Below, piece by piece: positions 1-64,000 of a stretch of DNA of 64,000 bases (positions within the stretch are counted from its first letter, which is position 1; each line of letters opens with the position of its first letter). A program made the position numbers and the translations under genes. This DNA is from Bacteriovoracaceae bacterium (GTDB lineage Bacteria; Bdellovibrionota; Bacteriovoracia; Bacteriovoracales; Bacteriovoracaceae). The notes under the pieces are model-generated. The model worked only from the letters and a program-made list of their open reading frames with translations, was not told where the DNA came from and ran no database searches. The stretch is taken from positions 186,001-250,000 of the forward strand of contig JAMPXB010000001.1 of assembly GCA_023701435.1 (NCBI GenBank), in the 5' to 3' direction.

Positions 1-271
1 GCTAAAGGCCTGCCCGCCGGTGGATGTGCTTTATTATGACCCCATGTTTGAGGACGCTAATGAAAAAACCGCCCCCAAAAAAGAGATGCGTATATTTCGA
101 AGCATGGTCGGATCAGATCAGGATGCGGTGGATGTGTTCCAGGAAGCCCTTGAACTAAAAGTTAAACGTTTAGTTGTAAAACGGCCCCGGCAGTCCATCT
201 TTCTGTCTCATAAACCCTCGGTGGAATATATCGGGAAATCTACTCGATATGATGTGTATTTTTCAGTTTAA
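1..271 (+). CDS. rsmJ: 16S rRNA m2G1516 methyltransferase RsmJ, C-terminal part
   Basis: The reading frame is open to the left edge, so only about 90 C-terminal residues are present. The stretch YYDPMF followed by KKEMRIFRSMVG and VKRP is typical of the RsmJ family, where the DPM(F/Y) motif is the catalytic loop of this SAM-dependent rRNA methyltransferase. A GTG at position 20 is in frame but lies inside the conserved region and is not the real start. The family methylates the N2 of G1516 in 16S rRNA. The gene ends 36 bases before the next gene, on the same strand. Confidence 0.8.
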   Translation, partial: LKACPPVDVLYYDPMFEDANEKTAPKKEMRIFRSMVGSDQDAVDVFQEALELKVKRLVVKRPRQSIFLSHKPSVEYIGKSTRYDVYFSV

Positions 272-307
272 AAAGATTAGAGTAGGGGCTCATTTTGGAG
301 ACCTGTT

Positions 308-1306
308 ATGACTAAGAAGTACGATGTTTATGCCGTTGGGAATGCTCTTGTTGATATGGAGTATGAAGTTCACGACGAATTTTTCTCAAAACACAAAATT
401 GATAAGGGTTTGATGACCCTGGTAGATGAAGAGCGTCAGAATTATCTGCTTAGTGCTCTTGGGACTGCCCCTAAAAAACAGCAGTGCGGAGGCTCGGCCG
501 CCAATACGGTCATAGCCGTAGCTCAGTTTGGAGGCAAAGGGTACTATTCTTGTAAAGTGGCCAAAGATCCTATTGGGAACTTCTATTTTCAAGACCTCCA
601 GGACAATGGAGTGACTTCCAATCTTTTGAACCAGGAACGTGAAGACGGTGTCACTGGTAAATGTCTGGTGCTGATTACTCCTGATGCCGAAAGAACAATG
701 AATACCTATTTGGGTATTACTTCAAGCATTTCAAAAAATGAAATCGACATGGAGTCCATTAAGAGTTCAAAATATTTGTATATGGAAGGCTATTTAGTGG
801 CCTCTCCTACTGGTCAGGCAGCTGCCGTTCATGCCCGAAAGATAGCGGAAGCCGCAGGTGTTAAAACGGCCCTTACATTTTCAGACGTTAATATGGTTAA
901 ATTCTTTAGAGAAGGCCTTCTGGAAATGATGGGAGAAAAGATTGATTTGCTTTTTGCCAATGAATCCGAGGCTTGTGCTTTTACCGGAGTTGATGACCTC
1001 TTGGTTGCAAGGGAAGAACTTAAAAAATTCGCTAAAACCTTTGTAATAACTTTAGGAGAAAACGGTGCCATGATCTTTGACGGAGATACCTTCATTGACA
1101 TAGAACCCTATGCTGTCGAGGCGGTGGATTCAAACGGTGCCGGCGATATGTATGCGGGGGCTTTTTTGTATGGCATTACCAATCACCATACCTATGCTTC
1201 GGCTGGAAAACTGGCCTCAATGGCCGCCAGCCGTGTTGTTTCTCAGTTTGGTCCACGTTTAAAAACAGAAGTGGCGCTTGAAATTAAAAATAAAGTTTTT
1301 GGATAG
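308..1306 (+). CDS. PfkB-family sugar/nucleoside kinase, probably adenosine kinase-like
   Basis: 332 residues, the usual length for PfkB/ribokinase-family kinases. The N-terminal family motif appears as CGGSAANTV near residue 58. The C-terminal signature DSNGAGDMYAGAFLYG near residues 272-287 holds the GAGD anion hole and the catalytic Asp. These proteins transfer the gamma phosphate of ATP to a sugar or nucleoside hydroxyl. Overall sequence resembles the adenosine-kinase-like subgroup, but substrate cannot be fixed from sequence. A GGAG ribosome site at 297-300 supports the ATG. asnS follows after 8 bases, so the two are probably co-transcribed. Confidence 0.85.
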   Translation: MTKKYDVYAVGNALVDMEYEVHDEFFSKHKIDKGLMTLVDEERQNYLLSALGTAPKKQQCGGSAANTVIAVAQFGGKGYYSCKVAKDPIGNFYFQDLQDNGVTSNLLNQEREDGVTGKCLVLITPDAERTMNTYLGITSSISKNEIDMESIKSSKYLYMEGYLVASPTGQAAAVHARKIAEAAGVKTALTFSDVNMVKFFREGLLEMMGEKIDLLFANESEACAFTGVDDLLVAREELKKFAKTFVITLGENGAMIFDGDTFIDIEPYAVEAVDSNGAGDMYAGAFLYGITNHHTYASAGKLASMAASRVVSQFGPRLKTEVALEIKNKVFG

Positions 1307-1314
1307 GAGTTAAA

Positions 1315-2709
1315 ATGTCTCAGTATCTTCTCATTAAAAAAGTTTATGAAACAAAGCCTGTTGATCAGACGATTATTGTAAAGGGATGGATTAAATCTCT
1401 TCGCCAGTCAAAAAAGTTTTCTTTCATGGTCGTCAATGATGGCACTAGCCAGAAAGATCTTCAGATCATCGTGGACGGCAATCTTTCTAACTATGAAGAT
1501 GTGACAAAATTAACAATGGGTTCATCTGTTGAAGTGGAAGGCTTGTTAGTGGCCTCTCAAGGTAAGCAGCCGGTTGAAATGCAGGCCCAGAGAGTTCATA
1601 TTTTCTGCTTAAACACTGAGGACTATCCTCTTCAGAAAAAAGAGACATCGCTAGAGTATTTAAGAGAGATCGCTCATCTGCGTTCGCGTACCAATACTTT
1701 TTCAGCAGTCTTCCGCCTTCGTCATGTCCTGGCCCAGGCCACTCATGAATTCTTTTCAAATGAAAGCTTCACTTACTTGCACACTCCAGTCATTACCTCT
1801 TCGGATGCTGAAGGTGCCGGTGAAATGTTCCGGGTTTCGACTCTTAATTTAGATAAGCTTCCCCGCACTGATAAGGGTGCTATCGATTTTAAACAGGATT
1901 ATTTCGGCCGAGAAACATTCCTTTCCGTTTCAGGTCAGCTGGAAGCTGAAACATTTGCTGTCGGAGGACTTGGCAGAGTTTATACCTTTGGTCCAACTTT
2001 CCGCTCTGAGAATTCTCATACTGCCCGTCACCTTTCAGAGTTCTGGATGGTAGAGCCAGAAGCGGCCTTCTTTACATTGGAAGACAACGCTCAGCTTGCC
2101 AGCGGTTATGTAAAACACTTAATTAAGCGCTCAATTGAGCAGTGTGGAGATGAGCTGGAATTCTTGTCCAGCCGTTATGCCCCAGAGAATTTAAAAACTC
2201 TTGAGCATGTTATGAATTCTAATTTTGAAATGGTGACTTATACTAAGGCCGTCGAGATCCTTCAGGATGCTGCCAAATCTCACAAGTTTGAGTTCCCGGT
2301 TTCGTGGGGAACAGATCTTCAGACTGAGCACGAGCGCTTCCTGGCCGAGGTCTATTTCAAGCGTCCAACTATCGTGACTGATTATCCAAAAGAAATTAAG
2401 TCATTTTATATGAAACTCAATGAGGATGGTAAAACCGTTCGCGCCATGGACGTTCTTGTTCCAGGCGTGGGAGAGCTCATTGGTGGATCTCAGCGTGAAG
2501 AGAGCTATGAGAAGCTGACTCAGAGAATGAGCGATCTGAAGATGGATCCAACTAATTACTGGTGGTACCTGGATCTTCGTAAGTATGGATCAGTACCTCA
2601 TTCAGGTTTTGGTCTCGGTTTTGAACGGGCCGTGATGTATATTTCAGGAATGAGTAACATCCGGGATGTGATTCCTTTCCCACGAACTCCTAAAAACGCA
2701 GAATTCTAG
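1315..2709 (+). CDS. asnS: Asparaginyl-tRNA synthetase
   Basis: 464 residues, close to the typical AsnRS length. An N-terminal OB-fold anticodon-binding domain (about residues 15-100, VKGWIKSLRQSKKFSFMVVND) precedes the class II catalytic core. Class II motif 2 is seen as TFRSENSHTARHLSEFWMVEPE and motif 3 as GFGLGFERAVMYISGM near the end. The RDVIPFPRTP ending is typical of AsnRS. It charges tRNA-Asn with asparagine in the cytoplasm. The TAGGAG ribosome site overlaps the end of the upstream kinase gene. A strong terminator follows within 10 bases. Confidence 0.96.
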   Translation: MSQYLLIKKVYETKPVDQTIIVKGWIKSLRQSKKFSFMVVNDGTSQKDLQIIVDGNLSNYEDVTKLTMGSSVEVEGLLVASQGKQPVEMQAQRVHIFCLNTEDYPLQKKETSLEYLREIAHLRSRTNTFSAVFRLRHVLAQATHEFFSNESFTYLHTPVITSSDAEGAGEMFRVSTLNLDKLPRTDKGAIDFKQDYFGRETFLSVSGQLEAETFAVGGLGRVYTFGPTFRSENSHTARHLSEFWMVEPEAAFFTLEDNAQLASGYVKHLIKRSIEQCGDELEFLSSRYAPENLKTLEHVMNSNFEMVTYTKAVEILQDAAKSHKFEFPVSWGTDLQTEHERFLAEVYFKRPTIVTDYPKEIKSFYMKLNEDGKTVRAMDVLVPGVGELIGGSQREESYEKLTQRMSDLKMDPTNYWWYLDLRKYGSVPHSGFGLGFERAVMYISGMSNIRDVIPFPRTPKNAEF

Positions 2710-2715
2710 TCAACT

Positions 2716-2743
2716 AAAGGCCTCCAGTCGGGGGCCTTTTTTT
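2716..2743 (+). terminator. Rho-independent terminator after asnS
   Basis: AAAGGCC at 2716-2722 pairs with GGCCTTT at 2733-2739, and a run of T continues to 2743. It closes the kinase-asnS transcription unit. Confidence 0.9.
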
Positions 2744-2801
2744 AATAATTAAATATAATTTCGATATCTCCCAATTCGGGCTTGTTGTATTATTAATAAT
2801 T

Positions 2802-3224
2802 ATGAATTTAAAAAGAGTCATCTTCTTCCCAGATCCCAAAGCCGCTCACACTGAAGAAGTGAAGGGTATACTTTCAAAAGATTTCTCCTGTTTTGATAGC
2901 CGAAACAGTGATGAGTACTCCCAGGTTTTTCATCAGTCAGGACCTTTTGTTCTTCTTTTCTCAGATGCTAAATCAGCACTGGCGCTGTTAAAGGCCGAAG
3001 CGCCGACCTTGGGCGAGTTAAAATTCAAAACGTATCTTTACCTGAGTGTTAACGGTTCATTTAATGCTGAAGCTCAGAAAAAATTAAAGGATAACAGAAT
3101 CAATGTTTATCCTCTAAGTGATAAAGCAAAACTCGTTGCCAGCATCAGGGATTTTATGCGCGGTAAAGATGAAGAGTCGATTGCCATTGAAGATATTCAA
3201 TTTATTATGCCTGAGGATGATTGA
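2802..3224 (+). CDS. Receiver-like (pseudo-receiver) protein of unknown function
   Basis: 140 residues with alternating hydrophobic strands and helices (RVIFFPDP, FVLLFSDAKSAL, KTYLYLSV, INVYPLS) like a CheY fold, but without the acidic pair and the conserved Thr and Lys of an active receiver. The gene overlaps the following CheY gene through TGATG, so the two are translationally coupled. That neighbour makes a signalling role likely; this is inference. No clear Shine-Dalgarno site precedes the ATG, and an AT-rich TATTAT lies 8 bases upstream, so the mRNA may be leaderless. Confidence 0.6.
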   Translation: MNLKRVIFFPDPKAAHTEEVKGILSKDFSCFDSRNSDEYSQVFHQSGPFVLLFSDAKSALALLKAEAPTLGELKFKTYLYLSVNGSFNAEAQKKLKDNRINVYPLSDKAKLVASIRDFMRGKDEESIAIEDIQFIMPEDD

Positions 3225-3649
3225 TGGAACTGCCAAGCAATTTGAAATCAAAACATTTTCTTGTATGTGACGACTACGAAAGTATGCGGACCATGGTCTG
3301 TGATAGCCTGAAAGAATTAGGGGTCACTAGAATAACGACCGCTCCTTCAGGCAATCAAGGTTATAAGACCATTTTGAGTAAACTCGCCTCTGATCCTATT
3401 GATTTTGTCATGACCGATCTGATGATGAATGATGGCTCAGGAATCGACTTAGTAAAACAAATCCGCGCCGATGCTAAGATTAAAGGACTTCCGGTTCTCA
3501 TGATTACTTCTAAATCTGAAGTTGGCAGTGTCCTTGAAGCAGTAAAGGCCGGAGTTAATAATTATATTGTTAAACCTTGGGCCCTTGAGGACTTGTGTGA
3601 AAAAATCATCAAGTCTGCCGTGGGCGTCAGCAAGGCTGCCACTCCTTAA
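3224..3649 (+). CDS. CheY-like single-domain response regulator
   Basis: A single receiver domain of about 141 residues. The acidic pair is in FLVCDDYESMR, the phospho-acceptor Asp in FVMTDLMMNDGSG, the switch Thr in LMITSK and the conserved Lys in YIVKPW, so all active-site residues are present. No output domain follows. A TTG lies in frame at 3221, but the ATG at 3224 forms a TGATG overlap with the upstream stop and is the better start. The cognate kinase is not in this window. It may act on a flagellar motor or another effector. Confidence 0.88.
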   Translation: MELPSNLKSKHFLVCDDYESMRTMVCDSLKELGVTRITTAPSGNQGYKTILSKLASDPIDFVMTDLMMNDGSGIDLVKQIRADAKIKGLPVLMITSKSEVGSVLEAVKAGVNNYIVKPWALEDLCEKIIKSAVGVSKAATP

Positions 3650-3652
3650 AAT

Positions 3653-4888
3653 TTACCTGTTTTGGTAAGCGCTTTTTAGCTCAAGATAAATCCGCTCATT
3701 CATGTTCCCGGCCCGTGAACACATAAGGTCTGTCACATCCAACTGGTAGTTTACGTAGGAGTTGGTGTAGACATCATAAAATTCATGATAACAATCGGGC
3801 AGACCAATGACGTGACCAAATTCATGACGAATAGTCCATTGGGACTCATATTCTTCAATCGGCTGGTTTGAATCCATAACGATTTCATTGCCACCAAGCT
3901 CGTTGACATGAGGAACGACGCCAGCTTGAAATTTAAGAAGTGGACCGTTTGGATAATTTCCGAAATTGATTTTAAGTCCCCAACCATTCCAGCGAAATTC
4001 ATCTTCCACATTATTTTTAAGGTAAGGAACAAATTTAGCGATCTTCGGCGTGTTAAAGGGAACGGTGGCCGAAGTTTCAAGCCATTTAAAATCGTGACGG
4101 CGGGCGTGAGGTGGAATCTTGAAGAAGTTATTCCAGGCAGTTTTGCCGGCCTTAATGTATCTCTTGTAAACAGCAGCAACGGTGTTTTTAGAAAAGGCCT
4201 TATTAACTTCCTTCTTACAGCGATTTAGATTGCCTGTACCATTGAGACACAGCTGAATGAGAGCATATCTAATTCGGTCTACCTTGCTGCCAGGAATTGA
4301 TGCAACGTCGACCAGATGCTCTTCTTCAATTTTATTGACCATCAGATAATGGAATCCACGAACATCACGATTGGCGGCGCGGATATAGTCTGCTCGGTAC
4401 TGATCAATACTTTTATAGCGGGCAGCACTTTGATAATTTTTATCCACCCGTCTGGCGTGAGTGATGAAAGATTCATCGTCCATTCCGATTGAAGTCGGAA
4501 GATCGCCAGTAGAGAGAAGAACCTCTGTCATGGACTTAGGGAGTTCATTTAAAAGGGCGTTTGTTTCTTTTTCAATAGTAGCTGGCGAGTAGAAATTGGG
4601 TTTATCTATCGGAATCCCTCTGCGGGTAGCGGCCGAAGTTAGACGGATAGCAGTTTCAGGACTTCTTGATTGATTCACCAGGGCTATCCACTGGCTTAAA
4701 CGGCCACCGATCTTTAAGGCCTTTTCAACTGAAGGATCACTGGTCTGTTTGCGTTTGAAATTGCTCTTCTCCATATCTTGAAGAAGTTTTTGATACTCTT
4801 CTGAAGTCATCTCCAGATCAAGATGAAGGGGAGCTGCCACGGCCGAAGTGGTCAGAGTAACTAACAACAACAAAATCATGCTTTTCAT
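3653..4888 (-). CDS. Secreted zinc metalloprotease, snapalysin-like (HExxHxxGxxD)
   Basis: 411 residues with an N-terminal signal peptide (MKSMILLLLVTLTTSAVA-A). The zinc site near residue 360 reads HEFGHVIGLPDCYHEF. The HExxHxxGxxD pattern, with Asp as third ligand, is the hallmark of M7 snapalysin-type metzincins, and DLMCSRAG downstream fits the Met-turn. The N-terminal ~250 residues are helical and unlike any family I recognise, perhaps a propeptide. A ribosome site (AAGGAAAATTC before the ATG) supports the start. It converges on the CheY gene with 3 bases between the stops. Likely exported and proteolytic; substrate unknown. Confidence 0.75.
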   Translation of the reverse strand: MKSMILLLLVTLTTSAVAAPLHLDLEMTSEEYQKLLQDMEKSNFKRKQTSDPSVEKALKIGGRLSQWIALVNQSRSPETAIRLTSAATRRGIPIDKPNFYSPATIEKETNALLNELPKSMTEVLLSTGDLPTSIGMDDESFITHARRVDKNYQSAARYKSIDQYRADYIRAANRDVRGFHYLMVNKIEEEHLVDVASIPGSKVDRIRYALIQLCLNGTGNLNRCKKEVNKAFSKNTVAAVYKRYIKAGKTAWNNFFKIPPHARRHDFKWLETSATVPFNTPKIAKFVPYLKNNVEDEFRWNGWGLKINFGNYPNGPLLKFQAGVVPHVNELGGNEIVMDSNQPIEEYESQWTIRHEFGHVIGLPDCYHEFYDVYTNSYVNYQLDVTDLMCSRAGNMNERIYLELKSAYQNR

Positions 4889-4997
4889 GAATTTTCCTTC
4901 AACAGAGGGTCCTTAGAAACCCGTGGATATTAGTCTGGATAATGGAATATTGGAAATAAATTCGGGCCCGGCCGGCAAGGGGGTAAATTCTGCTCTT

Positions 4998-5025
4998 TTG
5001 ACACAGGTGGTTATACCTTTAGAAT
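4998..5025 (+). promoter_or_regulatory. Sigma-70-type promoter with start codon at predicted +1
   Basis: TTGACA at 4998-5003, a 16-base spacer, then TAGAAT at 5020-5025. The ATG of the next gene begins at 5032, exactly 6 bases after the -10 box, so transcription should start at or next to the start codon. No Shine-Dalgarno sequence could fit. Confidence 0.7.
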
Positions 5026-5031
5026 CGACCC

Positions 5032-5529
5032 ATGAAAATCATTCTCATCCTTCTTCTCCTTCTGACCGGCTGTAATAATTCCAGTGTAAGTGTGCAGGAG
5101 ATTAACCCTCTCGATACCTATTTAAACCTCCAAAGCAACGAACTCTCGGAATTACGGGACAACTACCTTCAGTTGGTAAACAACCATCGCCATGATGTGG
5201 GGGAGAGTTCTTTGATTTATTCTGAGGTGATAGAGGCCCAGGCCCAAGCGCATGTTGAAAAGATGGCCAAGGGAGAAGTTGCGTTTGGTCATACTGATTC
5301 CGACGCCCGATGTACTGCCATTTCCTCGGACCTTGTGACCGGGAATTTATGTGGTGAAATTATCGCCAAGGGATATAACTCTGCCGAAACTGTCTTCACT
5401 TCATGGGTCGGATCGGCCACTCAAAAAGCTCACCTGGAAAATGCCCGCTACACCCATACAGGTCTTGGCATCACCCGAAGCTCGACTGGTGTCATTTACT
5501 GGACCCAGATTTTCCTTGAAGTAGAGTAA
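5032..5529 (+). CDS. CAP/SCP-domain lipoprotein
   Basis: 165 residues. The signal peptide ends in a lipobox (LLLLTGC), so the protein should be lipidated. The remainder is a CAP (CRISP/antigen 5/PR-1, SCP) domain, with NNHRHDVGESSLIYSEVIEAQAQAH at the front, a GHTDSDARC segment, and a C-terminal HTGLGI...YWTQIF motif typical of bacterial CAP proteins. These are extracytoplasmic proteins whose biochemical role varies. A similar protein follows directly, pointing to local duplication. The promoter at 4998-5025 implies a leaderless message. Confidence 0.82.
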   Translation: MKIILILLLLLTGCNNSSVSVQEINPLDTYLNLQSNELSELRDNYLQLVNNHRHDVGESSLIYSEVIEAQAQAHVEKMAKGEVAFGHTDSDARCTAISSDLVTGNLCGEIIAKGYNSAETVFTSWVGSATQKAHLENARYTHTGLGITRSSTGVIYWTQIFLEVE

Positions 5530-5551
5530 GTTTCTTTGAAAGAATGGGGGA

Positions 5552-6025
5552 ATGAAAACATTCCTCTTGCTCCTCTCGTGCCTGATTTTCTTTTCCTGTG
5601 GAAAAGATTCCAAAAACTCATCACCTCAAAATTTTCAGGATACCAGTGCCCTGGAGTTAAGTTATCTTGATCTTTTTAATGATCATCGGGAAAAATTAGG
5701 TATGAACTCACTAGTCAATCTGGGCGTGATTGAAGAGATAGCGTTTGAACATAGTTTTAACATGGCCCAAGGAACTGCTCGATTCGGTCACGGTGGTTTC
5801 AACAATCGCTGCCGAAGACTGGAGAATGAATTAAGAAGTTCCGGTTGTGGAGAGATTGTGGCGCGGGGACAGAAAACCTCGAAGGATGTTTTAAGCGCCT
5901 GGCTTAATTCCCCAGCTCATCGCAAGAGCATTGAAAATCCCAGCTATACTCATACCGGTCTGGGCCTTCATAAAGATGCCAGTGGTAGGCCCTATTGGAC
6001 TCAAATATTCGTCACCATCAATTGA
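5552..6025 (+). CDS. CAP/SCP-domain lipoprotein, tandem paralogue
   Basis: 157 residues with a lipobox (CLIFFSCGK). Its CAP domain resembles that of the preceding gene (LFNDHREKLGMNSLVNLGVIEE, FGHGGFNNRC, CGEIVARGQ, HTGLGLH, YWTQIFV). The shared order of motifs and adjacency suggest a tandem duplication followed by divergence. It starts 22 bases after its paralogue and is probably co-transcribed with it. Its end overlaps the convergent sbcC by 8 bases. Confidence 0.82.
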   Translation: MKTFLLLLSCLIFFSCGKDSKNSSPQNFQDTSALELSYLDLFNDHREKLGMNSLVNLGVIEEIAFEHSFNMAQGTARFGHGGFNNRCRRLENELRSSGCGEIVARGQKTSKDVLSAWLNSPAHRKSIENPSYTHTGLGLHKDASGRPYWTQIFVTIN

Positions 6026-9000
6026 ACTGAATTTTAATGCTGCTGGTTCCATCCTGTCTTTTACTTAAGACGAGATTTACCGGTAAAGCGTTAGTGAGAG
6101 TTTTAATGTGAGAAATAATTCCGACCATGAGTCCTCGGGTTTGAATTTGTCCCAGCATATCCAGAACATCTTCCAGTGATTCCTGATCAAGAGTACCAAA
6201 GCCCTCATCAATAAAGAGGGTATCAATTTCTGCCTGACCACGGGTCATTTCTGCCAGAGCGAGGGCCATCGCCAGTGAGACCATGAAGGTTTCACCTCCG
6301 GAGAGTGTGGAGACTTTTCTTCTGCCACCTTCGCGGAATTTATCGAGGATAAAAAATTCAGGAGTCATTTTGAGCGAGCGTGTCTGGTGAACAATTTCGT
6401 AACGGCCCTGACAAAGTTTTTGCAGTTCTTCGTTGGTTTGATGAATAAGATTTTCTTCCACCAAGGAGAGAACAAAAGTTCTTAATTCATCTTTACCCAG
6501 CACTTCAAACAGCCGGAGCTTTCGGGCGAGGGCCTCATTTACGTCACGAGCTTTGAGTTCCAGAAGTTGAATTTTGTCCTGCAGTTGTTCCCAGGCAGAA
6601 AGTCTGGTTGAGATAGTGGCAAAATTCATCCGGCATTCATTGACCGCCGTTTTATATTGCTCTCTTTCCTGGGCCAGAAGGTCTTTTAACGGAATAAAGA
6701 GTTCACGAGGGGATGAGAATGATAAATCCAGGTCTTTTAATTTGGTAAGTTGTCCCAGGTCCAGCACCATCGCCAGTTCCTTCACACTGTGAAGTTCATT
6801 GGTAAAGTGAAGGTCAAAGTCCTTGCTTAGTTCATCCAGTTGATAAAGTCTTCCGCTGGAATCCTTCAGGATTAATTCCTGCTTTTTCTGTTCATTGACA
6901 TGCTGGGACCATTCTTCGGCAGTATTTTTCGCCAGCACGTTGAGTTTTCCAATCAGGTCAGAGGCCCTCTCGCCCTTTAAGGCGAGATCCAGTTCTTGCT
7001 TAAGCGCACTTATTTTCTGAAGCTGATCTTCGGTTTCTTTTTTATGTTTGACGCTCTCGATTAGGAGCTTTTCTTTTTGCTCAAGAAGATAGGTCTTCTC
7101 TTGAGTAATTTTCTCTAAGGCCTGTTCGCATTCCAGGTAGAGATTTAAATTTCTAACTTCAATCTTTAAGTCTCTGATCGTATCCCGATTGATTCCACGA
7201 ATGAGATTTTTCAGATGTTGATCAAGATCTTTTAATTTTTCTTCTTTGAGGAGGAGCTGCTTTTCAAGCTGGGTCATCTCTAACCTCAGCTTTGAGTACT
7301 GCTCTCTGGTCTTTAATAATTCATTCTTCTTTGAGTCTGCATCTTTTAAGAGTCCGGAAAGTTCCCAGCTCTGCTTGCGGATGCTTGAGAGTTCCTGATC
7401 AAGTTCCATGAGAGAGGGAAGGCTTTCTTCACACAAAGGAATGAGAGTTTTAAGCTCCCTCAGTTTTTGCTGAAGGAGATTTTTTTCAGAATCAAGTTTT
7501 TGAAGATAGATTTTCTCTTCTTCCTGACCTTTGTATAAAACCTTGTTGCCGGCCTCAAAGCGCTTACGGATTGACTCCAAATCAGTCTGACCTAGTTTTT
7601 CTTTCATCGCCTGCCATCTGCTCAGGGGAACAGTCTGTTCACAGACCGGGCAATTATCGGTCTGTTGATTTAAGGCATGATCCACACAGACTTCAGTGGC
7701 ACTCAGGACTTCCTGAAGCTTCAAAGTGGCCTCTAGTGGAAAAATATCCTCGCCGGTCTGGATGATCAGCGCCCTCAGGGCGGCAATTTTGTGTTCCAGG
7801 TTTTTTATTTCCTGCTCTGAGAGCTCAATATGTTTTTTTAGTTCTTCCGCTTTGATTTCTGCTCTTTGTTTCTTTTCAACTTTGGTGGAGAGATCAAGCT
7901 TTCGCTTTTCAATAGATTCTTCAACCTCTTTGATATTGGAAGGAATGAGCTTGATTTTATTCTCAGTTTCTTCGAGCAGTGCCTTTAATTCTTTCCCCGT
8001 GATTTCCAAGTAAGCCAGTCGCTCGGATTTGCCTTTTAGCTCTTCGCTGATAAGTTCTTTTTCCGAAAAAAGGTCAAAGAGCGGTTCAAAATAGGGACGA
8101 GCGATTTTAAGTTCATTCAGGGGAAGAGTCAGGTCATTCTTCTTTTGGGCCAGATTCTCCTGTGACTTTTTTTCTTCCCTTTCACCGGTTTTAAGTTTTT
8201 CTTCGTAGATCTTAATCTGCCCATCAAGTTCATTATTCTTTTTCTGCAGATTAATCCAGGCCTCATCCAGAAGTTTCAAGGTTTCTTCTTTCTTGAGATA
8301 GGTCTGAAGGAGAGGCAGTTGTGTTTCCTGATCTCTTTTGACTTTTTGGTAGCGCTCATTAATTTCTTCACCGGTCTTAATGATATGATTTAAGCGGGTG
8401 GTTTCCAGGGCCATATCTTTTTTGATGAGCTCTTTTTTGCGTTCATTCTCAGCAAATTTATCAAAATATGAAAAAAGGCTCACAAAATGATAGTCCATTT
8501 TTTCAATATGTTTTGCTGTTCCTTCCAGAAGGTTTAACTGAGCTTCAAGCTTTTGCTTTTCTTCTTTCAGGTTCTCACCGGAATAGGTATCCCCTCTAAG
8601 TTCTCCCAGTTTGATTTCAATTTCATTTTTGGAAGTCTGGAGAGTGTCGAGTTCAAGCTTGAGTTCTTTGCCCATGCTCTCCAGAAGTTCTCCCGGATAG
8701 AGTTTTTCCAGAATGTCTTTTCTGTCGGTAAAGGTACTGGTCAGGAACTTGGCAAATTCGCCCTGATTTAAAATGATACATTTGCAGAACTGATCAAAGT
8801 CCAGATTAAGAATTTCTGGAGTGGTAACAGTGGCGATATTTTTGGGAGAATTAAAATCCGTTCCCTCCAAAGTGTAGAGGTTTCTCGCCGGAGTTTGGGG
8901 AGTGGAATAGGCTTCCCCATTTTGCTTTCTCACTCGCGCCCGCCAATCGGCGAGATAGTATTTTCCCTTCACCTGAAAAATAAGCTCAATGGAGCCGTCT

Positions 9001-9218
9001 TTTTCACCTAAGGTCACGACGTCGAGCTGATTAACGTTCTTTTTATAGATCTGACCGTATAAGGCGAGTCCTATGCTATTTAATATAGAAGACTTTCCGG
9101 AACCGGTTTCTCCAGTAATAGCAAAGAGAGGACTTTGCTCCTGGATTTCTTTGAAATCGATAACGTGTTCACCCTTAAGGGAAGCAATGTTTTTGATTCT
9201 AAGGCGAATGAGACGCAT
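6018..9218 (-). CDS. sbcC: Exonuclease SbcCD, ATPase subunit SbcC (Rad50-like)
   Basis: 1066 residues, close to the E. coli SbcC length. Walker A GETGSGKS lies near residues 36-43. Long coiled coils flank a zinc hook, CPVC at about 523-526. The C-terminal ABC signature LSGGETF and Walker B TLFIDEGFGTLD complete the second half of the ATPase. With SbcD it forms a Mre11-Rad50-type nuclease that opens hairpins and protein-blocked DNA ends. The start overlaps the end of sbcD by 20 bases, the usual coupled arrangement. Confidence 0.96.
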   Translation of the reverse strand: MRLIRLRIKNIASLKGEHVIDFKEIQEQSPLFAITGETGSGKSSILNSIGLALYGQIYKKNVNQLDVVTLGEKDGSIELIFQVKGKYYLADWRARVRKQNGEAYSTPQTPARNLYTLEGTDFNSPKNIATVTTPEILNLDFDQFCKCIILNQGEFAKFLTSTFTDRKDILEKLYPGELLESMGKELKLELDTLQTSKNEIEIKLGELRGDTYSGENLKEEKQKLEAQLNLLEGTAKHIEKMDYHFVSLFSYFDKFAENERKKELIKKDMALETTRLNHIIKTGEEINERYQKVKRDQETQLPLLQTYLKKEETLKLLDEAWINLQKKNNELDGQIKIYEEKLKTGEREEKKSQENLAQKKNDLTLPLNELKIARPYFEPLFDLFSEKELISEELKGKSERLAYLEITGKELKALLEETENKIKLIPSNIKEVEESIEKRKLDLSTKVEKKQRAEIKAEELKKHIELSEQEIKNLEHKIAALRALIIQTGEDIFPLEATLKLQEVLSATEVCVDHALNQQTDNCPVCEQTVPLSRWQAMKEKLGQTDLESIRKRFEAGNKVLYKGQEEEKIYLQKLDSEKNLLQQKLRELKTLIPLCEESLPSLMELDQELSSIRKQSWELSGLLKDADSKKNELLKTREQYSKLRLEMTQLEKQLLLKEEKLKDLDQHLKNLIRGINRDTIRDLKIEVRNLNLYLECEQALEKITQEKTYLLEQKEKLLIESVKHKKETEDQLQKISALKQELDLALKGERASDLIGKLNVLAKNTAEEWSQHVNEQKKQELILKDSSGRLYQLDELSKDFDLHFTNELHSVKELAMVLDLGQLTKLKDLDLSFSSPRELFIPLKDLLAQEREQYKTAVNECRMNFATISTRLSAWEQLQDKIQLLELKARDVNEALARKLRLFEVLGKDELRTFVLSLVEENLIHQTNEELQKLCQGRYEIVHQTRSLKMTPEFFILDKFREGGRRKVSTLSGGETFMVSLAMALALAEMTRGQAEIDTLFIDEGFGTLDQESLEDVLDMLGQIQTRGLMVGIISHIKTLTNALPVNLVLSKRQDGTSSIKIQFN

Positions 9219-10329
9219 GTTTCACCTTATCTAAGAGGGCCTTAAAATCTTCCTTCAGGTCATCCGGAATCTGTTCTGCTTCAGGAAATTTAGCGGCGTA
9301 AAATTCTTCAAAAAGCTCTATCGGTGAGAGTTCAAAAAGCTTCTCGCTCTTTCGTTCTTTTTTTTCGCCGTCTTGATACAGCGGCAAAAAAGAGAGCAGT
9401 TCCATTTCTTTTTTATCCAGCAGTTCTTTGATGTCATCAATCAGACCCACCTTAGGCGAAGAAAGTTCAATCTGAATTTCCACCATTGGTTTTAAGTCGG
9501 AGGTCTTTACCAGTTTATTAATATCACTTTGATAGTTTTTTTCATTGGTCTTAACAATAAAGAGATTTCTGAAGACCGGCAGAGGAAGAATCTCGGAGCT
9601 CAAATTTCCCTGATTTTCTTCAATCAGCACTACTGACTTACCCAAGATTTCTGAAAATCGTAAAGGGATTGGTGAACCGGAGTAAAAACTCATAGGTCCT
9701 ATTTTCTGCGGTTTATGAATATGGCCCAAGGCCACATAATCAAAGGCCTTAAGAATTTCTGAGGGAATGGATTCAACCCCGCTCAGACCAATAACCTGCT
9801 CAGAGCCCGCCGCTTCAAATACCCCTGCCAGATGATGCAGCATCAGGAGCTGAGGTGAAGTACGTTCTTTAGTTAAATATTTTTTCAAAGCGGCCAGGGC
9901 ATCACCTTCACCTTGAGGCAGCAGCTCGTATGAGCGGAAGAAAGGAATCGCGCACAGTTCGATACTCTGAATACGAATCCAGTGATCCTCTGTGTTCGGA
10001 GAAAGTTTGCCCCAAACCTTTACCCGATGTGGGGCGAGGATTTTTGATGGGGCCTCCAGCAAAAGGCCGGAGTCATGATTTCCGGCTATGATCATGGTCT
10101 CCGTTTTCGTTTCTATTGAAACACGGTGGAGAAAATTATAAAAAGTTTCCAGACTTTGATGAGGAGGAGTAGGCGTATCAAAGATATCACCGGCAATCAG
10201 CAGGAGATCAATATCTTTCTCAATCAGGGTCTTTATCAACCATTCAAGAAAGAGTTCATGTTCAGGAGAGCGGTCGAGTTTGAAGAGTCGTTTTCCGAGA
10301 TGCCAGTCAGATGTATGCAGAATCCTCAT
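9199..10329 (-). CDS. sbcD: Exonuclease SbcCD, nuclease subunit SbcD (Mre11-like)
   Basis: 376 residues beginning MRILHTSDWHLGKRL. Phosphoesterase metal motifs are visible as DWHLG, AGDIFDTPTP, GNHDSG and GHIHKPQ. The frame stays open upstream to 10551, but that extension is read out of the ricT tail and has no family similarity, so the ATG at 10329 is chosen. The gene begins 4 bases after ricT ends and overlaps sbcC. It is the double-strand exonuclease and endonuclease partner of SbcC. Confidence 0.95.
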   Translation of the reverse strand: MRILHTSDWHLGKRLFKLDRSPEHELFLEWLIKTLIEKDIDLLLIAGDIFDTPTPPHQSLETFYNFLHRVSIETKTETMIIAGNHDSGLLLEAPSKILAPHRVKVWGKLSPNTEDHWIRIQSIELCAIPFFRSYELLPQGEGDALAALKKYLTKERTSPQLLMLHHLAGVFEAAGSEQVIGLSGVESIPSEILKAFDYVALGHIHKPQKIGPMSFYSGSPIPLRFSEILGKSVVLIEENQGNLSSEILPLPVFRNLFIVKTNEKNYQSDINKLVKTSDLKPMVEIQIELSSPKVGLIDDIKELLDKKEMELLSFLPLYQDGEKKERKSEKLFELSPIELFEEFYAAKFPEAEQIPDDLKEDFKALLDKVKHASHSP

Positions 10330-10333
10330 GGGA

Positions 10334-11863
10334 TCATCTCGGTGGTCGATTTCTTCCTTGATTCTGGCCTTGTCCTCCACCTTGAGGACGATTAGGGTTT
10401 GGATTCGGATTTTGATTCGGATTGGCACCCTGTGGACGAGGTCTGTTGCGGTTATCCGGTCGAGGTCCTCGTGGTTTATCAGATCTCGGACCTGGACCAC
10501 GGTTGTCGCGGTTACGGTTATCTGGTCTAGGACCGCGGTTATCACGACCATCGCGATTCATATTGTCCAGACGAGTCCGTACCGGCCCATGATCAACGAT
10601 ATCTTCATCTTCATCATCAGGAAGAACTTCATCATCTGTCGGGGTATAAAAGATTTCTTCTTCTTCGTCCGGAGTTTTAATTCTTGGACGGTCAGATTCA
10701 ACCTCTTTTACTTCTGGCAAAGCATAGTCCAGGGACTTTTCGCCAAAGAGAGATTCAAAGATGCCTTCAGCAAATGATTTGCCGGATTCTTTATAAGTTT
10801 TTACTTCGGCTTCGAAAGCTTTGACCTTCTTTGCCTGGCTTTCTTCCATTCCGATCACCTTATGGGTTTCATCAGAAATAGAATCAAACTCTTTCGGGAA
10901 ATTAGCAGTGTCGCGGTCCAGGGTTTCTTTGTAGAGGTCCACCACATAGCGCTTACGAACACCACGGTTAGTCATCATGACAAATTGCTCAGTCAAAAGA
11001 TGAAGACGGTCGACACGTCCGATTTCACCGGTATGAGTTGAGATATAGTCCCCTTCCTTAGGTAGGCGGGCACGTTTTTCACGATAAACATCATCTTCGT
11101 ATTGCAGGCAGCACTTTAGCTGTCCGCAAACACCATTGAGTTTAGAAAAGTTAAGAGTGAGATCCTGGTTCTTCGCCATTTTGATGCCGACGTTTCCGTA
11201 TTTGGTCAGGAAAGAAGAGCAGCAAAGTTCACGTCCACAGGGTCCAATACCACCGATAGAAGCCGAACGGTCTCGCACTGAAATCTGGCGCAGTTCAATG
11301 CGGGTTTTTAATTTCCCTACCAGGTCTTTTACCAGATCCCGGAAGTCCACTCGTGCCGGAGCAATAAAGTAGAACACTGCTTTTTTACCAAAAGAAGTGA
11401 ATTCCACGTGAGTGAGTTGCATATCGAGCTTAAATTCTTCAATTAAATCATTGCAAATATTTTCAGCATCTTTTTGCTGACGATAGGCTTCCTGATCTTT
11501 AACGATATCTTCATCGGAAGCGACTTTAGAAATGCTTCGAATCGGAAGCATGCTTTTATTGAAAGGAACTTCATAAGGAAAAGAGTTCACATAACCGACG
11601 GCCATACCACGGTCTGACATCGCGACTACTTTCTGGCCGTATTCAATTCTTCTTTTGCCTACAAGGAATGGGAATGAACGAGAGTTACCAGGAAAGCGGA
11701 CTCTTACAAAGCGCAGGATCTGGCCTTCTTTGAATCTGGTTTCTTCTCGGTTCTCTTTTTCTTCAGATGTTTCATCATCTGAGTCTTCTGAAGTTGTGTC
11801 TTCAGAAATTATGTGATCCGCAGGAGGAAGCTTTTCCTCTTCTACGTTGTGCTCAATGGTCAT
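10334..11863 (-). CDS. ricT: RicT/YaaT-family PSP1-domain protein with long Arg/Gly/Asn/Pro-rich tail
   Basis: 509 residues. The core (about 45-330) carries the PSP1 C-terminal domain and the Cys clusters GPCGRELCC and GVCGQLKCC. These are conserved in RicT, which in Bacillus binds iron-sulfur clusters as part of an RNase Y-modulating complex. Genes tmk and holB upstream match the Bacillus tmk-holB-yaaT order. Unusual is the ~85-residue C-terminal tail of repeated RPDNRNRDNRG-type units ending in NPNQNPNPNPN and Gln/Gly-rich sequence. It is disordered, strongly basic and resembles RNA-binding RG-rich tails; that role is inference. The N-terminus is acidic (EDSDDETSEEKE). Confidence 0.88.
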   Translation of the reverse strand: MTIEHNVEEEKLPPADHIISEDTTSEDSDDETSEEKENREETRFKEGQILRFVRVRFPGNSRSFPFLVGKRRIEYGQKVVAMSDRGMAVGYVNSFPYEVPFNKSMLPIRSISKVASDEDIVKDQEAYRQQKDAENICNDLIEEFKLDMQLTHVEFTSFGKKAVFYFIAPARVDFRDLVKDLVGKLKTRIELRQISVRDRSASIGGIGPCGRELCCSSFLTKYGNVGIKMAKNQDLTLNFSKLNGVCGQLKCCLQYEDDVYREKRARLPKEGDYISTHTGEIGRVDRLHLLTEQFVMMTNRGVRKRYVVDLYKETLDRDTANFPKEFDSISDETHKVIGMEESQAKKVKAFEAEVKTYKESGKSFAEGIFESLFGEKSLDYALPEVKEVESDRPRIKTPDEEEEIFYTPTDDEVLPDDEDEDIVDHGPVRTRLDNMNRDGRDNRGPRPDNRNRDNRGPGPRSDKPRGPRPDNRNRPRPQGANPNQNPNPNPNRPQGGGQGQNQGRNRPPR

Positions 11864-11906
11864 TCAGCTATTCTCAGAGTATTTCCGAGCTATGTCAATG
11901 ATTCCA

Positions 11907-12686
11907 TTACCCGAGGCGGGGTAAAACATTGTTCTGAAGGTAGGAATAGAAGAGGGTCCATTTTGTTGCAGTTGGTTGATGAAAGGTCTCCATCTCTTGA
12001 AATTCCTTCAAAAAACTTCTCAGAGCTTGTTTTGGGGCCGGTTTATCAATTTGTTCTGATTCCCAGCGGATAAGTTCATTGATCCAGAAAGGCAGCTCAG
12101 GCACACTTCGAGAATAATTCTCTAAATATTGGGATAGCGTCATATTCTTAAGGTCAGAGAGCATTTCATTCCATTGAGAAAAATCAAGGGAATTTGCCTG
12201 GGAGGGAAGCCTTAGGTGAATTGCTCGGGAATGAATGGTCGGCAGGAGCTGACCGCGACGGGGATTTAAAAGAAAGATGGTGGAATTGCCATAAGGCTCT
12301 TCCAGAAGCTTAAGCCACTTGTTGGCCACCGTGGTGGTAATCCTATGGCCTTCGGTGATCACCGCGAACTTTCTTTGGCCTTGCACTGGTTTGAATTCAA
12401 AAAAGCGAGCAAGACCCTCGGCTTCTTCCACTTTAAAAAACTTATCGTTTTTTTCTTCTTCAGCAGTTCCCACATTACCCAAAACGAAAACGTCGGGATG
12501 ATCCATGAGATGAGTGAGGCTTTGTTTGTGGCCTTCAATTTTCTGATAATAGTCCCTGATAAATTCATGAACAAAGCTCAGAAGTTTTTGGTGGGCCTCA
12601 TTTTCAGGAGCGGAAGTTTCCACAATATAGAAGTGTCCGAGTTCCTGCTTGGAAGCTTTTTCTAAAAGGATTTGGGAAAGATTCAT
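11907..12686 (-). CDS. holB: DNA polymerase III delta' subunit-like protein
   Basis: 259 residues with the fold pattern of clamp-loader delta' (HPDVFVLG, FAVITEGHRITTTVANKWLKLLEEP, NSTIFLLNPRRGQLLPTIHSRA). No Walker A is present, as often in delta', and the zinc-binding Cys residues are missing. It would be the non-hydrolysing subunit of the complex that loads the sliding clamp. The start overlaps the tmk stop as ATGA. Position between tmk and ricT strongly supports the assignment, since the protein is shorter than E. coli HolB. Confidence 0.85.
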   Translation of the reverse strand: MNLSQILLEKASKQELGHFYIVETSAPENEAHQKLLSFVHEFIRDYYQKIEGHKQSLTHLMDHPDVFVLGNVGTAEEEKNDKFFKVEEAEGLARFFEFKPVQGQRKFAVITEGHRITTTVANKWLKLLEEPYGNSTIFLLNPRRGQLLPTIHSRAIHLRLPSQANSLDFSQWNEMLSDLKNMTLSQYLENYSRSVPELPFWINELIRWESEQIDKPAPKQALRSFLKEFQEMETFHQPTATKWTLFYSYLQNNVLPRLG

Positions 12687-13336
12687 GGAAGGATTTTCTC
12701 CAGGTCACTGATGATGGATTTAGTGACTTCAACAGGAGATTTTTCTGCATCAATCTTTAAAATTCTTTGCGGGAACATGCCCGCGACCTCGCGGTAGCCA
12801 TCCAGAAGTTTTTGATAGAACTCCTGCTTTTGCGACTCAAAGTAATCCTTCTTGTTTCCGCGTGTGTTCTGACGATCCATCGAAGTCTTTAGACCAATAT
12901 CTAAAAAATATGTTCGGTGAGGAAGCAGATTAAGAGGATCATGCTGATGAAGGGTTAAGATGGTATCATACCCCAGTCCCCGTGCTTTTCCCTGGTAAGC
13001 AAGAGTGGAATCGATATAGCGATCGAGGATAACGACCGAACCTGGTTCGAGTAAAAAAGGTAGGATTTTTTCATTCAACAACTGGGCCCGGCTGGCCAAA
13101 AATAAATGGCATTCAGCCAGCGGATGAAGAGCAGTCTGGCTATGGAGGATGGCCTCACGAAGTTTTTCACCAAAAACTGTTCCCCCTGGTTCCCTCAAAG
13201 TGATCACTCGCATCCCCTTGTTTTTTACAAAGGTCTCAATCTCTTTTATTTGGGTGGATTTTCCAGAGCCTTCAATGCCTTCAAGGGAAAGAAAAAGACT
13301 GCCTGGGGTTTCGGGATTTCTATATTTGTTTATCAC
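12683..13336 (-). CDS. tmk: Thymidylate kinase
   Basis: P-loop LEGIEGSGKST, the DR(Y/F)xxST motif as DRYIDSTLAYQG, and the LID region RQNTRGNKKDYFE identify Tmk, which phosphorylates dTMP to dTDP. The frame extends to a TTG at 13372 that would overlap the upstream gene by 23 bases. The GTG at 13336 is preferred because it places the P-loop nearer the usual distance from the N-terminus, but neither start has a convincing ribosome site. It is followed by holB with ATGA overlap in a replication operon. Confidence 0.93.
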   Translation of the reverse strand: MINKYRNPETPGSLFLSLEGIEGSGKSTQIKEIETFVKNKGMRVITLREPGGTVFGEKLREAILHSQTALHPLAECHLFLASRAQLLNEKILPFLLEPGSVVILDRYIDSTLAYQGKARGLGYDTILTLHQHDPLNLLPHRTYFLDIGLKTSMDRQNTRGNKKDYFESQKQEFYQKLLDGYREVAGMFPQRILKIDAEKSPVEVTKSIISDLEKILP

Positions 13337-13349
13337 TTGTAGGAGCTTA

Positions 13350-14441
13350 CTAAAAATCAGAAGCTTCTTCAATCACCGGTTGTTCAATACCGTTCATTGC
13401 AGCATCTAAAGATTGATCTTCCGCCTGGACCGGATTGACCAAAGAATGAACTTCTGGCTCTTCTTGTGGGTAACTTTCCACAACAGGCTCTTCAAAAGGG
13501 CGATCATTATTATGGGTTTCCATAATCGTTGGATAATGGGAGTCCTGATTAAAAGCAGATCGGGGAGTAGGAGTCGGGGCCACGGCATGGCCAACACTGG
13601 CCGGTGTTCGCTCAACTCTGGGAACAATTCCCTGAGGGGCGGCCCTTGCAGTTTCTGGTAACTGATAAAAGGGTTTTTTCTTAGTCGTGGCGACTTTCTC
13701 CTCAGGAAGCGGAACCATATCTGGAGCAAAAGCAAAAAAGCCAATTGTTAGAACGACCACCACTGCGGCAGCTGCTCCTGGTGCGGCCCATTTCATAGAG
13801 CTACTGACCTCAATCGGTTTAATGGTATTAAGAGTCAGTTCATCCAACTTCAAAGTCAGGACTTTGGCCGATTGTCCATGAAAGCACACTTCTGCTAGTT
13901 CATCCCGGACAGTGGTTTTATGCTTTTCTAATTTTTCCACTAATTGAAGTTTTGCCTTCTGAAAACTGGCCTCAGTTGGGGCCAGGGGAAGATGATCAGC
14001 AGTCAGGTCGCGTCGATCAAAACCCTCAATCTCATAAACTTTTTTCCAGTGATGACCTTCATCAATGGAAATATGGTCAGTCATGGCAAGCAGACCCATA
14101 TCAATTTTCTTATTAACATCCTGAGAGTTAAAAGGACCGCTTTTCTGACCGGAAATCAGCAACCAAATGCGGTTTTGATGAGTTACCTGGGCCACCACTT
14201 GAGGGACACGACGCTGAAATTGTGGATGATTCCAAAAAGGAGCAAATTTATGCTCGTCCATGCGGGTGGTGAGGGCTGAACTGAAAAGATCTTCGTGTGC
14301 TAAGGCGTATTGCTTTAAGGCCTCGGTTTCAAAAGGTCCGAGAACCTCTTTTTCAATGCGAACCAACCATAAATCATGATTATTGAAACCCATCTGATCG
14401 ATGGTTTCATCACTAAGCGGTTGTAAGTCTAAAGTGGCCAT
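13350..14441 (-). CDS. Membrane protein with two tandem GYF-like modules
   Basis: About 363 residues. Two N-terminal modules resemble GYF_2 domains: WLVRIEKEVLGPFE and WLLISGQKSGPFNS, each followed by a helix and a W-containing end (residues about 25-75 and 90-145). A linker with basic helices leads to one transmembrane segment near residues 225-248 (GAAAAVVVVLTIGFFAFAP). The C-terminal ~115 residues are Pro/Glu-rich and probably disordered. In other proteins GYF_2 modules bind peptides. The ATG at 14441 has AGGAAG at suitable distance; a GTG six bases upstream is too close. First gene of the tmk operon. Confidence 0.62.
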   Translation of the reverse strand: MATLDLQPLSDETIDQMGFNNHDLWLVRIEKEVLGPFETEALKQYALAHEDLFSSALTTRMDEHKFAPFWNHPQFQRRVPQVVAQVTHQNRIWLLISGQKSGPFNSQDVNKKIDMGLLAMTDHISIDEGHHWKKVYEIEGFDRRDLTADHLPLAPTEASFQKAKLQLVEKLEKHKTTVRDELAEVCFHGQSAKVLTLKLDELTLNTIKPIEVSSSMKWAAPGAAAAVVVVLTIGFFAFAPDMVPLPEEKVATTKKKPFYQLPETARAAPQGIVPRVERTPASVGHAVAPTPTPRSAFNQDSHYPTIMETHNNDRPFEEPVVESYPQEEPEVHSLVNPVQAEDQSLDAAMNGIEQPVIEEASDF

Positions 14442-14577
14442 ATGCACTCTTCCTTTGTGTCCTAAACCTTTTTCGGCTTAGAGCAGGAAAAGCTTAAGAA
14501 AAGCACTGAAATTTATTGAGCCTTTTGACGAATTCCGCTGAGAAGAGCATACTACGGCCATAAGCAAGGGAAGTTAC

Positions 14578-15003
14578 GTGGAAATGATAGAGAGAACAAC
14601 TCAGGTAAAGAATCGCTTTCTCCAATATAAAGATTGGGAAGACCGTTATAAGGAACTCATTCATTTGGGTCGGGAGCTTGCTCCTTACCCGGAAGATAAA
14701 CGGGAAGATAAATACAAAGTCAAAGGGTGCCAGAGTCAGGTTTGGCTCTATCCGGAATTTAAAGATGGCCGAGTTTATTTTTATGGCGACTCCGATGCCG
14801 TATTAGTCAAAGGCATCGTGGGACTTTTAGTGAGTGTTTACTCTGATGCAACCCCTGATGAAATCCTTGCCACCAAACCAGAATTTTTAAAAGAAGTAGG
14901 GATTACGGAACACCTGTCGATGAACCGCTCCAATGGTCTTGCAGCAATGATGAAGCAAATGCAGATGTACGCCCTGGTATATAAATCCATGCAAAAGGCT
15001 TAG
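14578..15003 (+). CDS. sufE: SufE-family sulfur acceptor protein
   Basis: 141 residues. The conserved active-site Cys lies in KVKGCQSQVWLYPE near residue 50, and the HLSMNRSNGLAAM segment is typical of SufE. SufE takes persulfide sulfur from the cysteine desulfurase SufS for iron-sulfur cluster assembly. No sufS or sufBCD lies in this window. The GTG at 14578 follows AAGGGAAG; an ATG six bases on is an alternative. hemB begins 3 bases after the stop, so they form one unit. Confidence 0.93.
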   Translation: MEMIERTTQVKNRFLQYKDWEDRYKELIHLGRELAPYPEDKREDKYKVKGCQSQVWLYPEFKDGRVYFYGDSDAVLVKGIVGLLVSVYSDATPDEILATKPEFLKEVGITEHLSMNRSNGLAAMMKQMQMYALVYKSMQKA

Positions 15004-15006
15004 TTT

Positions 15007-15987
15007 ATGATGCTCTCTCGTCCACGACGTAATCGTCGTCACGAACATATTCGTTCTATGATTCGTGAAACTCATCTCTCTCCAGATAATTTTATTGCTC
15101 CTCTATTCGTGATCGAAGGCAAGAATCAAATCATTCCGGTAAAATCCATGCCTGGACAAAACCGCCTCTCGATTGATGAATTGGTAAAAGAGGCCAAGGT
15201 TCTCTATAACCTTGGTGTGAGATGTATTGATCTGTTCCCCGCAGTGGATGAGAAATTAAAAACTCCGGATGCTCGTGAAGCGTATAATCCGAGTGGGATT
15301 AATGCTCGTGCCATTCGTGCGGTAAAAGAAGCTCTTCCGGATATGATGGTGATGGCCGATATCGCTCTGGATCCTTATTCCAGCGAAGGTCATGACGGAC
15401 TTGTTGATCCTAAAACGGGCGAGATTTTAAATGATCCAACCCTGGAAGTTTTAGCGAAACAAGCGATCTGCAGTGCCGAGGCCGGTGCTGATATTATCGG
15501 TCCCTCAGACATGATGGACGGACGTGTGGCCTACCTTCGCCGCGCTTTGGATGAGACAAACTTCACCAATACCCTTATCATGAGTTACACCGCGAAATAT
15601 GCTTCTGCTTTTTATGGCCCGTTCCGAGATGCTCTGGATTCAGCTCCCAAAAAAGGGGATAAGAAAACTTATCAGATGGATCCGGCCAATAGTCTTGAAG
15701 CAGTTCGTGAAGCCCAGCTCGATGAAGCTGAAGGTGCTGACATTCTGATGGTAAAACCAGGTCTGCCTTACCTTGATATCATTTATCGTTTAAAAGAAAT
15801 CAGCACGCTGCCGATTGCCGCCTATAACGTGAGTGGAGAGTACGCCATGATTAAGGCCGCCGCCCAAAATGGCTGGCTTGATAATGACCGTGTGATTCTT
15901 GAGACGCTGATGAGTTTCCGGCGCGCCGGAGCGGACGTGATTTTAACTTACTTTGCCAAAGAAGCGGCCATCCTCCTTAACAAATGA
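15007..15987 (+). CDS. hemB: Delta-aminolevulinic acid dehydratase (porphobilinogen synthase), Mg-type
   Basis: 326 residues. The two Schiff-base lysines are in MSYTAKYASAFYGPFRDA and MVKPGLPYLD. The metal-site segment reads DIALDPYSSEGHDG and lacks the three cysteines of zinc-dependent enzymes, matching the Pseudomonas-type magnesium-dependent form. The enzyme joins two aminolevulinate molecules to porphobilinogen in heme synthesis. It is tightly spaced after sufE and overlaps the next gene by four bases. Confidence 0.96.
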   Translation: MMLSRPRRNRRHEHIRSMIRETHLSPDNFIAPLFVIEGKNQIIPVKSMPGQNRLSIDELVKEAKVLYNLGVRCIDLFPAVDEKLKTPDAREAYNPSGINARAIRAVKEALPDMMVMADIALDPYSSEGHDGLVDPKTGEILNDPTLEVLAKQAICSAEAGADIIGPSDMMDGRVAYLRRALDETNFTNTLIMSYTAKYASAFYGPFRDALDSAPKKGDKKTYQMDPANSLEAVREAQLDEAEGADILMVKPGLPYLDIIYRLKEISTLPIAAYNVSGEYAMIKAAAQNGWLDNDRVILETLMSFRRAGADVILTYFAKEAAILLNK

Positions 15988-16556
15988 TGAAACTATTTTT
16001 GGGACTGAGTCTCTTGATAAATCTTATTCTGGGCTATTTTCTGGTGATGAGAAAACCGGAAAAAGAAATTGTGGAAAGAGTGATCATCGAGACTCATGCC
16101 CAGAAACAAGACAAGTCTTCAGAGACCCTGCCCCCTGTTAAGGCAGAGAAAAAAACAGCGAAAGAAACAACGAAGAATGCAGATCAGGAACCAGCCTTTC
16201 TTGGATTTGAGCCTTCCGATTTTCAAGATGCCGGTGAGAAAATGGAAGTGGATCGCACTGAATTTTTCGTTCATAAACTAGGCATGAGTGAAGAGAAAAT
16301 TGCCCAGCACAATCGCCTGCGGATGGAGTTTTTTCAGGAAACTTCCAAGATGTGGCCTAAAAAGGTGATGCGGGAGCCAACCTTTGAAGAGCGCAGAAAG
16401 CTCATTGATCTGGAAGAAAATTATCATAAGAAATTAGAGAAGCTTCACGGGAAAAAGAACTGGGAGCGCTATCAGAAATATCGTGAAGACTATAACGAGA
16501 AAGGTTTTAAACTTCAAAATGAAGAAAATCGACCTTTCATTTTTATGGGAATTTAA
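15984..16556 (+). CDS. Membrane-anchored protein of unknown function
   Basis: 190 residues. An N-terminal hydrophobic segment (residues 3-21, LFLGLSLLINLILGYFLVM) acts as membrane anchor. A Lys/Glu-rich linker follows, then a charged helical region (residues 75-180) with several Trp and Tyr. The start overlaps the hemB stop, so it is translationally coupled. No family is recognised. The topology suggests one transmembrane anchor with a soluble domain, probably periplasmic. Confidence 0.65.
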   Translation: MMKLFLGLSLLINLILGYFLVMRKPEKEIVERVIIETHAQKQDKSSETLPPVKAEKKTAKETTKNADQEPAFLGFEPSDFQDAGEKMEVDRTEFFVHKLGMSEEKIAQHNRLRMEFFQETSKMWPKKVMREPTFEERRKLIDLEENYHKKLEKLHGKKNWERYQKYREDYNEKGFKLQNEENRPFIFMGI

Positions 16557-16562
16557 GAAAGA

Positions 16563-17618
16563 CTAAGGCTGAAGGAAATTTATTTTTCCTCTGTTCGAAA
16601 GCATTTTTGAGGTGCGAGTGACATCGATCTTCTCATAAATGTCCCCGACAATTTCTTCCAGAATATCTTCAATAGTAATAATGCCGACAATCTCATCTCC
16701 ACTGGTCACAATCGCCAGATGGATTTGTTTGTCCTGCATCTTTAAAAAAGCATCCAGCACCTTATCTGAGGCGTTAATCATAAGCGGAGCACGCAGTACT
16801 CCTTCCCAAGGGACTTTCGATCCTCGTGGCGGCATTTCTTTAATATTCAGAACTCCCACCATGGTGTCCCCGTCGATGACAGGAAATCGGGAGTGAGGAG
16901 TGCTGGCCATTTTCATGCGCACTTCTTCTTCACTATCGCTGAAATTAAGATGAACCACTTTTTTCCAAGGAATCATGGATTTCATCACTTTCCAGTTTTT
17001 AAGAGCAATTAAATTTTCCACAAACTTCTGGTGATAGTCCGGGAGCGTGCCGATATCAATGACCTTAGAGAAATTATCATCCTCTTCAATCTTAGTGCTG
17101 ACTCCAAGTGTTTTTAAAAAAACATTGGTAGAGACTTCCAGGAGAGTGACTATTGGTGAGAGCATGGTATCGATAAACTTCAGGATACTGGTGCCTAAAA
17201 TTAAAACTTTTACCGGGTGCTTGAGGGCGATGGTCTTGGGCACAAGTTCTCCGAAAACCACACTAAAATAGGTTAAAGGCAAAATGATCATCGTCACTGC
17301 CAGACCTTCGGCCATGGAGCTCGACAATTCGTAGTTTTGCATCAAATAAGGTTCCAGGAATTCAACCGCACCTGTACCACCTACGGCCGCGGCAATGGCC
17401 CCGACTAGAGTGATACCGATTTGAATAATGGATAAAGTTCTTTCAGGTTTTTTCTTAAAACGACCCAGCAGCGAGGAAATTATTTTTCTCGTCTCTCGCA
17501 GTTCTTCCATTTCATCTTTGGAGACCGTCACAAAGGCCATCTCATAGGCCGAGAAAAAGGCATTAATCAGGAGGCACAGGGCCACGATAAAGAGGTCTAG
17601 CATAAAAGGATCATACAC
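16563..17618 (-). CDS. CNNM/CorC-type membrane protein with CBS pair
   Basis: 351 residues. The N-terminal half is a DUF21/CNNM membrane domain with about four hydrophobic segments and the conserved FFSAYEMAF, GITLVGAIAAAVGGTGA and FGELVPKTIALKHP motifs. A CBS-domain pair follows (RFPVIDGDTMVGVLNIKE and IHLAIVTSGDEIVGIITIEDILEEIVGDI). The usual C-terminal CorC_HlyC domain is missing; the protein ends soon after the second CBS. Homologues are implicated in magnesium or cobalt efflux. Start is GTG 17618 or ATG 17603; neither has a good ribosome site. It converges with the preceding gene, 6 bases apart. Confidence 0.87.
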   Translation of the reverse strand: MYDPFMLDLFIVALCLLINAFFSAYEMAFVTVSKDEMEELRETRKIISSLLGRFKKKPERTLSIIQIGITLVGAIAAAVGGTGAVEFLEPYLMQNYELSSSMAEGLAVTMIILPLTYFSVVFGELVPKTIALKHPVKVLILGTSILKFIDTMLSPIVTLLEVSTNVFLKTLGVSTKIEEDDNFSKVIDIGTLPDYHQKFVENLIALKNWKVMKSMIPWKKVVHLNFSDSEEEVRMKMASTPHSRFPVIDGDTMVGVLNIKEMPPRGSKVPWEGVLRAPLMINASDKVLDAFLKMQDKQIHLAIVTSGDEIVGIITIEDILEEIVGDIYEKIDVTRTSKMLSNRGKINFLQP

Positions 17619-17690
17619 TTTCTATCACTAATTGGAAAACCTTACGCTGGGCTTATTTATTCTGACCAATTCCCCTAATAACATATTCTT

Positions 17691-18233
17691 ATGACGATTT
17701 ACACCATCGGCCATTCCACTCATTCAACCCGTGAATTCATCAAAATCCTCAAATCTTTTGGCATTACACTTCTGGTCGATATCAGAAGTTATCCCGGTTC
17801 GCGCTATTGTCCGCAATTTGGGAAAGCACGGTTAATGCGGAATCTTTTGCGAAATAAAATCGGCTATCTTCATATGGAAGGCCTAGGAGGAAGAAGACAC
17901 GTTAATAAAGAAATGGACGTAAATCTTGGCTGGAAGAATCTTAATTTCAGAGGCTATGCCGATTATATGCAGACCAAGGAATTTAAAGAGAACTTAAAAG
18001 AATTGATTAACCATTCAAAAAAAGAAACAGTCGCCATAATGTGTGCTGAGGCGGTTCCTTGGCGGTGTCATCGATCTCTGGTGGGCGATGCGCTTTTAGT
18101 TCAAGGCATAGAGGTCTTTGATATTTTTACGGTAGGAAAGGCGAAAGAGCATAAACTCACTAGTTTTGCTAAGGTTAACCGGAAGAAGATAACTTATCCC
18201 CTTATTTACTTCCCCCCCTCAAAAAGCCTATAA
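17691..18233 (+). CDS. DUF488-family protein
   Basis: 180 residues. YTIGHSTHSTREF at the start, VDIRSYPGSRYCPQF and the CAEAVPWRCHRSLVGD motif with two cysteines are hallmarks of DUF488, a widespread family without an established biochemical role. Its stop codon overlaps the -10 box of the next gene. Upstream, TAACAT ends 6 bases before the ATG and there is no Shine-Dalgarno sequence, so this mRNA may also be leaderless. Confidence 0.85.
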   Translation: MTIYTIGHSTHSTREFIKILKSFGITLLVDIRSYPGSRYCPQFGKARLMRNLLRNKIGYLHMEGLGGRRHVNKEMDVNLGWKNLNFRGYADYMQTKEFKENLKELINHSKKETVAIMCAEAVPWRCHRSLVGDALLVQGIEVFDIFTVGKAKEHKLTSFAKVNRKKITYPLIYFPPSKSL

Positions 18234-18234
18234 T
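18205..18234 (+). promoter_or_regulatory. Promoter inside the end of the DUF488 gene
   Basis: TTTACT at 18205-18210, an 18-base spacer and a perfect TATAAT at 18229-18234. The heptosyltransferase ATG at 18241 begins 6 bases after the -10 box, predicting a leaderless transcript. The -10 box includes the stop codon of the preceding gene. Confidence 0.6.
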
Positions 18235-18240
18235 TTTCAG

Positions 18241-19296
18241 ATGCATATCCTACTTGTCCGCTTCTCCAGTATGGGGGACGTGGTTCTTCAAACAGCTACT
18301 ATCAACTGGCTTCGTTCCCTGCTCGGAAAAGAGGCCCGTTTCTCGTTTGTGACTTCCAAAGAATTCTCTTCGCTTCTTGATACTCATCCGGAAGTGAGTC
18401 ACGTCATCAGTTTTGATCGGCGTGGAGGAGAACAGTGGAAAGATCTGGTTAAGAAGATTGATGAGCTTGATCGTCGTGAGCCGATTGATCTTATTTTGGA
18501 TTTGCATGCCACTCTTCGCTCCTTTCGCTTGAAGCTCTCTTTCTGGACGATTCCGTCCCTGACGGTGGACAAGCGCCGCTGGGAGCGTTTTTTTCTCACC
18601 AAGATCAAGAGTGTGAGGATTAAGCGGCTCTTTGATCGGAAGATCTTTGGACTTGAGCCACAGGTGGAGAGGATCTTGAAGGACTTTGAGAGCCTTTTTC
18701 TGGATCTGCGGGCCAAGCGGCGTACGGTGGATTTTCGGCATGGACCTCATGAGGAGTTGACCTCTCTGGCAGAGCTGCCGGTTTATCCGGTGCCGGCCCC
18801 TTATGTTGTGCTCGCACCTTCGGCTTCATTTCTTTATAAGCGCTGGCCGGTGGAATATTTTGTGGAGCTGGCCCGGAAGCTTTTTCAGGAGACCAATTTA
18901 AATTTGGTCGTGCTGGCAGGACCTGATGATAAGTTTTGCGAAGTCTTTAATGAAATTCAATCAGAGCGTTTTTTTAATCTTCAAGGAAAGACCTCTTTAA
19001 AGGAGAGCATGAGTGTTCTCGCCCATGCGAAACTTTGCATTGGTAATGACTCCGGCATGAATCATATTGCTGAGGCCTACGGAGTTCCTTGTGTCACGAT
19101 CTTTGGGCCTACTGATCCGCGTTTTGGTTTTGCTCCTCATGGATCAAAATCCCGATATCTTTCCAAAGAAATGTTTTGTAAGCCGTGTTCGACCACTGGT
19201 AAAACACCTTGTTATCGTGACCGACTTTACTGCATGGAAGAGATTTCGGTGAAGGAAGTGCTATCAGTCAGTCAGGACATTTTGAGGACGCTATGA
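18241..19296 (+). CDS. ADP-heptose:LPS heptosyltransferase-like protein (GT9)
   Basis: 351 residues. The N-terminal MHILLVRFSSMGDVVLQTATI and the C-terminal LCIGNDSGMNHIAEAYGVPCVTIFGPTDP match the glycosyltransferase 9 family (WaaC/WaaF/WaaQ-like), which adds heptoses to the LPS inner core at the cytoplasmic membrane. A Cys-containing tail (MFCKPCSTTGKTPCYRDRLYC) is common in this family. The next gene, a Kdo-transferase-like protein, overlaps by 4 bases, supporting a role in LPS core synthesis. Which heptose it adds cannot be told. Confidence 0.9.
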   Translation: MHILLVRFSSMGDVVLQTATINWLRSLLGKEARFSFVTSKEFSSLLDTHPEVSHVISFDRRGGEQWKDLVKKIDELDRREPIDLILDLHATLRSFRLKLSFWTIPSLTVDKRRWERFFLTKIKSVRIKRLFDRKIFGLEPQVERILKDFESLFLDLRAKRRTVDFRHGPHEELTSLAELPVYPVPAPYVVLAPSASFLYKRWPVEYFVELARKLFQETNLNLVVLAGPDDKFCEVFNEIQSERFFNLQGKTSLKESMSVLAHAKLCIGNDSGMNHIAEAYGVPCVTIFGPTDPRFGFAPHGSKSRYLSKEMFCKPCSTTGKTPCYRDRLYCMEEISVKEVLSVSQDILRTL

Positions 19297-20558
19297 GAGG
19301 AATCCTGTTTTTTTTATTCTGGTTTATTTATCTGCCGCTTCTTCGTTTGCTCTCCTTGCTTCTTTTTTGGAACTCCAAAATCATAGAGCGAAACCGCTTT
19401 GAGAAGAAAAATAAATTTGAGGCCCGGGCCCAGTCTTTTAGGGACTATGGCATTGAAGCCGATATGTGTTTTGAGTTTTCTTCTGAAGGGGAGTACCAGC
19501 AAGTTGCTCCTTTGATTGAAGACTGTCTTCGTGCCGGGCAAAACATTGAGCTCGTTTTCTTCTCACCTAGTGTGGAGAAGGCGATCATGAAGCTTGCCTG
19601 GGACTACCGTAATCAGGTTCGCTATCTGCGCTATCCTGTTCTGCGTTTATTTCCATTTATTGAGCGCCGCTCGTTTACTCATTGGGTGACTGCCAAAACA
19701 CTCATTATGGTCCGTTATGATCTTTTCCCCGAGTTCCTTTTATGGGGCATGAAAAAAGACCACAACCTACGCATGGTGTGGATGAGCTTTAAAAAAGAGC
19801 GCTCTAAAGGAAAGTTCCCTTCTTTTTGGAAAAAACTCTTCTTAAAAAATGCCAGCGCCATCGTCTATGCCGGTGAGCCGGATTTAAAGCAGGGGCGCGA
19901 GCTGGGCCTCGATGGTAAGGCCTTTGATTTTCGAATTGAGCAGATCAGGCGCCGGACCGAGCTTAGAGAAGAGAAGTTTAAAAAGGTCTTTCCGGTGTAT
20001 CCGGATTTCCGGGCCCATGTCGACTCATTTGGGACGGGACAAAAAATCATTCTGGGAAATGCCTGGCCCAGTGACTTATTTTTACTGAGAGACATTCCTC
20101 AAGACACTTTAGTGGTGATCGTTCCCCATCAATTAAGTGATGAGATGTTAAGTCTATTTTGGGAAGGGCTTGATGGGTTAGCTCGGGAAGTACTGGAGAT
20201 CAATGATTTCACCACAAGTTTTAAACCCTCCAATACGATATTAATTAATAAGAAAGGTATTTTGTGCGAGCTCTATGCTGATTTTCCTCATGCCTATGTG
20301 GGTGGGGGATTTGAGGGCAGTATTCATTCGGTTTTAGAACCTCTGGTCTCAGGATCTTTAAATCTTTCCTGTGGTCCTTTTCATCACCGTTCAACCGAGT
20401 ATGACATCGCTCATGATGCCGGGCGGATGTCCGAGGTGAATACTCCGGAACAGTTCCTCGCCTGGCTGAATGATCATGGAAAAAATGCAGAACATGATAG
20501 AATAAATAGGCTTGTAAAAGACTATGAATCTTTGAGGGAGTTTGTGGCCTCATGTTAA
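19293..20558 (+). CDS. WaaA-like Kdo transferase, divergent
   Basis: 421 residues. A hydrophobic N-terminal segment (residues 2-27) could anchor it to the inner membrane, as in WaaA. FSSEGEYQQVAPLIEDCL corresponds to the S-x-GE motif with the catalytic Glu, and GILCELYADFPHAYVGGGFEGSIHSVLEPLVSG matches the C-terminal nucleotide-binding signature of 3-deoxy-D-manno-octulosonate transferases. The region between is quite unlike common WaaA, so the exact sugar is uncertain. It overlaps the heptosyltransferase upstream and the next gene downstream. Confidence 0.77.
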   Translation: MRGILFFLFWFIYLPLLRLLSLLLFWNSKIIERNRFEKKNKFEARAQSFRDYGIEADMCFEFSSEGEYQQVAPLIEDCLRAGQNIELVFFSPSVEKAIMKLAWDYRNQVRYLRYPVLRLFPFIERRSFTHWVTAKTLIMVRYDLFPEFLLWGMKKDHNLRMVWMSFKKERSKGKFPSFWKKLFLKNASAIVYAGEPDLKQGRELGLDGKAFDFRIEQIRRRTELREEKFKKVFPVYPDFRAHVDSFGTGQKIILGNAWPSDLFLLRDIPQDTLVVIVPHQLSDEMLSLFWEGLDGLAREVLEINDFTTSFKPSNTILINKKGILCELYADFPHAYVGGGFEGSIHSVLEPLVSGSLNLSCGPFHHRSTEYDIAHDAGRMSEVNTPEQFLAWLNDHGKNAEHDRINRLVKDYESLREFVASC

Positions 20559-21892
20559 AAAATCGTTATCAGGAAATTCTAGTAGGAGTGGGACTCATGT
20601 CTTTAATTCGGGGGATTATTTCTCTGAAGCGAGGCCATTCTACTCTGCTCATCAATGATAAACGTTTTACCGTTGATAGTTACCCCGGCCTATTTCTTTC
20701 TGAGCTGGAGGTTCTGTCGCTCCTTCGTTTAGGCAAGAAATATGAAATTCCTGAGCTGCAGGACTTGCGTCAATTTCTGGTGCCGGCCGAAACTGATTTT
20801 GTAACAGATAAAAGAAGACTGCGCTTAGGAAAATCACCTCTGGCCAATATCAAAGAGATGCTTCGAAAGTATCCGGAGCTTCTCGATGAGTCTGATCTTG
20901 ATCTAGTTTATTCCACCGAGGAAGAAACTTTTAACAAGGACTTTTTGGCAGAACTTAAGCGCTATGAAGAGCAAAGTTATGAGATGAGCCTGAAGCCCAA
21001 GGGCTTCCACTTTGAACTGCAAGGAGCTAAATGGCTTAAGATTATTTATACCCGCTTCGAAGAACTCTTAAATCAAGAGTATCAGCAGTCTAAGAGCTTA
21101 AAATACTCAGGCCTTCTCCATTTGCTGAGTCTCTCAGCAGAAGAGAAATTAAAAACGGGTCTGTCGGTCTCTGAAATACCTTATTATTTTTTTAGAACCT
21201 TCTCTCAGGTTTACCGTTTGCAGGACTTTTTTCTTGCGACTCAGTTAAAGCGCCGTCTGGTTCTTTTGGGTGGGGATTATAAAGAGAGCTCAGTGCAGTT
21301 TTGGCAGCTTCATGAGAATAAATTTGAAAATCTGCTGCTCGCTAGTTTTGAGGGGGTCATCTCCGGAGACAGAGTTCTTTTCTTCAGCCATTTACCGGAA
21401 GATGTGCCTTTTAGAATCAGATCTCCTTATGGTCTGTTCAGAAAGACCAAGGTAAGTCCGGTGAAACGAATTGCAGCACCCTTTCCAGCAACGAGCTTAA
21501 CTTTTATGACCAATGCCCAGCTCTTGGGTTCTGAGCGGCCATACCGGGTGCTGGCGAAGGGGAGTGAGTTTGCCTATTATCACTGGCCTTACCCAGAGCT
21601 CCCCGGTTCTAAACCGAGCTTTTATGAGAATGATTTAAAAGAAGCCTTTAAGCAGGATGAGTTGAACCTCCCTTTTGGACATGGCCCAGTAGAATCAACC
21701 CCTTCTGAAAGTGTCACCCTGGATCTGCGCTCACATAGACCCTCACGTAAGCAGCAAGGACCGGTTCTGCAACGGCTGCCGCTGGATATTGCCGAAAAAG
21801 ACAAGTTAATTCAAGGGTTTGAGTACTGGGGACCTTTCCGTTATCAGACCCTGGGATTTTTGGCCCTCTCTTATGGAATTGAGGAAGTTTAG
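20552..21892 (+). CDS. Unknown protein with possible Rossmann-like start
   Basis: 446 residues. The N-terminus (ILVGVGLMSLIRGIISLKRGHSTLLINDKRF) resembles a strand-glycine loop-helix-strand dinucleotide-binding unit, but the glycine pattern is incomplete and no other oxidoreductase motif is visible. The remainder is a mix of charged helices and beta-rich segments. It overlaps the WaaA-like gene by 7 bases, so it is probably made together with the LPS genes. Function unknown. Confidence 0.6.
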   Translation: MLKNRYQEILVGVGLMSLIRGIISLKRGHSTLLINDKRFTVDSYPGLFLSELEVLSLLRLGKKYEIPELQDLRQFLVPAETDFVTDKRRLRLGKSPLANIKEMLRKYPELLDESDLDLVYSTEEETFNKDFLAELKRYEEQSYEMSLKPKGFHFELQGAKWLKIIYTRFEELLNQEYQQSKSLKYSGLLHLLSLSAEEKLKTGLSVSEIPYYFFRTFSQVYRLQDFFLATQLKRRLVLLGGDYKESSVQFWQLHENKFENLLLASFEGVISGDRVLFFSHLPEDVPFRIRSPYGLFRKTKVSPVKRIAAPFPATSLTFMTNAQLLGSERPYRVLAKGSEFAYYHWPYPELPGSKPSFYENDLKEAFKQDELNLPFGHGPVESTPSESVTLDLRSHRPSRKQQGPVLQRLPLDIAEKDKLIQGFEYWGPFRYQTLGFLALSYGIEEV

Positions 21893-21894
21893 GG

Positions 21895-21900
21895 TATAAT
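21895..21900 (+). promoter_or_regulatory. Perfect -10 box for the pilin gene
   Basis: TATAAT at 21895-21900, with the ATG of the next gene 6 bases later at 21907. The -35 region is weak (TTATGG, 18-base spacer). Same spacing as at three other genes in the window. Confidence 0.45.
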
Positions 21901-21906
21901 AGGACT

Positions 21907-22134
21907 ATGATCCGTCATATCGTAAAATCTGAGCAGGGACAAACGGCCGTAGAATACCTCCTTTTAATAGTAGTAGGTGTTTCTTTAGGGCTAACCTTCA
22001 TGAAAAAGATGGATGAATACGTCATTAAGAACCCCAATGGTATGATCGGGGGACCCATAAAATCCTTCGAAAAGAAGATAAATCAAGACCCTACAGGCCG
22101 TTACCGGACTTTTCCTTTAAACACTCCTCTGTAA
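21907..22134 (+). CDS. Flp-type pilin-like small protein
   Basis: 75 residues. The start MIRHIVKSEQG is followed by QTAVEYLLLIVVGVSLGL. This is the Flp prepilin pattern: cleavage after Gly, Glu at +5, Tyr at +6, then a hydrophobic helix. Such proteins are processed by a TadV/CpaA-type peptidase and assembled into tight-adherence pili. The tail (about 45 residues) is longer than in many Flp pilins and may be exposed. No tad genes are in this window, so an orphan pilin or pseudopilin role is possible. Confidence 0.65.
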   Translation: MIRHIVKSEQGQTAVEYLLLIVVGVSLGLTFMKKMDEYVIKNPNGMIGGPIKSFEKKINQDPTGRYRTFPLNTPL

Positions 22135-22224
22135 AATTTACCCTGCCACAGTTTTTACCTACCGCGTCACCATATATTCCATTAGAGTTGACTCAAATAG
22201 TTATGTCCTTTCGAGGAGGAGTGT

Positions 22225-23370
22225 ATGAAGAAAACAAACCTAATGGTGTTGGCGCTGTCTTTAAGTTTCGCCACTGCCTATGCTCAATCGGGCGAACAAA
22301 TTCTTAATTCTGATCCGATCAACGTCGATGGTTATCTGGCCGAAGACAGACCAGTGACTGATGGTGAGTTGGAACAAATCCGTTCTGAGCTTAATAAGCA
22401 AAAGACCGGTACTAAACTTAACAAGGAAAAAGCAAAAGACCTTGGCAAGTTAACTCAGCAAACAGAAAAGCTTATTGATAGCCAGGAAGAGTATATCGAT
22501 CAAAAGATTGAATCAACTCAGGCTATCAAAGAGTTCAATAATAAGTATGAAGAGAATCAGAAAAAATTAAAATGTATCATGGAAGAGTCAGACTCATCTG
22601 ATTGTGATCCTTACAAGAATAAATATCCTAAGAATAAGAAAGTGGAAGTGGAAGTTGAACAACAGATCCAGGTTCAACAAGCAGCACCGGTCGTTTCAAC
22701 TGCGGAAGTTGCTCCAGCTTCTGGAAACGGCTCTTTTGAGCAAATCAAGCTTCTTCCTTATGCCGGTGGTACAACTTACAGCGGTGAGAATGAAGAATTA
22801 GAAGCCGAAATTGCAGCTGGTCTACGTCTTGAATCAAATCTCAATTCACGTCTTAGTATGGGGATTGGTTTTAACTTTGCTCAGTTTAGCACTAATGATT
22901 TCGCCAATAGTGGTTTTGGTAATTACGGTGGCGGTTATTACAATGCTTACGGTGCTAAAGGCCGTGAGATTAATTACAAATCAATGGGTTTAGATCTTTA
23001 TGGGAAGTTCTTCATCACTCAAGGTGAAAGATTTCGTCCGTATCTTGGAGCAGGTCTGGGTTATCAGAAGGCCAATATGAAGTATGCTCAGAACAATCCT
23101 TATAATCCCTATGGTGCTCAATTTGGTGGCGAGGAATTTGATTCAAGCCACGCCACTGGTACTTTGATGGCCGGTACTGAAATTATGGTCACTCGTGCTT
23201 TTGGTATCAACCTGGAACTTGCTTACTCAAGTGGATTGGGTGGAATGGGTTCTGAAGATGCTAAAAATCCTAGCGTTTCACCAGATCAGAAACGTCTTCA
23301 GGAACTTGGTGATGAAATTGTGAATTCAAACGCTCTATCAATCTTTGCCGGTGCAGTTATTATTTTCTAA
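22225..23370 (+). CDS. Outer-membrane beta-barrel protein with coiled-coil N-terminus
   Basis: 381 residues. A signal peptide (MKKTNLMVLALSLSFATAYA) is followed by a charged helical region of about 100 residues (LTQQTEKLIDSQEEYIDQKIE), then a barrel-like half with alternating aromatic strands (YGKFFITQGERFRPYLGAGLGYQKA, GTLMAGTEIMVTRAFGINLELAYSSG). It ends SIFAGAVIIF with a terminal Phe, as expected for outer-membrane insertion. A very strong ribosome site (GAGGAGG) suggests high expression. It resembles small OmpA/OmpW-like barrels, but the family is not fixed. Confidence 0.75.
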   Translation: MKKTNLMVLALSLSFATAYAQSGEQILNSDPINVDGYLAEDRPVTDGELEQIRSELNKQKTGTKLNKEKAKDLGKLTQQTEKLIDSQEEYIDQKIESTQAIKEFNNKYEENQKKLKCIMEESDSSDCDPYKNKYPKNKKVEVEVEQQIQVQQAAPVVSTAEVAPASGNGSFEQIKLLPYAGGTTYSGENEELEAEIAAGLRLESNLNSRLSMGIGFNFAQFSTNDFANSGFGNYGGGYYNAYGAKGREINYKSMGLDLYGKFFITQGERFRPYLGAGLGYQKANMKYAQNNPYNPYGAQFGGEEFDSSHATGTLMAGTEIMVTRAFGINLELAYSSGLGGMGSEDAKNPSVSPDQKRLQELGDEIVNSNALSIFAGAVIIF

Positions 23371-23400
23371 GTACTACTCCGCCGATGTTTCTCCTCGAAA

Positions 23401-23426
23401 AAAGGTCCCTCTGGGACCTTTTTTTT
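23401..23426 (+). terminator. Rho-independent terminator after barrel gene
   Basis: AAAGGTCCC (23401-23409), loop TCT, GGGACCTTT (23413-23421), then T to 23426. It lies 12 bases before the left repeat of the RAYT element. Confidence 0.92.
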
Positions 23427-23437
23427 GGGAGTGGGAG

Positions 23438-23462
23438 GGTTCCAACACACTTTTACGTAAGC
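23438..23462 (+). repeat. Left inverted repeat of RAYT element
   Basis: Begins GGTTCCAACACACT and ends TTACGTAAGC; matches the reverse complement of 24203-24227 at 24 of 25 positions. The inner end holds the palindrome TTACGTAA. Weaker similarity (CTCGT) continues inward to about 23473. Confidence 0.85.
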
Positions 23463-23561
23463 ATCTCGTCATTCTGTAATGAATTAATTCAGTTTTTAGG
23501 TTTCTACCGTTTGAGTATTCAGGACATTCTCGTTTAAAAACTTCCTATTTTAGGAAGCAGT

Positions 23562-24212
23562 ATGCCTCGTAAACCCATCGTTAGATCAAATCATCATTAC
23601 TATCATGTCGTTGCTCGCTCGAATAATAAGGAATTTTTTTACCTTGAATTAGGAGATGTCTGGGAAATCATGGCAAAAAAACTTGGTGAACTTCAAAAGA
23701 AACACCATCTTAAAATTGGAGCATTTGTTCTGATGAACAATCACTTTCATCTTTTGGTTCTCACCCCTGATGAGGATATTGATAGGGTTATGTATTTTTT
23801 TATGAAAGAGGTTACCTTGATGATTCAAAAAAGGACCGGCAGAATCAATAAAATCTTTGGAGGGCGTTATAAAGGATGCATTATTGAGCACCATCGTTAT
23901 TTAATGAATGTGTATAAATATATTTACCGTAATCCAATCGGCGCTGGAGCTTCGGTTAATGCCGAAAGTTATCCTTTTAGCTCATTGTTCTATCAATTAA
24001 ATCCCCTGTCGAAACTTTCATTTGAAATTGAAAAAAATTTCGAATTCCAACAGGGATCATCCAATCACTTGGAATGGATCAATGCTTCATTTAGGGATGA
24101 AGAAGTAGTGAGCATTAAGGGTGGGCTTACAAAATCAGTCTTTAGTTATAGGAAGAACAGGAGTAATGGGAAAATAATAGAGCCCAAAGTTTATAACGAG
24201 GCGCTTACGTAA
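23562..24212 (+). CDS. REP-associated tyrosine transposase (RAYT, IS200-like)
   Basis: 216 residues. The HUH metal motif is NNHFHLL near residue 58, and the catalytic Tyr is in HRYLMNVYKYIYRNPI near residues 112-127. RxNHHYYHVVARSNN at the start fits the Y1_Tnp/TnpA_REP family. Such enzymes cut single-stranded DNA at REP hairpins. The last codons and the stop lie inside the right inverted repeat. No second orf (tnpB) is present. The gene is AT-richer than its neighbours, consistent with transfer. Confidence 0.9.
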   Translation: MPRKPIVRSNHHYYHVVARSNNKEFFYLELGDVWEIMAKKLGELQKKHHLKIGAFVLMNNHFHLLVLTPDEDIDRVMYFFMKEVTLMIQKRTGRINKIFGGRYKGCIIEHHRYLMNVYKYIYRNPIGAGASVNAESYPFSSLFYQLNPLSKLSFEIEKNFEFQQGSSNHLEWINASFRDEEVVSIKGGLTKSVFSYRKNRSNGKIIEPKVYNEALT

Positions 24213-24227
24213 TAGTGTGTTGGAACC
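24203..24227 (-). repeat. Right inverted repeat of RAYT element
   Basis: Reverse complement of 23438-23462 with one mismatch. It overlaps the end of the transposase gene (stop at 24210-24212). Confidence 0.85.
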
Positions 24228-24330
24228 TTTTTAGTTGAGTGAAACGCTTTTGTCTTAATCAATCTTCTCTTCTGAATTAAAATAATTCCAGACATTTGAA
24301 TAAATTCTTCCCAATGAAAAGGACTTCATA

Positions 24331-25620
24331 ATGAAACCAGTTTATCTCGTAGATGGTAAGCGTACTCCTCAAGTTAAGGCCGGAGCCGAATTAAAAGAAA
24401 TAGCAGCTCCTTACTTGGGTCATTACCTGATCCGCCACATTGTCGATAAATATGCTCTTCCCTTAGATCAAATTGATGAAGTGATTGTGGGAAATACCGG
24501 AACTCCGGCAAAGTATCCAAATATTGGAAGAATTATTGCCTTAGAAGCTGGTCTTCATAAGAAAACTTCTGGTTATTCTGTTCACCGTAATTGTGCTTCG
24601 GGAATGGAAGCTCTCTCTCAGGCCTATGACAAAATTTCTTCTGGTAGAAATCATCTGATTTTTGCCGGTGGAGTTGAAAACATGTCACAGATGCCGCTTA
24701 TTTATAATAAGCAGATGACCGACTTCTTCATTGAACTCATGAAGGCCAAAAGCACTGCTCATAAATTAAAAATTCTCTCTTCATTTCGTCCGAATTTTCT
24801 GACTCCGGTGATTGCCATTGAGCAAGGACTGACTGATCCATTTTGCGGAAAAAACATGGGGCAGACGGCCGAGACTCTGGCCCGTGAATTGGGTATTTCC
24901 CGTCTGGAGCAGGATGAGTTCGCCAATCTTTCTCACCATAAAACTGCAGCTGCTACAAAAGAAGGAAGATTTCGTGAAGAAATCCTTCCAATTACTGCTG
25001 GGGCACGGCTTGATAAGATGATCGCTGATGATATTGGCTTCAGAGGCAATTCAACAGTTGAAGGCCTGGGCAAACTAAAACCATACTTTGAAAAAGAAAC
25101 TGGAACAGTGACTGTTGGTAACGCTTGTCCGATTACTGATGGCGGTTCAATGTGGCTTCTCGCTTCGGAAGAAGCTGTTAAAAAATATAATTTGGAGCCA
25201 ATGGCCCGTATGGTTGATTATCACTTTCATGGTCTTGAGCCTGAGCGAATGGGACTAGGTCCAGTGCTTGCTACTCATGGTGTTTTAAAGCGCGCCGGTC
25301 TTAAACTTTCTCAAATGGATCTCTTTGAGCTTAATGAGGCCTTCGCAGCCCAGGTACTTGGTTGTATGAAAGTGATGAAAGATCAGAGTCTTTCTGCCAA
25401 GTGGGGAATTAATGAAGTGATTGGGGAAATTCCTCTTGAGAAATTAAATGTTAATGGAGGCGGAATTGCTTTGGGTCATCCGGTTGGATCGACTGGTTCA
25501 CGTCTGGTAGTGACTCTTGCTCATGAATTGAAGCGCCGTCGTCAAAAGTATGGTCTGGCCTCTCTTTGTATTGGTGGCGGCCAGGGCGGAGCTGTTATTA
25601 TCGAAAACCTAAAAGTTTAA
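24331..25620 (+). CDS. fadI: Acetyl-CoA acyltransferase (3-ketoacyl-CoA thiolase)
   Basis: 429 residues. The nucleophilic Cys is in VHRNCASGMEAL near residue 90. The thiolase motifs ELNEAFAAQ, NVNGGGIALGHPVGSTG and CIGGGQGGA close the C-terminal half, holding the catalytic His and the second Cys. It splits 3-ketoacyl-CoA in beta-oxidation. Length and the adjacent multifunctional FadJ-like gene suggest the FadI type rather than FadA. The downstream gene starts 13 bases later with a GGAGAG ribosome site. Confidence 0.93.
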   Translation: MKPVYLVDGKRTPQVKAGAELKEIAAPYLGHYLIRHIVDKYALPLDQIDEVIVGNTGTPAKYPNIGRIIALEAGLHKKTSGYSVHRNCASGMEALSQAYDKISSGRNHLIFAGGVENMSQMPLIYNKQMTDFFIELMKAKSTAHKLKILSSFRPNFLTPVIAIEQGLTDPFCGKNMGQTAETLARELGISRLEQDEFANLSHHKTAAATKEGRFREEILPITAGARLDKMIADDIGFRGNSTVEGLGKLKPYFEKETGTVTVGNACPITDGGSMWLLASEEAVKKYNLEPMARMVDYHFHGLEPERMGLGPVLATHGVLKRAGLKLSQMDLFELNEAFAAQVLGCMKVMKDQSLSAKWGINEVIGEIPLEKLNVNGGGIALGHPVGSTGSRLVVTLAHELKRRRQKYGLASLCIGGGQGGAVIIENLKV

Positions 25621-25633
25621 GCGGAGAGTTCAT

Positions 25634-27760
25634 ATGAGTTATCAAATTCTAACTGTTGAAACTAAAAATGATCTCATGTGGATCGGTTTTGGAAAGTATG
25701 AAAAAAAATCCATGACCACTTTCACTCGGGAAACTCTCGAAGAATTAAAGAAGGCAATTCTTGAGGCGAATGACCTCGATAAGAAGAAGGCCGTAAAGGG
25801 ACTTGTTTTCTTTTCTCACAAGCCGGGTGTCTTTCTGGCAGGAGTCGATATTTCCGTCATCAATGGTCTTAAATCAGAAGCTGAGGCCTTACGTGCCCTG
25901 GATGAAGCTCATACCATCTTTAATGCCTTAGATGATTTAAAAATGCCGACGGCCGCTTTGGTCGATGGTGTTTGTCTGGGTGGCGGACTGGAGTTAGCAC
26001 TCACTTGTAAAAAGATTTTTATCTCTGATAATCCGAAAACGGCACTGGGCCTTCCGGAAGTGATGTTGGGAGTGCTGCCCGGCTTTGGCGGAACTTATCG
26101 TCTTCCTCGAAAAGTAGGACTTACCACGGCCATGGATATGATTCTCACCGGTCGCCAGATTAAGGGTAGGAATGCCGTTAAAATGGGACTGGCCGATGCC
26201 ATGCTGCCGACTGAAAGAATGCAGGAACTGGCCAAGACTTATCTCCTTGAGAAAAAAACCGGCAAGAAAAAAAGTCTGAAGGAAGAAGTTGAAAAACAAG
26301 TGGTTGATAATTTTTTAACCAGAAAGATTATTTTTCAGAAGGCCCGTGAAAAGGTCCTGGAAACTTCGAAAGGCTTTTATCCGGCCCCGCTTAAAATTTT
26401 AGAAGTTCTGGAAAGTGGTGCTTCTAAAAACCGTGCTGATTATCTTTCCATTGAAGCCGAAGCCTTTGCGGAACTTTCTCAGAGTGTGCAGAGTAAAAAC
26501 TTGCAGCATATTTTCTTCTTAACTGATAACTCCAAGAAGCTCGACAACAAAGACAAGCTTCCATCAGTAAGACGTGGTGCTGTGCTTGGTGCTGGAGTGA
26601 TGGGTGGGGGAATTGCCTGGTTGTTTGCTCAAAGTAATCAGGCCCCTTTAATGAAGGACCTGACACCTGAGGCACTGGAACTTGGTCTTAAGCAGGCCTC
26701 TGCGAATTTCTCTGCTCTGGTAAAAAGAAAGAGAATGTCGGAGGACGAATTTAACCGCAAAATGCGCTCCATTGAGCCAACTCTTAACTTTGAAAGTTTT
26801 AAATCGGTGGACCTGGTGGTAGAGGCCGTGGTTGAGAATATGGATGTTAAGAAAAAAGTTTTTGCTGAAGTGGAAGGATATGTGAAAGACAACTGTCTTC
26901 TTACCAGCAATACTTCATCCCTTTCTGTTGAAGAGATGAGCAAGGCGCTAAAAGATTCAAGCCGCTTTGCCGGTCTTCACTTTTTTAATCCGGTTAATAA
27001 AATGCCGCTGGTGGAAATCATTACCCACGAAAGAGTCTCTCAGGAAACAATTGATTCTCTCGTTAAATGGGTGCTGGACGTGAAGAAAACACCGATTGTG
27101 GTCAAAGATGGCCCGGGTTTCCTTGTGAACCGCATTCTTGCCCCTTATCTCAATGAGGCCGCCTTCCTGCTTGAGGAAGGAGTAAGTATTGAAGCACTCG
27201 ATGAAGCCGCCTTGAACTTTGGTATGCCAATGGGGCCGTGCCGCCTGATGGATGAAATCGGTCTGGACGTTTGTGTGAAGGTTGGAAAAATCATGCATGA
27301 AGGTCTGGGAGAAAGGGCCGTGCCAAGTACGCTTGCGGCCAAACTTTATGAGGCGAAACTTCTGGGTAAGAAAAATAACAGAGGTTTTTACCTCTACGAC
27401 GAAAAAGGCAAGGTTCTTGGTAAAAACCTCGATATTGCCAAGCTTCTTCCTGCCAAAAAAATTCGTAAAGATGAAATGGAAATTCAAATGCGTCTTTTCT
27501 TGCCAATGGTTAATGAAGCCGCCTATATTTTCGCTGACAGAATTGTGGATAAGGCCGCAACAGTAGATATCGGTATGATTTACGGAACCGGATTCCCTCC
27601 ATTCCGTGGCGGACTTTGCAAGTGGGCGGATCAGGAAGGTCTTGATCAGATCGCTGAACGTTTGAATAACTTTGCAAAAGAGGTCAATCAGGATCGTTAT
27701 CAGATGGCGCCGTTTTTATCCATGATGATTAACGATAAGAAAAAGTTTTACGACCTTTGA
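25634..27760 (+). CDS. fadJ: Multifunctional fatty-acid oxidation protein (enoyl-CoA hydratase / 3-hydroxyacyl-CoA dehydrogenase)
   Basis: 708 residues. Residues about 1-200 form a crotonase fold with both catalytic Glu regions (DGVCLGGGLELAL and LPEVMLGVLPGFGGTYRLPR). From about 310 a Rossmann domain starts (GAVLGAGVMGGGIAW), followed by the dehydrogenase motif GLHFFNPVNKMPLVEII with the catalytic His and the C-terminal helical domains (KDGPGFLVNRILAPYLNEA). It catalyses the hydration and NAD-dependent oxidation steps of beta-oxidation and pairs with the thiolase upstream. Confidence 0.94.
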   Translation: MSYQILTVETKNDLMWIGFGKYEKKSMTTFTRETLEELKKAILEANDLDKKKAVKGLVFFSHKPGVFLAGVDISVINGLKSEAEALRALDEAHTIFNALDDLKMPTAALVDGVCLGGGLELALTCKKIFISDNPKTALGLPEVMLGVLPGFGGTYRLPRKVGLTTAMDMILTGRQIKGRNAVKMGLADAMLPTERMQELAKTYLLEKKTGKKKSLKEEVEKQVVDNFLTRKIIFQKAREKVLETSKGFYPAPLKILEVLESGASKNRADYLSIEAEAFAELSQSVQSKNLQHIFFLTDNSKKLDNKDKLPSVRRGAVLGAGVMGGGIAWLFAQSNQAPLMKDLTPEALELGLKQASANFSALVKRKRMSEDEFNRKMRSIEPTLNFESFKSVDLVVEAVVENMDVKKKVFAEVEGYVKDNCLLTSNTSSLSVEEMSKALKDSSRFAGLHFFNPVNKMPLVEIITHERVSQETIDSLVKWVLDVKKTPIVVKDGPGFLVNRILAPYLNEAAFLLEEGVSIEALDEAALNFGMPMGPCRLMDEIGLDVCVKVGKIMHEGLGERAVPSTLAAKLYEAKLLGKKNNRGFYLYDEKGKVLGKNLDIAKLLPAKKIRKDEMEIQMRLFLPMVNEAAYIFADRIVDKAATVDIGMIYGTGFPPFRGGLCKWADQEGLDQIAERLNNFAKEVNQDRYQMAPFLSMMINDKKKFYDL

Positions 27761-28926
27761 AGACCTGGCCATTTTTTAGTTATTTCTTTTCCTATATTTT
27801 AAGAGCGAAGACTCGTCAGCGCTTGTTATTCATTGCAGTGACGGGTCTTTTTCTCTCCGCTTTCAGTCTGATGGTCATTCAAGGGATCATGGGGGGACTG
27901 CAAGCAGGACTCATAAGCCGCTCCAAGAACGTTCACGGATCGCACCTTATTATTTTTGACGGCATTACCTCTGAGTCTCTTTCTGAAATGAAAGAGATTC
28001 TCCGTAAAGAGGGGATTCCTTTTTATTCTGAGCTCGAAGTTGAGGTCATGCTTAAGCACCGAAATTTCGTGGCCCCGGCCAAGCTTCATGGAATTGATCT
28101 GGAAGACGAAAGGCCCGAGTTTTTGACCAAGAAGGACTTTGGTGGACTGGTTATGGGCAGTGAGCTCTCCAGTAAAATTAAGCTCCAATTTTTGGATGAA
28201 GTTCAAGTGATTGCTCCCGGAGTGACAGATTCGTTGATGGGGGAAGTTCCTCGTTTTACTTCTGAAATTCTCTCCGATTATCTCTACACGGAACTTTCTG
28301 AAGTGGATGACTTTGAGGCCTGGGCACGCTTAGGCCTGGTTCAAAATCTGGTCAGGAATGCTGGCATCAATCAAATCAGGCTTTTTGGCGAAGTTCCGGA
28401 AGAGATTCTAGAAAAGCTTCAAAGCACCCATACTGAAATCGCTAAACGCATTCTAAGTTGGGAACAGATGAATGAGGCATTGGTGTGGTCACTGAACCTG
28501 GAAACCAAAGTCATGCTGTTTCTTTTCATCAGCATGAGTCTTTTAGTGGCCATTGCTATTACTTCGGGTCTTTTGATTTTTTACTCCAAAATCAGACGTG
28601 ATCTGATGAGTTTTTGGATTCTGGGCATGTCCCAGAAAAAATTGATTGGGTTATGTTTTAAATTTACCTTAATACTTTCCGCTCTCACGGTACTTATTGG
28701 TGGCATTTGTGGGCATTTTACCCTTCTTTTACTTGAGAAGTATGGTCACCAGCTGATGCCGGATATTTTTGTGGAAAGACAGCTTCCTGTACAACTTGAT
28801 TTCAGTCATATAATCATGAGCCTTTCCATTCCTTTTGGTATCTCATTGATATTTAGTTACTTTTCCTTTGCTCATTTTAGAAAGGAAAATCAATCATTTG
28901 TGGCAATCGTCAGATCTCTTGGATAA
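27757..28926 (+). CDS. LolC/LolE-like ABC transporter permease
   Basis: 389 residues. Four hydrophobic segments occur near residues 22-44, 250-277, 297-322 and 348-370, with a large loop between the first two, the FtsX/MacB/LolC layout. The C-terminal half has the permease pattern (KVMLFLFISMSLLVAIAITSGLLIFYSKIRRDLMSFWILGM). LolCE permeases release lipoproteins from the inner membrane to LolA. The start is a TTG overlapping the fadJ stop (TTGA). No ATPase gene (lolD) is adjacent, so the substrate is unproven. Confidence 0.77.
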   Translation: MKTWPFFSYFFSYILRAKTRQRLLFIAVTGLFLSAFSLMVIQGIMGGLQAGLISRSKNVHGSHLIIFDGITSESLSEMKEILRKEGIPFYSELEVEVMLKHRNFVAPAKLHGIDLEDERPEFLTKKDFGGLVMGSELSSKIKLQFLDEVQVIAPGVTDSLMGEVPRFTSEILSDYLYTELSEVDDFEAWARLGLVQNLVRNAGINQIRLFGEVPEEILEKLQSTHTEIAKRILSWEQMNEALVWSLNLETKVMLFLFISMSLLVAIAITSGLLIFYSKIRRDLMSFWILGMSQKKLIGLCFKFTLILSALTVLIGGICGHFTLLLLEKYGHQLMPDIFVERQLPVQLDFSHIIMSLSIPFGISLIFSYFSFAHFRKENQSFVAIVRSLG

Positions 28927-29012
28927 TTAAGATTAAAATTCTCATTGAAAGACCGACATAGGATAAAATGTGAGTCTGGATTCACGAAGAATCTCCTAGA
29001 CGAGAGGATTTT

Positions 29013-29951
29013 ATGGCCGTGCAAAATATCTCCCAGTTATTTGCCCCTACTTTTTTAAATGATTCTTTGTTAACCAAAACTTTGGGTGAGGAATTCGCTC
29101 TTTGTGATAATGGCAATATGGTTTTCCATTGGGCCGACTTCTTTGAGACTTGTGATGCGATTAAAGAGCAGTTGGATAACAATCCTGCTTTGATGGATGA
29201 CTTCAAACATCGTGAGAATGCACTTCTTCGCCTGGCCCAGATTCCTGTTTGGATTAGAACTAAAAATAAAATCCATCAAAACAGCATGCATGAGTTGTAC
29301 GAGAGATTTATCCTGAATCAAGGGCAGATTGATCCGTTCATTCCTTTGGAGATTTCCTTTATTTCAGGCAATGGTCCTTTTAAAAGTCTTTCCATTGCTG
29401 AATGCTTTAATAAATCCACTTATCGTGATTTTATCCTGGTTTACCTCTTGCAAGGTAAACTGCCAAAACGGGAATTTCGAATTCGCTTAAAGAGCAAAAT
29501 TCTTTTCGAGTATGGCCCTCATTTTGCCGAGGCCCATCTGGTATCCTTAGAGCAACTAACTCTGAATGGCATGCTTTTTTCAGTGGATTCAGAAACCTAT
29601 TTTAAAAAAATCTCCAGTGAGGAGCAGGTAAAAATTCTTATCAATGCGAACATGTTGGGACTTAAAGATTCAAAAAGCCTGGCCGATCTAAAAAATCATC
29701 TGGCCCCTTATACTTTTAATCTTCTTTATTCATCTAATAAAGTGGACGCCATGCTCTGCAATGTCGCTGATTTTTCTCTCCAATCGAGCTTCGACTTTTC
29801 CATGAATAAAAAGATCTTCTTGTTTATTCCTTATGCCAAAGTTGCAGACACCAGCTCTCAGGGGATAAAGACCATTCAAAATTTTGTCACTGTGACCAGG
29901 GATCTTGTAAGAAATCACTACCAGCAAGGCCTAAAGGCCAGAACCGCTTAG
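29013..29951 (+). CDS. Unknown protein, possible PilZ-like domain
   Basis: 312 residues. A middle segment, KREFRIRLKSKILFEYG followed by LEQLTLNGMLFSV, is reminiscent of the PilZ c-di-GMP domain, with RxxR-type basic residues and an (N/D)xSxxG-like end. The match is imperfect, so binding is doubtful. The rest is unrecognised. GAGAGG precedes the ATG. Its end overlaps the convergent recombinase gene by 4 bases. Confidence 0.5.
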   Translation: MAVQNISQLFAPTFLNDSLLTKTLGEEFALCDNGNMVFHWADFFETCDAIKEQLDNNPALMDDFKHRENALLRLAQIPVWIRTKNKIHQNSMHELYERFILNQGQIDPFIPLEISFISGNGPFKSLSIAECFNKSTYRDFILVYLLQGKLPKREFRIRLKSKILFEYGPHFAEAHLVSLEQLTLNGMLFSVDSETYFKKISSEEQVKILINANMLGLKDSKSLADLKNHLAPYTFNLLYSSNKVDAMLCNVADFSLQSSFDFSMNKKIFLFIPYAKVADTSSQGIKTIQNFVTVTRDLVRNHYQQGLKARTA

Positions 29952-30955
29952 GCGTTTTTTTTCAGAGAAAAATCGACCTGATAAGCAGCACTTTTATCGA
30001 GATTCTTTCGGCGCTTATCATAGCGTTCAGTGGTGGTGATATTGGAGTGGCCGGCGAATGTCGCCACATCTCTGATGGCCGCGTGCTGAGTGTCCAATAG
30101 GTGGGAGATCACAGTGGCACGGCATGAATGAGGAGAGACCGCCTTGTTGATTCCCAATTGCTTGGCATATTTCTCAATGACCCGAAAAATAGTGGATCCA
30201 TCCATTGGCTTTTCATTTCTCAATTTGAGTTCAGTCTGAAGCATATAATCTTCAGGTCCCAGAATGATTCCGTGATCTTTTAAGTGAGCAAGATAGAGTT
30301 GAATTTCTTCATAGACAGTTTCATTCAAAGGAATAAGTCTGAGTTTGTCTCCCTTACCCTGAATCCTCAAAACAAAATGAGTCCGGTCCTGAACCAATTG
30401 ATGCATTTTAAGCTTGGTAAGTTCCGAACGACGTAGTCCCAGATGAAAAAGCAGGACCATGATCAAACGATGGGTCTTTCCTTTGTGAGTAGAAAGATCC
30501 GGAGCATTGAGCATTTGAAGCACTTCATCATCATCAAAGGCCACTGTGGGAGATTCCGTCTGGACCTTGGGAAGTTTCACTGTATCCAAAGGATTGTGAT
30601 CGATCAGTTTAGCGGCGATGGCCCATTTCATAAATGAGCGCACACATACCAGGCGACGGTTAATGGTCGCCGAAGATAATCCGCGCTCCATCAAATGATC
30701 ACGATAGAGCTGAAAGTGATAACTTTGAATTTCTGCTGGATGAGAAATATGAACATCGCCTGATTTTAGAAAATCAAAAAAGAATTTAAGATCTTTGATG
30801 TAGGCCGTCTTAGTGTCAGGAGATAAAAACTGTACTAGAAATTCCTGAATGAAATCTCTAATGTCAGTTTTCTTTTGGGCCGCTTTTTGAAACTTACGGG
30901 CAAGTTCCTGATTGACCTGAGTTGTGAGGGCCTGGGATTTTTCTTTTTTTGTCAT
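29948..30955 (-). CDS. Tyrosine recombinase (XerC/D-like integrase)
   Basis: 335 residues from the ATG at 30955; a TTG at 30973 would add six residues. A SAM-like N-terminal core-binding domain (TKTAYIKDLKFFFDFL) precedes the catalytic domain. Catalytic residues are visible: Arg in LGLRRSELTKL, Lys in QGKGDK, HxxR in SPHSCRATV, the second His in FAGHSNITTTERY and the Tyr nucleophile there. It could be a Xer-type chromosome-dimer resolvase or an integrase; no att repeats or phage genes are next to it, which favours a Xer-like role. Confidence 0.85.
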   Translation of the reverse strand: MTKKEKSQALTTQVNQELARKFQKAAQKKTDIRDFIQEFLVQFLSPDTKTAYIKDLKFFFDFLKSGDVHISHPAEIQSYHFQLYRDHLMERGLSSATINRRLVCVRSFMKWAIAAKLIDHNPLDTVKLPKVQTESPTVAFDDDEVLQMLNAPDLSTHKGKTHRLIMVLLFHLGLRRSELTKLKMHQLVQDRTHFVLRIQGKGDKLRLIPLNETVYEEIQLYLAHLKDHGIILGPEDYMLQTELKLRNEKPMDGSTIFRVIEKYAKQLGINKAVSPHSCRATVISHLLDTQHAAIRDVATFAGHSNITTTERYDKRRKNLDKSAAYQVDFSLKKNA

Positions 30956-30986
30956 ACTCAAAGTGTAAGGCAAAGGGCCATTCTGA

Positions 30987-31346
30987 TCAATTACCTGAGC
31001 GATTATGTAAGAGAAGGCTTTCCTGATCAGCGTAGAAACCGTTTTTTTGGCACATTGGTACTTTATCCTTCAGGCCCTCTATTTCACCAAAAAAGGCGTC
31101 ACCTCCGAGCTGATAGCATAGCGAGAAGCCGGGACTTTGATTGGGATAAAACTGCATCTGGATTTTCTTTACGAAAAAACAGTCACCCACGGTTTTGCAG
31201 TTTTTAGAGAGGTAGAGGTCGTTTTTCTTATCATGGCAAAGCTCGATGGTCTTTCCCTGATGGACTAGTTTGGCCGGTACACAGGACCAGGCATGACTAG
31301 TTTGAAATATACCGAATATTAGAGCTAGCTTTAAATAAATCTTCAT
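30987..31346 (-). CDS. Small secreted Cys-containing protein
   Basis: 119 residues with a signal peptide (MKIYLKLALIFGIFQTSHA-W) and eight or so cysteines spread through the mature part (WSCVPA, ELCHDKK, KNCKTVGDCFF, SLCYQLG, PMCQKNG), suggesting a disulfide-stabilised periplasmic or secreted protein. The gene begins inside the end of the upstream papain-like protease gene (overlap of 50 bases), so they are co-expressed. No family recognised. A GTG three bases upstream is an alternative start. Confidence 0.65.
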   Translation of the reverse strand: MKIYLKLALIFGIFQTSHAWSCVPAKLVHQGKTIELCHDKKNDLYLSKNCKTVGDCFFVKKIQMQFYPNQSPGFSLCYQLGGDAFFGEIEGLKDKVPMCQKNGFYADQESLLLHNRSGN

Positions 31347-32295
31347 CACTCACCCAAAAGGTTCCCTGTTCTTTATTACACTCGATACCTGGTTTATAGG
31401 CCCCACAGCTTTTTCCCCAGCTATTACGGATATTGTATTCACATCTTCCATTATTCCAACGTCTACCGACGATGATACTGGAATGAAACCCCCGGAAATC
31501 GGTAAAGGCATCAACTTCGTAATCCACAGTCTGAAGGCGTCCTTTAGCGATGTTAAAATTCACTTCTTTCATGAATTTTTCCAGATCGTTATCTTTGAAA
31601 ACAATCTTGGTTTGCATTTTAGGAACCTGCTTAATTTGTTCCGAGCAGGCCTTGTCGGCAAAAAGACTGAGGGTTTGATTGAGATTTTCTTTCATAAGGG
31701 ATTCGGCCATCTCGTTTATTTCACCTGCCATGAGTGAAAAAGGCGAAACGATGTTGGTAATTTCCCGGCAGACCGTATTCCGGTCCATTTGATTCATAAT
31801 GATATTGGGTTTTAACTCTTCCAGTGCTTTTACCATGTCGTGAATTTGATTAGGCTGTTTCTTATCAAAAGGCAGCCCCCGCTCAGTACATAACCAACCA
31901 TTTTCAACGGCCTGGTTGACTGCTAATTGAACGCGACCGGTTTCGTAAACCTCTGAGAAGGTATAGTTATTAGGATTGGCCTTGCGGTCACTTTCAATTT
32001 CATCACGATACTGCTTCGTCTTATTCATAAAACGATTATAGATGGAACTCACATGGAGACCCGATACTGGGACTCCAATTTCAGCACTCATCAAGTCAGC
32101 ACTGGTAAAGGCGTAACACCATCCGACTGAGTCTTGATTTCTGGGAGTTGAAAAATGTTGTTTTAAGGCCGCATTGCCGCTGATCTTGGGATTAATTTCC
32201 CGGACATCAATCGGCGAGCATGAAGACTTTTGAACTTGTTGTCCAAAAGCGCTCGTGGAGAGTGAAATTAAAATGAGAAGCGAGAGGAATTTCAT
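31297..32295 (-). CDS. Secreted papain-like (C1) cysteine peptidase
   Basis: 332 residues from the ATG at 32295, which has AAGGA at 7 bases; the longer frame to 32328 lacks support. A signal peptide (MKFLSLLILISLSTSAFG) leads to the papain-type active site NQDSVGWCYAFTSADLM, with the oxyanion Gln and nucleophile Cys. The His in DFRGFHSSIIVG and the Asn in YNIRNSWGKSCG complete the triad. An exported endopeptidase is likely. The following gene encodes a small Cys-rich secreted protein that overlaps it. Confidence 0.85.
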   Translation of the reverse strand: MKFLSLLILISLSTSAFGQQVQKSSCSPIDVREINPKISGNAALKQHFSTPRNQDSVGWCYAFTSADLMSAEIGVPVSGLHVSSIYNRFMNKTKQYRDEIESDRKANPNNYTFSEVYETGRVQLAVNQAVENGWLCTERGLPFDKKQPNQIHDMVKALEELKPNIIMNQMDRNTVCREITNIVSPFSLMAGEINEMAESLMKENLNQTLSLFADKACSEQIKQVPKMQTKIVFKDNDLEKFMKEVNFNIAKGRLQTVDYEVDAFTDFRGFHSSIIVGRRWNNGRCEYNIRNSWGKSCGAYKPGIECNKEQGTFWVSDEDLFKASSNIRYISN

Positions 32296-32387
32296 AGGAT
32301 CCTTATCGGTTTCTTGACCCATAATCATGAGTGGTCCTTGAACAAAATGAAAAAAAAGGAAATAATATAATTATCAAGGAGTTAGAT

Positions 32388-33530
32388 ATGGCCTTAACAA
32401 TTCTGGTAGGACTTGGGGGCGTGGTTTTAGGGCTCGCCATTTATCACTTTCGTGTCCAAAGACTGCTGCTGGAGTTTGGCATCTTAAAAGAGAAGCTGGC
32501 CATTCAGGACCGCGTTCACCTGGAGGCTTCGGAGAAGCTTGAACTAAAACTTAAAACGCTCACTCAGGAAATTTTCGATGAAAAGTCCAAGCGTTTTCGT
32601 GAAGACTCACTTCGCGGTATGGAACTGATTTTAAATCCCTTCAAAGATAAGATGACTGACTTTCAGAAAAAAGTGGAAGAGATGCATCTGACTGATACCA
32701 AGGATCGACTCAAACTTCATGCTGAAATTGAGCGAATTGTTTTAACCGGCCAGAAAATGAGTACCGAAACCGAGAACCTTACCCGTGCCCTTAAGGGTGA
32801 TGTGAAGATGCAGGGTAACTGGGGAGAGATGATTCTGGAGAAATTACTGGAAGCCTCGGGTCTTAGAAATGGAGAAGAATTTATTCTTCAGGGAAAGGAC
32901 ATGGGACTAAAGGATGAAGAGGGGAGAACTCAGCAGCCGGATGTCATCATCAATCTTCCAGAGAATAAGCATTTGATTGTTGATTCCAAGGTGAGTCTCG
33001 TTGCTTATGAACGCTATGTGAATGAGGCATCTGAAGAGGATCTCTCTCATTTTCTGGATTCTCTTTATGCTCATATAAAAGGTCTTTCTTCAAAAAATTA
33101 TCAGCAACTCGATAAACTTGCGACACCAGATTATGTCATGTTGTTTATTCCGATTGAGGGAGCCTTTATGCTGGCAATGCAAAAGGACCGGGAACTTTTC
33201 GCCCATGCCTGGGATAAAAACATTATGCTGGTAGGTCCTTCAACTTTACTTGCCACTTTGAGGACTGTTGCCAGTTTATGGAAACAGGAGCGGCAAACAA
33301 AAAATGCCATCGAGATTGCCCGACAGGCGGGACAGCTTTATGACAAATTTGTCGGGGTCGCAGGTGACCTTGATCATATGCAGTCTCAAATAAGAAAAGT
33401 CGGAAATCAGTTTGATGATCTTCGTTCCCGCATGCTAATCGGTAAAGGAAGTCTCGCCAGTCGCATGGAAAATTTAAAAGAGCTAGGGGCCAAAACTTCT
33501 AAAAGTCTTGAGTTGATTGAAAATGAATAA
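32388..33530 (+). CDS. rmuC: DNA recombination protein RmuC
   Basis: 380 residues from the ATG at 32388, with AAGGAG 6 bases upstream. An N-terminal transmembrane segment (ALTILVGLGGVVLGLAIYHF) and a coiled coil are followed by the RmuC nuclease-like domain (GNWGEMILEKLLEASGL, QPDVIINLPENKHLIVDSKVSLVAYERY, MLFIPIEGAFMLAM). RmuC limits recombination at inverted repeats in E. coli; the fold is a PD-(D/E)XK relative. The next gene starts within its last codons. Confidence 0.92.
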   Translation: MALTILVGLGGVVLGLAIYHFRVQRLLLEFGILKEKLAIQDRVHLEASEKLELKLKTLTQEIFDEKSKRFREDSLRGMELILNPFKDKMTDFQKKVEEMHLTDTKDRLKLHAEIERIVLTGQKMSTETENLTRALKGDVKMQGNWGEMILEKLLEASGLRNGEEFILQGKDMGLKDEEGRTQQPDVIINLPENKHLIVDSKVSLVAYERYVNEASEEDLSHFLDSLYAHIKGLSSKNYQQLDKLATPDYVMLFIPIEGAFMLAMQKDRELFAHAWDKNIMLVGPSTLLATLRTVASLWKQERQTKNAIEIARQAGQLYDKFVGVAGDLDHMQSQIRKVGNQFDDLRSRMLIGKGSLASRMENLKELGAKTSKSLELIENE

Positions 33531-34563
33531 ACTAAATATTTTATTGCTGGCCCTATGTTTATCTTCGCTCAATGTTGAAGCAGCTTCCACGAAAGCAAAG
33601 CTTTATTATCAAGTGGAGGCCGGAGATACTTTTGGCACAGTGATCTTCTCCTTAGGCTATATCCGCCTATGGACTGGATCGGCCTATGTTAATAAATTTA
33701 AAAATAGGATTAATCCAAAAGAACTGAATCGAGTGGATGTCGGGGATAAGATTTATTTCGATGAATCAGAAATCATCTTTAAAAAGAATATTCGTCGTGA
33801 GGGAGACCGGATTTACTTCCATCGAAAAATTAGAAAACTAGCAGATTGGAGAGAATTGCGGGCACGTGAAAAAATCGAGGAAGATCTTCCTAAAGCTCCT
33901 GAGTCGATAGTTCTGGAAAAAAAAGATGAGGTGAGAGTCTTCAATAATACTAAATCTTCTTATGAGATTTATCTGGGGGCCGGTGGATTCGTTGCCCAGG
34001 ACATGGAAACAGATAATGCAACTGAAACCACCACCATGACTGGTCTTCAGCCACTTGTTCAGTTAAAGGGAATTTATTCTCATTCGGCAATGGGTTCAAT
34101 GGCGGTGGATGTGCTGGCCAAGAAAATTATCAATGCTGATTTTTCTTTTCCGGTTAATACCGATTTTCGACTTCAATATATTCCTAAGTTTATTAATCTC
34201 GGACCAGTAAATCTCGCCTTTTCATATTCCATGCTAAAGCACTCCTATGCCGGAAAACCAGTGGATGAAGTTAAGGAATATGAGCTTAGTGCTCAATTTG
34301 CGGGGATCGGTTTAGTTCTGCCTCGAGGGTCTTATTGGTATGAAATTTATCTGGAAAAATCACTGGCCGCCCGAACCGTTTCTAATGATAAATCAATTAG
34401 TTTGGGAAGTGGCTGGCGGTTAGATTCTGAATTAATTTATCCCTGGGGGCCCCAGTGGAGAATCATTCCTGGGATAAATTACTACACCACAGAGAATTCA
34501 TCAAAAAAGTATGAAATGAATGTTTTAGAACTCAGAACCACCATTTCCTGGTTATTTAACTGA
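33523..34563 (+). CDS. Secreted LysM-like protein with C-terminal barrel-like region
   Basis: 346 residues. A signal peptide (MNKLNILLLALCLSSLNVEAA) precedes a LysM-like segment (YYQVEAGDTFGTVIFSLGY ... VDVGDKIYF, residues about 28-85). LysM units bind glycan chains of peptidoglycan. After a charged linker, residues 145-346 alternate strands (YEIYLGAGGFVAQD, LQPLVQLKGIYSH) and end with TTISWLFN, suggesting an outer-membrane barrel. It starts inside the end of rmuC. The LysM assignment is motif-based only. Confidence 0.62.
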   Translation: MNKLNILLLALCLSSLNVEAASTKAKLYYQVEAGDTFGTVIFSLGYIRLWTGSAYVNKFKNRINPKELNRVDVGDKIYFDESEIIFKKNIRREGDRIYFHRKIRKLADWRELRAREKIEEDLPKAPESIVLEKKDEVRVFNNTKSSYEIYLGAGGFVAQDMETDNATETTTMTGLQPLVQLKGIYSHSAMGSMAVDVLAKKIINADFSFPVNTDFRLQYIPKFINLGPVNLAFSYSMLKHSYAGKPVDEVKEYELSAQFAGIGLVLPRGSYWYEIYLEKSLAARTVSNDKSISLGSGWRLDSELIYPWGPQWRIIPGINYYTTENSSKKYEMNVLELRTTISWLFN

Positions 34564-34728
34564 CAAATCATAAGCTTAATTTTTCTTAACGGTGCCTAAA
34601 AATGTTGTCATAAAAAAATAACCTTGAGTTTCGACAAAAATTAGAACGCCTTAGATTTTAATTAATTATAGTTCCTGCATGGAGGTTTTTCAGCTTTATG
34701 GAAGAATGTCTCCCTGAGGACATACTTT

Positions 34729-35064
34729 ATGGAATTTGAAACTAAGCTAATTACAAGAAATGATTTATCCGTCATTGCCTTCAAGGGGCGAATGAGTAAA
34801 GAGGCCCGCGAAGAACTAAAAAAATGTCAGGAAGAAATTCTAAATTCTGAGAGTAAGATTATCATTCTTCTCTTTAAAGACCTGATAACCGTCGATATGG
34901 CCGTTTACCGCGAACTCACCATGCTCCAGCAAGAAATCAGGAAAGCGAAACAACTCTACCTGGTGGGCTTTAATAAGGCCTTAAAACAGCTGCTAATTGA
35001 GAAAGGGATTATCCGCCTAAATGAAGTTAAGGAGACTCTGGAAGACGCTTTGAAGAGCATTTAA
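34729..35064 (+). CDS. STAS-domain protein (anti-sigma-factor-antagonist-like)
   Basis: 111 residues, roughly one STAS domain (VIAFKGRMSKEAREELKKC, IIILLFKDLITVDMAVYRELTMLQ, LYLVGF). The usual phosphorylatable Ser at the domain centre (DSSG-like) is replaced by TVDMA. GAGGA precedes the ATG. A short open frame (34698-34739) with an upstream GGAGG overlaps its start and could couple translation. Partner proteins are not in the window. Confidence 0.65.
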   Translation: MEFETKLITRNDLSVIAFKGRMSKEAREELKKCQEEILNSESKIIILLFKDLITVDMAVYRELTMLQQEIRKAKQLYLVGFNKALKQLLIEKGIIRLNEVKETLEDALKSI

Positions 35065-35110
35065 AGGTGAATTTCTTGACTTTTGATCCGCCGCGAATGA
35101 TTGTGCGTTC

Positions 35111-36397
35111 ATGTTAAAATTTAATGAACTGACTCTAATTTCCCCTTTGCTTAAAAATCTTGAGCAATTGGGGTACCAAACCCCCACCGCCATTCAGTCT
35201 GAGGCCATTCCTTTTATTTTAGAGGGAAATGACCTGTTAGGTATTGCCCAGACGGGTACTGGTAAAACGGCCGCTTATTGTCTTCCTGTTCTTCAACGCC
35301 TAAGTCAGAGTGTTGATCAAAAAGGCATCAGGGCCCTAGTGCTGGCACCCACCAGAGAGCTTGTTTCTCAGATCCAGTTGAGTTTTGAAAATTATGGTCA
35401 GGGTTTGAATTTAAAGAGTCTTGCCATCTTTGGGGGAGTTGATCAGAAACCACAAGTGAAGGCTTTGCGTGAAGGTGTAGATGTTTTGGTAGCGACTCCC
35501 GGTCGTTTACTTGATCTGATGGGCCAGGGTCACATCCGATTAGGAAAAATTGAAGTTTTAGTTTTGGATGAAGCCGATCGAATGCTTGATATGGGATTTA
35601 TCGAGGATATTGATGCCATCATTGAAAGTTTGCCTCCAACCAGACAGAGTATGTTTTTCTCTGCCACTATGCCTGCTCAGGTGATGAGCCTTTCCAGAAA
35701 AATTTTATACAATCCTAAGCGTGTTGAAGTTTCACCAAATTCTTCCACTGCCACATTAGTTGATCAAAAAGTCATTTATTGCAAAAGAGAAGATAAGTTT
35801 CAGTTGCTTCGAAAAATTCTTAAACAAGAGGAGAGGGAACTGGTGGTGGTTTTTACCAAGACTAAAAACTCTGCTGATAAGGTTAAGGAGTATTTGCGCT
35901 TTCATAAAATTCCCTCAACTGTTTTTCATGGTGATAAATCTCAGGAAGATCGTGAGAGAGCGCTCATCAATTTTAAAAATGGCAGTATGAAGATCCTTAT
36001 TGCGACAGACATGGCCGCCAGAGGCATTGATGTGCAAGGTGTGAGTCATGTGATTAATTTTGAGTTACCGATGGAAGCGGAAAGTTATGTCCACCGCATC
36101 GGTCGTACGGCACGAGCGGGGGAGAAAGGAGTCGCCATAACTTTTTGTGAGGAATCAGAAAAAGCGATCTTAGAGCGGATTCAAAAACTCATTGGACTTA
36201 AACTTCCTTCAGAGACTTTTAAAGGGACTTCAGAAGCAGCGGGGGTATGGATGCAGGAAGGTTTTGTCCGTCCGGTTACTGCTCCTACACCAGGGAAGAG
36301 CCAGGAAAAGTCTGCTTTTTTAGATCATTCTAAAAGACAAATAACAGTGGTGGCAAAAAAGCATCCAGGTCTTAAAAATAGGAAGAAAAAGAGATAG
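35111..36397 (+). CDS. DEAD-box RNA helicase (RhlE-like)
   Basis: 428 residues with all DEAD-box motifs: AQTGTGKT (I), PTREL (Ia), DEAD (II), SAT (III), HRIGRTARAG (VI). A short basic tail (HPGLKNRKKKR) ends the protein, like the RhlE group rather than DbpA. It unwinds short RNA duplexes in ribosome assembly or RNA decay. A TTGACT at 35076 with GATTGT ending 6 bases before the ATG, and no clear ribosome site, suggests a leaderless start, less certain than others here. It converges on a tRNA gene 5 bases after its stop. Confidence 0.93.
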   Translation: MLKFNELTLISPLLKNLEQLGYQTPTAIQSEAIPFILEGNDLLGIAQTGTGKTAAYCLPVLQRLSQSVDQKGIRALVLAPTRELVSQIQLSFENYGQGLNLKSLAIFGGVDQKPQVKALREGVDVLVATPGRLLDLMGQGHIRLGKIEVLVLDEADRMLDMGFIEDIDAIIESLPPTRQSMFFSATMPAQVMSLSRKILYNPKRVEVSPNSSTATLVDQKVIYCKREDKFQLLRKILKQEERELVVVFTKTKNSADKVKEYLRFHKIPSTVFHGDKSQEDRERALINFKNGSMKILIATDMAARGIDVQGVSHVINFELPMEAESYVHRIGRTARAGEKGVAITFCEESEKAILERIQKLIGLKLPSETFKGTSEAAGVWMQEGFVRPVTAPTPGKSQEKSAFLDHSKRQITVVAKKHPGLKNRKKKR

Positions 36398-36402
36398 ATA
36401 AG

Positions 36403-36478
36403 TGGCCACCCTACCCGGACTTGAACCAGGATCAGAGACTTAGGAAGTCCCCGTTTTATCCAGTTAAACTATAGGGTG
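36403..36478 (-). tRNA. tRNA-Arg (anticodon CCT)
   Basis: On the minus strand the sequence starts CACCCTA, pairs with TAGGGTG at the 3' end and carries an encoded CCA (36403-36405). The anticodon arm is GGGAC-TTCCTAA-GTCTC, giving anticodon CCT for AGG codons. The T arm is CCTGG-TTCAAGT-CCGGG. It lies just downstream of the tex terminator. Confidence 0.92.
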
Positions 36479-36480
36479 AT

Positions 36481-36516
36481 AAAAAAGGACCACCTAAGTA
36501 AAGTGGCCCTTTTTTT
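36481..36516 (-). terminator. Hairpin after tex
   Basis: An AAAAAAGG/CCTTTTTT stem with one internal mismatch continues into CCAC/GTGG and has T runs on both strands. It lies directly after the tex stop and before the tRNA gene on the minus strand. Confidence 0.75.
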
Positions 36517-38856
36517 CTATTTTTTCAATTGAAGATTTTTTAATCCCGAAAATGCATTGTTCTTGAACTGAGGTCCAGTTTGCATCGCTGGTTGAGGACG
36601 GTTGCCGCCTCCGCGACGAGGGGCCGCTCCAGTTCCAGTACCTGTTACACCCTCAGTCTGTGAATCGGCTTTGCAAGACAAAGAGATACGACGACGATCC
36701 ATATCGATACCAAGAACGCGCACTTTAAGTTCTTGTCCAACTTTGAGCTCATCCATGGCGTTTTCCACGAAGTGATCACTCATCTCAGAAATATGAAGAA
36801 GACCGTTTTCTTTAATACCAATGTCAACAAAAGCGCCGAACATGGTGATGTTGGTTACCTGACCCTGGTACCATTGACCGATTTTTAAATCTTTCAGGTC
36901 AGAAATACCTTTGGTGAACTCAACAGACTTAAAAGTTGTACGTGGATCTTGAGTAGGAGCTTTTAAGCATTTCACAATATCAGTTAAGGTCATTTCACCA
37001 ATTTTCTCTTTAAGCGCCTTATCATTGGCCAGTTCATTCTGAAGAGTGTCGTCGGTTAAAAGATCTTTTAAATCTTTTTTCTTGGTCGCAACCCATTCTT
37101 CAAGCACCGGATAGCGTTCAGGGTGAATAAAGGTTCCATCAAGAGGGTGTGGCCCATTGTAGATTCGAAGGAAGCCTGCCGACTGCTCAAAAACTTTTTG
37201 AGAAAAGCGAGTCACTTTTAAAAGTTCAGCACGGGACTTGAATCCACCATTGGTATCACGATACTTCACAACGTTTTGAGCGACCGTCGGGCCGATACCA
37301 GAGACGTAAGAGAGTAGTGGGGCCGAGGCAGTATTTAAGTCAACTCCTACGAAGTTCACGCAGGATTCAACTACGGCCTCAAGGTTGTTCTTTAATTGCA
37401 CTTGGTTTACGTCATGTTGGTATTGACCTACACCAATAGATTTCGGATCAATTTTTACCAGTTCTGCCAGAGGATCCTGGAATCGACGGGCAATGGAGAT
37501 CGCCCCACGGACAGTAACGTCTTTATCTGGAAATTCAGCACGGGCAATATCGGAAGCAGAATAGATAGAAGCGCCGGCCTCTGAAATCATTGTCGCCTTA
37601 ACTTTTCCGTCTTTAACTTGAGGAATATGAGATTCAACAAATTCCAAAGTCTCACGACCGTAAGTGCCGTTACCGATGGCGATATATTCAACTTTAAACA
37701 TATCAATCATCTTGGTCAGAATCTGAGCGGCGCCGACTTTATCATTTTTTGGCTCGTGAGGGTAAACCACATGGTCCCCCAAGAATTTGCCGGTATCATC
37801 AACGATCACAACTTTACAACCTGTTCTCACACCTGGGTCAATTCCCAGGACAGCTTTAGAACCAAGGTAAGGTTGAAGCAGAAGGTTTTTAAGGTTAACG
37901 CCAAATACTGAAATGGCCGCTGTATCAGCGATTTTTTTCAATTCGTTTTTAACTTCCAGATCCAGAGATGGCTGAATGTAGTTAATAAATGATTTTTCAG
38001 CACACTTTTTGAGGATTTCGTAGTTGGCGAGCTTTTCTTTTTTAGGGAAGAATTGCTGCTCAATCATACCAATGCCGACTTCTGGAATAATTTCAGCATC
38101 AACTTTTAATACTTTTAAGTTCATGCCTCGTCTCATCGCCATATAACGGTGAGAAGCTTTCGGGTCTTTGATTTTTGCCAGAGGCTCAGAAAATTCAAAG
38201 AAGTCTTTAAATTTTGAGGCATCTTCGATCTTTTCACCATCTTTACGAAGGGAAGCCTTCATGACACCGCCGTCCCAAAATGTTTGACGGATTTTTTCTT
38301 TAAGCTCCAGTTGATGGGAGAATGTCTCCATAATGATGTCACAAGCGCCGGCAATGGCTTCCTGTACATCTTTAACTTTACCGGCAGTAGGCTTGACGAA
38401 TTTTTCTTCAAGCTCGGCCACCATGGTGCGGATGTCTTTGTCGCCAGTCAGGATCATTTCAGAAAGCGGCTCAAGACCATTTTCTTTGGCAATCATCGCC
38501 TTGGTTTTTTTCTTAGACTTGTATGGAGCATAGATGTCTTCGAGTTGAGTTAATGTACTGGCGGCCTTGATCTGACGCTCAAGTTCCGGAGTAAGTGCTT
38601 CCATCTTTTTGATGGCCTCTAGAACGTAGGCACGGCGTTTTTCTGTCTCAATATATTCGTTATAGGATTCCTGAATATCTCTAATTTGAACTTCGTCTAA
38701 ACCGCCTGTGGCCTCTTTACGGTATCGTGAAATGAAGGGAATTGTGCATTCTTCTTCAAACAAGAGTTTGCAGGTGGCCATCACTTTGGACGGGGTAATT
38801 CCCAACTTTGTCGTACAAAAAATCATAGCATTTGGATCGAGTGTCTGTGCGGCCAT
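36517..38856 (-). CDS. tex: RNA-binding transcription accessory protein Tex
   Basis: 779 residues from the ATG at 38856 (AGGAG upstream); the frame opens to 38931 but that extension is unlike the family. Order: N-terminal helical Tex domain, YqgF-like core (AVLGIDPGVRTGCKVVIVD), helix-hairpin-helix region (SYVSGIGPTVAQNVVKYRDTNGGFKSR) and a C-terminal S1 domain (GQWYQGQVTNITMFGAFVDIGIKENGLLHISEMS). A Gly/Arg-rich extension (RRGGGNRPQP) closes it. Tex is an essential or virulence-related RNA-binding factor in several bacteria. Confidence 0.95.
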   Translation of the reverse strand: MAAQTLDPNAMIFCTTKLGITPSKVMATCKLLFEEECTIPFISRYRKEATGGLDEVQIRDIQESYNEYIETEKRRAYVLEAIKKMEALTPELERQIKAASTLTQLEDIYAPYKSKKKTKAMIAKENGLEPLSEMILTGDKDIRTMVAELEEKFVKPTAGKVKDVQEAIAGACDIIMETFSHQLELKEKIRQTFWDGGVMKASLRKDGEKIEDASKFKDFFEFSEPLAKIKDPKASHRYMAMRRGMNLKVLKVDAEIIPEVGIGMIEQQFFPKKEKLANYEILKKCAEKSFINYIQPSLDLEVKNELKKIADTAAISVFGVNLKNLLLQPYLGSKAVLGIDPGVRTGCKVVIVDDTGKFLGDHVVYPHEPKNDKVGAAQILTKMIDMFKVEYIAIGNGTYGRETLEFVESHIPQVKDGKVKATMISEAGASIYSASDIARAEFPDKDVTVRGAISIARRFQDPLAELVKIDPKSIGVGQYQHDVNQVQLKNNLEAVVESCVNFVGVDLNTASAPLLSYVSGIGPTVAQNVVKYRDTNGGFKSRAELLKVTRFSQKVFEQSAGFLRIYNGPHPLDGTFIHPERYPVLEEWVATKKKDLKDLLTDDTLQNELANDKALKEKIGEMTLTDIVKCLKAPTQDPRTTFKSVEFTKGISDLKDLKIGQWYQGQVTNITMFGAFVDIGIKENGLLHISEMSDHFVENAMDELKVGQELKVRVLGIDMDRRRISLSCKADSQTEGVTGTGTGAAPRRGGGNRPQPAMQTGPQFKNNAFSGLKNLQLKK

Positions 38857-38975
38857 TAGGCTAATCTCCTGAAAAAAAATATCTCTAAGTAGGGAATGAA
38901 AATGGTAACGACTGAGAGTGGAAATTGGCAAGAATTTGTGAGAATATAACAGGAATTAAATGAAAAGGATTGATT

Positions 38976-39983
38976 TTGACAACTCTTGCCATCATTGGAA
39001 ATGGAATACTGGGAAGAAGTTTATTGTATATTCTTGCCAAAGAACAAAAAAGCTTCGAAAAAATCACTCTTCTCCACTCAGATTCTTTCGCTTTTCCATG
39101 CACATTGCATTCTACCGCCATTGTTGCACCTCGTGGAGTGACCGCTGGTCATTCTTCTTTGGGTGATCTTATAGTCGATGCCTTTCATGGTTTTAAAGAG
39201 CATGTCACCTTCGATACTCCTAAAGGGGTTGATACCATTTTGCAATTCACCGGGGCCACGACTAAGCTTGAGGCCTTTAAAGGGCGCTACCCTCAGGGAA
39301 AGGTTACCAAAGAGCTTCCGTATTTTAATTTAAAGAGGGAAGCCTACCTGGCGATTGAAGAGGCCTATATGGTCGATCCAGAGAGCTATAATGACTGGTT
39401 GATGGATGAGGCAAAGATGAGGAAGCAGTATCCTCTGGAGATCATCAATGATTTTGTCATTGAAGTGGAGCAACATGACGGTGTACATGTCAGGACACAG
39501 CAAGGCCGAACTTTTAATTTTGATAAAGTGGTCTTTGCCGGAGGAAATTATAACCGTTTCTGGTCACAGCTTGTTCCCGAATCAGCACTGAAAACTTCCA
39601 AAGCTGTGCAGGGAAGTTACTTTGAATTTAATAACGTTCATTGGCCTTGTCCTTCATTCTCGCTAACCTTTGAGGGGGACAACCTGGTCTGGAATAAAGG
39701 CCTGGGGCGACTCCTTATTGGTTCTACCACGGAAGTGACGAATCATGTTATGCCCCAGATGTCGGAGCTCAAGGGGATTTATCAAAGGCTCTCAGTACTA
39801 GTGGACTTGAATCTTCCAGATATTTCATCCGCTCAGATAAAAGTGGGCCTTCGGGAGAAGGCCCGTAAAAGAGAGCCCTATACTATTGGGTCAGGAGATT
39901 TATTCTTTATGGGTGGGATGTATAAGAACGGTTATTCTTTGGCGCTAAAAATGGCCAAAAACTTTTCTCATCAACACCTTTAG
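38976..39983 (+). CDS. FAD-dependent oxidoreductase (DAO-like)
   Basis: About 335 residues. The start TLAIIGNGILGRSLLYILA is a GxGxxG dinucleotide-binding loop, and the C-terminal end (SGDLFFMGGMYKNGYSLAL) is typical of D-amino-acid-oxidase-type flavoproteins. TTG at 38976 lies 6 bases after AAGGA and is preferred over TTG at 38970, which abuts it. The substrate is unknown. Its last 77 bases overlap, tail to tail, with the following minus-strand gene. Confidence 0.75.
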   Translation: MTTLAIIGNGILGRSLLYILAKEQKSFEKITLLHSDSFAFPCTLHSTAIVAPRGVTAGHSSLGDLIVDAFHGFKEHVTFDTPKGVDTILQFTGATTKLEAFKGRYPQGKVTKELPYFNLKREAYLAIEEAYMVDPESYNDWLMDEAKMRKQYPLEIINDFVIEVEQHDGVHVRTQQGRTFNFDKVVFAGGNYNRFWSQLVPESALKTSKAVQGSYFEFNNVHWPCPSFSLTFEGDNLVWNKGLGRLLIGSTTEVTNHVMPQMSELKGIYQRLSVLVDLNLPDISSAQIKVGLREKARKREPYTIGSGDLFFMGGMYKNGYSLALKMAKNFSHQHL

Positions 39984-40716
39984 TTCGTTTATAAAACTCA
40001 CTTAGGCACTGGTCACTTTTAGAGCTCTCTCTTAGAGCTTCTATTTCTTTTTTTCTGGTGGCAAGCCGCTCAAAGGTCGTAGTTTTAACGGCGGCAGTGA
40101 TCATGGTCTCTAAGTTACGTAGTGTGACTTCATCTTTCTTGGCGAGATTTCGGCAATGATGACTAGGTACATGAATAAAGCCGAAGGTTAAGTCTTGATA
40201 GAGATGAGCAAACTGAAAGGCGAGATTATTACAGACAAAAGTTCCTGCATCATTAGAGACCTCAATGTCGCTGCGGTCCTTTTCCGGTAAAGAGCAGTAC
40301 ATTTGGGCCAGGGGATAATTTAATCCGATTGCCTTATCAACACCAGGCAAGATGGTGGTGTTTTCGCGCTCATTGCCTTCATTATCGGGGCCGAAGGTCT
40401 TGTCAAAGTTTCTGACCATGGTCTCTATCTTGAAATTACAATTAGATTCACCAAGACCCAGAATTAAATGAGGAGTAACAGGTAAGGCCTTAAGACAGTC
40501 TTCCAATTGATCAGTTGATTTATCAAAGACCGTATTAAGAGCGCACAGTTTTAGATCAAAGTCCGGATGGTCTTTAACTCTTTCGAGTAGAAGCTTCGCC
40601 ATCTTTTCAGAATTATTGAATGGGGCCTTGTCAAAGGCGTCGAAGTGGCCCACCAGCACCAGGGGACGGGACCATGAGGTCAAAGAGAATAGAAGCAGGA
40701 AGAGAGCTGTTATCAT
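39907..40716 (-). CDS. Secreted pyroglutamyl-peptidase-like protein (C15 family)
   Basis: About 269 residues. The signal peptide (MITALFLLLFSLTSWS) is unusual for this family, normally cytosolic. The C15 pattern is LVGHFDAFDKAPFNNSEKMAK, LGLGESNCNFKIE, VSNDAGTFVCNNL with the nucleophilic Cys and GFIHVPSHHC with the catalytic His. These enzymes remove N-terminal pyroglutamate. Start at ATG 40716; a GTG at 40743 is possible. The end overlaps the convergent oxidoreductase gene by 77 bases. Confidence 0.72.
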   Translation of the reverse strand: MITALFLLLFSLTSWSRPLVLVGHFDAFDKAPFNNSEKMAKLLLERVKDHPDFDLKLCALNTVFDKSTDQLEDCLKALPVTPHLILGLGESNCNFKIETMVRNFDKTFGPDNEGNERENTTILPGVDKAIGLNYPLAQMYCSLPEKDRSDIEVSNDAGTFVCNNLAFQFAHLYQDLTFGFIHVPSHHCRNLAKKDEVTLRNLETMITAAVKTTTFERLATRKKEIEALRESSKSDQCLSEFYKRTKGVDEKSFWPFLAPKNNRSYTSHP

Positions 40717-40849
40717 GGTAGTTTTTTCCCAGATTGGTAGCACAATTTAAAGGGAATGGGAATATTTTACCTCTTTCATCACCGTTTAAAGCTTGAGTCT
40801 GACATTTCCGAAAAGCCATCCATAGATAACCTTCAACTAAGGATGGCCC

Positions 40850-41515
40850 ATGAAAAAATGGATTTTTTCGCTGGCACTAGTTTTCTCTATTTCTGTCACT
40901 GATTCGCCTATACAAAATATGATTGCCCACGATCACGATGTGCCTCCTCAAAGGCTCTCAGCAGATGATCATGACTATTTGTCTCCCCATGCTGTGAATT
41001 CCGGATATCTGTCAATCAAGGGTATGCAGCTCACCGGCTTTAATAAAGAAGGCCTTGATAAACTTCATTACTCCTTTTCAGTTCTTGAACAGGTGGTCAA
41101 TTCAGAAGAGTTCAAAGATAGGGTGATTAATTTTAAAAACTCAAAAGGTGAGCGTGCTTTTGCATCCAATAATGGACTAAGTAACGAAGAGATCTATGAG
41201 ATTTTTATGGAAGGTCGTGAAACCTTGCAGCCGGATACGGCCGGAGAAATGAATTTTTATTTGAAGCTTTATAACAAAAGCTGGTCAAAGGTCATCGGCT
41301 ACACGACACCCGATACCAATGTGATTAATCTAAACTGGAAATTTTTTAAGAATTTCAAACCCCATGAAGTAGCAAGTAACCTTGCTCACGAATGGACCCA
41401 TAAAATCGGATTTGGCCACCGTTCGGCCAAGGAACATGATTCTGCTCCGTATGCAATTGGTTACATTGTCGGGGATATGGCCGAAAAGATTTCACAAGCA
41501 AAAAAGCTCCACTAA
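40850..41515 (+). CDS. Secreted metalloprotease-like protein (HExxHxxGxxH)
   Basis: 221 residues with an N-terminal signal-like segment (MKKWIFSLALVFSISV). The C-terminal half has LAHEWTHKIGFGH, the extended HExxHxxGxxH zinc motif of metzincins. A Met-turn is not obvious. The middle region is helical and unrecognised. AAGGA precedes the ATG. The last codons form part of a long bidirectional hairpin. Likely a periplasmic or exported zinc protein. Confidence 0.66.
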   Translation: MKKWIFSLALVFSISVTDSPIQNMIAHDHDVPPQRLSADDHDYLSPHAVNSGYLSIKGMQLTGFNKEGLDKLHYSFSVLEQVVNSEEFKDRVINFKNSKGERAFASNNGLSNEEIYEIFMEGRETLQPDTAGEMNFYLKLYNKSWSKVIGYTTPDTNVINLNWKFFKNFKPHEVASNLAHEWTHKIGFGHRSAKEHDSAPYAIGYIVGDMAEKISQAKKLH

Positions 41516-41537
41516 GTAAGACTTAGCGGAGCTTTTT
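41502..41537. terminator. Long bidirectional hairpin terminator
   Basis: AAAAGCTCC-A-CTAAGT (from 41502) pairs with ACTTAG-C-GGAGCTTTT (to 41537) around a short loop, 15 pairs with one mismatch. It includes the stop codon of the upstream metalloprotease gene and has T runs in both directions, so it can end transcription from both convergent genes. Confidence 0.85.
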
Positions 41538-41544
41538 ATATTCA

Positions 41545-43209
41545 TTAATTACGAGAAGCTTCTAGTAGTTGTTCTACGACCTGAATTAAAGGCTGCGGAC
41601 GAGGATATTTAAATTCGCAGTTTACTTTAATCGGGTCTCTGCCGTTGATCGGGAAGACCGGACATTTCGGAGATTCACTAAAATAACGTGCAGACTCTTC
41701 ATATACAAAGCTGTGGGCAGCTCTGGCCGCAGGACCAAATTCTTTCGGTGGCAGAGTGCTCTTGGCAAAATCCCACTTAGGCAGACCAGGAACCGGCAGG
41801 AAGTAGTTTTTCCAGTCACGAGGAACGACCCAGAAGAAGTCCGGTTGATTGGTTTTACCAATGAAGTTACGTCTTCTGCTCTTTTTGCTTACGCGCCACT
41901 GACCGCCAATAACATCGCCCTGAGCATTAAGTTCCAGATCATAATTAAAATCAAAATCAGAAATTTTATCGTCTTGTGCGGAGTTAGTTTCTGCAACACG
42001 AGGGTATTCCCAATCAACATATTTTAAAACCACATTTACGCCTACGATATACGCAGTCTCAGGGTTTCTTGATTTTTTGAATGGATCTTTATCGCCATAC
42101 TCATCAACTGAAACGACAGCGGATTTTAATGTGCCTTCTTCGCCATTCTTAGGATTATAATAATAAAGTTCATATCCAGACACTGGCTGGTTCGCAATCG
42201 CCGCTTCTGCCGTCTTATCAACAACAAAGCTTCGTCCTTCCACTCCTAGTAAATTGATCATAGATAAGTGGAAAATGGCAGGATGAACATCCGCACATCG
42301 AGGAGTCAGAGTCGTATCATCACGGTCTAATTCGGTATCGATATAGCGGCCATACTTATCTTTGTCCGGGAACTTCTTATTACAGCGGTTACCTTCGAAG
42401 ATCACATTACTTTGAATCGTAGAATTGGCCCACATCAGAGAAACGAGTGCCTTAATATCATTCGGGTAGAATGGCATTTTTTTCTTGTTTGGCAGAGTCA
42501 CCCAAACAGTATTTTCTGGACGGTGAGAATGTCCGGCGGCCACTGCCCAACCATGACAAATTCCTTCCCATAAGGCCATCAGGTCATTGGCCTTAGGAAT
42601 ACGATAATCATCCGGGATTTCAATCGCTGAAAGGAAACCCCATTTTTTTTCATTACCCCATTTCTCAGTATAATCCCAAATACGTCTGGTCAGATCAAAA
42701 GAAGTATCCCCGAGGAGAATATCGTATTTTTCAGAAGGGGCCAGTTCCGCTAAGTCTTTTTCATCCAACTCATAAATCTTCGGGTGAACTTTGAGCGCAC
42801 GCTTTTTGGCATCTCTTACGTTCTTTTTCCAACCAAAACTTTTTCTTGGTGAGAAAATGAAGGCATTGTAGTCTTTGTCTTGATAATTATTGGCGATCAT
42901 TCCTTGATGGAGTGCCCAGTAAGGTCCGCCCCAAGGTTGAATTTTAGTATTCGCCTGATTGAGTCCACGTGCTTCCATTTGATAAATATTCGAGATGTAA
43001 TTATTCCCTTCATAGAGGGCGGTCACACGACTTTTAATATGGTCTGTGGTGTAGGGTCTATAAGGATAGATACTTTGGTTTGGCTCTTTAATTCCACCAG
43101 GGGATGAGCAATCCTGAAATTCTGGATCACAATCTTGATCGGTGGATTGAGCAAATGCCGGTGCCGAAAGCACAACAAGAGTCATGGATAAATAAAGAAA
43201 CTTTTTCAT
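41545..43209 (-). CDS. Secreted transglutaminase-elicitor-like protein
   Basis: 554 residues from the ATG at 43209, which has GGGAGG at good distance. Signal peptide MKKFLYLSMTLVVLSAPAFA. Near residue 218 WEGICHGWAVAA resembles the active-site Cys segment of the GP42/elicitor-type transglutaminase family (GxCHGWA), and FYPNDIKALVSLMWA follows as in those proteins. Conserved His residues lie further on (HPAIFHLSMINLLG). This points to a transglutaminase-fold thiol enzyme, possibly acting on cell-wall or surface proteins. The assignment is by motif only. The gene faces the YkuD_2 transpeptidase divergently. Confidence 0.57.
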   Translation of the reverse strand: MKKFLYLSMTLVVLSAPAFAQSTDQDCDPEFQDCSSPGGIKEPNQSIYPYRPYTTDHIKSRVTALYEGNNYISNIYQMEARGLNQANTKIQPWGGPYWALHQGMIANNYQDKDYNAFIFSPRKSFGWKKNVRDAKKRALKVHPKIYELDEKDLAELAPSEKYDILLGDTSFDLTRRIWDYTEKWGNEKKWGFLSAIEIPDDYRIPKANDLMALWEGICHGWAVAAGHSHRPENTVWVTLPNKKKMPFYPNDIKALVSLMWANSTIQSNVIFEGNRCNKKFPDKDKYGRYIDTELDRDDTTLTPRCADVHPAIFHLSMINLLGVEGRSFVVDKTAEAAIANQPVSGYELYYYNPKNGEEGTLKSAVVSVDEYGDKDPFKKSRNPETAYIVGVNVVLKYVDWEYPRVAETNSAQDDKISDFDFNYDLELNAQGDVIGGQWRVSKKSRRRNFIGKTNQPDFFWVVPRDWKNYFLPVPGLPKWDFAKSTLPPKEFGPAARAAHSFVYEESARYFSESPKCPVFPINGRDPIKVNCEFKYPRPQPLIQVVEQLLEASRN

Positions 43210-43385
43210 CTGACCTCCCAATAAGGGTATATGTATGACGTGATGTATCGTTTAACCTGGAAATTTGCTAGTCTTATTAGGCACTTGGGTAAAGATTACA
43301 AAGGCATAAATGCCCGATATCAATATCTTTTCAAGGACTTAAGGATTAGGAAGCTTTAATCCGATAGGTATTTTGAGGTATACCT

Positions 43386-45338
43386 ATGATTCATAAGCTT
43401 TTATTCCCATTTCTCATTTTCGTTTGGAGCTTCTCTTCGTTTGCAGCAGAAGATGATTTCAAAATGAGAGTGAGTTGGGTCAAAACACTTAAAGAACTCA
43501 TTCATCAAATTGAAACGACTGAAGACAACAAAATGGTTCTTCAGGAAAAAAAGTTTTTAAAAACATGGAGTCTCATCAGTGAGGCATGGGCAGATGCCCG
43601 TTACGACTGCTTCTATGCAGGCTGGCCCTCGACTTTAAAATCGAGCGGCGGAAAAAAACTTTGTCAGCTTCCAATTCGGTCGAACTCTAGTTATGAAAAA
43701 GGAATTTGTAAAGGTGATGAGCTTCAATGTCAGCCACTTTTATTTGGAAAAAATCTTTGTGTTTCCTTTAGGACAAAAGAAGAAAGAAATTCTTCTTTTT
43801 CAAACTGCGAGAAAAAATTCCAAGCAGCTAAAAATGATCATTATGATTTCTTAAGGAATATTTCCCGCGAACAGGCAAATGACCTTCGGGAAATGTCCTC
43901 CCTTGCTGCTGATATTTGTGGATCGACTTCGAGCTCTCCTCAAAAAGGAAGCAGTATTTGTAATAAAATTAATGAGAAGCTGCCTGATGCCATGAAGGCC
44001 ATTGATCGGGGTTTTGTGGAGGCCACTGCTCAAAGATATCCCGCCACAGAAGAACCGGAGCCCATTCCTACCGGGAGTACACCACTGGTAAAAGCGGAAG
44101 ATTGTGAAGAAACGACAAGTGATGAACATCAGCTGCTTACCAAAAGTGTCATGGGTATTCAGAAAAAGGCGAATGAACCCTATGCTGAATCTTATGAGAA
44201 AATTAAGCAGGAGTTTCTCTCCTCACCATTTTGTGATCCAGAGAAAATCGCTAACAATTCAGACAATAAACCCAGCGCCATTTATATGTCTGTATTGATG
44301 GATGAACTAAGAAATATTGATTATCTGAGCTCTGTCACAAAAAGAAGCGAGTTCATGAAAACCATGCAGGATAAATTTAATTTAAGTTTTTCCGCTCAAA
44401 ATGATGTTTTAGCACTTTTTAACCAGTCCAGCAGCAGCCCTAGTAAGGAAACCTCTATGAGAATAAGGGGCCTGATACTACAGGACGCGATTAAAAATTA
44501 TCGGCCTGGTAACAAACAGCTGGACCAGGAGATGAAAGAGGATCTAGCAAAGAAGAATATTTTCAAAAAGAATTCTGAAGGTGAAATTGAGTGCCCATTT
44601 ATCAGTAAAGATGCGTTTATGAAGGCAATGGCCGGTAAGGAAGATGTTTTGAAAAGCCATGGCGGAAGCATCAAGAAAAAAAATCAAATAACTATCGTGG
44701 ATTATACCCGTCCATCCAATGAGCGGCGGATGTTTGTCATTGACCTTGAGACCAATCAGGTCCTTCATAATACCTGGACCGCCAATGGTATTGGAAATGA
44801 CGGCGGTAAAGGTCAGGACGGCAAGGGAGGTTCTCCTCAAATGTCCAACCAACCGGGCTCACTGAAGTCTTCAGACGGCTTTATTATTGCCACCGCTGCT
44901 TCCCATGGTAACCGCTTTGGTCCTAACGTTCTTTTAAAAGGAATTGATTCCAATAATACCAATATGGCGGCAAGAGCGGTCATCGTTCATGGCTGGGACT
45001 CACCCATGGGTGATTATGCTAATGGCATGAGGGATTATAACGAGAATACCAGAAAATACGATCGTCCTTACGATGTCATTGAACGGGTGATGAAGGAGGA
45101 CTTTAAAAACGGCAGTTCCCAGGAGATGGAAAAAGCTCTTTGGGGTGTGAAAGGGTCGCTGATGACCACTCCTTACCTTTCGCCAACGGAAGGATGCCTG
45201 GGGGTTCCGACGGTCAATATGAAGCATTTGGACCGAAAGGGAAGAAATAAGGATCAGGTAGAACTTCTTAGAGAAGATCTACCTGGCTCAATTATATTCA
45301 GTTATTCAGGTCCGGATATGAAATCGATGTATCTCTAG
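43386..45338 (+). CDS. Secreted L,D-transpeptidase-like protein (YkuD_2 family)
   Basis: 650 residues. The signal peptide (MIHKLLFPFLIFVWSFSSFA-A) and about 380 residues of unrecognised Cys-containing sequence precede a C-terminal catalytic domain. There ITIVDYTRPSNERRMFVIDL, KSSDGFIIATAASHG, ARAVIVHGWDSPMGDY and SPTEGCLGVPTVNM match murein L,D-transpeptidases of the YkuD_2 type. The nucleophile would be the Cys near residue 604 and the His in VHGWD. It should act on peptidoglycan. It converges with the barrel gene by a 4-base overlap. Confidence 0.78.
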   Translation: MIHKLLFPFLIFVWSFSSFAAEDDFKMRVSWVKTLKELIHQIETTEDNKMVLQEKKFLKTWSLISEAWADARYDCFYAGWPSTLKSSGGKKLCQLPIRSNSSYEKGICKGDELQCQPLLFGKNLCVSFRTKEERNSSFSNCEKKFQAAKNDHYDFLRNISREQANDLREMSSLAADICGSTSSSPQKGSSICNKINEKLPDAMKAIDRGFVEATAQRYPATEEPEPIPTGSTPLVKAEDCEETTSDEHQLLTKSVMGIQKKANEPYAESYEKIKQEFLSSPFCDPEKIANNSDNKPSAIYMSVLMDELRNIDYLSSVTKRSEFMKTMQDKFNLSFSAQNDVLALFNQSSSSPSKETSMRIRGLILQDAIKNYRPGNKQLDQEMKEDLAKKNIFKKNSEGEIECPFISKDAFMKAMAGKEDVLKSHGGSIKKKNQITIVDYTRPSNERRMFVIDLETNQVLHNTWTANGIGNDGGKGQDGKGGSPQMSNQPGSLKSSDGFIIATAASHGNRFGPNVLLKGIDSNNTNMAARAVIVHGWDSPMGDYANGMRDYNENTRKYDRPYDVIERVMKEDFKNGSSQEMEKALWGVKGSLMTTPYLSPTEGCLGVPTVNMKHLDRKGRNKDQVELLREDLPGSIIFSYSGPDMKSMYL

Positions 45339-46369
45339 AAGCGGACTGAGAAATCAGCTCCGAAGGCGGTAGTGTCAGGTCTAAATTTCAGCAAAGTCTG
45401 AGTGAAAAGCCCCACGCTTTTAAGATATTTTAACTGCTGAGGGAAATAAGTCAGATTCACACGTCCACGATGGGGAAGATTGTTATTGAATTCCCGTGAG
45501 CCTGATTGAACTCCGCGCTGATCCCAATCAAGAGTCACAATAGAACCAAGCATCCAGCGGTCACTAAAGCGGTAATTCACATACGGACCACCGCTCACAA
45601 TCATAGTCTGCATGGCCGTCGGCTTGCCTCCAACAAAAGGGGGGGCCTGAACATTGTTTTTGTAATACATGCGATACACTTGACCCATAATTCCCGCGGT
45701 CCATCTTAGGTCAGGCATTTGAAAAGCGAGATTTTGAGACAAGACCAGACCGTATTTCATATCAAGATCTTTCGAGATAGCTGAAGTCGGGGCCTCATAG
45801 GAGAAGGTGGTGAATAAAGTAGCACCAGACAAAGTCAGTGCTGGTAGGCTGACGTAGGCGCGGGCATTAAAAAATTCTGTACTCGGTCGATTGGTGAAAT
45901 TAAAACCATCTTTATCTTTATTCTGAACTTCTTTTGTATATCCGTTACTGGCAGAAAGAGTTGCACCAAAGGCCCAATCAGTATTGATTTGATGGCGCAA
46001 GTTTACGGCATGAAAGCTTTGAAGTGGAGCTCGTCCAGAGTTGGGGGAATCGATTCCTTCTTGAAACACATTATAAGTTTCTGTGCCTTTTCCAGAGGCC
46101 GTGGGGCCCAGAAACTGCTGGTAGTAGGAAAGTGAAGTGTTCTCCCAAAGACGTTGGGCTAGACTCTTCTGAGGCATGGCCTGTTGGAGAACTTGTCCTT
46201 GCTGAAGATATTGGTTCTGCGAATTTCTTTGGGCGACCAGGTTCCCCTGATCAAAATTATTTGGATCATTGTTCTGTGCTTGAGCAACATTGAGCATGAT
46301 CAGAATCATAAAGCCGGCAAGGACCAGAATGAGAATATTTGAAGAAAGACTTGAACGCTTAATTTTCAT
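45335..46369 (-). CDS. Outer-membrane beta-barrel protein, third gene of the ATP-grasp operon
   Basis: 344 residues. An N-terminal hydrophobic signal (ILILVLAGFMILIMLNVAQA-Q) is followed by a Gln/Asn-rich linker. From residue 80 there is a barrel-like domain of alternating strands (WAFGATLSASNGYT, WMLGSIVTLDW) ending FGADFSVRF with C-terminal Phe. The start overlaps the stop of the preceding gene as ATGA, so it is coupled to the membrane protein gene. Function unknown; it would place part of the system in the outer membrane. Confidence 0.72.
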   Translation of the reverse strand: MKIKRSSLSSNILILVLAGFMILIMLNVAQAQNNDPNNFDQGNLVAQRNSQNQYLQQGQVLQQAMPQKSLAQRLWENTSLSYYQQFLGPTASGKGTETYNVFQEGIDSPNSGRAPLQSFHAVNLRHQINTDWAFGATLSASNGYTKEVQNKDKDGFNFTNRPSTEFFNARAYVSLPALTLSGATLFTTFSYEAPTSAISKDLDMKYGLVLSQNLAFQMPDLRWTAGIMGQVYRMYYKNNVQAPPFVGGKPTAMQTMIVSGGPYVNYRFSDRWMLGSIVTLDWDQRGVQSGSREFNNNLPHRGRVNLTYFPQQLKYLKSVGLFTQTLLKFRPDTTAFGADFSVRF

Positions 46370-48603
46370 ATTTTAGTCCCGGCAGTATTTTTGTTATTGG
46401 CCATTCCCAAATTATCAAGCTTATCGCGGTCACTTAAAAACTCTCTCAGATTATCGATCACGATCATTCTCTGGGTGGACTCGATGTCTTTTCCGATTCT
46501 ATTCATGATTTCTTCTCTGATACCCACATACTCTAAAGTAAGATTGTGGAGAAGCGTCTCGTACAACATAGAAACTTTCGATCGAGTTAGCATCTCGGCC
46601 GGTGTCAATAATTGTCCTGAAACATCGCGCTTGATAAGGAGGGCCAATTCATCACGTTTTGCCGAGTACATAGACTGAAGGACCCAGGCAGTATTTCTCA
46701 CTGACCAAATGTACATATTCAGACCCATGTTCGACGCTTCCTCTGCCTTAGAATTCTGCAGGAAAAGGATTTCCCACTGACGCTTCATGTGTGAGCGGAA
46801 CTCTTTTGTGTCATAAACATCTTTTTGCTTGAAAAGATTGGAGTTGGCCTGAAGATTGTTCAGGACAGTGCCAGTTTCTTTTCTTGCTTTGGCATAGGCC
46901 TCGGCAAGTTTTTGAATATTTTCATAACCTTCAGGACGCTTGAGGTCTTTATAGCGCCATGAAAGAATATTGGTCATCTCTTCCATGAACACGAAAGCGC
47001 GGCCCACATAATAATCACTTCGCTTTTGTTCATTGTCCTGGTCTAACATGACATAGATTTGATCCAGGATAAAGCGGCCCATGCGGTCCCAGAGGTAGAG
47101 TTCAAGCTGCTGAGTACGGTTGATCTCATTAAAAAGATACTGCTTCATTTTGGCAGAAAGATTTGGATTTTCTGCTCGCAGTTTAAAGATAAGGTTATTG
47201 TAGCGCTCAAGTTCTTCCCAGGTAGACTCTATCTGCATTGGAAAGTTGTATTGAGTTTCCAGCTGTTCCAGACGGCCCATACGTGAAGCGTATTCAATGT
47301 TTTCTTCATAGGCGATCTGGAGCTGTTTAAAGTTGCTCATGCGCTCAGACCAACTGGTCTTATTGATTTTCTCTGAATCAGTAGTCAAAAGCATATTTAA
47401 AAAAGAAGGAGTCGCACTTTCTGTTGATCCATCACCAAGTTTAATTAAAAGTGGTTTTGATTTGTCAGCAGTAACCGCAGAGGCATCAATAATATTGGCC
47501 ATGATGGCCTCTTGAGCGGTGGTTTTGGGAGCAGCTTGGGTGGTCGAAACTGCATCAGAGACAGGTTCGGTTTTTGGTGCTTCGTTTACCTTGGCAGTTG
47601 TGGCGACGGCTTCCTTACTTCTCATGTCGCTTATGACAACTTCACCTTGATCCAAAAGGCGACTGATTTCTGTTTTGGTCTCTAAATAGGCAGAACGAAC
47701 ATGTCCCACTGCCTGCATAGCATGGGGGTTCATCGGCATGGTAATAAAGTAATAGGTAAAGGGCCCATAAACGGCCAGGGCAATGGAGTAGCCCAGGTTG
47801 TTTCGTACGGTTTGAAAAAACCAGATGATTTTACCGATGGTATAACGGTGCAGGAGCCCTTTTAAATTATTAAAGGGACGGGCAATCAGGCGTGCTAGAA
47901 AATTGCCTGCATTTTTACTGATCAGGGCGGTCTTGAAAGCAATGGTTGAAAGTTTATGGGCACGAATTTTCGTTTCCAGTACCACCTTCAATTCATCTTT
48001 ATAGTTTTTAAATACTAATTGTCGCTCTTCCCAGTCCAGTACCGGATCCATTTCGGTGGCCAGGATTTTATTATAAATATTAACGATCGCCGGATCATTG
48101 GTGCGGTCTTGAATAGGGAGTCTGATGATCTTTGAATGATAAGCATCCCTCAAAAATTTTTCAACCGAATGAACCATCTTGGTTTGTGATTTACCTTCTG
48201 AAGCCTTTTTATATTCAAGAGAGAGAAAATTATAGAGGTGGTTAAGAACCGGACATGTGAGGTCCATTTCATGAAAATCCACGATAATGGGCTTCAGCGC
48301 CTCTCGGTCAGAGCTGAAAGTAATGTCACCCTGGATATTAAAATAATCATGGCGCTCTAAGAGCTGGTCTTCAGTTTTAAGAGTTCTTTTTAAAACGTAA
48401 CCGGTACCTCCAAGGATAAGACCCACCAGCAATTGGGCCTCAAGACCATCTTCCTGGTAATCAAAGCCGCTCATGCCGGCGATATTTTTAAGAGGTTGAA
48501 CCTTGCCCCGGCAGTTATAAAGCTTTCTGCCCCCGTCCTGGAGAACGGTCTCCAGGAAAGGTTGAATCTTCGGAACATCCATAGTGAATAAATCGAGTCT
48601 CAT
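46366..48603 (-). CDS. Large membrane protein of unknown function, second gene of the ATP-grasp operon
   Basis: 745 residues (GTG at 48606 or ATG at 48603; AGGA precedes both). The first 240 residues are soluble-looking. A hydrophobic segment near 268-295 (SIALAVYGPFTYYFITMP) is the clearest membrane span, with a weaker one near 58-75. A Thr/Ala/Pro-rich linker (about 335-385) leads to a long helical, Tyr- and Trp-containing C-terminal domain (400-740). No known family recognised. It sits 17 bases after the ATP-grasp gene and overlaps the barrel gene, so the three are probably one operon. Confidence 0.62.
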   Translation of the reverse strand: MRLDLFTMDVPKIQPFLETVLQDGGRKLYNCRGKVQPLKNIAGMSGFDYQEDGLEAQLLVGLILGGTGYVLKRTLKTEDQLLERHDYFNIQGDITFSSDREALKPIIVDFHEMDLTCPVLNHLYNFLSLEYKKASEGKSQTKMVHSVEKFLRDAYHSKIIRLPIQDRTNDPAIVNIYNKILATEMDPVLDWEERQLVFKNYKDELKVVLETKIRAHKLSTIAFKTALISKNAGNFLARLIARPFNNLKGLLHRYTIGKIIWFFQTVRNNLGYSIALAVYGPFTYYFITMPMNPHAMQAVGHVRSAYLETKTEISRLLDQGEVVISDMRSKEAVATTAKVNEAPKTEPVSDAVSTTQAAPKTTAQEAIMANIIDASAVTADKSKPLLIKLGDGSTESATPSFLNMLLTTDSEKINKTSWSERMSNFKQLQIAYEENIEYASRMGRLEQLETQYNFPMQIESTWEELERYNNLIFKLRAENPNLSAKMKQYLFNEINRTQQLELYLWDRMGRFILDQIYVMLDQDNEQKRSDYYVGRAFVFMEEMTNILSWRYKDLKRPEGYENIQKLAEAYAKARKETGTVLNNLQANSNLFKQKDVYDTKEFRSHMKRQWEILFLQNSKAEEASNMGLNMYIWSVRNTAWVLQSMYSAKRDELALLIKRDVSGQLLTPAEMLTRSKVSMLYETLLHNLTLEYVGIREEIMNRIGKDIESTQRMIVIDNLREFLSDRDKLDNLGMANNKNTAGTKI

Positions 48604-48623
48604 CACTTTAATCCTAAGCAGTT

Positions 48624-51600
48624 TTATTGCTGTTGCTGCTGTTGTGTTTGGTTATAACTGTTACCGAGTGAGATTGTGCTCAGAATCGGTCGCAGAGTAA
48701 TCGATCTTGAAAGATCAAGTTTACGGGCAAAACTCACTCCGTAGAACTGATGGTTTCCGATCGCAGTCAATGCTTCATAATCAGGACGGGCCTTTTTTAC
48801 AGCTCTTAAGATTTTAGAAGCATGAATCTTTATCTGCTGATTATTGGCAGAAGGAAGTGTTGAGCGCATTTCATCCCAACTAATTTCAAGACCAAGTTCC
48901 TTGGCAAAAAGAATGTTTTTAGCATTCTCAAAGGCCGGAATAACTTCCTGCAGGGCCTTTACTTTAACCTGGTTAGAATTAGGCATCATATAGCCGAAGA
49001 GCGAGCCGTATTTATTCAAAATAGCATCGTAGTCTTCACGGCTTGAATTGATGCCATCACGGATTTCAGTAATAAGATTACTGAAGAAGTAAGGCACAAT
49101 CCTGTCGGCCAGACCATATAAAGGCTGACGCTCTACTGAGATATCTACAGACAGACCTTCAAGTGATGCAGCTGATACTCCCAGGAAATTTCCATAGAAG
49201 TTCAGAAAGTAGGCCTGGGCAATGGCGCCATCTGACAGGGCCTTGGCCTCCATCTTAGTAGTTTCTTCAATCTGGTGATAGTGAATCACTTCATGACCAG
49301 CGGTATAGATCTGAGTAAGAGGATCCAATTCTTTACGGATCCAGATAAAGATATCTGAGTCAGAGAATAGACCATGAGACTTGCGTTTTTTAGCAAAGCA
49401 TTCACCGGCATCTTCACGGGCCGAAAGATGGTACTCAAGAATCTTCTTACTGCTCAGGACCGAGATCCTATTAGGAGTTAGTTCCTTTGAGAAAATTTGC
49501 TGCAGCGGCAGGCCTTGTTTTACGGCAAACTGCTCAAGGTTATATTTAGCATATGGCATGGCCTCCATAAGCTCGATGAGTTCTTTCACATCCACACGTT
49601 TTGAATGCATGATGTCGGTCATGCGCTGTAAGAAAGGAAACTCTTTAAAGTGTTGCTCTCTCTTAATTGCCAGATACTGAATCTTTTTATCGGCCGACAT
49701 TCTCTTGGCATCAGCTTCAATTTTCATCCAGGCCGCTCTGGCCTCTTTGATATGATCTGGGATGAAGTCTGAATCAATCAGAAGTTCACCCGTTGCAAAT
49801 TCTTTCTGAGATGCAGTCAGGAATCCGGAATTCTTGGCAAGGCTTTCATCAGAAAGACCGAAGGTTTCAAACTTCAGTTCAGGATGAACTGTCTCGGTTG
49901 TGAAAAGCTTGGCAAACTCAATGGCCTTCTCTGAATTCTGCAATCGGTCTCTTACGATCACCATGAAGTTCTCAATGAGTTTCATCATGTTGGTAGCAGT
50001 CTTACCGTTGATGTTTTCACGAGGGAAATCAGCTTCAATACTTGCACGTAGAGTGTTCAGAAGGTCATTAAAATCCTTCATGAGAAGCTTATTGTCCCCG
50101 GCCTTCTCTTTCAGCATAGCTCTTAAAGTTTTAAGAATTTTACGGTCATGCTTACGATGTTCTTCAGTGTAGTTCTGATAAACGATGTCCTGATCAATGA
50201 TCAGAAGTTCATCCATCTGGTCACGGAAGCTCTTAGGGAGCTTGTTCTTTCCTTCCAGTCTTTGAAGTGCAGTTACCAAAAGGATCTGGTTGTTATTTAT
50301 TGTTTCAAAGTAGCGGGCCGTTGGCAGGGTAGACTGCTTGGCCTCCAGCACATCAATAATTTTATAAACGGGTTCGATCGCCCGTGGATTCATGAATGAG
50401 AGGACTTCACGACACTGAGTCTTAAGAGAGAGGGCCAGACCCAGCATAGTGTAACTGTCGGCAGTATCATTTTTAAGATGATTATACATCTCCGTGGCCA
50501 GTCGAGAGACTTGAATCAGTTGGGCCGCAACAAACATCGGCAAATGAGTTTGAAGAGGAACCGGGCTTTTTTGTTTGATAAACTCAGACGCAGTTACCGA
50601 TTCAGGAGTTCCTACATCATCAATGACCACGAAAGGAGCATAACCGCCGCCCTTAGAGGTATTAACGATTGAACTCATTGGTCCTTTTTCTTCAGGAGCG
50701 TATCGAACCAGAGCATTGTGGGTCATTTTTGGAAGTGCCTTGGCCCCTCCTCCATAGAAAACCCATAAGCGGATATCGGCCGCAAGATTGGCAAAGCGGG
50801 TTCCTGACTTATCTTTCATTGCCACCGGGATACGGGCAATCTTAACAAGTTTCTGATAAGCATAGTGAGATGGATTTGTTCTCACCATATCCATGACTTC
50901 TTTCTTCGCTTCTGAAGAGAGGGTCTTCATAATGTAGATACCGGAGCCACCAGAAAGGTTAGGGGCCTTGATTACCCACTCATCCATATTATCTTCAATT
51001 ACCTTAACGGATTCTTTCTGCGGTGGAAGAGTTTCAGGTGGCGTAATTTTTGGACCGTTTACGGCAATGCCCAGTTCTTTAATTTTTGAAGAGAAGAACT
51101 TTGGAGCGTATGTCGTCAGGGCCGCAAGGATTATTTTATTATCAAGGATACGGTTAAGACCACCCATGTAGATCCTACGATTTAAAATAGCGTCGATAAG
51201 TCCTGGTACGGAATAATCAGATTGAAGAGGAATTGGATTTCCATTTACGTCCAACACCAGAGGAGCTTCACCTTCTTCACCCAGTTTTAATGAATCACGA
51301 AGATAGATTGGTTCATTGGTATCAGGATCACGAAGAATGATACCACGATCAACATCAAACAAGGCCGAATCAGCGTTGATACGAGAGTAAATGGCGGTCA
51401 CAATAGGATTTGACCCATTGATTGTGCGAAGACGGATATAGCCTTTATCGTCCTGGAACAACTGGACCGGATCAGCGTAAACCAGACCTGAGTAAGCGGC
51501 CAGGTTATGAATCTCCGGTGCAGCACCATTCATTCCTCCAGGTGGAAGAATAACCTGGATACCATCTTTTACACCTGTCCAGTCATCGCCGAGAGACTTA

Positions 51601-52385
51601 TAAGTCTCGGCCAGAACCTGAAAGTGATCATTAGGCATCATCTTGCCCATAGACTCAAGAACTTCCGGGTTCTGCTCATAGTGACCTTCGAGCACGTTCA
51701 TATTGTTGGAAGCACCTGAAGGAGCTCCAGCATTAAGTTCAAGAATTCGGAATGGAAGCTCTGGCAGTTTAGCAACTTTTTTCGATTTCAAAATCTCTTC
51801 AAAGTTTTTCGATTGCTCCAGATAGTCTTCAATTAAAACCAGATCGAGACCGACGTTATCAAAGAAGGGATACTTCTTCATGTTCGGATGGTGGAGTTGA
51901 GGGAAATAGTTCGGTGACTCAATAATGGCCTGGATGAAAATCTTTCGAATATCGGCCGGCAGTGATTTTACAAATGGAGAATCTTTAATGGATTTTGAAC
52001 CATAGATATCCTGGATTACACAACGAAGTGAAACGATAAGGGACTGGGCCGCTTTTTCAATAGTATTGAAAACCGACTTCTGCAAAGGAACGATAGTCGT
52101 TGTACAAGGGACAGTAAAAATTTTGTAATTACCACTGGCATCTGACTTTTGGAAAGTTAGGTCGCGCTTACGGATAAAACGGGTGAGATTTCTTGATTCT
52201 TTCAAGTGAACAGAAACTTCTCGTGAAAGTAGATTCTTCACCAGTGCTTTTGAGTGTTTGTAGGGCGCGCGCTTTCGCTTCGATGAAAAGATGTAGTTCG
52301 CAACATCTACTTTCACACTCCCAATAAACCCTTGATTAGGGTTATACGGTTGGAGTTTGCGACGAGAATTTTTCACTTTAATCAC
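48624..52385 (-). CDS. Circularly permuted ATP-grasp protein fused to an HExxH metallopeptidase-like domain
   Basis: 1253 residues with a GTG start preceded by GAGAGG. The region 180-600 follows the circularly permuted ATP-grasp pattern: ILELNAGAPSGASNNM (213-228), AIYSRINADSALFD (331-344), WVIKAPNLSGGSGIYI (470-485), DIRLWVFYGGGAKA (537-550) and VNTSKGGGYAPFVVID (574-589). Related proteins are ATP-dependent amide ligases. A helical region (610-980) follows, then IYTAGHEVIHYHQIEE with HEVIH at about 1031-1035, a zinc-peptidase motif. The protein ends QTQQQQQQ. No signal peptide is seen. The ligase-peptidase fusion is unusual; biochemical function is unknown. Confidence 0.72.
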   Translation of the reverse strand: MIKVKNSRRKLQPYNPNQGFIGSVKVDVANYIFSSKRKRAPYKHSKALVKNLLSREVSVHLKESRNLTRFIRKRDLTFQKSDASGNYKIFTVPCTTTIVPLQKSVFNTIEKAAQSLIVSLRCVIQDIYGSKSIKDSPFVKSLPADIRKIFIQAIIESPNYFPQLHHPNMKKYPFFDNVGLDLVLIEDYLEQSKNFEEILKSKKVAKLPELPFRILELNAGAPSGASNNMNVLEGHYEQNPEVLESMGKMMPNDHFQVLAETYKSLGDDWTGVKDGIQVILPPGGMNGAAPEIHNLAAYSGLVYADPVQLFQDDKGYIRLRTINGSNPIVTAIYSRINADSALFDVDRGIILRDPDTNEPIYLRDSLKLGEEGEAPLVLDVNGNPIPLQSDYSVPGLIDAILNRRIYMGGLNRILDNKIILAALTTYAPKFFSSKIKELGIAVNGPKITPPETLPPQKESVKVIEDNMDEWVIKAPNLSGGSGIYIMKTLSSEAKKEVMDMVRTNPSHYAYQKLVKIARIPVAMKDKSGTRFANLAADIRLWVFYGGGAKALPKMTHNALVRYAPEEKGPMSSIVNTSKGGGYAPFVVIDDVGTPESVTASEFIKQKSPVPLQTHLPMFVAAQLIQVSRLATEMYNHLKNDTADSYTMLGLALSLKTQCREVLSFMNPRAIEPVYKIIDVLEAKQSTLPTARYFETINNNQILLVTALQRLEGKNKLPKSFRDQMDELLIIDQDIVYQNYTEEHRKHDRKILKTLRAMLKEKAGDNKLLMKDFNDLLNTLRASIEADFPRENINGKTATNMMKLIENFMVIVRDRLQNSEKAIEFAKLFTTETVHPELKFETFGLSDESLAKNSGFLTASQKEFATGELLIDSDFIPDHIKEARAAWMKIEADAKRMSADKKIQYLAIKREQHFKEFPFLQRMTDIMHSKRVDVKELIELMEAMPYAKYNLEQFAVKQGLPLQQIFSKELTPNRISVLSSKKILEYHLSAREDAGECFAKKRKSHGLFSDSDIFIWIRKELDPLTQIYTAGHEVIHYHQIEETTKMEAKALSDGAIAQAYFLNFYGNFLGVSAASLEGLSVDISVERQPLYGLADRIVPYFFSNLITEIRDGINSSREDYDAILNKYGSLFGYMMPNSNQVKVKALQEVIPAFENAKNILFAKELGLEISWDEMRSTLPSANNQQIKIHASKILRAVKKARPDYEALTAIGNHQFYGVSFARKLDLSRSITLRPILSTISLGNSYNQTQQQQQQ

Positions 52386-52693
52386 AACGACCTCTCAAAA
52401 ATGTCTGATAGTTTTTCAGATTTTGGTTGAGTGTAACCAAGAACTCTGTGCAGTGCAGTAATTACAGATTCAGAGTGTAAAAACTACAGACAGTGTCTTT
52501 GGAAACCCAAAACTCTTGTGGGCTTCTTGCAATTTTAGTGACAAGGATAATTTCTTATTAAATTAGGAACTTAGATCCTCACAAGTGACCAAGCTGAGGA
52601 CAAATGTCTAAAGTTTGGGCAAATTGGTACAAGAAGCAAGTTGTCTATATCATTGAACTTTTTGTTTAGCGATGATCAAATTATTGGCCAGTC
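52386..52693 (-). promoter_or_regulatory. 308-base gap upstream of the ATP-grasp operon
   Basis: No gene is seen. It must contain the promoter of the minus-strand operon and any end of the kinase transcript. The clearest element is an inverted repeat, TTGGTT-GAGTGT-AACCAA at 52423-52440, 38 bases before the GTG; it has no T run and could be an operator. No terminator for the histidine kinase gene is obvious, so read-through from the two-component genes into the operon is possible. Confidence 0.4.
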
Positions 52694-54160
52694 TTAAGTA
52701 TGCGGGCCTTGGTAAGAAGAAGTTGCTTGTTGTGAGGTTGCGTTAAAACGAATGATAAACAGGCTGCCGTGTGGTTCCATTTTTCTATAATCAATTTCAG
52801 CGTGATGAAATTGGGCAATTTTTTGCGCAATTGGCAGGCCAATTCCTGTACCTGAGGCGATATGGGGCGATATTCGATGAAATCTAACATTAAGAATGTT
52901 TTGGACGTCACACTCATTAATACCTGGCCCTTCGTCCTGGATCCAGACTTCGATTTTAGAATCGATGTTTTTGATATTAAGTTCGATAGTGCTTCCTACA
53001 GGAGAGTATTTTATGGCGTTGTCGAGGATGTTTTCAAATAAGCTTTCCAGAAGTTGTTTTTCACCCATGACTTCCATATTATGGTCTTCTTCTATGTTGA
53101 AGCGGATGTTGATTTTTTTCTCTCTCGCTTTCACATTGAGGCGAGACGAAGTATTGAGCAAGAGATCGTCCAGTCGCAAGGGATGAAAAACAAAACTGTC
53201 TAATCCGGACTCAACACGTGAGACAAGCAGCATGTTTTTTACAAGGTCAACCAAACGCTCCAATTCCTCACGCAGGGACTTATGAAAGCGCTTATGCTCT
53301 TCCAGAGTGCGGCCCTTGGATTCTAAAACATCAAGTTCACCCTTCATAATGGCCAGCGGTGTATTGATCTGGTGGCTGGCATTGGCAACAAAGTTTTCCT
53401 GGGCCTTAAAAGACGTCTCCAGGCGGTCCAGGAGCGTATTTAAGGTTTTACTCAGCTCTTCAACCTCATCATCTGTATTAGCAATGGGAACGCGTAATGA
53501 GAGGTTACTGGCCGCAATCATATTCGCTGTGTCGGTCAAAACTTTAATTGGAGCAAGAGCATTTCCCGCGATGAGGAAAGCAATAAAGCTGGAAGTGATG
53601 ATGAGTATGGGTACCATCAGAAAAGTGATGATCAGATGATTTCTTTCCCTTTCAATTAAGGTACTGAGGGATGCCGCCACCTGCAGGATCATTTCCCTTC
53701 CGGCATCATTAGTGATCTTTACATTGACCCCTCTGAATTCTTCGGAACCAATTTGAAAAGTGACAAAACGATGGGTGTAGTCCTCATAGGATGGCAGGTA
53801 GGAATCAAAAGGAATATCAGCTTCCTGCAAGAGCTCTTTACTCTTGGAGAGAATGCTTCCGTCATAGGATCTAACGGTATAGAGAGTTTTGTTTAATATG
53901 AAAGGGAAGGCCTTTTTGATTTCACTTTGAGGTAAGTTAAAATCAATTTTTAGACCTGAATCATCAATCTCCAGATATTCAGAGAGGTCGATGGCATAGT
54001 TCAATAAACCCGAATCAAAGTCTTCCCGCCCTGATTGAAAATACTGGCTTGATATGATGTAAGCAAAAACACAGATGAAAAGTCCAAAAAGCGTAGAATA
54101 GACAACTGTCAGTCGGAATCTGATGCCTTTAAAAATCTTAATCAATCTTATTAAGGACAT
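52694..54160 (-). CDS. Sensor histidine kinase
   Basis: 488 residues from the ATG at 54160. Two transmembrane segments (about 20-40 and 180-202) flank a periplasmic sensor region. A HAMP domain follows (NALAPIKVLTDTANMIAAS). The H-box is ANASHQINTPLAIMKGEL, then the N-box FENILDNAIKYSP, G1 DEGPGI and G2 GTGIGLPIA. It is a class I kinase that phosphorylates the adjacent OmpR-type regulator. The overlap of 23 bases with that gene shows coupling. Confidence 0.93.
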   Translation of the reverse strand: MSLIRLIKIFKGIRFRLTVVYSTLFGLFICVFAYIISSQYFQSGREDFDSGLLNYAIDLSEYLEIDDSGLKIDFNLPQSEIKKAFPFILNKTLYTVRSYDGSILSKSKELLQEADIPFDSYLPSYEDYTHRFVTFQIGSEEFRGVNVKITNDAGREMILQVAASLSTLIERERNHLIITFLMVPILIITSSFIAFLIAGNALAPIKVLTDTANMIAASNLSLRVPIANTDDEVEELSKTLNTLLDRLETSFKAQENFVANASHQINTPLAIMKGELDVLESKGRTLEEHKRFHKSLREELERLVDLVKNMLLVSRVESGLDSFVFHPLRLDDLLLNTSSRLNVKAREKKINIRFNIEEDHNMEVMGEKQLLESLFENILDNAIKYSPVGSTIELNIKNIDSKIEVWIQDEGPGINECDVQNILNVRFHRISPHIASGTGIGLPIAQKIAQFHHAEIDYRKMEPHGSLFIIRFNATSQQATSSYQGPHT

Positions 54161-54812
54161 AACCCTGACCCACAACCGTTTTCAGAATCTTATTCGGGAA
54201 AGGAGAGTCTATTTTTTTTCTAAGGTGATTAATATAGACATCAATGACGTTGGAGTCGGGGTCAAAATCTGTTCCCCATACTTGTCTGGCGATAGCATTA
54301 CGATCAACGACCTTATCAATATTTCTCATCATGAACTCAAGCAGCGTGAATTCTTTTGTGGTGAGGTCTATCTTTGTTCCGTTACGGGTTACATTTCGTG
54401 AAATCAGATCCATTTGAAGATCGCCGTTTCTTAACTGGGCCTTATCATCATGCTTTCTTCTAATCAGCGCTCGAACTCGGGCCAATAGTTCTTCAAATTC
54501 GAAGGGCTTTACCAGATAGTCATCGGCACCAGAATCAAGGCCCATGATTTTATCTTTAGTGGTGGCCAGAGCGGTAAGCATGAGAATGAAGCCGTTAAAG
54601 TTATGAGAACGAAGTTCTTTTGCAAAATCCATCCCGCTCATTTGAGGAAGCATTACGTCAAGGATGATAAGATCAAAATTTTGTGACTGAATTTTTTCTC
54701 GCGCCAGACTAGGAGTATCAGCTGTTTCCACAAGGTAAGCTGCTTCTTGCAAACCCTGCTGAATGAGGGCCGAAACTTTTTTCTCATCTTCTACGACCAA
54801 AATACTGATCAC
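54138..54812 (-). CDS. OmpR/PhoB-family response regulator
   Basis: 224 residues. The receiver shows VVEDEKKVSAL, the phospho-Asp in IILDVMLPQMSG, MLTALA and LVKPFEFEEL. The winged-helix output domain follows (LTTKEFTLLEFMMRN, VIDVYINHLRKKID, VGQGYVL). It would bind DNA and regulate transcription under control of the kinase encoded next. Because the ATP-grasp operon lies downstream on the same strand, it is a candidate target; inference. Confidence 0.95.
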   Translation of the reverse strand: MISILVVEDEKKVSALIQQGLQEAAYLVETADTPSLAREKIQSQNFDLIILDVMLPQMSGMDFAKELRSHNFNGFILMLTALATTKDKIMGLDSGADDYLVKPFEFEELLARVRALIRRKHDDKAQLRNGDLQMDLISRNVTRNGTKIDLTTKEFTLLEFMMRNIDKVVDRNAIARQVWGTDFDPDSNVIDVYINHLRKKIDSPFPNKILKTVVGQGYVLNKID

Positions 54813-54949
54813 GAACTACTCCTGAATGAAATTCAAAATAAAGGTAGATTTTAGGTAGGGTAGTGTCAACTTCATAGAAGTTAAATTTCCTTCACTAGTT
54901 GAAGCTTTATAGAGTGAAAAATATGGATTTGCTTGGCGCGAAAAAAGAA

Positions 54950-55026
54950 TGGTAGCAACGGGCGGAGTTGAACCGCCGACCCCAGCGTTATGAATGCTGT
55001 GCTCTCACCAACTGAGCTACGTTGCC
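54950..55026 (-). tRNA. tRNA-Met (anticodon CAT), elongator-type
   Basis: Minus-strand sequence begins GGCAACG and ends CGTTGCT-A-CCA (CCA encoded at 54950-54952). The anticodon loop is TTCATAA (CAT). G1 pairs with U72, so it is not an initiator tRNA, which has an unpaired first base. The anticodon stem CAGCA/CGCTG has one A-C mismatch next to the loop. A tRNA-Ile2 with lysidine at CAT cannot be excluded, notable because tilS lies next to it. Confidence 0.88.
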
Positions 55027-55104
55027 CCAAGAAAAAAGTAGTGTCATACTATTAGCGGGAACACAGTTCGTCAATATTATTTCCCATATTTAGAAGTGTT
55101 TTAT

Positions 55105-56445
55105 ATGAAAAAATTAAGTCCCATCGCTTACAGGGCCCTCTTCTTCAAGCATGTATGGCGTTTTATAGGGAATGTGGCCTCCCCCCACGAGCTTATTCTG
55201 GACCATGCTGTGGCGGTCTCTGGCGGATTAGATTCAATGACTCTCTTATGGTTTGCCAATAGACTCCATCAACAAGGGAAAATTGGAAAAGTCAGGGCCT
55301 TATTTGTCCACCATCACACTCGGGAGGGACAGGGCCAGGATCTGGCCATGATAGAGTCATTTTGTAAGCAGGAAGGTATTCCTTTGGTCATTTTACATGC
55401 CAAGGGGCTCTCGCCTGTGGACAGTAACTTTGAAGCAAAGGCAAGAAAGGTCAGACGGGACCTTTGTATGAAGGAGCTTGGGGCCAATGAGATGATGTGG
55501 ACCGGTCATCACCTTGATGACTCTTATGAGTGGAGCTTTATGCAGCGACACCGATCCACTTCGCCTAAGGCGAGCATCGGGATTCCTGTACGGAATAAAA
55601 AAATACTCAGACCCTTTCTCTGCGTCTCTCGTGCTCAAATTAAAAGACTCTCGGTGTTTGAAGGTATTCCTTACCGGGATGATCCTACTAATAAAGACAC
55701 TAAGTATGACAGAAATTTTGTCCGGTTAAAAATTGTTCCCTTAATTAAAGAGCGCTACCCTAAATACTTAAAGTTTTATTCTCATTTCGCCAATTTTTCC
55801 GCCATGGTGATGAAAATATCTGTCATGAACCGAAGCGGGGCCTCCGAGTTATTTGCCTATGAGAATGGGGCCATTATTTTGGGACGTCACTTCTCTGATA
55901 TTCAGATTCAAGAAATGCTTCATCATTATTCCAGCGCTGACCGCGGTGAGATCATTACTCCGATTGAAAGAATGTTGAGGGCCATAGAGAATGGAAAAAA
56001 AGGGCCTTTTCATTTTAGCGGAGGAATGGAAGCTTTTTACTCTCATAATATGCTGATGATTTATAGGCAAGGCATGAAAAATGAGGATGAAACAATAGCA
56101 AGTGTTTTGTCGCAGCTTTCTAATAACGCCTTATCTCAAATGACCTCTTTTAATAAGATTGAACTTGAGCAGGCCTGGAAGAATTTACTTCAGAATCCGG
56201 ATGCCATGAGAAATATGCCCGGGCTGGTACTGGTGCTGGAGTCCGAGTCCGTTTGCAAGACTCTCAACACCTCGGTGTTTGATCCCCGCTATCCGAAAGT
56301 CTCAGCGATTTGCAAAGAGCGGGGACTTCGTTTTATGACTATTCAAAAATGTCTTGATGTCTGGATGCAGAAAAAAGAAAAGTTGCCTAAAAAACTCAAG
56401 CTTTTGCCTCTCTACAACCTTTCTAATCTCTTTACTTCCCAATAA
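55105..56445 (+). CDS. tilS: tRNA(Ile)-lysidine synthase
   Basis: 446 residues from the ATG at 55105. The PP-loop SGGLDSMT is preceded by HAVAV, as in TilS. HHHTREGQGQD, TGHHLDDSYEW and RNFVRLKIVPLIKERYP are further family motifs. TilS modifies C34 of tRNA-Ile with anticodon CAT to lysidine so that it reads AUA. It precedes ftsH, a common gene order in bacteria. A C-terminal ~100 residues are poorly matched. The start is weakly supported by a ribosome site. Confidence 0.9.
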   Translation: MKKLSPIAYRALFFKHVWRFIGNVASPHELILDHAVAVSGGLDSMTLLWFANRLHQQGKIGKVRALFVHHHTREGQGQDLAMIESFCKQEGIPLVILHAKGLSPVDSNFEAKARKVRRDLCMKELGANEMMWTGHHLDDSYEWSFMQRHRSTSPKASIGIPVRNKKILRPFLCVSRAQIKRLSVFEGIPYRDDPTNKDTKYDRNFVRLKIVPLIKERYPKYLKFYSHFANFSAMVMKISVMNRSGASELFAYENGAIILGRHFSDIQIQEMLHHYSSADRGEIITPIERMLRAIENGKKGPFHFSGGMEAFYSHNMLMIYRQGMKNEDETIASVLSQLSNNALSQMTSFNKIELEQAWKNLLQNPDAMRNMPGLVLVLESESVCKTLNTSVFDPRYPKVSAICKERGLRFMTIQKCLDVWMQKKEKLPKKLKLLPLYNLSNLFTSQ

Positions 56446-56465
56446 TATAAGAGTGTCGTTATAAT
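56436..56465 (+). promoter_or_regulatory. Promoter for ftsH
   Basis: TTCCCA at 56436-56441, 18-base spacer, TATAAT at 56460-56465. The ftsH start with a good ribosome site is about 57 bases further on. Confidence 0.5.
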
Positions 56466-56522
56466 TGAATGGCCAACTTACAGTCGGCCATTATTCCCAA
56501 AGAGATAAAGAAGGTTCCTATC

Positions 56523-58421
56523 ATGAAAAAACAACAGAAAACTTTAATGCTTTGGATCGTTGTGATTTTGATCATGGCCTTTGTCATGAAGGTGCTTGAA
56601 CAAAAAACGGTCAGCGCAAAGAATATCAATTTCAGTAATTTCATTACTGCAGTAGAGAGTGGCAACGTTCGCGAAGTTACTTTCCAGGGTGAGAATACTA
56701 TTCAGGGTAAATTTAAAGAAGGTTATGAAAGTGGCTCTTACTTTGAATTAACCGGAAATACCGGAGATGAAACGTTCCGTATTTTGAAAAATCACGGCAT
56801 TATTCCTAATTATAAGCGCGAAGAGAAACAAGGTTTTCTGGCAACACTTCTGATTAACTGGTTGCCAATGATTCTTCTTTTTGTCTTTTTCTTCTTCTTC
56901 CTTCGTCAGCTTCAGGCCGGCGGTGGCAAGGCCATGAGTTTTGGTAAGGCCAAGGCCAAGATGCTTACAGAAAATGATAAGCGCATTACTTTTGTAGATG
57001 TTGCTGGTGTAGAAGAGGCCAAAGAAGAGCTGGTTGAGATCGTAGATTTCTTAAAAGACCCTAAAAAATATACAACTTTGGGAGGAAAAATTCCTAAGGG
57101 GTGTTTATTAGTTGGTCCTCCGGGAACTGGTAAGACTTTACTGGCGCGAGCTGTTGCAGGTGAGGCCGGTGTTCCATTTTTCTCTATTTCCGGTTCTGAT
57201 TTTGTTGAAATGTTTGTTGGTGTGGGTGCTTCCCGAGTTCGTGACTTGTTTGAGCAAGGTAAGAAGCATGCTCCTTGTATCATCTTTATTGATGAAATCG
57301 ATGCTGTCGGTCGCCATCGTGGTGCCGGCATGGGCGGTGGACATGATGAGCGTGAGCAAACACTCAACCAATTACTAGTTGAAATGGATGGTTTTGAATC
57401 CAATGAAGGCGTCATCATTATGGCCGCCACCAACCGTATCGACGTTCTTGATCCGGCCCTTCTTCGTCCAGGTCGTTTTGATAGACGAGTAACTGTTGGT
57501 CGTCCGGACGTTCGCGGACGTCATCAAATTCTTAAAGTCCATACCCGTAAAACTCCGCTTAATACCGATATTGATCTGGAAACCATTGCTAAAGGAACTC
57601 CTGGATTCACCGGTGCTGATCTGGCAAACCTTGTTAACGAAGCGGCCCTGCTGGCAGCTCGTGACGGTAAGAAGTCTCTTGGTATGTCTGATTTTGAAAA
57701 TGCCAAAGACAAGGTGTTAATGGGTGTTGCCCGTAAGTCGATGATGATCTCAGAAAAAGAGAAGAAATTAACTGCCTATCACGAAGCAGGACATACTCTG
57801 GTTGGAATGAATTTACCTCACACAGATCCTATCCATAAGGTTTCTATTATACCTCGAGGTCAGGCCCTGGGTGTGACTCAAACTCTTCCTAATGAAGACA
57901 TGCTGAACTTATCTAAAGAGAAAGGTGAAAATTTCATTTCTTTCTTGATGGGTGGACGCGTGGCCGAAGAACTGGTTTACGGCGAAATGACTAATGGTGC
58001 CTCTAACGATATTGAACGCGCCACTGATCTTGCTCGTAGTATGGTTTGTAATTGGGGAATGAGCGACAAACTAGGCCCTATTAACTATGCCAAACAAAAC
58101 GGTGGTATGGTTTATGGCGGGGAAAGTGTTTCTTTCTCTGATGAAACTTCTCGTAAGATTGATATGGAAATTGCCAGCTTTGTTCAAACTAACTACGAAG
58201 TGGCCAAGAAAATCCTTCAGGAAAATATGGATGCTCTTCACCGGGTTACCGAGGCCCTGGTGGTTTGGGAAACTCTGGATGCGCAACAAATCAGAGATAT
58301 TGTTGCTGGTAAAGACATCGGTCAGCCAGTCATGACTAAAAAACCAACTGATACTCCTCCATCGGGAACTGTGGTTGGGGCAGGTCCTATGTTCGGTGCT
58401 GGTAAACCAACCCCGGCCTAA
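56523..58421 (+). CDS. ftsH: ATP-dependent zinc metalloprotease FtsH
   Basis: 632 residues from the ATG at 56523 (AAGG upstream); a longer frame to 56469 lacks a ribosome site and starts 3 bases from a -10 box. Two transmembrane segments (about 6-24 and 105-128) flank a periplasmic part. AAA motifs follow: [20 protein letters not shown] and the second-region-of-homology RPGRFDRRV. The protease site is [12 protein letters not shown] Pro/Gly-rich tail closes it. It degrades unneeded membrane and cytosolic proteins. Confidence 0.96.
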
Positions 58422-58423
58422 GA

Positions 58424-59236
58424 GTGAATGATCTAAACTTAGTTATAAAAAGAATGGGGGTGATTAATATCACCCCCAATTCGTTTTCAGGGCTCGGTGA
58501 AATTCTTTCACCTGCTGAGGTGGCCGAAAGATTTAATCAGTTCGGGCAGATCGAGGCACTGGATCTGGGGGCCGAATCAACGGCACCCATGAACAAATCA
58601 ATTGGCCATGAAGAAGAGTGGGAAAGGTTAGCGCCTTATCTGCCCTATCTTAAGACTTTGAAAGTTCCCCTTAGTCTGGATACCTACCATCCGGAAACAA
58701 TCAGTAAAATCGCCAGCCTCTGGTTAAAAGAAGGAATTGAAGTTCCTCTTATCTGGAATGACGTCTCAGGAAAGTTTGACCATTTCGTGGAAGAGTTCCT
58801 CTCCTTTAGTCCTAAATTCTCTTATGTTTTCTGTCACAATCTTGCCCCTACGAGAGAGCTTTCAGGAAGGCACATGGATTATGTCTCCCCTTTGCAAGGC
58901 GAGGACTACCTGGAAGAACTGGCGGCCTATTTTCTTCCTTTTAAGAGAGAGAGAGTCATTTTAGATCCCACCCTGGGCTTTTCTAAGACCCATGAGCAAA
59001 ACTGGCTGGTTCTGGAGAACTTCGGGAAGCTTCAGCAAAAAGTCAGACATGATCAGTGGCTTCTGGGCTTTTCTCGAAAATCATTTTTGAGAAGGAAATT
59101 GGGTTTTGAAAAGATCACCAGTGAGAACCGGGAAGAATTAGATCAGTATCATCAAAAGATATTAGAAGAGATTAAGCCGCAGATGACAGGGACTGTACTG
59201 ATCAGAACCCATAGACCCGAGCTAATCCAGAAGTGA
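58424..59236 (+). CDS. folP: Dihydropteroate synthase-like protein, divergent
   Basis: 270 residues. DHPS motifs are visible: GVINITPNSFSG, DLGAESTAP, SLDTYHPETI, WNDVSG, ILDPTLGFSKTHEQN, GFSRKSF and the terminal RTH. Substitutions relative to E. coli: TPDSFSD reads TPNSFSG, and ESTRPG reads ESTAPM, losing an Arg that contacts substrate. The Asn of NxTP, the Lys of GFSRKS and RxH remain. The GTG lies 2 bases after ftsH, as in the ftsH-folP pair of many bacteria. Folate synthesis is likely; activity less certain. Confidence 0.82.
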   Translation: MNDLNLVIKRMGVINITPNSFSGLGEILSPAEVAERFNQFGQIEALDLGAESTAPMNKSIGHEEEWERLAPYLPYLKTLKVPLSLDTYHPETISKIASLWLKEGIEVPLIWNDVSGKFDHFVEEFLSFSPKFSYVFCHNLAPTRELSGRHMDYVSPLQGEDYLEELAAYFLPFKRERVILDPTLGFSKTHEQNWLVLENFGKLQQKVRHDQWLLGFSRKSFLRRKLGFEKITSENREELDQYHQKILEEIKPQMTGTVLIRTHRPELIQK

Positions 59237-59863
59237 TTTTCTTCCCTGATTATTTTCAAAGTAAATGATGTCGACCATAAGGCAAGTGGCCAGCATCAGC
59301 GCTTTCACATCATGGTTTAAAGCAGGATCATTATAGGTGATGACGAAATTATCCTTGTCGGTAAAAATCTCGCCCAATACTCCAGACCATTTTTTTTGAA
59401 TTTTTCCCAAGCTTTTGTGACCATCAAAAAATTCAAAGGTCCAGAATTTAAAAAAAGAGCTGTTTATTTTCGCAACGATCCGGCCATTTTTATCATGCAC
59501 ATCAAATTTCTTTCTAAAAATGGCGAACTTTTCCTGCAGATGCCCAATTTCTCTGCCCTCCAGATCTTTGAGGTAGAGAGTTTTAAAAAACCATCTGAAG
59601 GGAAATTCCAATAAGTAAGTTTTCTCTCTCTTCTCATTGAAAATAATCACATTGAAGGATCGCCAATGACCAACAACTTGTCGCAGGATCGTTCCCATAA
59701 GGCCCGTCGATTGTTCTGCAGCAAACGCCACCGGATTTAAATTCTCATCGAGGATCTTATATTTATTCCGAGATTCAAACCCCAGGACAATTTCAAAACC
59801 TTCCCACATTTGCTGGACATGAAGAATTTGAGCACTGGATATGTGTTGTTGAAAATCATTCAT
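59222..59863 (-). CDS. Phospholipid scramblase/LURP-like protein
   Basis: 213 residues. Repeating strand pattern YKILDENLNPVAFAAE, FNVIIFNEKREKTYLLEFPF, LYLKDLEGREIGHLQEK and FDVHDKNGRIVAKI fits the Scramblase/Tubby-like beta-barrel family. Such proteins occur scattered in bacteria, with unclear role. No N-terminal signal is seen; the C-terminal helix (ALMLATCLMVDIIYF) is hydrophobic, as in Tubby-like proteins. Its end overlaps folP by 15 bases; its start lies 45 bases from the divergent VOC-like gene. Confidence 0.7.
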   Translation of the reverse strand: MNDFQQHISSAQILHVQQMWEGFEIVLGFESRNKYKILDENLNPVAFAAEQSTGLMGTILRQVVGHWRSFNVIIFNEKREKTYLLEFPFRWFFKTLYLKDLEGREIGHLQEKFAIFRKKFDVHDKNGRIVAKINSSFFKFWTFEFFDGHKSLGKIQKKWSGVLGEIFTDKDNFVITYNDPALNHDVKALMLATCLMVDIIYFENNQGRKSLLD

Positions 59864-59872
59864 CCAGATAAG

Positions 59873-59902
59873 TTTACGCCTTGTGTTTTGAATGTATATA
59901 AT
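59873..59902 (+). promoter_or_regulatory. Promoter with start codon at predicted +1
   Basis: TTTACG at 59873-59878, 18-base spacer, TATAAT at 59897-59902, then 6 bases to the ATG at 59909. No Shine-Dalgarno sequence. Same layout as at 18205-18241. Confidence 0.6.
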
Positions 59903-59908
59903 AAATTT

Positions 59909-60295
59909 ATGAAGCTCATGGGAATTACTCTTCCAACAGTCTATTTTGAGGATTATCTTTCGTTTTTAACGGAAGTGTTAGAGTTAGAACTTTGTGAGTT
60001 GACCGATATTTCAATGCGCCTCGACCTTCAGGGAACCTGGCTCGAAATCATCAAAGTTCCTGTGGCCCCCCAGCAAGTGGCAAGCAATGTTGAATTTGGT
60101 CTGGATCAGGAAGATTACAGTGCTCTCATTCAAAAAGTTTCTTTTTTCTACTACCGAAGAGGGCCAACTCGCTTCCTCTTTCTAGGTTCAAGTTCAGAAG
60201 TTTGCGAAGTCATTGACCCGGACGGCCGTGTCTGGAAATTTAAAAAGAACGTTGAATTGACTCATTCTCGGAATAATGAAGAACTATTCATGTAA
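59909..60295 (+). CDS. VOC/glyoxalase-like protein
   Basis: 128 residues from the ATG at 59909, chosen because a perfect -10 box ends 6 bases upstream; longer frames run into the divergent gene. The order TVYFEDYLSFLTEVLELELCE, MRLDLQGTWLEIIKVP, VEFGLDQEDYSALIQK and CEVIDPDGRVWKF follows a beta-alpha-beta-beta-beta vicinal-oxygen-chelate module. Metal ligands are not clear. Function unknown. Confidence 0.55.
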   Translation: MKLMGITLPTVYFEDYLSFLTEVLELELCELTDISMRLDLQGTWLEIIKVPVAPQQVASNVEFGLDQEDYSALIQKVSFFYYRRGPTRFLFLGSSSEVCEVIDPDGRVWKFKKNVELTHSRNNEELFM

Positions 60296-60376
60296 GAAAC
60301 TATTAGTTTACGGTTAGCTTCTTTTTTTGGAATTATATTTGTCAGTAAAACTCCAACTCCTGGAAAAGGATTTCCG

Positions 60377-61246
60377 ATGAAAATTTCTACTAGCTTCCTG
60401 ACCATAGCAGCTCTTGTTATCTCGGCCCAGGCCATCGCTAACAACAAAGGTTTTGATGTCATTTATGGCGAGGATAATCGCCAGGACGTCTATGCATCAA
60501 CGAATTCAGCTTATGTTGAGCTTTCAAAATCAACAGCTGCCATGATTGACATGGGTAACTTGAAGTCAGCTCCAAATGGCGAAGTTAAAATTGATGCTGA
60601 AACACTGGAAGATCGTGGAGTCTGCGCTAAAGAGAGATTCTCTAAGCAAATTTCTGCCGCCAATTGTTCAGGGTTCTTAGTTGCTCCGAATGTTTTGGTT
60701 ACGGCCGGACACTGTATCAGATCAGAAGCTGATTGCCGTTCAAACAAATGGGTTTTTGATTATAAGGTAGACTTCGAAGATCAGGGTGCCATTAATGTTC
60801 CTGCCTCTTCTGTTTATTCATGTAAGAAAATTATTTCTCGCTCTCTTGATGGACAGACGAAGGATGACTATGCCGTTATTGAGCTGGACCGCAAAGCTAC
60901 GGATAGAAGACCACTTTCTTTCCGCCGCACTGGTAAAATTGCCAAAGGCGCTTCATTGGTTGTGATCGGTCACCCAACTGGTCTTCCGACTAAAATTGCT
61001 GATGGAGCGAAGGTTCGTTCACTTAACACTAAGTACTTTGTAGCTAACCTTGACACCTATGGCGGTAATTCAGGTTCGGCCGTTTTCAATACCAGCACTT
61101 CCGAAGTTGAAGGTATTTTAGTTCGTGGCGACACTGACTATATTCAAGAAGGCAGCTGTCAGGTCTCTAATGTTTGTACTGATCAAGCTTGTCGTGGTGA
61201 AGATGTTACTTATATTACAAACATCGAAGCACTTAAGAATTACTAG
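60377..61246 (+). CDS. Secreted trypsin-like serine protease
   Basis: 289 residues. Signal peptide MKISTSFLTIAALVISAQAIA. The triad is His in VTAGHC, Asp in DDYAVIELD and Ser in GGNSGSAVF, the chymotrypsin (S1) order. Several Cys suggest disulfides. AAGGA precedes the ATG. A strong terminator follows. A second exported serine protease of a different fold is encoded next, fitting a secreted degradative set. Confidence 0.9.
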   Translation: MKISTSFLTIAALVISAQAIANNKGFDVIYGEDNRQDVYASTNSAYVELSKSTAAMIDMGNLKSAPNGEVKIDAETLEDRGVCAKERFSKQISAANCSGFLVAPNVLVTAGHCIRSEADCRSNKWVFDYKVDFEDQGAINVPASSVYSCKKIISRSLDGQTKDDYAVIELDRKATDRRPLSFRRTGKIAKGASLVVIGHPTGLPTKIADGAKVRSLNTKYFVANLDTYGGNSGSAVFNTSTSEVEGILVRGDTDYIQEGSCQVSNVCTDQACRGEDVTYITNIEALKNY

Positions 61247-61270
61247 TTTTTTCTTACATTCAGCATTTTG

Positions 61271-61300
61271 AAAAAGCCCCACTTTATGTGGGGCTTTTTT
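61271..61300 (+). terminator. Rho-independent terminator
   Basis: AAAAAGCCCCAC (61271-61282), loop TTTAT, GTGGGGCTTTTT (61288-61299) and a T run. Confidence 0.95.
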
Positions 61301-61313
61301 ATTGGTCTTATTC

Positions 61314-61343
61314 TTGACGATCACTCTCTCTACTGGAGACAAT
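61314..61343 (+). promoter_or_regulatory. Likely promoter of the subtilase gene
   Basis: TTGACG at 61314-61319, 18-base spacer, GACAAT at 61338-61343; AAGGAG ribosome site at 61363-61368 before the ATG. A normal leader, in contrast to the leaderless type. Confidence 0.45.
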
Positions 61344-61374
61344 TACTTATCTCTAACTCTCTAAGGAGTATCTT

Positions 61375-62706
61375 ATGAAATGGATTTCAATGAGTTTACT
61401 GTTGGCCTCAGTTGCCACTGTGAATGCTGCTACTATCGCTGTGATTGATTCAGGTCTTGATTACAAACATGAAATGATCACCCCAAATCTGTGGACGAAC
61501 GTCAATGAGATCGAGGATCGCCGGGACAATGATAACAATGGTTATCAGGACGATGTTCACGGTTGGAATTTTGCCGAACAAAATGGAATGATTATTGATT
61601 ATAAGTATCTGGGAACTTTCTCTGACGACTGTAAAAAGTTCTTCGATGTACAAGGGAAGATGTTTCTTGGGGCTGCTTCTGAGTCAGAAATTGCCTGGCT
61701 TCGTGAAAAAGTAAAGGACAAAGATTTTATCAAGGAAATGGGCAAGTTTGGAAATTTCGTCCACGGAACTCACGTGGCCGGTATCACCATTCGTGAATCT
61801 AACAATCAGGCGATGGGAATCAAGCTTCTTCCTACTGAAGTGAAGCCTTTCCTCGATGGTCTGGCCCGCCAGAAATCTACTAACATCTCCCGCTGGGAAA
61901 TGCTTGAAAAAGGTTTTGATCTTCTCGCCTCTGAACAAATGAAGCAGCTCTCTGATATCGGTCGCTTTATCGATTCTCATAAAGGCGACATTGCCAACGG
62001 TTCATTTGGTACAGGTTTCAACCAGGCCAAAATGATTACTAACACTGCCTTCAAGGTTTTATTCTTCAGAAAGCCAAATGAAGAAGAATCTAATCGCGCC
62101 GCCCGTATGTTCATCGACGCTATGGTTAAGCACGGTCAGACCTTCGCTGCGTCAGCTCCAAATACACTCTTTGTTTTTGCTGCCGGAAACGATGGTATGT
62201 CCAATGATGAGTTTGGTACTTCTCCAGCAAATATTAAGGCCGACAATGTCATCACCGTTGGTGCCACATATAAGAATGAATTTTTCGCTCCTTTTTCTAA
62301 CTACGGCACTAAAATGGTTGATATCGCCGCCCCCGGAATGCTGATTAATTCGGCCATTCCTGGAAATGATTATCTGGAAGTTTCAGGTACATCTCAGGCA
62401 GCACCTTATGTGGCCAACATCGCCGCCCAGATCAAGGACGCTAATCCAAAACTAAAACCTGTTGAAATCAAGAAAATCCTCATGGGCACTGTAGACATGA
62501 AAGGCTTCTTAAAAGAAAAAGTTTCTACCGGTGGTATTGTGAACTCGGAAAGAGCGGTGATTGCAGCTCAGATGTCGACATCAATGAGTGTGGCCGAGGC
62601 CATCTCTAATGCGAAGGCCCTGGTTAAAGACGAAGCTTCTTTCATTTCGACAGCGGTTTATCCAGAATCAGTCATCCCAATGCCCCTTTCCCCAATGTTC
62701 CGTTAA
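61375..62706 (+). CDS. Secreted subtilisin-like serine protease (S8)
   Basis: 443 residues. Signal peptide MKWISMSLLLASVATVNA. The triad is Asp in IAVIDSGLDYKHE, His in HGTHVAGI and Ser in SGTSQAAPYVA, with the oxyanion Asn in FAAGNDG. The Asp motif is right after the signal, so there is no N-terminal propeptide, unusual for S8. A ~120-residue insert separates the Asp and His motifs, and another ~100 lie between His and Asn. A C-terminal extension of ~80 residues follows the domain. Confidence 0.92.
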   Translation: MKWISMSLLLASVATVNAATIAVIDSGLDYKHEMITPNLWTNVNEIEDRRDNDNNGYQDDVHGWNFAEQNGMIIDYKYLGTFSDDCKKFFDVQGKMFLGAASESEIAWLREKVKDKDFIKEMGKFGNFVHGTHVAGITIRESNNQAMGIKLLPTEVKPFLDGLARQKSTNISRWEMLEKGFDLLASEQMKQLSDIGRFIDSHKGDIANGSFGTGFNQAKMITNTAFKVLFFRKPNEEESNRAARMFIDAMVKHGQTFAASAPNTLFVFAAGNDGMSNDEFGTSPANIKADNVITVGATYKNEFFAPFSNYGTKMVDIAAPGMLINSAIPGNDYLEVSGTSQAAPYVANIAAQIKDANPKLKPVEIKKILMGTVDMKGFLKEKVSTGGIVNSERAVIAAQMSTSMSVAEAISNAKALVKDEASFISTAVYPESVIPMPLSPMFR

Positions 62707-62738
62707 TTGTTCGCAGTTAACTGAGGATAAAATCCGAC

Positions 62739-62769
62739 AAAAAAGTCCACCACCCGGTGGACTTTTTTT
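62739..62769 (+). terminator. Rho-independent terminator after subtilase
   Basis: AAAAAAGTCCACC, loop ACCC (62752-62755), GGTGGACTTTTTT. It can also act near the end of the opposite-strand pseudogene. Confidence 0.92.
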
Positions 62770-62770
62770 A

Positions 62771-63544
62771 TTAAGCGGCAATAATTTGGCGAGAATAAGG
62801 ATAAATCCGGTTCACAAAGTTGGTTTCTCTCACATCTAGCTTCATTTGTGTCTTCAACTTTCGGATCCCAAAAACTTCATTGAAATTTAAAATCTTCTCC
62901 GTTACCCCCACGTACATGGCCGGTGGCCATTCATGGGCATGAGGATCAAATTTGTTCCTCCTCACAAATTTGGGATTCATAAAATTTCGGTAGATTTTCA
63001 TGAGCTGCATTTTTTTCTAAAAGGGCCGCTTCATGTTTTTGAAACGCGATGGTTTCTCTTTTTTGAGAGGAAAAGAAATGGCGATAAAGTGAATGGAGAT
63101 GATTCACCGGAAAGAGTGGATTAGATGGATATCTTCGGTCTCAAAACCGTCGTATGCGACATCTTCACGGATCTTGTTAGGCAGATGTGCTTTTTCAAAA
63201 TAAAGTGATTGCCGGGCCATTTCTTTTAAGCGATCCCGAACAGTTCCTTCGGCAACATCCAGAAGCCTGGCGATGGAATGATTACTCATACCATTTAGAG
63301 AATAGTGCAGAACATTTTCACAATGTCCTGCCAGACGTCGGCGCTAATCTAGAGCAAAAGTATTGGCCGAAAAATGCTCGCCACAGGACTTACATTTGTA
63401 GCGTTGATTTTTAGAAGGAGGCTTATCTGTCCGGGGCCAGCCATTTTTTACAAAAAATTTGGATTCCGTTCCAAAATGAAACAGGCAGCGAGAGTTTGGA
63501 CAATAAGGAGGGATCAATTGTAATTGATCAGAAGTTTTAGTCAT
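62771..63544 (-). pseudogene. Decayed transposase-like gene (zinc ribbon, HTH, truncated DDE)
   Basis: Three pieces on the minus strand read as one broken gene. 63344-63544 encodes a zinc ribbon (YCPNSRC ... YKCKSCGEHFSANTFALD) and ends at an in-frame TAG at 63344-63346. The same frame continues with a helix-turn-helix (MSNHSIARLLDVAEGTVRDRLKEM) and YDGFET to about 63140. There the expected catalytic core is missing and the sequence jumps to NPLFPVNHLHSLYRHF...KRETIAF. Then at a run of seven A (63010-63016) the frame shifts to MQLMKIYRNFMNPKF...DPHAHEWPPAM and ends at 62771. The family pattern is from memory of InsA/IS1-like zinc-ribbon transposases. Confidence 0.6.
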
Positions 63545-63655
63545 TAGTCATGATTCATGAAAAATAAGTGCCAACGTTTAAATCAGTTAATTAAATGAAA
63601 TTAAAGAGGGGATAGGGGAGGGGGTTAAAAAAATTACCAGCGGAAGCGAGTAAAA

Positions 63656-63678
63656 AAGTGGGGATGTTATCCCCACTT
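63656..63678 (-). terminator. Terminator after the symporter gene
   Basis: AAGTGGGGAT (63656-63665), loop GTT, ATCCCCACTT (63669-63678), followed on the minus strand by a run of T. It ends the AGCS gene. Confidence 0.9.
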
Positions 63679-63691
63679 AACTGCGAACAAT

Positions 63692-64000
63692 TTAGGTTTT
63701 ACTGGTTGCACGTTTTTGTTCGTATTCTTTTAAGGTCTCTTTGACCTTAGGTAAAAGAATATAACAAGCGAAGATGTTGGGAAGTGCCAACAATCCATAA
63801 AACGCATCGGAAAGATTCAAAACGATATTTAGTTTTGCAACTGCACCGACAAAAATGAATACAATAAAGATCCAACGGTAGGTTGGGATGAACTTGGACC
63901 CTGCGATGAAGCTGATTCCTTGTTCTCCGTAATATGACCAAGAAATGATAGTAGAGAATGCGAAGAGAGTAACAGTCAGGGTTACGATCCAACGGCCGAC
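63692..64000 (-). CDS. Sodium/alanine symporter family (AGCS) protein, C-terminal part
   Basis: 103 codons read from the right edge to the stop at 63692-63694; the frame is open at 64000, so the N-terminus lies outside. FSTIISWSYYGEQG, RWIFIVFIFVGAVAKLNIVLNLSDAFYGLLALPN and ILLPKVKETLKEYE match the end of AGCS-type sodium:alanine/glycine symporters, with the last two membrane helices. These import amino acids using the sodium gradient. A terminator follows within 20 bases. Confidence 0.88.
   Translation of the reverse strand, partial: VGRWIVTLTVTLFAFSTIISWSYYGEQGISFIAGSKFIPTYRWIFIVFIFVGAVAKLNIVLNLSDAFYGLLALPNIFACYILLPKVKETLKEYEQKRATSKT

Follow-up and report, generated by a model that had tools for sequence, protein, structure and literature searches.

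Operons centred on a circularly permuted (CP) ATP-grasp are widespread, and one that joins such a gene to those for an alpha-E protein and a transglutaminase, also with the peptidase Anbu, was reportedly described by Iyer in 2009. We know of no product of these operons in the literature consulted, and we take the ATP-grasp of the Anbu operon to be circularly permuted. Ligases that carry an amidase on the same chain are also familiar, glutathionylspermidine synthetase-amidase of E. coli being one of this kind. For the set of ATP-grasp, alpha-E and transglutaminase, often accompanied by Anbu, the literature proposes a role in making or attaching peptides (PMC5666114, PMC6376114, PMC3597751). The ATP-grasp of the operon released phosphate from ATP, and Anbu proved inactive as a peptidase on every substrate tried (PMC6376114); circular permutation is indicated through Pfam architectures (PMC3597751), the passages on Anbu being silent on it. 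Trypanothione synthetase-amidase unites a ligase of the ATP-grasp type and a domain that cuts amides on one chain (PMC11124245, PMC2845819), and in Pseudomonas the RloABC operon brings together a genetically coupled ATP-grasp, transglutaminase-like protein and peptidase linked to stress tolerance (PMC12239564).

The window analysed here, a stretch of 64,000 nucleotides from a Bacteriovoracaceae genome (G000), holds a gene, P0001, that represents this known ligase/peptidase pairing with the peptidase-like part fused and of a different family, and because of these two features we count it as a new arrangement (Table 1). A first-pass annotation, made from the letters and their open reading frames alone, had read it as one protein of 1253 residues, and it is indeed a single minus-strand ORF. 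It begins with a GTG codon, no signal-like start was found in it, and the longest ORF listed on the opposite plus strand has 99 aa.

Table 1. Position of P0001, its parts and its neighbours in the window.
Feature	Position	Strand	Basis or remark
P0001, 1253 aa: CP-ATP-grasp, helical middle, HExxH domain, glutamine tail	48624..52385	minus	
Circularly permuted ATP-grasp, residues 43-611	50553..52259	minus	Pfam; hhalign; conservation
Helical middle, residues 611-870	49776..50555	minus	model; hhalign; conservation
Zincin-like unit, residues 971-1060	49206..49475	minus	AF2 model m629e9e68188f
HEVIH motif, residues 1031-1035	49281..49295	minus	
C-terminal SYNQTQQQQQQ tail	48627..48659	minus	
P0002, 746 aa, helical, function unknown	46366..48606	minus	next gene, 17-bp gap
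P0003, 344 aa, signal-peptide-like start	45335..46369	minus	overlaps P0002 by 4 bp
L,D-transpeptidase-like (YkuD_2), looser neighbour	43386..45338	plus	Pfam; 8 of 21 loci
TGase_elicitor (PF16683) transglutaminase-like, signal-peptide-like start	41545..43221	minus	E 3.6e-32

In the phylum, 74 of 368 genomes match P0001. The fusion that the first-pass annotation had suggested seeking in other Bdellovibrionota is present as one full-length match in 48 of them and in pieces alone, mostly at contig ends, in 10 more, the other 16 matching through other CP-ATP-grasps or, in one case, a fragment. All 26 genomes of the window's genus carry it (20 in full, 6 in pieces). A search of genome contigs, which reaches close relatives only, gave 31 loci, some truncated at contig ends, and the in-depth search was confined to this phylum; the matching contigs come from Bacteriovoracaceae, Halobacteriovoraceae, Bdellovibrionales, Oligoflexia and similar taxa. 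Because of these 31 loci and 48 full-length matches, mis-assembly is excluded as the source of the fusion. No phage relative matched at E<=0.01, and of the 65 plasmid records that match none spans 80% of P0001; for the 15 plasmid matches listed, query coverage ends by residue 608. Conservation was read from 44 members, namely P0001, L033-L062 minus L037 (the window's own gene), L063, L070-L073 and L085-L093, with a lowest pairwise identity of 37%, a median of 51% and 38 sequences non-redundant at 90%. L002-L032, mostly the same genomes again, were excluded, as were partial proteins save L056, which is without its N-terminus; four further full-length matches (G305, G309, G312, G313) lie outside the set. 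The nine members L085-L093 had been selected with HExxH required, and a recount found that none was dropped thereby.

Two Pfam families, both above cut-off, assign the first half of P0001 to the circularly permuted ATP-grasps: CP_ATPgrasp_2 (PF14403; E 7.6e-20, best stretch 452-561) and CP_ATPgrasp_1 (PF04174; E 1.8e-11, best stretch 206-339). The permuted motifs recognized in the first-pass annotation lie where it had placed them (within residues ~206-589). A family profile of residues 1-620 of the 44 members aligned with 11 classical CP-ATP-grasps over 471 columns (hhalign, prob 99.4, E 7.9e-22). The structure 3n6x was the sole match of P0001 in a PDB sequence search at E<=10; the family profile, too, matched it best in the PDB (E 2.1e-4), and it also came out on top in the fold search against the PDB, the structural check proposed for the ATP-grasp core (prob 1.00, E 0.013, with a low TM since the ATP-grasp half is poorly modelled). 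K473, Q511, D537, R539, R561, N575 and S577 are invariant in 44/44 members and, from general knowledge of ATP-grasps, presumably of catalytic type. In our judgement the ATP-grasp of P0001 is very probably active. The helical middle that follows is the least conserved region (mean top-residue frequency 0.55 in the 44 members). Its identification as an Alpha-E domain found no support (hhalign against 11 Alpha-E proteins prob 0.5%; no Pfam match); no Alpha-E Pfam match was found in P0001, P0002 or P0003, nor PF04168 (Alpha-E) in the window's genome, which is 93.6% complete.

The HEVIH motif sits at the position given in the first-pass annotation, and its H1031, E1032 and H1035 are invariant in 44/44 members, P0001 included, as are G1030, Q1038 and E1046. 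Region 971-1060 has a mean top-residue frequency of 0.74, compared with 0.77 for the ATP-grasp (44 members). An AlphaFold model of residues 870-1253, built from a shallow alignment of 26 sequences (mean pLDDT 71.4), predicts strands at 974-977, 994-1000 and 1007-1017, then a helix at 1022-1052 that bears the motif. Block pLDDT values are 92, 76 and 57-87 for the strands, the third of which starts at 57; the helix scores 92 and 84 where it begins, with the motif, and 60 where it ends. Strands followed by an HExxH helix are the order expected in zincins, and a strand-strand-helix order is what the model predicts. The helical setting claimed for HEVIH thus holds in prediction, the motif lying in a helix after beta-strands, off any loop, and being conserved in homologues. 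A longer model agrees on the HExxH helix (mean pLDDT 62.7, ATP-grasp half poor). Candidates for a third metal ligand, all invariant in 44/44, are E1046, eleven residues past the motif on the same predicted helix, and E1147 and E1153 in a later helix. We consider it probable that the HExxH site binds metal.

Fold searches with models from shallow alignments (22 and 26 sequences) gave nothing significant for the C-terminal part, neither in the PDB, where the best match had E 0.72 and prob 0.03 and no zincin was among the matches listed, nor in BFVD (best E 0.19, prob 0.90), and the gluzincin assignment floated earlier is backed by no significant fold match in either database. The weak BFVD matches were to small proteins of phages, several of them with prob 0.75-0.90 and E 0.19-0.42, and IrrE-like and SprT-like names came lower down at prob 0.23. 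DUF6782 (PF20573), a putative metallopeptidase family, matched all 26 members scanned below threshold (best E 5.8e-4; 16.5 bits against a curated cut-off of 27). Since matches as weak or better turn up in 64 of the 356 genomes of the phylum that were scanned, many of which lack the fusion, and in 3 of 14 control genomes, this profile may see only HExxH helices. One PHROG of unknown function ends on the same HExxH motif (E 0.013). Nothing supported Peptidase_Mx (PF15887) as the identity of the domain: at E<=0.1 Pfam gave no match to it, and a three-sequence profile reached prob 0.3% by hhalign, a weak test. One degenerate relative (L077) is without the motif.

Among other CP-ATP-grasps of the phylum, all six proteins of family B that exceed 1000 residues (one genus contributes two) have an HExxH in their C-terminal part, and four of these six (two from one genus) end in QQ or QQQQ. 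Ten family B proteins are without HExxH; one is cut by a contig end, and among the remaining nine a QQ end is absent, though three have AQ. C-terminal homology between family A and family B was not borne out (prob 0.2%, alignment confined to the HExxH helix). Signal peptides occur on HExxH-bearing CP-ATP-grasp relatives. An Alpha-E gene was detected in 1 of 97 phylum genomes searched, and its locus (L117) reads as a three-gene run of CP-ATP-grasp, Alpha-E and transglutaminase-like genes, in which the outer two were identified by eye and by alignment; this transglutaminase differs in family from the PF16683-type gene near the fusion. Ten plasmid loci picked from P0001 and Alpha-E matches have annotated CP-ATP-grasp and alpha-E genes in every case, a transglutaminase in nine and a putative zinc-binding metallopeptidase in three (two Caballeronia, one Hymenobacter); the two of these metallopeptidases that were scanned with Pfam are Peptidase_Mx.

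Of the 31 loci, 21 extend for at least 6 kb beyond the fusion gene on its downstream side. In each of these 21 the next gene downstream, in the same orientation, is a P0002 homologue; a P0003 homologue is likewise present in 21/21, and 16/21 have a same-strand gene of the TGase_elicitor type. The corresponding numbers for 14 distant loci, several of them cut by contig ends, are 14, 8 and 3. P0002 is divergent from the fusion gene in six of these 14 (L085-L088, L092, L093), where it therefore counts as a conserved neighbour and no longer as an operon partner. The suspicion that P0002 might be a membrane protein found no support in most homologues when hydropathy was scanned by a simple method, and for this reason a trans-envelope claim was dropped. 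P0003 is predicted to be outer-membrane barrel-like, and most of its homologues have a C-terminal Phe. The PF16683 gene is linked, though likely as a separate transcription unit. PF16683 is present in 58/58 genomes that carry the fusion, complete or fragmented, versus 145/310 others, counts that are uncorrected for relatedness. At L063 a transglutaminase gene immediately precedes the fusion gene, and at L067 one comes immediately after a related ATP-grasp gene. Since the transglutaminase has a signal-like start and P0001 none, the two may not meet.

The last feature of P0001 is its tail. All 44 members end in at least two glutamines, the terminal run varying from 2 to 8 and the final two letters being constant, and 38 of them end in YNQTQQ plus 0-6 further Q. 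G000 has four glutamine codons ahead of a stop at one place, which is in P0001; two further pattern matches, considered as other proteins with the same tail, end in TGG and were discarded. Throughout the genus a YNQTQQ-coding pattern occurs once per genome (26/26), each time at the end of the P0001 homologue, and the tail codons vary synonymously among these genomes, in a pattern that admitted synonyms only and that all 26 matched.

Compared with the alpha-E/transglutaminase operon, as described in the literature cited, the locus has a homologous ATP-grasp, a transglutaminase-type partner and a peptidase in the set; but the Anbu peptidase is a separate Ntn-hydrolase, whereas the HExxH domain of P0001 is fused in cis. 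No alpha-E was found, the transglutaminase is of the PF16683 type with a signal-like start, and P0002, P0003 and the glutamine tail are additional. The Peptidase_Mx loci likewise bring a CP-ATP-grasp, a transglutaminase and an HExxH zinc-peptidase gene together, but as separate genes, and homology of their peptidase to the fused domain went undetected in the weak hhalign comparison given above. In trypanothione and glutathionylspermidine synthetase-amidases the amidase is an N-terminal cysteine enzyme, whereas the HExxH domain is C-terminal, and neither CHAP nor GSP_synth is among the Pfam matches of P0001 at E<=0.1. RloABC shares the combination of ATP-grasp, transglutaminase-like protein and peptidase, but its ATP-grasp is RimK-like, its protease retropepsin-like and its genes separate, and its transglutaminase is described as inactive, with seven membrane helices (PMC12239564). 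The novelty claimed in the first-pass annotation stands for the fusion with this peptidase-like domain, which is unnamed in the literature searched, though Iyer 2009 may mention such a fusion. It does not extend to a ligase and a reversing hydrolase in one chain, already known in the sources cited (PMC11124245, PMC2845819), nor to operon-type ATP-grasps beside separate peptidases, known for Anbu (PMC5666114) or found here for Peptidase_Mx.

We propose, with about an even chance of being right, that P0001 is a ligase to which a zincin-like and probably catalytic domain is fused, and that it works in an envelope peptide-modification pathway with P0002, P0003 and the transglutaminases. This proposal is based on the observed presence of both modules in the sequence, their strict conservation, the neighbourhood and the association with transglutaminases. 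P0001 would be a two-module enzyme, probably cytoplasmic, whose CP-ATP-grasp would activate a carboxylate as an acyl phosphate and join it to an amine, yielding an amide of peptide or isopeptide type, and whose HExxH domain would hydrolyse or trim the ligation product or a precursor. P0002 and the barrel-like P0003 would be its partners, and exported transglutaminase-like proteins would act further out, all together forming a pathway that modifies peptides of the cell envelope. The suggestion of the first-pass annotation, one bond both formed and cut by the two modules, appears somewhat unlikely.

The HExxH domain could instead be an active peptidase on another target, such as a precursor peptide, a partner or its own tail, before or after ligation and without reversing it. 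Such a target is rather unlikely, even if the peptidase is a separate protein in the known operons (Anbu, PMC5666114 and PMC6376114; Peptidase_Mx), which points to a pathway step rather than a futile cycle, and a conserved C-terminal tail sits on the same chain; against it, the fusion holds the two modules at strict 1:1 stoichiometry in 44/44 members. The lack of a fold match in the PDB and BFVD, the ambiguous third ligand and the degenerate L077 would fit a pseudo-peptidase, or a metal site that serves structure or regulation, with the ATP-grasp alone catalytic; yet invariance extends beyond both histidines to the catalytic-type glutamate E1032, and the long family B proteins also have a C-terminal HExxH, so that we hold this reading to be improbable. 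An HExxH by itself is weak, because shuffling P0001 produces one in 585 of 20000 cases (2.9%), a rate that would favour a chance motif; but its invariance in the family and the same single ORF across dozens of assemblies refute both chance and a mis-joined gene, leaving them a negligible probability.

The tail could serve as a primer or conjugation site, since its last two letters are constant while the glutamine run varies. P0001 might then be a self-modifying writer and eraser, in which the ATP-grasp would extend or conjugate its own tail, the HExxH domain would trim it and the transglutaminases would use the glutamines or the product, a quite improbable scenario in our estimation. On this scenario, the signal peptides of the HExxH-bearing CP-ATP-grasp relatives, four of six of which have a QQ end, would suggest that such chemistry also takes place outside the cytoplasm. 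The fusion of a ligase to a peptidase-like domain places both in one pathway and supports the older proposal of a peptide synthesis or modification system, and P0001 brings both steps, together with the conserved tail, within reach of tests on one gene.

A response regulator and a histidine kinase gene lie 308 bp upstream of the gene for the fusion protein P0001, and both were found again there, at ≥40% identity, in 8 of the 21 loci of P0001 homologues, 15 of which offered more than 3.5 kb of upstream sequence for this count. Five matches to the transglutaminase-like family TGase_elicitor, one of them within the window, were detected in the window's own genome, and at least four in 48 of the 58 genomes carrying the fusion whole or in pieces; these counts are lower bounds, about five candidates having been scored per genome, and five matches are also reached by some genomes outside the 58.

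Among 356 phylum genomes, a match above the cut-off to the putative metallopeptidase family DUF6782 was found at a single locus (L097). The stand-alone relative of the C-terminal half of P0001 at L077 lacks HExxH, with GYELIY at the motif position; two TGase_elicitor-like genes lie within a few kb of it, and a search of that genome gave no ATP-grasp match at E ≤ 1e-5. The putative metallopeptidase genes at L120, L121 and L125 are located within or adjoining CP-ATP-grasp/alpha-E/transglutaminase loci, and both of the proteins scanned (two of the three) belong to Peptidase_Mx and carry a zinc ribbon.

Features discussed here and their positions
Feature	Position	Strand	Remark
Response regulator + histidine kinase	window 52694-54812	-	same strand as P0001, upstream
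TGase_elicitor match	window 41545-43221
DUF6782 match above the cut-off	G018:C42:877-1371		L097, in an ORF of 941 residues
Homologue of P0001 C-terminal half	L077:4681-5439		stand-alone, 253 residues
Family B CP-ATP-grasp relatives	L064:2604-5894, L065, L066, L067, L068, L078-L084, L095
Putative zinc-binding metallopeptidases	L120:6504-7565, L121:2515-3468, L125:5566-6627		plasmids

Six of the 16 family B relatives have an HExxH of their own. A strong, signal-peptide-like hydrophobic stretch stands at the N-terminus of 13 of the 16, as judged by hydropathy only and with start codons not fixed, and the signal-like start of the L064 protein includes a lipobox-like LFISAC. Starts of this kind would place an ATP-using ligase outside the cytoplasm.
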